Positions 1-33,374 of a stretch of 33,374 nt of DNA are shown one piece after another. Below the pieces are notes generated by a model. It searched no databases. It saw only the letters and a list, made by a program, of their open reading frames with translations, and was not told the origin of the DNA. The stretch lies in contig BEHR01000003.1 of assembly GCA_002898555.1 (NCBI GenBank), forward strand, positions 92,289 to 125,662, written 5' to 3'. Within the stretch, counting starts at the first letter, position 1. The number at the start of each line of letters is the position of its first letter. A program made the position numbers and the translations under genes. Source of the stretch: a bacterium HR15. GTDB taxonomy: Bacteria > Armatimonadota > Fimbriimonadia > Fimbriimonadales > GBS-DC.

Positions 1-78
1 CGACAGGTCGCGCGCCTCGTAAGGTGTGCGCTCGATCTGCTCCAGCTCCTCCGGCGTGACGGGCTTCAGAATCTCCAT
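1..78 (-). CDS. Partial CDS after the act operon, product unknown
   Basis: The first 26 codons of a minus-strand gene run off the window edge. The peptide begins M-E-I-L-K-P-V-T-P-E-E-L-E-Q and has no recognisable domain in what is visible. A strong ribosome binding site (GGAGGG) lies about five bases before the ATG. It starts 45 bp after actF in the same direction, so it is probably the next gene of the operon. In other bacteria act operons are often followed by SCO1/SenC or cytochrome oxidase genes, but nothing in these 26 residues proves such an identity. Confidence 0.6.
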   Translation of the reverse strand, partial: MEILKPVTPEELEQIERTPYEARDLS

Positions 79-123
79 ACTATCCCTCCATGAGTGGGGA
101 GTGTTCTGCCACCCCTCAGGTTA

Positions 124-1323
124 CTAATGTGCATGGGGCACCTCCTGAAGACGCGGCTCGTTCTGGGGTAGCAGCGGTCGCTTCAGCAGGTTGCTGAACA
201 TCGCCCAGAACCAGAGACCGCCCAGCCCCACGAAGGCTGCCACATCGTATAGGCTGATGCTGAACACTTCCGAGAAAGCCGGCTTAATCTCCCAGAACAT
301 CTCGATCACGCGAATTGCCAGCAAAATCACCGCACCCAGAATCAGCTGTCGTGGGATCCGCTTCGTGCGGGGCGCGAGCAACAAGAAAAACGGCACAAAG
401 AAGTGGAAAATCACGATTAGCCACGATACGGGATGCCAGCCACCCATGTTGCGTCGCAAGTAGAAGCTTGTTTCCTCCGGTAGGTTGCCTGAATAGATAA
501 TTAGCAGTTGCGAGAAGGAAACATACGACCAAAACACGGTCATCGTGAAGAGCAAATTACCCCAGTCGCGACGAAACTCGAAATGCACCAGCCCTTTATA
601 GGGCGGGACTTCACGCCAGAGCAGCACCAGCAGCGTCGCCAGCGCCATCGCGGTCAAGCCGAACCCCGTCGCAAAGATGAAGCCGTACATCGTGGAGAAC
701 CAGTGCGGTTGCAGCGACATCGACATGTCCACTGAGAAGAAGGTTACCGCCAGCACATAGAAGGGTATGCCGAGGGCGGCGGGCGTCATACGCTGGCGCG
801 AGATGAACTCCGCCTCGATCGGGTCTTGCGCAGCGTCCTGTTGCGAGCTGCTACGCACCATCAGATAGGTAAGATAGCCCCACAGTGCAAAATAGAGTGC
901 CATCCGAACCAGGAAAAAGGGCAGATTGAGATAATACTTTGCTTTGAAGGCGATGATGGGGTCGTTCCGCACCGCTTCAGGATGAGACCATTCAAAGATG
1001 GAGTGCATGCCGAGTAGAATGGGGACGAAAAAGATAATCATAAAGGGTACAAGGGTTTGTGCGCCCGCCTCAAAAATGCGCACTAAAGGCTGACCCCACT
1101 TGCCTCGCACCACATGTACCAGCAACGCCATGCCGAGGCATCCGATGCCCAATCCTGCCCAGAACACATAGGCGAAGTGATAGCCCTGGAAGGCGAGGTC
1201 ACGATGGGTAAACAGCCCCGTTGCCCAGACGATCAGCCCGACGATGCCGAGCGTCAGGGCGGTTCCACGCGCCCGCTCAATCGTGCTTCGCACCTGCTCT
1301 GCTGAAAGGTTCACTGTGCTCAT
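124..1323 (-). CDS. actF: Alternative complex III subunit ActF (NrfD-like quinol oxidoreductase membrane subunit)
   Basis: A 399-residue polytopic membrane protein with about ten hydrophobic segments, starting M-S-T-V-N-L-S-A-E-Q. It is one of the two NrfD/PsrC-like membrane subunits of alternative complex III, which oxidises menaquinol and passes electrons to a cytochrome or oxidase. The open frame continues upstream to 1650, but ATG 1323 is the right start: it overlaps the actE stop by one base (TAATG) and GGAGGGG precedes it. Assignment rests on hydrophobicity, length and position as sixth gene of an actABCDEF series. It is shorter than ActC, as is usual for the family. It probably sits in the cytoplasmic membrane beside ActC and is cotranscribed with the rest. 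Confidence 0.85.
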   Translation of the reverse strand: MSTVNLSAEQVRSTIERARGTALTLGIVGLIVWATGLFTHRDLAFQGYHFAYVFWAGLGIGCLGMALLVHVVRGKWGQPLVRIFEAGAQTLVPFMIIFFVPILLGMHSIFEWSHPEAVRNDPIIAFKAKYYLNLPFFLVRMALYFALWGYLTYLMVRSSSQQDAAQDPIEAEFISRQRMTPAALGIPFYVLAVTFFSVDMSMSLQPHWFSTMYGFIFATGFGLTAMALATLLVLLWREVPPYKGLVHFEFRRDWGNLLFTMTVFWSYVSFSQLLIIYSGNLPEETSFYLRRNMGGWHPVSWLIVIFHFFVPFFLLLAPRTKRIPRQLILGAVILLAIRVIEMFWEIKPAFSEVFSISLYDVAAFVGLGGLWFWAMFSNLLKRPLLPQNEPRLQEVPHAH

Positions 1324-2033
1324 TAATGCCCCTCCGTCCCTTGCTCCATCTGTTTGCGCAGCGCCTCCATCGCCTTCTGTTGATCCTCGGGTGGCAGCTC
1401 GCCGAACTTCGCGTTCTGGCTCAGTTGCAGCACGCGCACATAGGCTGCGATAGCCCAGCGATCCTCCGGCGACATGCGCTTGCCGTAGCCATACATAATG
1501 CCGAATCCGTTCGTCGCGACGGCATAGAAGTAGCCCAATGGCATCCCCTGCATACGGGCATCGATCAGCGAGGCGGGCATGCGCGGCCATTGACCCCGCA
1601 AGGCAATCATGCCCTTGCCATCGCCCGCCATCCCGTGGCAGGGTCGGCAAAAGACATTGTATTGCTCCTGACCCCGGTCCAAGAACTCGCGCGTGAGCGT
1701 GAGTGGTGGGGGAAGTGTGTTCAAGTAGTTGCCTTTCGCATCTTTGCCGGTCAGCAAAGGATTGTTGGGATCAACCAGCTTGCCTCGCGCAATCGTGTTG
1801 GGCGGCGTCGGTCGCGAGCCAGACCCGTAAATTTGTCCGTCGGGACCGACCAGCTGCTTGGTCAAGGCGTAGAACTCACTGTTGCCTTGCGCTTCCACCC
1901 GTTGCTGCACCCACATATCGGTGCGGCAACCACTCAAGAACAGCAGCCCCAGCAAGCAGACCGCCCAGGAAGCCTGCTTCGGACGGCGTCGATGGGTCAG
2001 CTCGCGTAAATCAATCAAGAGCATCGCCCTCAT
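1323..2033 (-). CDS. actE: Alternative complex III subunit ActE, monoheme cytochrome c lipoprotein
   Basis: A 236-residue protein with an N-terminal hydrophobic segment ending in a lipobox (L-S-G-C, Cys36), so it is expected to be lipid-anchored outside the cytoplasmic membrane. A single heme c site C-R-P-C-H lies at residues 129-133. A Met-containing stretch near 180-187, followed by E-D-R-W-A-I-A-A-Y-V-R, is typical of the C-terminal helix of ActE cytochromes and may supply the distal ligand (Met180 or Met187). The start codon overlaps the actD stop by 4 bp (ATGA) and is preceded by GAGGTGG. Its role is to carry electrons out of the complex. Met4 is an alternative start. Confidence 0.9.
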   Translation of the reverse strand: MRAMLLIDLRELTHRRRPKQASWAVCLLGLLFLSGCRTDMWVQQRVEAQGNSEFYALTKQLVGPDGQIYGSGSRPTPPNTIARGKLVDPNNPLLTGKDAKGNYLNTLPPPLTLTREFLDRGQEQYNVFCRPCHGMAGDGKGMIALRGQWPRMPASLIDARMQGMPLGYFYAVATNGFGIMYGYGKRMSPEDRWAIAAYVRVLQLSQNAKFGELPPEDQQKAMEALRKQMEQGTEGH

Positions 2034-2578
2034 GCTTCCACCTCGCTGATGCTGATGGGGTTCAGCGATTGCAAAAAGGTGCGGGTGCGCTCAGGATCAA
2101 ACTTCGGGTCGCGCGCCTCGATGCACAGGAAGAAGCGATCGACACTGGCACGCACGAACTGCGGCACATTGAACACGGGATGATAGGGAGCGGGCAGTCC
2201 ATTATAGGCCAGCATGCCGATAAACGCGCCAAACGCGGCAAATAGCACCATACATTCGAAGGTAATCGGAATGAAGTAGGGCCAGCTGATGAAATCGCGC
2301 CCGCCGACATTCAGTGGGTAGTCTATCGCGCTGGTGTATACCTGCAGTCCGAAGCCGAACAGCGCGCCGATCAGCCCGCAGATAAACACCGTCCACGGCA
2401 CTTTCGCTTCGCGGACGCCCATCGCGTCGGTCAAGCCGTGGATGGGAAACGGTGTGTAGCAATCGAAGCGGCGATAGCCCTCTACGCGGGTTCGCCGTGC
2501 CGCTTCGATAAGTGCCTCCGGCGAGTCGAACTCCGCCATGATGCCATAAACCCTCGAAACGACCGCTGCATGCGCCAT
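2030..2578 (-). CDS. actD: Alternative complex III subunit ActD (DUF3341)
   Basis: A 182-residue protein with a soluble N-terminal part and two membrane segments at about residues 61-83 and 102-124, followed by a short polar tail. Length, the Y-x-P-F-P-I-H-G motif near residue 41 and the position between actC and actE match ActD/DUF3341. In the known complex ActD is a peripheral helper subunit with no cofactor, packed against the membrane subunits. It begins 2 bp after the actC stop and overlaps the actE start by 4 bp, so translation is probably coupled. Confidence 0.88.
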   Translation of the reverse strand: MAHAAVVSRVYGIMAEFDSPEALIEAARRTRVEGYRRFDCYTPFPIHGLTDAMGVREAKVPWTVFICGLIGALFGFGLQVYTSAIDYPLNVGGRDFISWPYFIPITFECMVLFAAFGAFIGMLAYNGLPAPYHPVFNVPQFVRASVDRFFLCIEARDPKFDPERTRTFLQSLNPISISEVEA

Positions 2579-2580
2579 CT

Positions 2581-4014
2581 TTACGCGCCTCCTCCTGTGC
2601 GGGTGGGAGCGGGCGCCTCCGTTTTCGGATGCCCGTTATGCTCGCCCCCATGCCCATACAGCCGATACCACAAATCTTTCAACTCCGCCATCGCCAACAT
2701 CGGCACGAACCGAGCGAAGAGAAACATCATCATCACGAAGAAGCCCAGCGTGCCGATATAGGTAGCCCAGTCCCAGAAGGTGGGTCCGTACATTCCCCAA
2801 GCGGATGGCGTGAAATCGCGATGCAGGCTCGTTACCACAATCACGAACCGCTCCAGCCACATGCCCACATTCACAATGAGCGAGATAATAAACAGCAGCC
2901 ACAGGTTATGGCGTACTTTGGGAAACCAAAGCGACTGCGGCACAAGCCCATTGCAGAAGATGAGCGACCAGTAGACGGGCCAGTAGGGACCAAACATGCG
3001 ATTCGTCATCAGGTACTTTTCAAAGATCGCCGCGCTATAGAAACCGAAAAACGCCTCCATCATGTAGCCGTAGAAGACGATAAGCCCTGTCGCGAGCATC
3101 ACCTTCGCCATCATATCGATGTGGTGCATGGTGATATATTCGCGTAGTTTCGGATAGAGAATCCGGAACGGGATGACCAGCGTCAGCACCATGGCGAAGC
3201 CTGAATAGATGGCTCCTGCGACGAAATAGGGCGGGAAGATGGTGACATGCCAGCCGGGCACGATGGAGATAGCAAAGTCGAGACTCACCACCGAGTGGAC
3301 CGACAGCACCAGCGGGGTAGAGAGACCCGCCAGCAGCAGGTACGCGCTCTCATAGCGCATCCAGTGGATTGCAGAGTTGCGCCAGCCCCACGACAGGATG
3401 CCGCTAATGACCTTTGCCAGATGGCTTTTGGCTCGGTCGCGCACCGCCGCCAGATCAGGAATCAGCCCCATGTACCAGAACAGCACCGACACCGTGAAGT
3501 AGGTGGAGACGGCAAACACATCCCACTCCAGCGGGCTGCGGAACTGGGGCCACATCGCCAACCAGTTCGGCAGCGGGAAGAGCCAGTAGGCGACCCACGG
3601 ACGCCCTGTATGGAACAAGGGGAACAACCCCGCGCACATCACGGCGAAGATAGTCATCGCCTCGGCAAAGCGGTTGATCGACATCCGCCATGCCTGACGC
3701 ATCAACAGCAGGATGGCTGAAATGAGCGTGCCCGCATGTCCAATTCCGATCCACCAGACGAAGTTGATAATGGCAAATCCCCACGCCACAGGCTGATTAA
3801 TGCCCCAGATGCCCGTACCAATCGCCACCAGCACCACCAGGGCAAAAATCAGCAGGGTGGTGCCGACGAAGCCCAGCCCGAACATCACCGTCCACCCAAT
3901 CGGGTGCTTCTCAAACGGGATGTCCCCGATCTGCGCCGTAATGCGCTCATAGGTTTGCTCGCCCTCAAACAGGGGCGGCTCCTGAACAACCCTTGCCCTA
4001 ATGGCTTCCTGCAT
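2581..4014 (-). CDS. actC: Alternative complex III subunit ActC (NrfD/PsrC family membrane protein)
   Basis: A 477-residue membrane protein with about ten transmembrane segments. Near the N-terminus, the segment with P-F-E-K-H-P-I-G-W and then W-G-I-N-Q-P-V-A-W-G is characteristic of ActC. It is the larger NrfD-like subunit, holds the quinol oxidation site and contacts the Fe-S part of ActB. The start lies inside the 3' end of actB (17 bp overlap) with GCGGAGG as ribosome binding site. The C-terminus is a cytoplasmic-looking tail rich in Pro, Thr and Ala. Confidence 0.92.
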   Translation of the reverse strand: MQEAIRARVVQEPPLFEGEQTYERITAQIGDIPFEKHPIGWTVMFGLGFVGTTLLIFALVVLVAIGTGIWGINQPVAWGFAIINFVWWIGIGHAGTLISAILLLMRQAWRMSINRFAEAMTIFAVMCAGLFPLFHTGRPWVAYWLFPLPNWLAMWPQFRSPLEWDVFAVSTYFTVSVLFWYMGLIPDLAAVRDRAKSHLAKVISGILSWGWRNSAIHWMRYESAYLLLAGLSTPLVLSVHSVVSLDFAISIVPGWHVTIFPPYFVAGAIYSGFAMVLTLVIPFRILYPKLREYITMHHIDMMAKVMLATGLIVFYGYMMEAFFGFYSAAIFEKYLMTNRMFGPYWPVYWSLIFCNGLVPQSLWFPKVRHNLWLLFIISLIVNVGMWLERFVIVVTSLHRDFTPSAWGMYGPTFWDWATYIGTLGFFVMMMFLFARFVPMLAMAELKDLWYRLYGHGGEHNGHPKTEAPAPTRTGGGA

Positions 4015-7000
4015 CGTGTGCCTCCGCGCTCAGTTCAGGATTGGGATTTTCGATCTTCGCTAAATAGGTCGTGCGCGGCTTCGTGTTCAGCTCCGCCAGC
4101 ATGCTGAACAGGTGTGGCTCGCGGCGGAGCCGACTCACCTCGCTGTCGGGATCGTTCATGTCGCCAAATACGATCGCTTTGGTGGGGCACGCCTGCTGGC
4201 AGGCGGGGATAATCTCGCCATCACGAATTCGGCGATTCTCCTTCTTCGCTTGAATCCGCGCCCGATTAATGCGTTGCACGCAATAAGTGCACTTCTCCAT
4301 CACACCGCGTCCGCGCACCGTCACATCGGGATTCTGCAACAGGTGCAGCACGGGTTGCTTGTAGTAGGTGTAGCGGTAGAAGTTGAATCGTCGCACCTTG
4401 TAAGGACAGTTGTTGGAGCAGTAGCGGGTGCCCACGCAGCGGTTGTAGACCATCTGGTTCAAGCCTTCCTCGCTGTGCACCGTCGCGGCGACAGGACAAA
4501 CCAGCTCGCACGGGGCGTTCTCACACTGCATACAGGGCACCGGCAGTTGATAAGTGCGCGGGTTCTCCACAGGACCTTTGAAGTAGCGGTCGATGCGCAG
4601 CCAGAACATCTCGCGCTGGCGCACCACCTCCCGTTTACCCACGACAGGGATATTATTCTCCGCCTGGCATGCCGTCACACACGCGCTACACCCTGTGCAC
4701 ACCGTCGGGTCAATCACCATCGCCCAGGCATAGCGGTAGTTATCGGGATTCTGGTAGCGGTCATACCGAAAGCCTTTATACATTGAGGGCAGCTCCTCGC
4801 CCTCGCCGTGCCGATGCTTCTTAAGATGCGGGTCTTCCTGAAACTCCTGCAGTGTGCCAATGAGCATAATCGGGCGATGGTGCATGCTGTCCAGCTCGCC
4901 ATGCTCAATCAAATGATGTTCCTCGGTTCGAGCGATGGTGTAGCGTTGCCCGGTGGTGACCGCTTCCGCGCCGTGGGTGAACCACATCGCGTCGCTGGTG
5001 CGCAAAGTGTAGGTGTTAAAGCCTGTGCCGGAGCCGTTGGAGCCTGCGCGGGTGCGTCCGTAGCCCAGATGCAGGGTAATGGCGTTATCCACATGCCCCG
5101 GAATCGGGTAGGCGGCGGCGATTAAAGTACGACCGTTGACCCGAATCTGCACCAGCGGCGCGCTGTCATGCACCAGCGCCACCTTTTCTGTGCCGACCAC
5201 TCCCAGTTGCTGGGCTGTCTTGAGGCTCATAAATGCCACATTATCCCAGCAGATTCGGCTCACAGGCTTGGGCAACTCCTGAAGCCATGTGTTATTGGCG
5301 AACCGTCCATCATACATCGTGGGATCGGGTGCGAAGCGGATCTCCAGCCCTCGCTCCTCCACTAAGGGTAGCTCGATGGTCAGATTGGGACGCAAACTGA
5401 CCGCTTTGATGGGCAGTGCGGTACGCGGGATAATGCCATCATGCACGCTCTTGCGCCAGAAGGCATCGAACTGTGCGGTCGGCGCAAGTTGAGCCGTTTT
5501 CCAGTAGCCCTGCACTAAGTCAAATGCTTGTTTACCCCCTTGCCCGTTGATTTGTGCCATTAGCTCCAGTGCCGAGCGTGTGCTGGGATAGAGCGGGAAG
5601 ATCAGCGGTTGCTGGATCGTGACGGTTCCGTCAAATGCTCGCGCATCGCCCCAAGTCTCGAACGGATGGCTTTCAGGCACATGCCATACGCACAGTGCGG
5701 AGGTCTCGTCGGTGTAGCGGCTCAGATGAACCGAGAAAGGCACTTTCGGGATGAGTTCGGCGAAGTTGAGTTCGGCGGGAGCATCATAGGCGGGGTTTGT
5801 GCCGAGCATAATCAGCACTTCCACCTGGCCCTGTTCGATTTCGCGCGCCAGCGTGCGAATATCTTCGGTGCAGAGGGTGGGTTTTGCTTCGGGTGGCGCA
5901 GTAAATACCACCGTTTTGCCGAGGTTGCCCAGTGCGGCGTTGATGGCGTGGGCGATTGCATGCACGGCTGGCGGCTGCGCTTCCCCCACAATCACCAGGC
6001 TCTCGCCTCGATGTGCCATGAGATCACGGGCGACTGCTTCCGCCCATTTGCGCTCTTCAGGCGTCAGCGCGCCTTGCGCCGACACCTGCAAAGGCGCACC
6101 GACCACTTGCGCAATGGCGGCGGCAAGCAGTCCGATTCGGCTCGAATGGATAGGTAGCCGATGGTCCGCCGTGAAGCCCGTGACGGTGGGCATCGGCTCC
6201 GCCACATAGAGGCGGTTCATGTCGCGCTGGCTTTCGCGCACGCGCCGCCCATCCGCAAACTCACGGGCGTAGCGCACCGCTGCAGGACCCATATAGAGAA
6301 AATCGCTGTCCAGCGCGAGGATCACTTTCGCCTGTTGCACACGATAGATGGGATTCAGCCACTCCCCGAAGGCAAGGCGTGTGCCTTCGTAGATATTATC
6401 GCTGTTGATTGCCTCCCACTGATACCATTTCGCCTGCGGATACGCCTTCAGGAAGGCTTGAATCTGGGCAGCGAGCGAGGGCGAGGTGACCACCTCGGTT
6501 AGCAGGCGAATCCCGCTGCCCTTCTTCGCTTGTTGAATCGCCAATTGCTGCATCAATTCGCCTGTGAACGCCTGCCAGGTCTGAATCTGTCCGAACTTGA
6601 GCAGGTTTTGGGAGCGGTCAGGGTCGTACAGATTCAGAATCTCGGCTTGCGTGAAGGCATCCGTGCTGCCGAGGCTGGCGGGATGGAGGTCATTCCCTTC
6701 CAGTTTGATGGGTCGCCCTTCGTAGACGCGTGCCAGCACGCCTTTGGCATAGCCGCCGAGCGTGACGGCAGTAGCGTAATAGAGCGATTCACCGGGTGCC
6801 TCTTCTGGGATTTTAGCGCGAGCGATAATCGGACCTTGTGGCTTGTAGCCGCAGGCGGACAGCCCCGCCAGTGCCATCGATGCGCCCATCAGCTTCAGAA
6901 ACTGGCGTCGGCTGACCAGGTCACTATGCGGCGCCGCTTCGGGAGCAAATTCGCGTTGCAGCTGCTCCTTCCATTGCGGCGCGTTCTCTCGCTCGTTCAG

Positions 7001-7036
7001 ACTGCGCCAGAGCCGTTCGCTATCTCGCTTCTCCAT
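3998..7036 (-). CDS. actB: Alternative complex III subunit ActB (molybdopterin oxidoreductase-like plus Fe-S domain)
   Basis: A 1012-residue fusion of a molybdopterin-oxidoreductase-like part (about 80-740) and a four-cluster ferredoxin-like part (about 770-960). A twin-arginine-type signal starts at S-R-R-Q-F-L-K (42-48), with Cys62 in an S-A-C context, so periplasmic export by Tat is likely. Cysteine motifs for three [4Fe-4S] and probably one [3Fe-4S] cluster are visible: C-T-G-C-S-A-C near 778, C-M-Q-C-E-N-A-P-C near 836, C-V-G-T-R-Y-C near 866, C-T-Y-C near 915 and C-Q-Q-A-C-P near 946. In characterised ActB the first part carries no molybdenum cofactor, which is expected here too. It begins 55 bp after actA. 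The ribosome binding site is weak (GAAGAG). Confidence 0.94.
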   Translation of the reverse strand: MEKRDSERLWRSLNERENAPQWKEQLQREFAPEAAPHSDLVSRRQFLKLMGASMALAGLSACGYKPQGPIIARAKIPEEAPGESLYYATAVTLGGYAKGVLARVYEGRPIKLEGNDLHPASLGSTDAFTQAEILNLYDPDRSQNLLKFGQIQTWQAFTGELMQQLAIQQAKKGSGIRLLTEVVTSPSLAAQIQAFLKAYPQAKWYQWEAINSDNIYEGTRLAFGEWLNPIYRVQQAKVILALDSDFLYMGPAAVRYAREFADGRRVRESQRDMNRLYVAEPMPTVTGFTADHRLPIHSSRIGLLAAAIAQVVGAPLQVSAQGALTPEERKWAEAVARDLMAHRGESLVIVGEAQPPAVHAIAHAINAALGNLGKTVVFTAPPEAKPTLCTEDIRTLAREIEQGQVEVLIMLGTNPAYDAPAELNFAELIPKVPFSVHLSRYTDETSALCVWHVPESHPFETWGDARAFDGTVTIQQPLIFPLYPSTRSALELMAQINGQGGKQAFDLVQGYWKTAQLAPTAQFDAFWRKSVHDGIIPRTALPIKAVSLRPNLTIELPLVEERGLEIRFAPDPTMYDGRFANNTWLQELPKPVSRICWDNVAFMSLKTAQQLGVVGTEKVALVHDSAPLVQIRVNGRTLIAAAYPIPGHVDNAITLHLGYGRTRAGSNGSGTGFNTYTLRTSDAMWFTHGAEAVTTGQRYTIARTEEHHLIEHGELDSMHHRPIMLIGTLQEFQEDPHLKKHRHGEGEELPSMYKGFRYDRYQNPDNYRYAWAMVIDPTVCTGCSACVTACQAENNIPVVGKREVVRQREMFWLRIDRYFKGPVENPRTYQLPVPCMQCENAPCELVCPVAATVHSEEGLNQMVYNRCVGTRYCSNNCPYKVRRFNFYRYTYYKQPVLHLLQNPDVTVRGRGVMEKCTYCVQRINRARIQAKKENRRIRDGEIIPACQQACPTKAIVFGDMNDPDSEVSRLRREPHLFSMLAELNTKPRTTYLAKIENPNPELSAEAHDAGSH

Positions 7037-7091
7037 CGCCGTGTCTCTTCAAAATCGAAGGGGTCAGGCAGGTTGGACATCCCCGACCCAG

Positions 7092-7814
7092 TTATCGGTG
7101 ACACACGGAGCAGTCGCTCAGTTGCTCCTTGTGGATGTTGTACTGCTTGACCAGCAGCGCGCCCAGCTCCTCCTGATTGCGTGGTAGCCGCCCCTCCCAT
7201 TGGATACCGTGCTTTTCCAACAGGGCACGCATCTCCGCCTCCGTGCGCGGCACTTGGTAGTACATGTTGAAAACCTCGCCCTTGGGGCGAATGTATTTTT
7301 CAGGATTGCGGTGACAGTTGAGGCACCACCACATCGCGAAGGGCTGGGATTTAGCGGTCAACTGCATCTTCTCGATGCCCACATGGCACTCGTTGCAGCC
7401 AATGCCTTTGTTCACATGGATGCTGTGATCAAAGTAGACGAATTCAGGGAGGTCGTTCACTTTGTTCCACACGAGGGGCTGGTCTTTCTGGTAGCTATCG
7501 CGAATGGGCTGCAAGAGGGGGCTGTTGGTCCATATTTGGGAGTGGCAGGTCATGCAGACTTCTGCGGGCGGGATCCCTGCCTGCGCCGATTTGGTGACGG
7601 ACCAGTGGCAATAACGGCAGTCGATGCCCAGTTCCTCGTAGTGGTGTTTGTGGCTGAACGGAACAGGTTGATCAGGTGGTTCACCGGCGCGCGTCCACCA
7701 TGGCGAACGCGTGATACTGGAACCACCCAGTATCAGCGCGATTAATGCCAGCAATCCACCACCTATCGTCGCACGCGCGACCGTGTTATGGTAGCGTTTG
7801 AATACCTGTGCCAT
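7092..7814 (-). CDS. actA: Alternative complex III subunit ActA, pentaheme cytochrome c
   Basis: A 240-residue protein with one N-terminal membrane segment (about 15-32) and five C-x-x-C-H heme sites, beginning at residues 66, 87, 140, 164 and 235. The last sits almost at the C-terminus. Five hemes plus first position before actB identify ActA. It relays electrons on the periplasmic side. ATG 7814 (M-A-Q-V-F-K-R) is chosen because GCGAGGT precedes it and the membrane segment then starts at the proper distance. An in-frame GTG at 7865 would add 17 residues but lacks support. It is the first gene of the operon, with a 138-nt leader from the predicted promoter. Confidence 0.92.
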   Translation of the reverse strand: MAQVFKRYHNTVARATIGGGLLALIALILGGSSITRSPWWTRAGEPPDQPVPFSHKHHYEELGIDCRYCHWSVTKSAQAGIPPAEVCMTCHSQIWTNSPLLQPIRDSYQKDQPLVWNKVNDLPEFVYFDHSIHVNKGIGCNECHVGIEKMQLTAKSQPFAMWWCLNCHRNPEKYIRPKGEVFNMYYQVPRTEAEMRALLEKHGIQWEGRLPRNQEELGALLVKQYNIHKEQLSDCSVCHR

Positions 7815-7876
7815 CGCTTTGACCTCGCCACACAATAGGCTGTCAGCGACGCCCGACGCGCCCACAGCAGCCAGTT

Positions 7877-7892
7877 CGTGATTTCTATCACA
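7877..7892. promoter_or_regulatory. CRP/FNR-family-like palindrome in the act operon leader
   Basis: CGTGA-N6-TCACA, one base from the CRP consensus TGTGA-N6-TCACA, lies between the predicted act promoter and actA, about 60-75 nt downstream of the predicted transcription start. At that place a bound regulator would more likely repress, or serve a second undetected promoter. A chance match is possible. Confidence 0.4.
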
Positions 7893-7958
7893 AAGTTAGC
7901 CACGCTAAGCATATTCTCCCTAATAACAAGGATCTCCGACCGCCCGATGGCTGCATGA

Positions 7959-7988
7959 ACTATACCCTATCGATGACGCCTTTGTCAA
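7959..7988 (-). promoter_or_regulatory. Sigma-70-type promoter of the act operon
   Basis: Minus strand: perfect -35 TTGACA (7988-7983), 18-bp spacer, -10 TATAGT (7964-7959) preceded by GGG. It is the only promoter in the window with a clear consensus -35. Predicted start is near 7952. Confidence 0.7.
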
Positions 7989-8015
7989 GGGGTGGGAGGC
8001 ACTTTGTGCTATTTT

Positions 8016-10607
<2,592 letters not shown>

Positions 10608-10611
<4 letters not shown>

Positions 10612-11084
10612 GGCGACCGCGCCTCCTCCGATTCGGCAGACGGCTCGCCCGGCTCCGAACGGGAACCCACAAACTGTAGCAGCACCAGTCCCATCAGCGC
10701 CACCGTAATCGCTATATCCGCCACATTGAACACCGGCCAGACCAACAGGTCAAACATATCCACCACATAGCCATAACGCACGCGATCCACCAAGTTGCCC
10801 GCCGCGCCACCAAACAACAGCCCCAACATCACCTGCACAAAGCGCGAGGCTTTCGTCTGACGCAAATAGACCACGATGCCCCCCATCACCATCAACGAGA
10901 GCGGGATCGTGATCCAGCCCTTGCCGTCCATCAATCCGAACGCGATGCCCGTGTTATGGGTGCGTGTCAGATGCAACACGCCCGGGATGATGGGCACACT
11001 CTGAAAGGTGTTCAGGGTGGTGATAACCCAGTGCTTGCTTGCCTGATCAAGGATGAACACCACTGCTGCCACAAACCAAAACAT
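10608..11084 (-). CDS. lspA: Lipoprotein signal peptidase (signal peptidase II)
   Basis: A 158-residue membrane aspartic protease that removes the signal peptide of diacylglyceryl prolipoproteins. Four hydrophobic segments are visible, together with both active-site motifs, G-N-L-V-D-R and F-N-V-A-D-I-A-I, and the N-terminal D-Q-A-S-K. The C-terminus is an acidic, Ser/Glu-rich tail. The frame is open to 11192, but M-F-W-F-V-A-A at 11084 is the credible start: it puts the first helix at the N-terminus and follows GGTGGC. A -10 TATCCT lies only 9 nt upstream, so the mRNA would have almost no leader. Confidence 0.94.
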
Positions 11085-11093
11085 GCCACCTAA

Positions 11094-11099
11094 AGGATA
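11094..11099 (-). promoter_or_regulatory. Predicted -10 of lspA-lgt (GGGTATCCT)
   Basis: Minus strand CGGGTATCCT, 9 nt before the lspA ATG. It is divergent from the pcm promoter, whose -10 starts 26 bp away. Confidence 0.5.
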
Positions 11100-11125
11100 C
11101 CCGTCCGTCCTGTAAGAGAAGAGGG

Positions 11126-11131
11126 TACACT
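11126..11131 (+). promoter_or_regulatory. Predicted -10 of pcm (GGGTACACT)
   Basis: Plus strand AGGGTACACT, 14 nt before the pcm ATG. Predicted leader is about 8 nt, too short for a normal ribosome binding site. Confidence 0.45.
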
Positions 11132-11145
11132 CTCCTTGCAAGCCT

Positions 11146-11814
11146 ATGCTGGATAACGGCGTCGATTTCGAGGCGCAGAAGGAGCTGCTCATTCAGCATA
11201 TTCGCGAGAAAGGCGTTCGGGATGAGCGGGTGCTGGAGGCGATACGGCGCGTGCCACGCCACCTGATGGTGCCCGAAGAGTACCGCTGGCATGCATATAT
11301 CGACCACGCGCTGCCCATTGGCGAGGGGCAGACCATCTCGCAGCCCTCCCTGGTCGCCACAATGACCGAGCTGTTGGCACTGCAGGGCAACGAGCGCGTG
11401 CTGGAAATCGGTACCGGCTCGGGTTATCAGGCGGCGATCCTGACCCTACTCTGCCGCGAGCTGATTACGATAGAACGCTATCCCCGTCTTGCCCTGCGTG
11501 CCTATCAGGTACTGACCGCGCTGCATTTCCCCCCCTTTGTGCTGGTGATGGGCGATGGCACGCAGGGCTTCCCGCCGCTTGCGCCCTATGACCGCATTAT
11601 TGTCACCGCAGGGGCCGGGCGAGTGCCCCCACCTCTGCTGGAACAGCTCTCTCCGAATGAGGGGCGACTGCTACTGCCGCTCGGCTCACGCACCCAGCAG
11701 GTGTTGACGCTCATCATCAAGCGGGGTGAACGGCTGCTCACCCGCACCTATGGCGAGTGCGTGTTCGTACCCCTGATTGGCAAATATGGCTGGTCACCTG
11801 AGGAAGCGCTCTGA
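11146..11814 (+). CDS. pcm: Protein-L-isoaspartate O-methyltransferase
   Basis: A 222-residue SAM-dependent methyltransferase that repairs isoaspartyl residues in damaged proteins. Family motifs are clear: V-P-R-H-L-M-V-P-E near residue 35, the P-I-G-E-G-Q-T-I-S-Q-P segment near 57, the SAM loop L-E-I-G-T-G-S-G-Y-Q-A near 84, and later D-R-I-I-V-T-A-G-A. Length fits the PCMT family. It is divergent from lspA, with about 60 bp between the two start codons. No Shine-Dalgarno of note precedes the ATG. Confidence 0.95.
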   Translation: MLDNGVDFEAQKELLIQHIREKGVRDERVLEAIRRVPRHLMVPEEYRWHAYIDHALPIGEGQTISQPSLVATMTELLALQGNERVLEIGTGSGYQAAILTLLCRELITIERYPRLALRAYQVLTALHFPPFVLVMGDGTQGFPPLAPYDRIIVTAGAGRVPPPLLEQLSPNEGRLLLPLGSRTQQVLTLIIKRGERLLTRTYGECVFVPLIGKYGWSPEEAL

Positions 11815-11879
11815 AAGGAAAGGCAGCGTCCATCCCAAATCCCGTATAAATACCTGCCGCATTCCACCACGAATTGATT

Positions 11880-12062
11880 TATAATAGCCACGAAGGGACT
11901 TTCCATGACCCATCGGGCGAAAACCTGTCCGGTTTTGGGCGGATTTTGAGTCATTAAAGAGCGGATGGGGAGAGTGGAACTCTCTCCTGCGAACGAATCG
12001 ACGGGCTATGGAAAGGGTCGTCCCTTCCGATAAATCCTTTGCAACGAGGAGGTTCTGAAGTG
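11880..12062 (+). promoter_or_regulatory. Promoter and long structured leader of the PEP-CTERM gene
   Basis: A TATAAT at 11880-11885 could start a leader of about 170 nt, the longest in the window. It contains three hairpins: AAAACC/GGTTTT (11920-11936), GGGGAGAGT/ACTCTCTCC (11967-11987) and GGAAAGGG/CCCTTCC (12010-12028). Between the last two lies GCGAACGAATCGACGGGCTA, whose layout recalls the second half of a c-di-GMP-I (GEMM) riboswitch. Key bases of that class are not all matched, so the resemblance is only suggestive. The first hairpin could instead end pcm transcription. Ribosome binding site AGGAGG is at 12047-12052. Confidence 0.35.
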
Positions 12063-12746
12063 ATGATGAGAGGAATGACGAAACTCGGTACTATACTTGG
12101 TGTAATAGCCGTTCTCTCTGTCAGCAGCCTCTTTGCGCAGAGCGTACACGGTAGTGATTGGCTGTTTAGCCTGTCGGGCACCGTTCGCGTACCCGCTCTG
12201 GGGTTCAGCACGAGCGTTACCGTGAATAATCAACCCGTCACCATTAGCCAATCAGATAATAGTTTTAATGGGCTTCGGGATGACTTCACGGTCCCTCTCT
12301 CCATACCTCCCTATATCCCTTCAACAACCCTCAACGGCGGCTTCTTTGTCATAGGTGCGTCGAACGGCATCGAAGCGCAGGGATTCGAATCAGGCCCGAT
12401 ATCGTTTACCCTTGGCAGTGTTCAGGTGCGCTTGCATAATGTCACGGCGAACTTGGCTGGGATTATCGCGGGCGTCAATCCATCGATTACCGATGCGTTT
12501 GGTCCGCGCGTCTACCTGATCAATGGTGTTCCATCAACCAGTCCCTTCAGCACGGCTCCGTTGACTTCCTGGGTCACGGTGGCAACGGTTGAGGTCAACT
12601 TTGGCTTCGGCTGGCAGAATGTCGGGCCGGGTCAGCTGGAGGTCGCGAGTTGGACACTGGAACGCCCGGTGCCAGAGCCGGCGAGTTTGCTTGCTCTTGG
12701 TTCAGGGTTGATCGGGCTGCTCGGGCTGCGTCGTCGGATGCAGTAG
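12063..12746 (+). CDS. PEP-CTERM sorting-domain secreted protein, function unknown
   Basis: A 227-residue exported protein. It has an N-terminal signal peptide (hydrophobic to about residue 25, with an A-Q-S region). The C-terminal sorting signal reads V-P-E-P-A-S-L-L-A-L-G-S-G followed by a short hydrophobic stretch and L-R-R-R. Such tails are recognised by exosortase, which cleaves the tail and releases or anchors the protein at the cell surface or in the extracellular matrix. No exosortase is in the window. The middle part is Ser/Thr/Asn-rich and beta-strand-like, with no catalytic motif. Start candidates are GTG 12060, ATG 12063 and ATG 12066. AGGAGG at 12047-12052 favours one of the first two. 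Confidence 0.8.
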   Translation: MMRGMTKLGTILGVIAVLSVSSLFAQSVHGSDWLFSLSGTVRVPALGFSTSVTVNNQPVTISQSDNSFNGLRDDFTVPLSIPPYIPSTTLNGGFFVIGASNGIEAQGFESGPISFTLGSVQVRLHNVTANLAGIIAGVNPSITDAFGPRVYLINGVPSTSPFSTAPLTSWVTVATVEVNFGFGWQNVGPGQLEVASWTLERPVPEPASLLALGSGLIGLLGLRRRMQ

Positions 12747-12794
12747 GGGGATTTTAGCCCTCGCCCATGCGACAGATTTCTTCTCTCTCCTTCA

Positions 12795-12829
12795 GGTTCC
12801 CCCTTGTCTGCGAGGGGGAACCGTTTTTT
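12795..12829 (+). terminator. Rho-independent terminator of the PEP-CTERM gene
   Basis: Nine-base-pair GC-rich stem GGTTCCCCC/GGGGGAACC with a 10-nt loop, followed by G and six T residues. It lies about 50 bp after the PEP-CTERM stop codon and about 70 bp before the htpX promoter. Confidence 0.9.
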
Positions 12830-12898
12830 ATTCTCGCCTTTGGTGAAGTAAGGGGGATATAGGGTCAAAGAGGGCAAACATCAGGACACGCGAACGGG

Positions 12899-12904
12899 TA
12901 TAAT
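12899..12904 (+). promoter_or_regulatory. Predicted -10 of htpX (GGGTATAAT)
   Basis: CGGGTATAAT, 21 nt before the htpX ATG, with no recognisable -35. Predicted leader of about 15 nt holds GGAAGGTGAT as ribosome binding site. Confidence 0.65.
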
Positions 12905-12925
12905 CTCTTCGGAAGGTGATAGCCG

Positions 12926-13783
12926 ATGTGGAATGTGTTCAAAACGGGTCTGTTGCTGACCGCACTGACGCTGTTGCTGGTCTGGTTGGGCAACCTGATA
13001 GGTGGTCAGACAGGGTTGATGATTGCGCTGGTGTTTGCCGCGCTGATGAACCTGGGCACATACTGGTTCAGTGACCAGCTGGTGATTGCGATGTCGGGCG
13101 CGCGTCCGCTCAGCGAGGCGGAGGCGCCAGAACTCTATGCGATGGTGCGTCGGTTAGCACAGCGGGCCGGTTTGCCTATGCCGCGCCTCTACTTGGTGCC
13201 CGAGATGCAGCCCAACGCCTTTGCCACGGGGCGCGATCCCCAGCATGGCGTGGTGGCCATCACGCAGGGATTATTGCAAATGATGGAACGCCCGGAGGTG
13301 GAGGGCGTGATTGCGCATGAGCTGGCGCACATTCGCAACCGTGACACGCTGATTATGGCGGTCGCCGCTACCATTGCAGGCGCCATCTCCGCCCTGGCAC
13401 ATATGTTCTACTACGCGACGCTCTTTTTCGGGAACCGCGACGAGCGGGGCGGCAACCCGCTGGCGGCGTTGGTGCTGGTGATTCTGGCCCCGTTCATCGC
13501 GATGATTATTCAGTTGGCGATCTCGCGGGCGCGCGAATATGAGGCGGACCGTATCGGCGCGATGATTGCAGGCACACCTATCGGGCTGGCGAACGCTTTG
13601 CGCAAGCTGGAAGCCGCTGCCGAACAGATTCCCGCTGCGCATGCGCAACCTGCAACGGCGCACATGTATATCGTGAACCCGCTGCGCGGAGGCGGACTGG
13701 CAACGCTGTTCAGCACACATCCGCCCGTGCAGGAGCGTATCCGTCGCCTGATGGCGATGCCAGCCCATCTGGAGGTCGCCTAA
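12926..13783 (+). CDS. htpX: HtpX-like membrane zinc metalloprotease (M48B)
   Basis: A 285-residue integral membrane protease of the M48 family, used in quality control of membrane proteins. Two hydrophobic segments lie near the N-terminus (about 8-26 and 30-47). The zinc site H-E-L-A-H is at 131-135, with the third ligand probably Glu206 in E-Y-E-A-D-R-I-G-A. Further hydrophobic segments occur at about 145-165 and 178-198. N-A-F-A-T-G near residue 97 is also typical of HtpX. Length matches the family (280-300). The next gene begins immediately after the TAA, so the two are probably one transcript. Confidence 0.95.
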   Translation: MWNVFKTGLLLTALTLLLVWLGNLIGGQTGLMIALVFAALMNLGTYWFSDQLVIAMSGARPLSEAEAPELYAMVRRLAQRAGLPMPRLYLVPEMQPNAFATGRDPQHGVVAITQGLLQMMERPEVEGVIAHELAHIRNRDTLIMAVAATIAGAISALAHMFYYATLFFGNRDERGGNPLAALVLVILAPFIAMIIQLAISRAREYEADRIGAMIAGTPIGLANALRKLEAAAEQIPAAHAQPATAHMYIVNPLRGGGLATLFSTHPPVQERIRRLMAMPAHLEVA

Positions 13784-14098
13784 ATGAACCTGCGTGAACA
13801 GGTGCTGGAGATTCTGCACGATGTGTACGACCCGGAGATACCCCTCAATATCGCCGATCTGGGGCTTATCTATGACCTGCAGGTCTCGGACGAGGGCGAG
13901 GTCTATATCTTGATGACGCTCACCGCGCCGGGCTGCCCCGTCGGAGACCTGATTGCCCAAGAGATTATGGACCGGGTGATAGCGTTGCCAGGGGTCAAGG
14001 ATGTGCGGGTGGAGATAACCTTTGACCCCCTCTGGACACCCGACCGCATCACCCAGGAGGGACGCGAGGCGTTGCGTGCCTTCGGGTTCCCCGTGTGA
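13784..14098 (+). CDS. MIP18/DUF59 family protein, SufT- or PaaD-like iron-sulfur assembly factor
   Basis: A 104-residue single-domain DUF59 protein. The conserved Y-D-P-E-I-P-L-N-I-A-D-L-G-L-I-Y sits near residues 17-32 and T-A-P-G-C-P near 46, the Cys being the reactive residue of the family. Relatives (SufT, YitW, PaaD) help mature Fe-S proteins. It begins directly at the htpX stop (TAAATG) and precedes tRNA-Gln and the Fe-S enzyme gene miaB. A role in Fe-S maturation of MiaB, NadA or ActB is possible but is an inference. No suf or isc operon is visible. Confidence 0.85.
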   Translation: MNLREQVLEILHDVYDPEIPLNIADLGLIYDLQVSDEGEVYILMTLTAPGCPVGDLIAQEIMDRVIALPGVKDVRVEITFDPLWTPDRITQEGREALRAFGFPV

Positions 14099-14132
14099 GT
14101 AGGATCGCCTCGCGCTAAGCGCAGCGTTCGGG

Positions 14133-14138
14133 TATAAT
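14133..14138 (+). promoter_or_regulatory. Predicted -10 of tRNA-Gln (GGGTATAAT)
   Basis: CGGGTATAAT ending 8 nt before the mature 5' end of the tRNA, so the primary transcript would begin almost at the tRNA. Confidence 0.65.
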
Positions 14139-14146
14139 CTTATCGG

Positions 14147-14220
14147 TGCCGGGTCGTCTAATGGCAGGACGCGGGACTTTGGATCCCGTAGTGGTGGTTC
14201 GAATCCACCCCCGGCAGCCA
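14147..14220 (+). tRNA. tRNA-Gln (anticodon UUG)
   Basis: A complete cloverleaf. Acceptor stem TGCCGGG/CCCGGCA, then discriminator G and an encoded CCA end (14218-14220). The anticodon stem CGGGA/TCCCG closes the loop CTTTGGA with anticodon TTG. The T arm is GGTGG-TTCGAAT-CCACC. It is 74 nt with no intron and has its own promoter. Confidence 0.97.
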
Positions 14221-14315
14221 ATCGACGACCGCGACTCAGCAGACCCGCATCGAACCGCTCCACCTTCACCCCTTTGCACACCCCACGGTGCTGAACAAAA
14301 AGAGGGCGCGTTGGG

Positions 14316-14321
14316 TATAAT
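14316..14321 (+). promoter_or_regulatory. Predicted -10 of miaB (GGGTATAAT)
   Basis: TGGGTATAAT. Predicted start near 14328 leaves about 14 nt before ATG 14342, with GGTGG at 14329-14333 as ribosome binding site. Confidence 0.6.
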
Positions 14322-14341
14322 TTTCTACGGTGGATGCCAAA

Positions 14342-15694
14342 ATGCCGCGCTATAAAATCCTGACCTGGGGTTGCCAGATGAACGAAGAGGACTCCGAGCA
14401 GATGGCGTTATCCCTGCAGGAGCGGGGCTATCAACCCGCCGACCGCCTGGAGGACGCCGATGTAATCCTGCTCAACACCTGCTCGGTGCGCCGCAAGCCC
14501 GAAGATAAAGTGTTCAGCACGCTGGGACAGCTGCGCAAGCTCAAGGCACGCAAGCCAAACTTGGTCATTGGCGTGTGCGGCTGCATGGCACAGCTGCGGG
14601 CGGAGGAGATTCAGCGACGGGCGCCCCATGTAGATATGATCGTTGGCACGGCGCATGTGTCGCAGGTCGGGACCCTCCTGGAGGAAGTGCTGCAGCGGCG
14701 GCGACTGATGATGCGCCTCGAACTGCCCCCCCGTAAAGGGGCAATCGTCACCGACATCCCTCAGCGCAAAATCGACCGTGCGCCCAAGCTGAAAGCCTAT
14801 GTACCTATTCAATACGGTTGCGACAAATTCTGCACCTTCTGCATTGTGCCCATCACGCGCGGACGCGAACGGAGCCGACCCACCCAAGACATCTTGGACG
14901 AGATCAAGCGACTCGCCGATCGGGGCACTAAGGAGGTAATCCTGCTGGGGCAAACGGTCAACTCCTACGGCAAGAACCTGCTCGAAGGGCGCGTACCGTT
15001 CGCCCGACTGCTGCAGCTCATCAACGATATCCCAGGCATCGAACGCATCCGGTTCACCTCGCCCTATCCGCGTGATTTTCGGGACGACCTGATTCATGCG
15101 ATTGCCGAGCTGCCTAAAGTGATGGAGCATGTGCACCTGCCGCTTCAATCAGGCGATAACGAGATCCTGAAAGCGATGCGGCGACTCTACACAGTGGAGC
15201 AGTTCGAGGAGATTGTGCAGAAGTTGCGCGAACATGTGCCCAACATCGCCATCACCACCGATATTATTGTGGGCTTCCCCGGCGAGACCGAAGAACAGTT
15301 CGAACATACGCTGGAGGTGGTGGAACGGATTCGGTTTGACGGCGCGTTTATGTTCGCGTTCAGCCCGCGTCCAGGCACGCCTGCCGCGCAGATGGAGAAC
15401 CAGATCCCGCGCGCGGTCAAACAGCAGCGACTGCAACGGCTGATCGAACTGCAGAATCGTATCACCTGCGAAATCAATGCCGCGCAAGTTGGGCGTGTGT
15501 TCGAAGTGCTGGTCGAGGGACCCAGCCAGAAAGACCCGTCCAAACTGGCGGGCTTCACCCGCGAGAACAAGATGGTGCATTTTACAGGTCCGCGTGAGCT
15601 TATCGGACAGATAGTACGGGTACGCGCAGACGAGGCGCACCTGTGGGGCTTCTATGGCTCCGTGCTTGAAAGGGAACCGAGAGGTCGCCCATGA
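14342..15694 (+). CDS. miaB: tRNA-2-methylthio-N6-dimethylallyladenosine synthase
   Basis: A 450-residue radical-SAM methylthiotransferase that modifies A37 of tRNAs reading UNN codons. The N-terminal UPF0004 domain supplies Cys11 (W-G-C-Q-M-N), Cys47 (N-T-C-S-V-R) and Cys81 (C-G-C-M-A-Q) for one [4Fe-4S] cluster. The radical SAM cluster is C-x-x-x-C-x-x-C at 160-167. The last 70 residues are TRAM-like. N-T-C-S-V-R favours MiaB over the relatives RimO and MtaB. ATG 14342 is preferred because GGTGG precedes it; an in-frame GTG at 14330 would add four residues. Only the tRNA gene and its own promoter lie between it and the DUF59 gene. Confidence 0.95.
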   Translation: MPRYKILTWGCQMNEEDSEQMALSLQERGYQPADRLEDADVILLNTCSVRRKPEDKVFSTLGQLRKLKARKPNLVIGVCGCMAQLRAEEIQRRAPHVDMIVGTAHVSQVGTLLEEVLQRRRLMMRLELPPRKGAIVTDIPQRKIDRAPKLKAYVPIQYGCDKFCTFCIVPITRGRERSRPTQDILDEIKRLADRGTKEVILLGQTVNSYGKNLLEGRVPFARLLQLINDIPGIERIRFTSPYPRDFRDDLIHAIAELPKVMEHVHLPLQSGDNEILKAMRRLYTVEQFEEIVQKLREHVPNIAITTDIIVGFPGETEEQFEHTLEVVERIRFDGAFMFAFSPRPGTPAAQMENQIPRAVKQQRLQRLIELQNRITCEINAAQVGRVFEVLVEGPSQKDPSKLAGFTRENKMVHFTGPRELIGQIVRVRADEAHLWGFYGSVLEREPRGRP

Positions 15695-15738
15695 CAGCCT
15701 GTGTCATCAGGCGAACACCGGTGCTGATAGCTACCGTT

Positions 15739-15774
15739 AGAGGAGAGCGCATCCCGATTTAGGAATGCTCCTCT
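15739..15774. terminator. Possible hairpin between convergent miaB and the Trm112-like gene
   Basis: AGAGGAG (15739-15745) pairs with CTCCTCT (15768-15774). The stop codon of the minus-strand gene sits in the loop. It has no T-run on either side, so it is at best a weak bidirectional terminator. Confidence 0.25.
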
Positions 15775-15977
15775 GGCGAAGGCTCTGTCGGAGGCGGCTC
15801 CCACTTCGTAGACTCCTCGACCAACAGCACAGGAATGCCATCGCGCACCGGGTAGGCACGATGACACGCTGCACACACCAGCAGGCACTCCTGCCAGCGC
15901 AGGGGCGGACGATGCGCACACGCGGGGCATGCCAGCTTCTCCAACAACTCCACAGGAAATGGGAGATTCATCTTCAT
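15759..15977 (-). CDS. Trm112-like small zinc-ribbon protein (YcaR family)
   Basis: A 72-residue protein with the Trm112/UPF0434 pattern: L-L-E-K-L-A-C-P-A-C near residues 10-19, then C-A-A-C, then R-A-Y-P-V-R-D-G-I-P-V-L-L. Eukaryotic and archaeal Trm112 activates methyltransferases. Bacterial members are small and mostly uncharacterised. Both cysteine pairs are present, so a zinc site is plausible. The ATG overlaps the nadA stop by 4 bp, suggesting coupled translation. Met3 is an alternative start. The C-terminus is acidic and Pro/Glu-rich. Confidence 0.85.
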   Translation of the reverse strand: MKMNLPFPVELLEKLACPACAHRPPLRWQECLLVCAACHRAYPVRDGIPVLLVEESTKWEPPPTEPSPEEHS

Positions 15978-17056
15978 ACAATCTCCAGCATCCGCTCAAT
16001 GGCACGGCGGGCACGCACGGCAATCTCGTCAGGCACGCGCACTTCATAAACCATGTCGCGCAGCGACCGATAAAGCTTGGGCAGCGTGATCGTCTTCATA
16101 TATTCACAGATGGCGTCCTCCCTCACAGGAATGAACCGCTTCTGAGGCGCCTCTTTTTTCAGGCGGTGCAACATGCCGACCTCCGTCGCGACCAGATGCA
16201 CGGGTGCAGACGACTGACGCACATGCTTGACCATGCCTCCTGTGCCGTAGATGAAGGTGCGCTCAGCGGGCAATTCACCCTCAGCCAGCGCGAACATACA
16301 CTGGCTGACGCAGCCACATTCAGGATGCATCAGCAGGTCGGCTTCAGGATGCTCACGCAGCATGCGCAAGATATCTTCCGAACGGATACCCGCATGCACA
16401 TGGCATTCGCCCATCCATAGATGCAACTTACGCCCCGTCATGCGCTGCACATACAGCCCCAGAAACATATCGGGCAGGAACAGAATCTCTTTGTCTTCGG
16501 GAATTGCCTGCACCACCTTGAGGGCATTACTGGAAGTACAGCAGTAGTCGGACTCGGCTTTCACATCGGCGTTGGTATTCACATAGGCGACCACCACGCC
16601 GTTCGGGTGCTGCGCTTTCCACTGGCGCACCTCCTCGGCGGTGACGGTCGCCGCCAGCGAGCAGCCTGCCTCTGGGTCGGGAATCAGCACGGTTTTGTCG
16701 GGGCAAAGGATAGCCGCTGTCTCCGCCATAAAATGCACCCCACAGAACACGATCACCTTCGCATCTGTTTGCGCTGCCTGCTGTGAGAGTTGCAACGAAT
16801 CACCCACGAAGTCCGCCAAGTCTTGAATGATGGGAATCTGGTAGTTATGAGCAAGGATGACGGCGTTGCGCTCCTTGCGCAGCACCTGGATGCGCTCGAT
16901 CATCTCCTGCTCGCTCAGGTGCGGGATTTCTGGGTCCTCTTCGATGGCGCGGGTCGCTTCTGTGGACGCGACCGATGGGCGCGTTTTGGAGCGAGGTGGC
17001 ACCATCGGCAGCTCCACTTGCATGTCCAGATGCTCAGGCAAAGTCGGGTTTTTCAT
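15974..17056 (-). CDS. nadA: Quinolinate synthase
   Basis: A 360-residue [4Fe-4S] enzyme that condenses iminoaspartate with dihydroxyacetone phosphate to quinolinate in NAD synthesis. The three cluster ligands of the family appear as Cys105 (F-C-G-V-H-F-M-A-E-T-A), Cys218 (G-E-C-H-V-H) and Cys317 (I-C-E-Y-M-K). A-H-N-Y-Q-I-P near residue 69, P-D-P-E-A-G-C-S-L-A near 126 and G-T-G-G-M near 271 also match. The first 45 residues form a variable extension. nadB and nadC are not in the window. It has its own -10 and is followed by the Trm112-like gene. Confidence 0.96.
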   Translation of the reverse strand: MKNPTLPEHLDMQVELPMVPPRSKTRPSVASTEATRAIEEDPEIPHLSEQEMIERIQVLRKERNAVILAHNYQIPIIQDLADFVGDSLQLSQQAAQTDAKVIVFCGVHFMAETAAILCPDKTVLIPDPEAGCSLAATVTAEEVRQWKAQHPNGVVVAYVNTNADVKAESDYCCTSSNALKVVQAIPEDKEILFLPDMFLGLYVQRMTGRKLHLWMGECHVHAGIRSEDILRMLREHPEADLLMHPECGCVSQCMFALAEGELPAERTFIYGTGGMVKHVRQSSAPVHLVATEVGMLHRLKKEAPQKRFIPVREDAICEYMKTITLPKLYRSLRDMVYEVRVPDEIAVRARRAIERMLEIV

Positions 17057-17073
17057 CGTCTATCCCGAATCAA

Positions 17074-17079
17074 AGTATA
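17074..17079 (-). promoter_or_regulatory. Predicted -10 of nadA (GGGGTATACT)
   Basis: Minus strand GGGGTATACT, 17 nt before the nadA ATG. Its expected -35 region falls inside the outer arm of the palindromic repeat at 17085-17185. Confidence 0.6.
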
Positions 17080-17084
17080 CCCCT

Positions 17085-17185
17085 GAAATTTTTTCTCTGA
17101 CCCAGCTTCGCTCAAAATTTTCTTCTCCGGGGTACCCGTCTGGGTCGGAGAAGAAAATTTTGGAGTACCCCAGAGAAAAAATTTC
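17085..17185. repeat. Palindromic mosaic repeat, island A (nested inverted repeat)
   Basis: Two nested perfect inverted repeats. The outer arms are 15 bp (17085-17099 and 17171-17185, GAAATTTTTTCTCTG type). The inner arms are 17 bp (17113-17129 and 17146-17162, AAAATTTTCTTCTCCG type). GACCCAG/CTGGGTC is a further short pair, and GGGGTACCC sits at the centre. It lies between the clp-like gene stop and the nadA promoter. The 45-bp left half recurs, reverse-complemented, in island C with two substitutions and one indel. Confidence 0.9.
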
Positions 17186-17215
17186 ACCGCTGCGGGTACA
17201 GGTTGATGGTGGGGC

Positions 17216-19294
17216 TTATCCTTCGGTTGCGCTCAGCCGGTCATTTTGCACGAGGATGCGCACCTGGCGCGGTGGTGCACCGCGTGCCTCAGGTGCCAGC
17301 GGCACATACGGTGCCAGCTGCAACAGCAACTCCCGCTCAATCACGCGCTCCAACTCGCGTGCGCCATAATGCTCGCTGTAGCCCCGCTCTGCCAACCATT
17401 CCAGCGCGGCTTCCTCCACCACTAACTCCAACCCGCGCTGCCGATATATCGCCTGCAACCGCGGTAAGAAGCGCGTCTCGATAATCTGTCGAAGGTGGTG
17501 CTTCTCCAGCGGTTGAAAAATGCAGAGCGCGTCGATGCGGTTAATAAATTCGGAGGGAAAATTCTCCGCAAACAATCGGAGCCAGTCCTCGGGCGAATGT
17601 TTCTCGCGTAAAAAGCCCACCGCTGCTTCGGGATGCAGATTCGAGGTCATCACAATAATCGTGTCGGCAAAGGAGACACGCCTTCCCTGTGCGTCAACAA
17701 AATAACCTTCGTCAAAGATCTGCAATAAAATTTGCAGCACATTCTCGTGCACTTTTTCGATTTCGTCCAGCAAAACCACGCAAAAGGGGGTCTCCGCCAC
17801 AAAATCGAAGAGGGAACTGCCTGCTTCAAGCCCTGCATAGCTCGGTTCTGCCCCGATGAACCGTGCCACCGTATAGGGTTCCGAAAACTGGTTCATATCG
17901 AGGCGCAGCAAACGGTCACGCGAGCCAAAAAAATATTCCGCCAGCGCATAGGCAGTTTCACTCTTACCAACCCCTGTCGGTCCGACAAACAAAAAGACTC
18001 CGTTCGGGCGTTCAGGGTACAGGTCAAGCCGTCGGATTTTGAGGCTGATTGTATTCACCAGGGTCTCGATCGCATGCTCTTGCCCGATGATATGGCTCTG
18101 CAGGAACGCCCTAAGCCCTTGCAGGTGCGCCACCAGGGATTGCTCCCCGTTGCCGATTGGTAGCCCGGTGATTTGCTTCATTGCTTCCCACACGATGGGT
18201 GGCGCGACGCGCTTCTGTCCTCGCATGCGTGTCATCCCCACCGCATAGTCCAGCACCGTAATCGCTTTGTCGGGGAAGGGGCGATGCTGGATGCGCTCCT
18301 CTGCAACTTGCACAATGAGCGCGAGCGTCTCGTCGTCTATCTCGATGCCCAGCTGGGTATGGAAATGCTCGCGCAATTGCTGAAGCACCCACAGCGTCTC
18401 CTCCGCGTTGAGTGGGCGCACGGGGATGGGTTGGAAGCGTTTGAGCAGATCGGGCGCGCGCCCGATCTGGCGGCGGAAGCTCTCCATGCTACTCACCGCC
18501 CCAATCAACGGGATGCGCCGCGTTACTAAATCGCTTAGGAACTGCAGGCGCAGCGCCTCCAAAGGGGGTGCCGGCGCGTTCAGAAAGATCTCAAAAGGCT
18601 CCAGATAGAGAATGGCACCAGATGTGCTTGCCTCCTCCACCAACGCCAGATAAAACTCGGGCGCGTCGAACAGCTGCGGAAAGACAATCACGGGTCGGTC
18701 GTGTAGCGGTTGGGGCGCGTCGCCCGCCACGATGCGCTGTGCCAACCCCTGCACGACTGCCCGCCGCCCGACCCCCTCCAGTCCCACCAGCACTGCATAG
18801 GGGTTAATGGGGCGGCAAAGCGCTTCCATCAGGCTGTTGATTTCCTCGTCGCGCCCGACCACACGCGGCAGTGCGCCCGCCCTCACCTGCTCATTCAAGT
18901 TCACCCCCATGCGCAAAGCAGAAATGTTAGACGAACTCTCACGCATACTCGCACTTCGCAGTTGAAGCAGGGCTTGACCCAGATGGCGAAGACAAATGTG
19001 GCGCGCCTTCTCGCGCATCGCCTGCTCTATTGCCATGTGCATCACTTGCTCGATGGAAAAGGCGAACGCCGTATCCCCCGCCTCCAACTCCTGCTGGAGC
19101 GCGTGCTGAAGCTGCTGGATATCCAGGTCAGGCGCCAGCTGGTGGAGTGTTTGCGGATGATGTTGGGCGAAGATCAGCAGCAGATGGCGTGCATCGGGCT
19201 GCATCCCCGCTTTTTGTGCCAGTGTCCACGCTTGATGAAGAAGGCGGTCCACTCGCCAGGAGAAAGCGACTCGTTCGTTGGCAGAGCGTGCCAT
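17216..19294 (-). CDS. ClpA/ClpC-like AAA+ ATPase with a degenerate first ATPase module
   Basis: A 692-residue Clp-type unfoldase. The N-terminal 115 residues resemble the Clp N domain (H-L-L-L-I-F-A-Q). Module D1 (about 145-360) keeps the fold, but its Walker A is G-L-E-G-V-G-R-R (171-178), with Arg for the catalytic Lys. Its Walker B region is I-L-Y-L-E-P-F-E, lacking D-E. D2 (about 395-690) is intact: G-P-T-G-V-G-K-S near 436, V-V-L-L-D-E-I-E-K, sensor 1 T-S-N and sensor 2 G-A-R-E-L-E-R. A-V-G-F near 556 sits where ClpA carries its ClpP-binding IGL/IGF loop. ATG 19294 is preferred over 19303 because the -10 overlaps 19303. It is shorter than ClpC (about 810) and lacks an obvious middle domain. 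Confidence 0.85.
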   Translation of the reverse strand: MARSANERVAFSWRVDRLLHQAWTLAQKAGMQPDARHLLLIFAQHHPQTLHQLAPDLDIQQLQHALQQELEAGDTAFAFSIEQVMHMAIEQAMREKARHICLRHLGQALLQLRSASMRESSSNISALRMGVNLNEQVRAGALPRVVGRDEEINSLMEALCRPINPYAVLVGLEGVGRRAVVQGLAQRIVAGDAPQPLHDRPVIVFPQLFDAPEFYLALVEEASTSGAILYLEPFEIFLNAPAPPLEALRLQFLSDLVTRRIPLIGAVSSMESFRRQIGRAPDLLKRFQPIPVRPLNAEETLWVLQQLREHFHTQLGIEIDDETLALIVQVAEERIQHRPFPDKAITVLDYAVGMTRMRGQKRVAPPIVWEAMKQITGLPIGNGEQSLVAHLQGLRAFLQSHIIGQEHAIETLVNTISLKIRRLDLYPERPNGVFLFVGPTGVGKSETAYALAEYFFGSRDRLLRLDMNQFSEPYTVARFIGAEPSYAGLEAGSSLFDFVAETPFCVVLLDEIEKVHENVLQILLQIFDEGYFVDAQGRRVSFADTIIVMTSNLHPEAAVGFLREKHSPEDWLRLFAENFPSEFINRIDALCIFQPLEKHHLRQIIETRFLPRLQAIYRQRGLELVVEEAALEWLAERGYSEHYGARELERVIERELLLQLAPYVPLAPEARGAPPRQVRILVQNDRLSATEG

Positions 19295-19301
19295 AGATAA
19301 C

Positions 19302-19307
19302 ATGATA
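19302..19307 (-). promoter_or_regulatory. Predicted -10 of the clp-like gene (AGGTATCAT)
   Basis: Minus strand TATCAT followed by exactly 7 nt and then ATG 19294. Transcription would start at the A of the ATG, giving a leaderless mRNA. The other in-frame ATG (19303) lies within this element. Confidence 0.5.
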
Positions 19308-19394
19308 CCTTTGCCGAAGAGGCAGTTCGAAAATCCACTTGGTGGAGGGCTGAGCTTCCTCCCGAGCCGTTGGAAAGGGTTTTGGGGCAGACAC

Positions 19395-19489
19395 GATTTT
19401 CTTTTCCGGGGTAGCCCAAAATTTTTTCTCTGGGGTACCCCAAATTTTCTTTTCCGGGGTACCCTGCTGGGTCGGAAAAGAAAATTTTG
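19395..19489. repeat. Palindromic mosaic repeat, island B
   Basis: Modules in order: ATTTTCTTTTCCGGGGTA with GCCC (19396-19417), AAAATTTTTTCTCT with GGGGTACCCC (19418-19441), a second copy of the first type (19444-19464), then CTGGGTC and an inverted copy (19473-19489). The last two form a 15-bp perfect stem. The island lies between the phosphoglucomutase stop and the clp-like promoter. Confidence 0.9.
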
Positions 19490-19526
19490 CCGTCTGGTAT
19501 CATGGAGTTCGGAACCCCATCTTCAG

Positions 19527-20966
19527 CTACTCACCACCCACCAACTGCTTCAGGATGTAATGTCCTTCTTCGGCAAGGTGGCGAGCGCGTTCTGGGGTTT
19601 GGGCTTCCGCGTAGATGCGGACGACGGGTTCCGTGCCCGATGCTCGCAGAAGTAACCAGGAACCGTCTTCCAGGATGTGTTTGATACCATCCATGTCGTC
19701 GCGCTGCGCAACGGGCGTCTCCAGCACCTGCTGCAGAACCAGGGTCTTCAGCTTCTGGCGCAGCATGGGCATCTGTTCGCGCTCGAAGTGGGCATCAATG
19801 CGGTGATAGAAGAATGCGCCTGTAATTGCAAATACATCCTCCACCAGTTGGGAGAGTGTGCGCCCACTCATCGCCATGGCTTCCAGGAGCATCAGTCCCA
19901 TCATGGCGCCGTCGCGTTCCAGCATGTAGCGGGTGATGCCGATACCGCCGCTCTCTTCACCCCCCATCAGCACATCTTCTTTAAGCATGCGCTCGCAGAT
20001 ATGTTTGAAGCCGATGGGAACGGTGATGAGAGGTAGGTTGTAATGGGCGCAGAGGCGATCGATCATCTGGCTAACGGAGAAGGTTTTGACGACTTCACCA
20101 CGCCAGCCGCGTTGCTCCACAAGGTGGCGAAGAGTAATGGCGAAGATGCGATGGCTGTCGACGAAGTTGCCGTGTTCATCGACGGCACCGATACGGTCGC
20201 CATCGCCATCGGTGGCGATGCCAATATCGGCTTTCAGGTGACGCACAGCATGGATGAGCGGCTGCAGGTTTTCCGCGATGGGTTCGGGATTTACTCCACC
20301 AAAGTAGGGGTTACGCTCCTCGCGCAATGCATGCACCTCCAGCCCCAATCGGGTTAGCACCGCTTTCAGATAGCCCGCGGCGGAGCCATGCATCGCGTCG
20401 GTTACGATTCGGTAGCCCGACTCGTGCAGCTCATCCAGCCGAATGAACTGGTGCAATCCCTCCAGATAGTCGGGCACAGGGTCCAAAGATTTCGGCTCAG
20501 CAGGCGCATCACCCTCCAGTGGTTCGGTGTAGCGTTCATAGTCGGGCAGCAAGGCGTGCAGGTGGCGTTCGATGCTATCGGTGATATCGGTCAGCGCGGC
20601 GCCGCCATAGTGGGGTTTGAACTTGATGCCGTGAAAGATGGGGGGATTATGGCTGGCAGTGAAGATAACGGCCCCCTGCATCTTGCGCGTAATGACGGCA
20701 TGCGCAGCTGCCGGCGAGGAAACAGGGCGGGGAGTGATCCATACAGGGAACCCATAATGGCTTAGCACTTTTGCCGCGGCATCGGCGAATACCTCCGATT
20801 GCGCCCGACAATCATAGGCGACAAGGATGCCTGTGCCTGGCGGCTGCGCCTCCTGTAAGTGGCGTGCGATGGCATGCACGACCAGACGCACATTTGCCAC
20901 CGTGAAATCGTCCGCTATTACACCGCGCCAGCCTTCCGTGCCGAACTTAATCTGCGGAACACCCAT
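19527..20966 (-). CDS. Phosphoglucomutase/phosphomannomutase family protein
   Basis: A 479-residue alpha-D-phosphohexomutase. The four active-site loops are T-A-S-H-N-P-P (phosphoserine Ser105), D-G-D-G-D-R (253-258, Mg binding), G-G-E-E-S-G-G near 344 (sugar specificity) and R-A-S-G-T-E-P near 443 (phosphate binding). E-E-S-G-G suits glucose/mannose 1,6-bisphosphate enzymes rather than GlmM, but exact substrate preference cannot be read. It would interconvert hexose-6- and hexose-1-phosphates for glycogen or envelope sugars. ATG 20966 has no Shine-Dalgarno and lies 10 nt after its -10, so the leader is only about 4 nt. Confidence 0.92.
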   Translation of the reverse strand: MGVPQIKFGTEGWRGVIADDFTVANVRLVVHAIARHLQEAQPPGTGILVAYDCRAQSEVFADAAAKVLSHYGFPVWITPRPVSSPAAAHAVITRKMQGAVIFTASHNPPIFHGIKFKPHYGGAALTDITDSIERHLHALLPDYERYTEPLEGDAPAEPKSLDPVPDYLEGLHQFIRLDELHESGYRIVTDAMHGSAAGYLKAVLTRLGLEVHALREERNPYFGGVNPEPIAENLQPLIHAVRHLKADIGIATDGDGDRIGAVDEHGNFVDSHRIFAITLRHLVEQRGWRGEVVKTFSVSQMIDRLCAHYNLPLITVPIGFKHICERMLKEDVLMGGEESGGIGITRYMLERDGAMMGLMLLEAMAMSGRTLSQLVEDVFAITGAFFYHRIDAHFEREQMPMLRQKLKTLVLQQVLETPVAQRDDMDGIKHILEDGSWLLLRASGTEPVVRIYAEAQTPERARHLAEEGHYILKQLVGGE

Positions 20967-20976
20967 AGTGGCGAAT

Positions 20977-20982
20977 AGGATA
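20977..20982 (-). promoter_or_regulatory. Predicted -10 of the phosphohexomutase gene (GGGTATCCT)
   Basis: Minus strand GGGGTATCCT. It is separated by exactly 17 bp from the plus-strand -10 at 21000-21005, so each -10 lies in the -35 position of the opposite promoter. Confidence 0.5.
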
Positions 20983-20999
20983 CCCCATAGGGACTCGGG

Positions 21000-21005
21000 T
21001 ATAAC
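21000..21005 (+). promoter_or_regulatory. Predicted -10 of the PPC/dockerin-like gene (GGGTATAAC)
   Basis: CGGGTATAAC, immediately followed by a second TATAAC (21006-21011). Predicted start is near 21012-21018; GGAG at 21024-21027 serves the gene. Confidence 0.5.
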
Positions 21006-21030
21006 TATAACGCTGGGGCGAAAGGAGACA

Positions 21031-22707
21031 ATGATGCGTTTCGTTTCGATTCTGGCAGGCGTATTATCTGTTTGGTTGATGGCAGGGGCGCAGATTCAGA
21101 TGACGACGGTGCAGGAGCAGGAGCCGAATAACTCTCTCGATGCACCGCAGGTGATTGCGACGCCTCTCACCCCTTCGCAAGGGGTGGTGATTGTCCCCGC
21201 AAGCATCTATCCTGTAAACGACCGCGACTACTACCGATTTCAGGTGAGTGTCTCTGGCACCTACTCGCTCCGTGTCGACACGAACCGGGACACCATCTTG
21301 AATCTTTACGATAGTGCCGGTGTGCTGATCGCAAGCAACGACAACGGCGGCAATCCCGATGTCCCCAACCTAATGGCGTCGGGGCTCACTTTGAACCTCA
21401 GCGCGGGCGAATATATCGCGGAGGTCCGCTATCTGTTTTGGCAGGGGGTCTGTCGCTATGCGCTGCGTCTCTTTCCGGGCGAACAGGCGCCCGATGATGA
21501 TCCCACCGAGCCAAATGATGACGCTGCGCACGCTATCCCGCTGGGCGCCTTTACAGGCGGAGAGATAGTCTCTGAGCCAGGCTTCAGCCACTATGGCGGT
21601 GGTGATGTGGATGTCTACTCTTTCAAGAGTGCCGCGTCCATCACCGGGCTGCGCATCCGTACGGAGACCTATATGGACACTGTTCTGCGCGTGATCAGTC
21701 CTGATGGAACAGTCTATGAAAACGATGATTCTTCTTGGGACATCCTGAACACCACCGCGTCGGAGGTCTATATCCCGTTGGGACCGATGGGCACCTATCT
21801 TATCGAGGTGCGCACCTATGGGACATGGGGCGGCTATTATCGATTGCGCATCAACGCGGAGCTGCCCACCGAGATTACGCTACAGGATGGGAATGCCGTG
21901 TTCCGTTTGCGCAACCTAACAGGTGCACGCGACCGCAGCCCTGCCAATAATGCCGACTGGCTCTTTGCAAGCGTGGATCACTTCTTTCAGCTGGGTTGGT
22001 GGTATCGCATCGAGGGCATCCATACGCGAGAATATACCCCTTCCACCCTCAACTTGGTTGGTCAAGATCATCCCAATCGGGTCTTCCTCCTTTATCAGGA
22101 GCCGGATGGTCTGTGGCTGATCTTCCAGTATGAATTGCGAATGCTCACCGACGGAGGCTGTACATTAGAATGCACTGCGTTTGCCTATAACCTGCGTAGT
22201 AACTCGGTTGCGCTCCATCTGTTCCACTATTTCGATATGGATGTGGGTGGCGCGGTGGCTAACCATGCCGAGTGGCGTGATGGGCGCATCGGGATATGGG
22301 GTGCAGGCGGGCATTACACCTACATCACCCCTCTTGTGCCCTTTACACACTGGGAGATTACTCCCTATCCCCAGACGATTGCACGCCTGACCGATTCGAT
22401 GCCTTCGAATCTCATCGATGGCACGCTGCCTTTCGATGGGGATCTCACGGGGGCGTTCCAGTGGCGAATCGTCTTATCGTCTACTCGCGGATTTGCCACG
22501 AGGGTTCATTACGCTCTGGATACTTCCTCCCCACCGCTGCAGGGCGATGTGAATCGGGACGGCTGCGTCGATGATAGCGACCTGTTGGCAGTGTTGTTTG
22601 CCTTCGGGCAGACGGGCGCATTCTTGCCAGAGGATGTGAATCTGGATGCGCTCGTGGATGATGGGGATCTGCTCATCGTGTTGTTCCAGTTCGGCACGGG
22701 TTGCTGA
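21031..22707 (+). CDS. Secreted protein with PPC domains and C-terminal dockerin-like calcium loops
   Basis: A 558-residue exported protein. A signal peptide (residues 1-20, M-A-G-A-Q) precedes two bacterial pre-peptidase C-terminal (PPC) type beta domains. They are recognisable by E-P-N-N-S, D-R-D-Y-Y-R-F and T-I-L-N-L-Y-D, and again by E-P-N-D-D, D-V-D-V-Y-S-F and T-V-L-R-V-I. A region of about 190 residues (300-500) follows with no known catalytic motif. The tail (about 508-558) holds two EF-hand-like loops, D-V-N-R-D-G-C-V-D-D and D-V-N-L-D-A-L-V-D-D, each followed by D-L-L-x-V-L-F. It ends in F-G-T-G-C. ATG 21031 is given; ATG 21034 is better spaced from GGAG. Enzymatic function is unknown. 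Confidence 0.8.
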   Translation: MMRFVSILAGVLSVWLMAGAQIQMTTVQEQEPNNSLDAPQVIATPLTPSQGVVIVPASIYPVNDRDYYRFQVSVSGTYSLRVDTNRDTILNLYDSAGVLIASNDNGGNPDVPNLMASGLTLNLSAGEYIAEVRYLFWQGVCRYALRLFPGEQAPDDDPTEPNDDAAHAIPLGAFTGGEIVSEPGFSHYGGGDVDVYSFKSAASITGLRIRTETYMDTVLRVISPDGTVYENDDSSWDILNTTASEVYIPLGPMGTYLIEVRTYGTWGGYYRLRINAELPTEITLQDGNAVFRLRNLTGARDRSPANNADWLFASVDHFFQLGWWYRIEGIHTREYTPSTLNLVGQDHPNRVFLLYQEPDGLWLIFQYELRMLTDGGCTLECTAFAYNLRSNSVALHLFHYFDMDVGGAVANHAEWRDGRIGIWGAGGHYTYITPLVPFTHWEITPYPQTIARLTDSMPSNLIDGTLPFDGDLTGAFQWRIVLSSTRGFATRVHYALDTSSPPLQGDVNRDGCVDDSDLLAVLFAFGQTGAFLPEDVNLDALVDDGDLLIVLFQFGTGC

Positions 22708-22744
22708 GTAAGTAGGGGCATGGTGGAGCCATGCCCCTACTTAC
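22708..22744 (+). terminator. Perfect 16-bp hairpin after the PPC/dockerin-like gene
   Basis: Arms 22708-22723 and 22729-22744 are perfect complements (GTAAGTAGGGGCATGG type) with a 5-nt loop TGGAG, starting 1 nt after the stop codon. No T-run follows, so it may be a factor-assisted terminator, an mRNA-stabilising hairpin or a dispersed palindromic repeat. Confidence 0.6.
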
Positions 22745-22767
22745 CACCTGCCATCTGTCAATTGGGG

Positions 22768-22773
22768 TATACT
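22768..22773 (+). promoter_or_regulatory. Predicted -10 of the citrate synthase gene (GGGGTATACT)
   Basis: GGGGTATACT, 40 nt before the ATG. The leader holds a small hairpin GGGCG-AGGA-CGCCC (22781-22794) and the ribosome binding site GGGAGGT. Confidence 0.6.
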
Positions 22774-22813
22774 CTTAGCAGGGCGAGGACGCCCGCACAC
22801 AAGGGAGGTAACG

Positions 22814-23953
22814 ATGAGCGACAAAGAGATTATCCCATACCGACCAGGGCTGGAGGGCGTAACGGCGGGTATCAGCCAGATTTCAGATATTATTGCAGCG
22901 GAGAACCGCCTGATCTATCGCGGATATGATATTCGCGACCTGGCGGCGAACTGCACTTTTGAGGAGGTTGCCTATCTGATCTTGCAGGGTAAGTTGCCCA
23001 ATCGTCAAGAACTAACAGCGTTTGAGGCGCAGCTGCGGTCGCATCGGGAGCTGCCCGCCGAGGTCTATCGGGTGCTGCACGCGATGCCGCGGGGGGCGCA
23101 TCTGATGGCAGCGCTGCAGGTGGGCGTGGCGACGCTTGGCTCGATAGACCCTCAAGCCGATCTCAACACCCATGAAGCCAACTTGCAGAAGGCGATTCGG
23201 CTCACTGCCTGCATGCCGACCTTAGTTGCCAACGGCTACCGTATTTTGCAAGGTCAGGAACCGACGCCTCCGAATCCCGACCTGCCCCACGCTGCTAACT
23301 TTCTCTATATGCTCTTTGGACGCGAGCCTGAGCCGCTGCATGCCCGCGTGATCAACCTCACTTTCATCCTGTATGCCGAGCATGGCTACAATGCCTCCAC
23401 TTTCACCGCGCATGTGATTGCCTCCACGCTGGCGGATATGTACTCGGCGGTAGTGGGCGCAATTGGTGCGCTGCGTGGTCCGCTGCACGGCGGTGCGAAC
23501 GAAGCCGCGATGGAAAGCATTCTGGACATCGGCTCGCCCGACCGTGCCGAAGCATGGGTGATGGAGAAGCTGGCTAAAAAGGAGCGCATCATGGGCTTTG
23601 GACACCGCGAATACAAAACGGGCGACATCCGAGCGGTCATCCTCAAAGAGTATGTGCGTCAGCTCGCCGAGCAGACCGGACGGCTGGACCTCTATCAGAT
23701 TCAGGAGACGATGGAGCGTGTGATGCTGCGCGAAAAGAAGCTGCATCCCAATGTGGATTTCCCCGCCGCGCTGGTCTACTACCTGATGGGTATCCCCATC
23801 CCGCTCTACACCCCTATCTTTGCTGCGGCACGAATCGTCGGCTGGACCGCGCATGTCATCGAACAGCACGACGACAATCGTCTCATCCGCCCGCGCAGCG
23901 ACTACACAGGTCCCCACGACCTGCCTTTCATCCCCATCGACCAGCGCACATAG
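22814..23953 (+). CDS. gltA: Citrate synthase (type II-like, about 380 residues)
   Basis: A 379-residue enzyme that condenses oxaloacetate and acetyl-CoA. Catalytic and binding residues of the family are present: His190 (E-H-G-Y-N-A-S), His225 (H-G-G-A-N-E), His264 (G-F-G-H-R-E-Y) and Asp315 (V-D-F-P-A-A-L). The C-terminal R-P-R-S-D-Y-T-G-P also fits. The short length matches the citrate/2-methylcitrate synthase group of thermophiles, and 2-methylcitrate activity cannot be excluded. No prp genes are nearby, which favours citrate synthase. Start ATG 22814 follows GGGAGGT at good spacing. Confidence 0.93.
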   Translation: MSDKEIIPYRPGLEGVTAGISQISDIIAAENRLIYRGYDIRDLAANCTFEEVAYLILQGKLPNRQELTAFEAQLRSHRELPAEVYRVLHAMPRGAHLMAALQVGVATLGSIDPQADLNTHEANLQKAIRLTACMPTLVANGYRILQGQEPTPPNPDLPHAANFLYMLFGREPEPLHARVINLTFILYAEHGYNASTFTAHVIASTLADMYSAVVGAIGALRGPLHGGANEAAMESILDIGSPDRAEAWVMEKLAKKERIMGFGHREYKTGDIRAVILKEYVRQLAEQTGRLDLYQIQETMERVMLREKKLHPNVDFPAALVYYLMGIPIPLYTPIFAAARIVGWTAHVIEQHDDNRLIRPRSDYTGPHDLPFIPIDQRT

Positions 23954-23962
23954 AGCCATTCA

Positions 23963-24013
23963 TTCACCGCAGAGTTCACAAAGGGCGCAGAGAGCAAAAA
24001 AGCGCTGTGCCCT
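23963..24013. repeat. CGCAGAG-type intergenic repeat with imperfect hairpin
   Basis: The sequence between the citrate synthase gene and the next gene contains CCGCAGAG and GGGCGCAGAG, then AAAAAA and the imperfect complement GCGCTGTGCCCT (24002-24013). Similar CGCAGAG-rich strings are common dispersed intergenic repeats in other bacteria. A terminator role is unclear because no T-run follows on the plus strand. Confidence 0.4.
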
Positions 24014-24085
24014 CCGTGCTATACCTCGAAAACCAGCAGGAGGCAGGGTATCCAGCGCGAAACAGGCTCATGGAGGAAATAAACA

Positions 24086-24841
24086 ATGGGCATCCAGATC
24101 GGAGTGCAACTGTACTCGGTACGGGACGATTGCCAGCGTGATCTGCCCGGCACGCTGAAAGCGATTGCGCAAATCGGCTATGCAGGCGTGGAGTTCGCTG
24201 GCTACTATGGCTACGAGGCGAAAACTCTGCGCCAAATGCTGGATGATAACGGGCTGGTCTGCTGCGGCACGCATATCGGCATCGACCAGTTGCTTGGGGA
24301 TACCCTCTATCGCACGGTCGAGTTTCACCAGACACTTGGCTGCCCCTATCTGATCGTGCCGGGGCTACCTGAAGAGTATCGTGCAACGCGCCAGAAATGG
24401 ATCGAAACGGCACAGCTCTTTAGCGAGATTGCCGAGCGGCTCAAGTCCCATGGTTTCCGCATCGGCTATCACAATCACTGGATCGAGTTTCAGCCGCTGG
24501 AGGGTGAGCTGCCGTGGGATACCTTTTTCAGTCATGCCTCGCCTGCGGTGATTATGCAGATTGACACAGGGAACGCCCTGCATGGCGGAGCGCACGCCGC
24601 TCCCTTCGTGCGCAAATACCCCGGGCGTGCCATCACGGTGCATGTGAAAGAGTACTCCAGCACGAACCCCAGCGCGATTATCGGTGAGGGCGAGGTGAAC
24701 TGGAGCGACTTCTTCGAGGCGTGCGAAACCGTCGGCGGCACCGAATGGTACATTGTAGAGCAAGAGACCTATGCCCATCCGCCGCTGGAGACCATCCGAC
24801 TCTGCTTCGAGGCAATGCGACGACTGGGCAAGGTCGGCTAA
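24086..24841 (+). CDS. Sugar phosphate isomerase/epimerase-like TIM barrel protein
   Basis: A 251-residue protein of the xylose isomerase-like/AP endonuclease 2 fold. Typical segments are G-V-Q-L-Y-S-V-R-D near the N-terminus, G-V-E-F-A-G-Y-Y-G, I-G-Y-H-N-H-W-I-E-F, Q-I-D-T-G-N and H-V-K-E-Y-S. They supply the Glu, His and Asp metal ligands of the family. Likely a sugar or inositol isomerase/epimerase; the substrate cannot be assigned. The ATG follows GGAGGAAA. A weaker GGGTATCCA element (24046-24054) could be its promoter. It precedes a secreted hydrolase gene with 49 bp between, possibly one transcript for carbohydrate use. Confidence 0.82.
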   Translation: MGIQIGVQLYSVRDDCQRDLPGTLKAIAQIGYAGVEFAGYYGYEAKTLRQMLDDNGLVCCGTHIGIDQLLGDTLYRTVEFHQTLGCPYLIVPGLPEEYRATRQKWIETAQLFSEIAERLKSHGFRIGYHNHWIEFQPLEGELPWDTFFSHASPAVIMQIDTGNALHGGAHAAPFVRKYPGRAITVHVKEYSSTNPSAIIGEGEVNWSDFFEACETVGGTEWYIVEQETYAHPPLETIRLCFEAMRRLGKVG

Positions 24842-24890
24842 GCACAACTTGTCAGCTATGTCCGACCAGTCAGACAGCAGGAGAACAACC

Positions 24891-26189
24891 ATGAAAACAC
24901 GCGTGGTTGCATGGCTTGGGATGACCTTCATGCTTCTGGCGATGGCGCCCGCCCAGAAGCCGCTGGACGACTATTTCAAGCGCGCCGAACCAGCATACCG
25001 TTGGGAAAAACGCGATGAAAAGCGTGTAGAAGGCGGCACCATCTACACGCTCTTTATGATCTCGCAGACATGGCAGGGCATCGAGTGGGATCACTTTGTA
25101 CAGATTTTTTACCCGGACAAGCCCCGTTTCCCTCGCTTCGCCACATTGCTCAACACAGGCGGCAACCCCAGCGCAGGCAACGAAGCCATCGGCATGCTCA
25201 TTGCCCAGCGCAGCGGCGCGCCCTTCGTGATTCTGTACGGCATTCCGAAACAGCCCCTGTATGGCGGGCTATTTGAAGACGCCCTGATCGTCTACACATG
25301 GCAAAAGTTTATTGAGACGGGCGACCCCACCTGGCCACTCCACTTTCCGATGGCGAAAGCGGTGCTGAAATGCATGGATACGGTGCAGGCGTTTCTGAAG
25401 CAGGCAGGTAAGCCCGTGCCGGAAAGATTTCTTATCACAGGTGCCTCCAAGCGTGGCTGGACGACATGGCTGGTGGGCGCAAGCCGCGATAAGCGCGTGG
25501 CAGGGATCGCCCCCATGGTGATCGACACGCTCAATCTCCCTGCACAAGTGCCACACCATCTGGAGTTCTATCGCGGAGTGCCCAGCGAGCAGATTAGCGA
25601 CTACACACAGGCAGGCATGCTCGAAAAACTCAACACACCCGAAGGGCGCAAACTGGTGGCGCTGGAAGACCCCTACAGCTATCGCGACCGCTACACGATG
25701 CCCAAGCTCATCATCAATGGCACGAACGACCGCTACTGGGCGCTCGACGCGCTGAACCTCTATTGGGATGGGCTGCCCAACCCTAAGTGGGTGCTCTATG
25801 TGCCAAATAGCGGGCATGGGCTGGAGGATCGTGTGCGCGTGTATAACACGATGGTTGCCTTTGTGCGCGCGTTGGCACAAGGGCGCAGCCTGCCCAAAAT
25901 GGAATGGCAGTTCCGCCAGACCGAGCAGGGGCTGGAACTGACCGTCAAAAGCAGCCCGGCTGCCAAAGAAGCCTATCTCTGGACTGCCAGCACCGCTGTG
26001 CATGACTTCCGCGACGCGAAGTGGCAGTCGCGCCCGATGGAACGCACGCGTGAAGGCTGGCGCAGTGTGCTGCCCAAACCCAGGGAGGGCTGGTCCGCTT
26101 GCTTCGCGGAACTGGTGTTCGAGCTGGACGGGCAGACCTATACCCTCTCCACCCAACTGCAAATTCTGGGTGCCAACAATGCCAAGTAG
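24891..26189 (+). CDS. Secreted PhoPQ-activated pathogenicity-related (PqaA-like) alpha/beta hydrolase
   Basis: A 432-residue protein with a signal peptide (hydrophobic to about residue 20, A-M-A-P-A-Q). The alpha/beta-hydrolase core shows the nucleophile elbow G-A-S-K-R-G-W (Ser near 186), the acid in I-N-G-T-N-D-R-Y-W and the histidine in N-S-G-H-G-L-E-D. These motifs and the full length match the PhoPQ-activated pathogenicity-related family; the name comes from Salmonella PqaA and does not imply pathogenicity here. The last 110 residues form a beta-rich domain. AGGAGA precedes the ATG. The frame is open further upstream inside the previous gene, but the signal peptide fixes the start. Confidence 0.88.
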   Translation: MKTRVVAWLGMTFMLLAMAPAQKPLDDYFKRAEPAYRWEKRDEKRVEGGTIYTLFMISQTWQGIEWDHFVQIFYPDKPRFPRFATLLNTGGNPSAGNEAIGMLIAQRSGAPFVILYGIPKQPLYGGLFEDALIVYTWQKFIETGDPTWPLHFPMAKAVLKCMDTVQAFLKQAGKPVPERFLITGASKRGWTTWLVGASRDKRVAGIAPMVIDTLNLPAQVPHHLEFYRGVPSEQISDYTQAGMLEKLNTPEGRKLVALEDPYSYRDRYTMPKLIINGTNDRYWALDALNLYWDGLPNPKWVLYVPNSGHGLEDRVRVYNTMVAFVRALAQGRSLPKMEWQFRQTEQGLELTVKSSPAAKEAYLWTASTAVHDFRDAKWQSRPMERTREGWRSVLPKPREGWSACFAELVFELDGQTYTLSTQLQILGANNAK

Positions 26190-26203
26190 CTCTTGATGTC
26201 GCC

Positions 26204-27313
26204 TTACACGCCGCGCAACACCTTCAACAGGAACGCCACCTGCTGCTCGGCATAGCGGCGGGCATATTCGCGATCGCTGGGCACGATCGTGGGCGTCTCA
26301 TGGTCGGTCAAGGTGGGAATGCGGTCATGCCAGCGAAAGTGGTCAGGGGTCTCATCGGGCAGTTCAATACCGACCAGCGTGGCGACCGCCAGCGTCCACA
26401 TGCGCGGCACCGTGGTCAGGTTATAACCCCCACCCCCCAACGCAACGGTTGGCAGACCGAGCGAACGCGCCCATGCGACCGCTCGCAGCCAGCCCTGCGC
26501 CGTCAAATTCAAATGACCCAGTGGGTCTAAATAGTGCGGGTCAGCACCCATCTGCAGCACCAGCGCGTCAGGCTGAAACCGCTCGAAAGCACGCGGCACG
26601 ACCTGCTGGAACGCCCACCACCAGATCTCGTCATCTGTTTCGGGTGCGAGTGGGATGTTGATCGAAGTGCCCCACGCTTCCCCTTCACCCAGCTCGTCTG
26701 CAAAGCCCGTGCCCGGAAAGAGCCATCTGCCCCCCTCATGAATCGAGACAGTGAGCACCATCGGGTCGCGATAGAAAATCCATTGCACCCCGTCGCCGTG
26801 ATGGAGGTCGATATCTAAATAGGCGACGCGCGGGAAGCGCTCGCGCAGAATAGCAATCGCAATGGCGGGGTCATTGAACACGCAGAAGCCGCTGGCACGG
26901 TCGGGCATCGCATGGTGGAGTCCGCCACCCATGCTGAAGGCAAGCGATTCGCCGTCGCGCACCGCATAAGCGGCTGCGACGGTGGTCTTAACATAGGCGA
27001 GGGCAGCCTCCCACATGCCCACAAAGGGCGGATTATCTCCCAGTGGCGAGAAGCCCCAGCGCGTCATCTCCATAATGGGTTCGCCCACGCTAATCGCCTT
27101 CACGATGTCCACATAGCGCTGGGTATGCACGCGCAGAATCTCGACGGTTGCCCGCTCTTCAGACAGGGAAGGCTCCTGCAAGCACAGCGATGAGCCAAAC
27201 AGCCCGTACGCCTCGATTAGCTCCAGCATCAACCGCAGGCGCATTGGCTTCAGCGGATGCGACTCGGAAAACTGATACTGCTCCAGCTGGCTGGTGTAGA
27301 AAAAGGGCACCAT
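26204..27313 (-). CDS. AcuC-like histone deacetylase superfamily protein
   Basis: A 369-residue class I-type zinc deacetylase. The active-site His pair is G-L-H-H-A (133-134). Zinc ligands are Asp169 and His171 in D-I-D-L-H-H-G-D-G, and Asp258 in Q-M-G-A-D. G-G-G-G-Y-N near 293 is also typical. It resembles acetoin-utilisation protein AcuC, which deacetylates acetyl-CoA synthetase in Bacillus; the partner here is unknown. ATG 27313 is chosen because AGGAGAACAGGG precedes it and the frame upstream of it runs through the promoter into the divergent gene. Its 3' end lies 14 bp from the convergent hydrolase gene. Confidence 0.9.
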   Translation of the reverse strand: MVPFFYTSQLEQYQFSESHPLKPMRLRLMLELIEAYGLFGSSLCLQEPSLSEERATVEILRVHTQRYVDIVKAISVGEPIMEMTRWGFSPLGDNPPFVGMWEAALAYVKTTVAAAYAVRDGESLAFSMGGGLHHAMPDRASGFCVFNDPAIAIAILRERFPRVAYLDIDLHHGDGVQWIFYRDPMVLTVSIHEGGRWLFPGTGFADELGEGEAWGTSINIPLAPETDDEIWWWAFQQVVPRAFERFQPDALVLQMGADPHYLDPLGHLNLTAQGWLRAVAWARSLGLPTVALGGGGYNLTTVPRMWTLAVATLVGIELPDETPDHFRWHDRIPTLTDHETPTIVPSDREYARRYAEQQVAFLLKVLRGV

Positions 27314-27334
27314 CCCTGTTCTCCTGTTGTGGGT

Positions 27335-27340
27335 AGTATA
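27335..27340 (-). promoter_or_regulatory. Predicted -10 of the deacetylase gene (AGGTATACT)
   Basis: Minus strand CAGGTATACT, 21 nt before the ATG with a normal ribosome binding site between. Divergent from the 5'-nucleotidase promoter 27 bp away. Confidence 0.55.
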
Positions 27341-27367
27341 CCTGCCCACTCGCTCCTCGCTCTGAGG

Positions 27368-27373
27368 TATACT
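27368..27373 (+). promoter_or_regulatory. Predicted -10 of the 5'-nucleotidase gene (AGGTATACT)
   Basis: GAGGTATACT ends 6 nt before ATG 27380, so the predicted transcription start is the A of the start codon: a leaderless mRNA. Confidence 0.55.
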
Positions 27374-27379
27374 TGCCGC

Positions 27380-28924
27380 ATGAGCCGAAGGAGATGGTGG
27401 TGGCTGCCTGGTATCGTGGTGAGCTTGTTCGGGCTTACCCTCCAGCTGGGCATCACGGTCGATTCGCAGCAGCGCTGGGCACGCATCGTCATTCTTCACA
27501 CGAACGACACGCACGGACACCTTCTCCCTTTCAGTTATCCCGAAGGGATCGACCCAAACTCGCAGGAGGCACAGCTGCCCTACAAGCATGATATAGGCGG
27601 AATCGCTCGACGCGCGACTCTCTTACGCCAGCTGCGCCAGCAATTCCAAGGAGAGACGCTGGTGGTGGATTGCGGCGACTTTATGGATGGCACGCCCTTC
27701 TCGTTGCACTACTTTGGGGAAGCGGATATCACCGCGATGAACGCCTGCGGCTACGATTACGCAACGCTCGGCAACCATGAGTTCAGCAACAGCCTGCCCC
27801 AAGTGCAGAAACTGATTCGGATGGCACGGTTCCCCTATGTGTGTGCGAATGCCCGCCTGCGGGCGACAGGCACACCGCTTTGTCATCCCTATTTAGTAGT
27901 GGAGCGGAACGGACTCCGCCTGGCACTGTTTGGGCTGATCGTGCGCGATACGCAGAACTATCGCGGCGCACGCGAGGGCGTGGAGATTCTTGACCCCTAT
28001 GCAGTTGCTGCACAGCTTGTGCCGCAGCTGCGCCAACAAGCCGATGTGGTGATTCTACTCTCGCATCTGGGCATCGAGACCGATATGGAGCTGGCGCGGC
28101 GAGTGCCCGGCATCGATGTGATTGTCGGGGGACACTCCCACACGCGCCTGATGCAGCCACGCTTTGTGCCCTGGGATAAACCCCTCTCAAAAAGCGTGAT
28201 GGGACTGAACGGCACGGTGATTGTGCAAGCGCACCAGTGGGGCGGCGAACTGGGACGGTTGGAAATCTTTGCCTATCGCGACCGCGAGACACATCGCTGG
28301 GCACTGGTCGCCTATAAAGGCGAACTGATCCCCATCACGCGCCAGATCCCCGAAGACCCAGCGGTCACCCGCGTCGTGAATCGCTACTGGAAGCCTATTG
28401 CACGACAGTACGGACGCATCGTGGGCATCGCGACGGATGATTTCGTCCAGCGGGGCGACGACCTCGCCGAGTATCACCTTGTGAGCGACGCCATTCGCGC
28501 TATTATGGGCAGCGACTTCGACATTCAGAACCTCTATGGTGTGCGCATCCAACTGGCAAAGGGCCCCATCACCTATTACGACCTGGCACGCATGCTGCCC
28601 TTTGGCAATACGGTGGTGCGCTTTGAAATAAAAGGGGCACAGCTCAAGCAGCTTCTGGAGCAACAGCGACCGACCTGCAGCGCAAATCTGCGCTATCGCG
28701 TGGAGAACGGGCGACTCGTAGAAGCGACGCTGAATGGCGAACCCATCCGCGACGATGCCCTCTACAGGGGCACCACCAACTCCTATTTTGCCGACCGCTA
28801 CCTGAAGCCCATGAATATCCCCTTCGTCGATACGGGGCGGAAGCGGCTCGATGTGGTGGCGGAATATATTCGCCAGCAAAAGCAGATCTCACCCATGTTT
28901 GACGGCAGGCGCATCGTGCGGTGA
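27380..28924 (+). CDS. Secreted 5'-nucleotidase/2',3'-cyclic phosphodiesterase (UshA-like)
   Basis: A 514-residue metallophosphoesterase of the 5'-nucleotidase family. A signal sequence (R-R-R-W-W-W followed by a hydrophobic run, to about residue 25) precedes the dimetal site: H-T-N-D-T-H-G-H, D-C-G-D-F-M-D-G, G-N-H-E-F and G-G-H-S-H-T. The C-terminal substrate domain (about 345-500) shows V-S-D-A-I-R-A, D-L-A-R-M-L-P-F-G-N and the F-E-I-K-G segment. It probably hydrolyses extracellular nucleotides to salvage nucleosides and phosphate. ATG 27380 has no ribosome binding site and lies 6 nt after the -10, consistent with leaderless translation. Confidence 0.92.
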   Translation: MSRRRWWWLPGIVVSLFGLTLQLGITVDSQQRWARIVILHTNDTHGHLLPFSYPEGIDPNSQEAQLPYKHDIGGIARRATLLRQLRQQFQGETLVVDCGDFMDGTPFSLHYFGEADITAMNACGYDYATLGNHEFSNSLPQVQKLIRMARFPYVCANARLRATGTPLCHPYLVVERNGLRLALFGLIVRDTQNYRGAREGVEILDPYAVAAQLVPQLRQQADVVILLSHLGIETDMELARRVPGIDVIVGGHSHTRLMQPRFVPWDKPLSKSVMGLNGTVIVQAHQWGGELGRLEIFAYRDRETHRWALVAYKGELIPITRQIPEDPAVTRVVNRYWKPIARQYGRIVGIATDDFVQRGDDLAEYHLVSDAIRAIMGSDFDIQNLYGVRIQLAKGPITYYDLARMLPFGNTVVRFEIKGAQLKQLLEQQRPTCSANLRYRVENGRLVEATLNGEPIRDDALYRGTTNSYFADRYLKPMNIPFVDTGRKRLDVVAEYIRQQKQISPMFDGRRIVR

Positions 28925-28926
28925 AA

Positions 28927-29111
28927 AACGAGTAGTGAGTAGCAAATGGCGAATGGTGAATGAAATTTTTCTCTGGGCTACCCCGGAAAAGAAAATTTTG
29001 AGCGCAGCTGGGTCAGAGAAAAAAATTTCGGATGGCAAGGAGCAAATGGTAAATGGTGCGCAACAGATGGATAAGATACCACTCACCACTCACCACTTAC
29101 TACTTGCCACC
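28927..29111. repeat. Heptanucleotide repeat arrays flanking island C
   Basis: Left of the island, 7-bp periodic units GAGTAGT, GAGTAGC, AAATGGC, GAATGGT run from 28930. To the right lie two AAATGGT units (29044-29057). Then the inverted form ACCACTC, ACCACTC, ACCACTT, ACTACTT occupies 29078-29105. The right array overlaps the first codons of the next gene (L-T-T-H-H-L-L-L). The two sides are partly complementary. Confidence 0.75.
28962..29029. repeat. Palindromic mosaic repeat, island C
   Basis: GAAATTTTTCTCTG (28962-28975) and CAGAGAAAAAAATTTC (29014-29029) are near-perfect outer arms. Between them are CTACCCC, an inverted GGAAAAGAAAATTTTG module and GCTGGGTC. Positions 28984-29029 match the reverse complement of 17085-17129 with two substitutions and one extra A. 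It sits between the 5'-nucleotidase and the glycosyltransferase genes. Confidence 0.9.
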
Positions 29112-30413
29112 TTCGGCTTGATCGCGATGGTTTACGCGCTGCTGGTGCCGCCTTTTGAGCTGCCCGACGAGCCGGACCATCTTGCCTATGTGAACTTTCT
29201 GGCACAGCGAGGCGAGCTGCCCAATCAATATGACCCGACGCGGGCGGTACTACGAGAGGGGCATCAGCCGCCGCTCTATTACGCGCTGGGCGCGCTCCTT
29301 GTGCGCCTGACACAGCCTGACCATCGCGTTGATGTACGTCCAGCCCCGCATCGTCCACCCGACCCCAGCGCGCCAGAGCATATCCCTATCTTTCACCATG
29401 TGGATATACCCATCTTTCTAACGGAAGCCGACCGTGTGGGGTTCTACCTGCTCCGCCTCATGTCGGTGCTGATGGCGATACTGAATGTAGCGGTCGCGTT
29501 GCGCCTGTTTGAACGCGTGCTGAAGGAGAAAGCGCACGAAATCATGGCGGGTCTATTGCTGATTGGGTTGCCACAGTTTGCCTTTATCAGCGCAGGGATA
29601 ACGAATGACAATCTGGCAAACCTGATGGGAACGCTCACGCTATATGGGTTGATTCGTCTGCTTGAATCGCCTGAATCTATGCGGACCCATGTGGGCAGCG
29701 GTATCGCGCTTGGATTGGGGTTGCTTGCCAAGAAGAGCCTGCTTACGCTGCTGATCGGCTGGGCGCTGCTAATTGGCTGGTGCTGGTGGCACCATGGTGT
29801 TCGAAGTCAGAAGGCGAGCCGACAGCGGATAACATGGGGCGCACTCCTCACGCTGACCCTGGTCGGTCTGCTCGCAGGCTGGTGGTTGGTTCGCAACGCG
29901 TTGCTCTATGGCGACCCATTGGGCAGTGAGATGGAACGGCGCACTTTGCCGGGGCTGGTGAACGAGAAGTCACTCTTTTCGCGCTACTTTTTGGCGAGCT
30001 TCTGGCGCGTCACGCTCTTTTCGGGAATTGGCATCTTCGGTTGGATGAATGTGTTGCTGCCCTTCTGGGTCTATGCGTTCTGCACGCTGCTGCTCCTGCT
30101 TGCGCTCTTGGGATTAGCGCGTGGATGGCGTGGCATGTCGATAGAACTGCGCTGGAGTCTGGTGTGGGTGCTGCTTGGGGTGGCGGGGCTGGTCTGGTAC
30201 AACCTGACCTACAGCCAGCCGCAGGGGCGATTGCTGTTCCCCGTGCTATCGGCGGGGCTGGCGTTGGTAGCGTATGGATTGGGACAGTGGATACCACCCA
30301 CACGAATGCGTCTCGCTCTCTTTGCACTCGCTGCACTTGCCCTGCTACTCCACCTGCTCAGCGGATGGACAATTTATACCTTCTACTATCCTGCCGAGCG
30401 GTACCGCTTCTAA
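29046..30413 (+). CDS. GT-C type membrane glycosyltransferase (DUF2142/PMT-like)
   Basis: A membrane protein of about 455 residues with roughly ten hydrophobic segments. The first external loop has P-P-F-E-L-P-D-E-P-D-H, the acidic motif expected for lipid-phosphate-sugar dependent GT-C transferases. H-Q-P-P-L-Y-Y-A follows near residue 80. It probably transfers a sugar from a polyprenyl-phosphate donor to an envelope glycan or protein; the acceptor is unknown. The start is uncertain: ATG 29046 has AAGGAG only 3 nt away, ATG 29067 has none, and the frame is open through the upstream repeat. The N-terminus is coded by repeat-derived heptamers. The 3' end overlaps the convergent uracil-DNA glycosylase gene by 69 bp. 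Confidence 0.8.
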   Translation: MVNGAQQMDKIPLTTHHLLLATFGLIAMVYALLVPPFELPDEPDHLAYVNFLAQRGELPNQYDPTRAVLREGHQPPLYYALGALLVRLTQPDHRVDVRPAPHRPPDPSAPEHIPIFHHVDIPIFLTEADRVGFYLLRLMSVLMAILNVAVALRLFERVLKEKAHEIMAGLLLIGLPQFAFISAGITNDNLANLMGTLTLYGLIRLLESPESMRTHVGSGIALGLGLLAKKSLLTLLIGWALLIGWCWWHHGVRSQKASRQRITWGALLTLTLVGLLAGWWLVRNALLYGDPLGSEMERRTLPGLVNEKSLFSRYFLASFWRVTLFSGIGIFGWMNVLLPFWVYAFCTLLLLLALLGLARGWRGMSIELRWSLVWVLLGVAGLVWYNLTYSQPQGRLLFPVLSAGLALVAYGLGQWIPPTRMRLALFALAALALLLHLLSGWTIYTFYYPAERYRF

Positions 30414-31091
30414 CCCCAACCGCGCTTGAACCTTTAGCAGCAACTCGACCAACATTGGCTTGGTGAGCAGACCTGTGTAGGTGTTGCGTGCACTCGGATG
30501 ATAGCTTGCCGCGAGGAACCGTTCGCTTTGCAGCGGATAGATGGCGCCATGCTGAAAAGTGTAGCTTACCCCTGGCAGGAGCTGGTTCTCAAGGCGCAAC
30601 AGCTGCCGGCAGGTGTTGAAAGCGATCTGTCCCAGAGCAAGGATACCGCGCAGGTTCGGCATCAAATGATAGGTGCGTTGCAGATAGGGGAAGCAGTTTT
30701 TCAGTTCTTCGGGTGTGGGTTTATTGTCGGGCGGCGCACAGTGTAGCGCAGCAGTTATCAACACCTCGTACAGCTCCAGCCCGTCGTGCCGATGAGTTGA
30801 GAGTGGCTGGTTGCAGAAGCCAGCGCGATAGAGGGCATCGTACAGAAAGTTGCCCGAGGCGTCGCCTGTGAAGATGCGCCCGGTGCGGTTGCCGCCATGC
30901 GCGGCGGGCGCTAAGCCGACAATCAGCAGGCGGGCATCTGGCGAGCCGAAATTTGGCACAGGCTTGCCCCAGTAGTCCCAGTCGCGATAGGCGGCGCGTT
31001 TGCGCTGCGCCACCTGCTGACAATAGGTTCGCAGGCGCGGGCATCGCGCACACGCCACAATCTCCGCTTGCAACCGCTCATAGTTGTCCAT
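30345..31091 (-). CDS. Family 5 (UDGb-type) uracil-DNA glycosylase
   Basis: A 248-residue Fe-S uracil-DNA glycosylase of the thermophile families. The key motif G-L-A-P-A-A-H-G-G-N-R-T-G-R (59-72), followed by F-T-G-D-A-S-G, marks family 5, which lacks the catalytic Asp/Asn of families 1 and 4. The second motif is Y-H-P-S-A-R-N near the C-terminus. Cys14, Cys17, Cys118 and Cys133 are likely [4Fe-4S] ligands. It removes uracil and other deaminated bases, a useful repair activity at high temperature. The ribosome binding site is not evident. The last 22 codons overlap the opposite-strand glycosyltransferase gene. Confidence 0.93.
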   Translation of the reverse strand: MDNYERLQAEIVACARCPRLRTYCQQVAQRKRAAYRDWDYWGKPVPNFGSPDARLLIVGLAPAAHGGNRTGRIFTGDASGNFLYDALYRAGFCNQPLSTHRHDGLELYEVLITAALHCAPPDNKPTPEELKNCFPYLQRTYHLMPNLRGILALGQIAFNTCRQLLRLENQLLPGVSYTFQHGAIYPLQSERFLAASYHPSARNTYTGLLTKPMLVELLLKVQARLGLEAVPLGRIVEGINCPSAEQVE

Positions 31092-31110
31092 GAGTGCAAA
31101 ACGCCCTGCT

Positions 31111-31251
31111 CTAACACCCGTTTCCGAAATTGATTAGCACCAGCAGCAGGTCAGCATCGCCCACGATGCCACCGCCATCGATGTCCTCGGACAGACCAGA
31201 CCCCCTTTGACCAAAAGCAAACAGCACCCGCAGCAGATCCTGATCATCGCA
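31111..31251 (-). pseudogene. Remnant of a dockerin-like gene 3' end
   Basis: In one minus-strand frame, 46 codons read C-D-D-Q-D-L-L-R-V-L-F-A-F-G, then D-I-D-G-G-G-I-V-G-D-A-D-L-L-L-V-L-I-N-F-G-N-G-C and a TAG stop. This is the tail of a two-loop dockerin-like domain. Upstream in frame, the first half of loop one is missing and the sequence becomes unrelated, with no start codon or coding sequence feeding it. It lies directly after the related gene at 31304-32521 and is probably the residue of a deleted tandem paralogue. The second loop has also lost one ligand position (G-G-G). Confidence 0.7.
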
Positions 31252-31303
31252 TCGCTCGCCCCTCCTGCTGTGCTGGAAAAGGGGCGACTAACGCCCTGCT
31301 TGG

Positions 31304-32521
31304 CTATTCGCGACACTCCCCAAAACGCGACAGCACCATCAGCAGATCCTGCTCATCCACAATCCCGTCCACATTCACATCTTCGGGGCTGTACCCACGC
31401 CCAAAGCGAAACAGCACCATCAGCAGGTCGGCGTCGTCCACACAATCATCCCCATCCACATCCCCCTGAATCCCAAACCGATCCAGAATCGCCACCGCCC
31501 CACTCGCTAATACCAGATCAAGATATCGCCCATCAGGGGAAATCGAGGCGCCTATTGCAGGGTTATTGCGCAGCAGATCTGCATACGCCGCGTTGATATC
31601 TATCGTCAACCCACGCCCCTCCTCCCACAGATAGAGAAGAGGAGGCTCCCATTCATCCTCACCACGCAAAGTCACGACCGTCAGCCGCCCATCGAAAGTA
31701 GGAACTGTCGCCGACCCTCTGGCAGGTACCAGCATCTCATACCGATCTTCATCGGGAAACCAGCGAGCGGGAGCACCCAACGGCGGATCGTGATCAAAAA
31801 AGATCGCACTCCCCATTGCCACGCGCCCATCCCAGGCAACCCCTAGATAGGCGCCTGGGCGCGCGCAGCGGATCCCCCACCCCTCCCGCCAGAAAGCGTG
31901 CTGAGTAGTAAAGATGCAAGCATCCATTATCTCGCGCCCGCTGGCAGAGATGTTGCTGGGATCACCCCCCAATCCCTCTATCACTTCCGGCTGCCCCGTG
32001 GGCGACCAGCGCACCGTCTTGTGGCACGGACCCGGCGGACAGGGAAACTCCGCCTTCCCCACCACCCAGCCCCCGTCCCACGAGATCAGCCAGGCGCTTG
32101 CACGGAGGGCCCCCCGCGGCAACGGCAAATATTCTATCCCCACCCCGCGCCGCCAGCGAAATCTGCGACTCGACGGATTTCTCGGATCACCATACAACTC
32201 CGTCCCAAGCACCACGCTGCCATCATATGAAACATCGCCTGCATAGCCCCAAATCGCCTCCCGCGGATTGCGCGTCAAGCCCCCATCCGCCTTCAAGTAC
32301 CACCACCTGTCCCGCACCGTCCATATCGCAGGATGAGATTTCCAAGTAGTAGTCACAAAGAAATCGGTGACCACCACCTGACTATTGGGAGAAATGTGTA
32401 TATATCCCCCTCCTGTGATATCGCGACCCAGTCCTTCTCCGTCAATCCTCACAAGCCGCTGCCCATACAGCAGCGCCACCAAACCCCAACACGCCAAGCC
32501 CACAAGCCCTATCCGTCGCAT
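31304..32521 (-). CDS. Secreted repeat protein with C-terminal dockerin-like calcium loops
   Basis: A 405-residue exported protein. A short signal peptide (V-G-L-A-C-W-G-L-V-A-L-L-Y-G-Q) precedes about 320 residues of repeated beta segments of the kind I-S-P-N-S-Q, V-S-Y-D-G-S-V-V-L-G, I-S-W-D-G-G-W-V-V-G-K and V-A-W-D-G-R-V-A-M-G, reminiscent of HAF-type or propeller-like repeats. The tail (about 352-405) has two EF-hand-like loops, D-V-D-G-D-D-C-V-D-D and D-V-N-V-D-G-I-V-D-E, each followed by D-L-L-M-V-L. ATG 32521 is preceded by AGGAGGG; the longer frame to 32617 would disrupt the signal peptide. Function unknown. Confidence 0.78.
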   Translation of the reverse strand: MRRIGLVGLACWGLVALLYGQRLVRIDGEGLGRDITGGGYIHISPNSQVVVTDFFVTTTWKSHPAIWTVRDRWWYLKADGGLTRNPREAIWGYAGDVSYDGSVVLGTELYGDPRNPSSRRFRWRRGVGIEYLPLPRGALRASAWLISWDGGWVVGKAEFPCPPGPCHKTVRWSPTGQPEVIEGLGGDPSNISASGREIMDACIFTTQHAFWREGWGIRCARPGAYLGVAWDGRVAMGSAIFFDHDPPLGAPARWFPDEDRYEMLVPARGSATVPTFDGRLTVVTLRGEDEWEPPLLYLWEEGRGLTIDINAAYADLLRNNPAIGASISPDGRYLDLVLASGAVAILDRFGIQGDVDGDDCVDDADLLMVLFRFGRGYSPEDVNVDGIVDEQDLLMVLSRFGECRE

Positions 32522-32547
32522 CACCGGAACCCTCCTGCTCCAAGAGC

Positions 32548-32578
32548 AAAAGGGGACAGGGCAAACCACCCTGCCCCC
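32548..32578 (-). terminator. Rho-independent terminator of the DUF1929/dockerin-like gene
   Basis: On the minus strand, GGGGGCAGGG pairs with CCCTGTCCCC (10 bp, one G-U pair) around a 7-nt loop, followed by TTTT. It lies in the 70-bp gap before the next gene, so 31304-32521 probably needs its own promoter. Confidence 0.75.
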
Positions 32579-32591
32579 ACACCACACACGG

Positions 32592-33374
32592 CTATCCATC
32601 CCCTTGCGTTCCCACATTCGTCGCCACCAACGCCGCGTCCTCCTCGTTCACCGCACCATCACAGTTCACATCCGCCTCGCATAAACCCTGCAGCCCTTGC
32701 TGCGTCAACACCGCAATCATGTCCTCATAATCCACCGCGTTGTCCTTCACCACATCCCCATTCCGCAACAGGATCGTGTAAGCACCACCCGGTTGCCAGT
32801 TGATGCGCCCCCGACGCCCTAACCACGAACGATAGGGATGCACATACAACTCGTACACCCCCGCAGGCAGGTCGCTCCACAACCGCAGCACCACCTGCCC
32901 CTGCTCATCGGGACGCGCCATCGGCAAGGTGTAGCTCGCTCTCGTCACCCCCGTCGCCACATCCCGAAACGCCAGCGTGATGGGTGAATGCTCTATCGCC
33001 TCCGCTTGCTCCGCGCTGACCCCCTGCACCCCTTCCAACGCTATTGTGAGCTGTGCCGGTTGCCCAGGCGGACAACTGTGCTTCAGCCGCACCCACGCCG
33101 CCTTAGAGGGCACCCCGTTCCCGTCCACCAGAAAGAGCATATACCAGCCAGGGGGGGCAATCGCGGGATCCCACGGCGCCGTCGCCAGAAGCGTCGGATC
33201 CTCCAGCTTGAAGTGCAACCGCACCAGTCGCTGCTCAAAGTTGAAGGAGTGGGTCACCGAGCCAGGACGCATCAGCACCACCGAACGGATGCCTTGGCTC
33301 TCATCGGCTAACTGGTAGGTAATCTCAAAGTTCTGCCCGTAGTTCAGCTCGGTGTGCGAGAGGCTCAGAATGCG
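32592..33374 (-). CDS. Galactose-oxidase-like (DUF1929) protein C-terminus with dockerin-like tail, partial
   Basis: The last 260 residues of a gene that continues beyond the window edge; no start is visible. The N-terminal visible part is the E-set DUF1929 domain of galactose oxidase/kelch-type copper oxidases. It shows N-Y-G-Q-N-F, S-V-V-L-M-R-P-G-S-V-T-H-S-F-N with E-Q-R, and A-P-P-G-W-Y-M-L-F-L-V-D-G-N-G-V-P-S. The His in V-T-H-S-F-N corresponds to a copper ligand (His581 of fungal galactose oxidase). A middle beta domain follows, then a dockerin-like pair, D-V-V-K-D-N-A-V-D-Y-E-D and D-V-N-C-D-G-A-V-N-E-E-D. Copper-radical activity cannot be judged without the propeller part. Confidence 0.82.
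   Translation of the reverse strand, partial: RILSLSHTELNYGQNFEITYQLADESQGIRSVVLMRPGSVTHSFNFEQRLVRLHFKLEDPTLLATAPWDPAIAPPGWYMLFLVDGNGVPSKAAWVRLKHSCPPGQPAQLTIALEGVQGVSAEQAEAIEHSPITLAFRDVATGVTRASYTLPMARPDEQGQVVLRLWSDLPAGVYELYVHPYRSWLGRRGRINWQPGGAYTILLRNGDVVKDNAVDYEDMIAVLTQQGLQGLCEADVNCDGAVNEEDAALVATNVGTQGDG

Follow-up and report, generated by a model that had tools for sequence, protein, structure and literature searches.

There is still no agreement on why a Clp machine has two ATPase rings; Walker mutants made in the laboratory point to D2 as the ring that does most of the work, with D1 assisting. The 33,374-nucleotide stretch of DNA analysed here (the window) contains a clp gene whose product has lost the ATPase motifs of D1 and kept those of D2. 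The question is what kind of Clp protein this is, and what a D1 of this kind may still do.

Domain layout and motifs of the two rings

In the ORF listing of the window, the clp variant gene is a minus-strand ORF at 17216-19303 encoding a double-AAA+ Clp protein of 695 amino acids (aa), of which 13 full-length orthologues were found. The first-pass annotation had placed the gene at 17216-19294; its end at 17216 holds, whereas 19294 is the second in-frame ATG and the ATG of the ORF lies at 19303. All features given below are on the minus strand. Pfam assigned AAA_16 and AAA_lid_9 to the D1 module including its lid (18203-18916), and AAA_2 (145 bits) and ClpB_D2-small (58 bits) to the D2 module (17309-18100; large domain 18100-17507, small domain 17506-17309). 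AAA_2, ClpB_D2-small and AAA_lid_9 were detected in all 14 proteins, indicating the double-ring Clp architecture of tandem AAA+ modules with a C-terminal Clp small domain. The N-terminal domain (18917-19273), helical in the AlphaFold2 model, is of a divergent Clp_N type: the Pfam Clp_N family matched it in none of the 14, and its profile aligned with ClpB/ClpC N-domains with a probability of 96.8 and an E-value of 2.6e-10 (hhalign, single comparison). The middle (M) domain is absent, as had been proposed: the stretch from the D1 lid to the linker is as short as that of ClpA, and the ClpC and ClpB of the same genome have long inserts.

Canonical D1 motifs are GxxGxGKT for Walker A, hhhhDEhH for Walker B and GATT for sensor 1. 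The motifs of the variant were read directly and aligned with those of E. coli ClpA and of the ClpB and ClpC of the same genome. The Walker A position of D1 reads GLEGVGRR (18761-18784), where Lys and Thr are both replaced by Arg, and the Walker B position reads AILYLEPFE (18590-18616), where Asp is replaced by Glu and the catalytic Glu by Pro. The mutated positions are themselves conserved, with the two Arg and the Glu invariant and the residue next to the Glu being Pro or Ala in 14/14. At the sensor-1 position, IGAVSS (18488-18505) stands in place of IGATT and the Thr of GATT is lost. In addition to the Walker A and B degeneration that the first-pass annotation had listed, and which recurs in all 13 orthologues, both substrate-gripping loops are lost, KYRG of pore-1 by deletion and the pore-2 segment by replacement with NAPAPPLEALR. 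Another element missing from that list is the trans Arg-finger position (18434-18448), which retains one Arg, the other being Lys (LLKRFQP versus ALERRFQP); LLKRF is invariant in 14/14. Walker A and B are thus not present in both modules, as they are in a standard double-ring Clp protein, and D1, judged from its sequence and model, presumably cannot form a normal ATP site.

Nevertheless, D1 is a complete AAA+ module in topology. The AlphaFold2 model, built from a 14-sequence alignment and numbered one residue lower than the ORF, had a mean pLDDT of 80, with most blocks of D1 at 80-94. Strands at 168-172, 204-207, 230-233, 265-269 and 289-293 alternate with helices and are followed by a helical lid, so that residues 145-360, where a missing AAA+ fold would have spoken against the annotation, contain the full strand and helix order. 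The pTM of 0.51 makes the relative placement of the domains unreliable. Foldseek aligned the chain with ClpC, ClpB and ClpA.

The D2 motifs are all intact, namely Walker A GPTGVGKS (17960-17983), Walker B VVLLDE (17762-17779, continuing as VVLLDEIEK), sensor 1 MTSN (17639-17650), the Arg finger EFINRID (17531-17551) and sensor 2 GAR (17357-17365, within GAREL). The catalytic residues are invariant across the 14-sequence alignment, including the Arg of the finger and the whole of GAR (14/14 each), in agreement with the earlier claim that D2 keeps its Walker motifs and sensors. The D2 pore-1 loop, which keeps its tyrosine, reads SYAG in the window copy alone (17831-17842); all 13 orthologues have GY[VI]G.

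The VGF tripeptide (17612-17620) does occupy the place of the ClpP-docking loop, since it aligns exactly with IGL of E. coli ClpA and with IGF of the ClpA encoded by G002, a genome of the same family. It agrees with the [LIV]G[FL] pattern of ClpP partners and appears as [VM]GF in 14/14, with Gly and Phe invariant and the neighbouring loop residues variable. The loop is shorter than that of ClpC, and three residues are weak proof of ClpP docking.

Distribution, selection and relatives of the variant

The 13 orthologues are 52-57% identical in the alignment, and all come from the same family of the Fimbriimonadales (Armatimonadota) and carry the same D1 lesions. Counting its own genome, the variant occurs in 14 of the 18 genomes of this family. 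Of the 11 with a completeness of at least 90%, 10 have it, and the sole exception, G002, carries a canonical clpS-clpA pair. Beyond the family, match scores fall to ClpB/ClpC-like levels. A local mutation, which orthologues with an intact D1 would have betrayed, does not account for the lesions, as the dead D1 is common to all 14 and identity is only about 35% with L119, the closest relative in which neither ring is damaged. For six closer pairs, dN/dS was 0.07-0.18 in the large domain of D1 and 0.01-0.14 in that of D2. Purifying selection therefore acts on D1, although the constraint is weaker than on D2. A pseudogene or an assembly error was rejected in view of the 14 independent genomes and of dN/dS well below 1.

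The variant clade was recovered in the D1, D2 and joint trees (98-100%), whose sampling covered ClpL and left out ClpE itself. In the joint trees a 15-row group (99%) comprised the variants, a set of Armatimonadota proteins with a ruined D2 and L119. Constraining the variant to group with ClpA or with ClpC was rejected by the AU test (p = 0.03 and p = 0.006, respectively), which agrees with the first-pass view of a lineage-specific protein other than standard ClpA, ClpB or ClpC. Long branches call for caution, and the trees do not fix the branching order inside the 15-row group; the shared stretches ETLCR, RPN and TGLPIG favor the group beyond tree length effects.

The sister clade (L184-L189, L198-L214; 99% SH-aLRT), a reciprocal dead-D2 group newly described here beyond the single sequence of the first-pass annotation, comes from other families of the Armatimonadota and was found in 17 of 291 genomes of that phylum. 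Like the variant, these proteins have no M-domain, a divergent N-domain, ETLCR and RPN, and mostly [LIVAT]G[FLY] at the place of the ClpP loop. In contrast to the variant, their D1 motifs are intact, and Walker A, Walker B, Arg finger and sensor 2 of D2 are gone. The two types were never seen together in one genome. L119, a 739-codon open frame from Aminicenantes, belongs to the same clade and shares ETLCR, the TGLPIG linker, RPNGVFLF, an IGF loop and the lack of an M-domain; unlike in the variant, neither ring is damaged and the KYRG pore loop is present. Among 199 genomes of its phylum, L119 itself was the only intact-ring relative.

The ancestor of the variant probably had two working rings. 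On balance, we lean towards a single Clp ancestor with two motors, one of which was lost for good in different Armatimonadota lineages, that of D1 in the Fimbriimonadales and that of D2 in other families. The outcome would be a pair of double-ring ClpP unfoldases, mirror images of each other, with one motor each. If true, these opposite losses amount to a natural experiment on the need for each Clp ring. With the variant, its ruined-D2 sister and the intact relative side by side, one could tell apart hexamer assembly, substrate grip and pulling force; as the dead D1 has neither pore loop, it isolates a scaffold role.

Degenerate D1 modules were also observed elsewhere. A set of actinobacterial Clps (L131, L132, L135, L138-L140, L142-L145, L148, L150) has a degenerate D1 (e.g. 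GERGSGRTS, VVDDLD), an intact D2 and an [LIV]GF-type loop, and sits on a branch of its own, where D1 was apparently lost independently. On a separate branch, the Clp-like proteins L127, L128, L141, L146 and L149 combine a degenerate D1 with a D2 that has neither an Arg finger nor a clean Walker B. Because these proteins lie on separate branches, ring inactivation may have occurred repeatedly.

ClpB has a long coiled-coil M-domain and no ClpP tripeptide, and ClpE has a zinc-binding N-domain. The variant resembles ClpC and ClpB in fold, D2 motifs and a divergent Clp_N-type N-domain, but both have an M-domain insert and an active D1; it lacks the half-length M-domain of ClpC and does not group with it, and it scored 363 bits against the ClpB equivalog cut-off of 1232. 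The Clp_N-type N-domain separates it from ClpE, and the trees from ClpL. ClpA is closer in layout, with the order N-D1-D2, no M-domain and a tripeptide loop at the same place, but has an active D1 and ClpS as partner and forms a separate clade; the variant scored 347 bits against the NCBIfam cut-off of 993, and ClpS was not found in its own genome. One phylum, the Actinomycetota, likewise has an extra double-ring class, ClpI, whose members may or may not carry a ClpP motif; its published definition, however, includes an M-domain and ATPase modules that are intact (PMC10149685), and identity with ClpI was rejected on these grounds. Outside the Clp proteins, Pex1/Pex6 is a natural D1-inactive double ring, in which the D1 ring has neither ATPase nor pore aromatic and the D2 ring is the motor (PMC4490564), although it is a eukaryotic AAA heterohexamer of an unrelated subfamily with no protease partner. 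No published description of such a dead-D1 Clp protein was found in the literature searched. The variant adds a double-ring class beyond ClpA, ClpB, ClpC, ClpE, ClpL and ClpI, and selection has retained a D1-dead Clp as a stable gene family, with a sister family bearing the opposite lesion.

Candidate mechanism and competing explanations

The canonical clpC and clpB that the first-pass annotation proposed to look for are both present in the genome, which encodes ClpB, ClpC, ClpX and HslU-like proteins besides the variant and a single ClpP adjoining ClpX. Proteins of ClpB, ClpC, ClpX and HslU size were found in each variant-bearing genome checked, and no neighbor genes of the variant were conserved in six other genomes, giving no hint of a substrate. 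Since the neighbors differ and the other Clps are present, the variant looks like a stand-alone additional unfoldase.

From the motifs, the model and the analogy with known double rings, we consider the variant probably a ClpP-partnered double-ring unfoldase in which D2 is the sole ATPase motor and D1 a passive, nucleotide-free entry ring. Six subunits would assemble with the D1 ring stacked on the D2 ring; the former would be a scaffold and entry vestibule that places the divergent N-domain and helps to hold the hexamer, and D2 alone would pull the substrate and thread it into the single ClpP. The variant would be a fifth unfoldase beside ClpB, ClpC, ClpX and HslU, and its own N-domain, not ClpS, would select its substrates. 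A putative role of D1 limited to hexamer assembly or gating, as the first-pass annotation had suggested, is plausible. Of the two motors of E. coli ClpA, D2 is the principal one; D1 is auxiliary and aids processivity and recognition (PMC9663308). The short ClpP loop, the SYAG pore of the window copy and the lack of conserved neighbors are points against the reading of a D2-driven, ClpP-partnered unfoldase.

The retained Arg finger has no D1 ATP site of its own to act on, and on that point a mixed hexamer fits better. This makes the main rival of the D2-driven reading a pseudo-subunit assembling with ClpC (or ClpB), whose D1 site the finger would complete while its own D1 stays silent and the canonical machine is tuned. 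The invariance of LLKRF despite the dead cis site, the ClpB- and ClpC-sized paralogues in every variant-bearing genome checked, and further one-ring-dead or D1-only Clp paralogues in its own genome are consistent with this. The Arg may, however, be structural, since RFQP belongs to the D1 core. D2 is fully self-sufficient, the gene is unlinked to clpC and there is no M-domain to match that of ClpC. We regard the mixed hexamer as rather unlikely. A remodelling chaperone or disaggregase independent of ClpP, with VGF incidental, is an unlikely reading as well; it agrees with the short loop and with the double-ring ClpI subclasses that lack the ClpP motif (PMC10149685), but the Gly and Phe of the tripeptide are invariant amid variable loop residues, and the ruined-D2 sisters also mostly keep the motif. 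It is very improbable that the variant is a decaying ClpA orthologue. The missing M-domain and the canonical clpS-clpA of the near-complete G002, which lacks the variant, can be cited for it, whereas the low dN/dS in both D1 and D2, the retention in 10 of the 11 most complete genomes and the rejected grouping with ClpA (AU test, p = 0.03) disfavor it.

Other paralogues and sequences around the gene

The same genome encodes a 903-aa Clp (L152:11537-14248 on contig C42; also L006) with an intact D1, a C-terminal response-regulator receiver domain (PF00072, 40 bits) and a degraded D2, in which Walker A (GPPNTGKT) is kept, Walker B reads CVIYVRGLE and the Arg finger is missing. As an obligate partner of the variant it was rejected, because no orthologue was found in 60 relatives. 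Directly upstream of clpC lies a 498-aa paralogue of ClpC consisting of Clp_N and D1 only (L151:1992-3488, contig C20), with FIDNLE at Walker B and the Arg finger lost; a similar protein occurs in G004 (C14:61312-62781).

A defence gene was rejected, since the PADLOC matches covered the generic AAA part only, and a promoter scan gave nothing above chance. The repeat GGGTACCCCGGAAAAGAAAATTT lies on both sides of the variant gene (window positions 17115-17137, 19394-19464 and 28976-28998) and has five copies in the window, against none expected by chance; translation-like traces of it were also found on contig C15.
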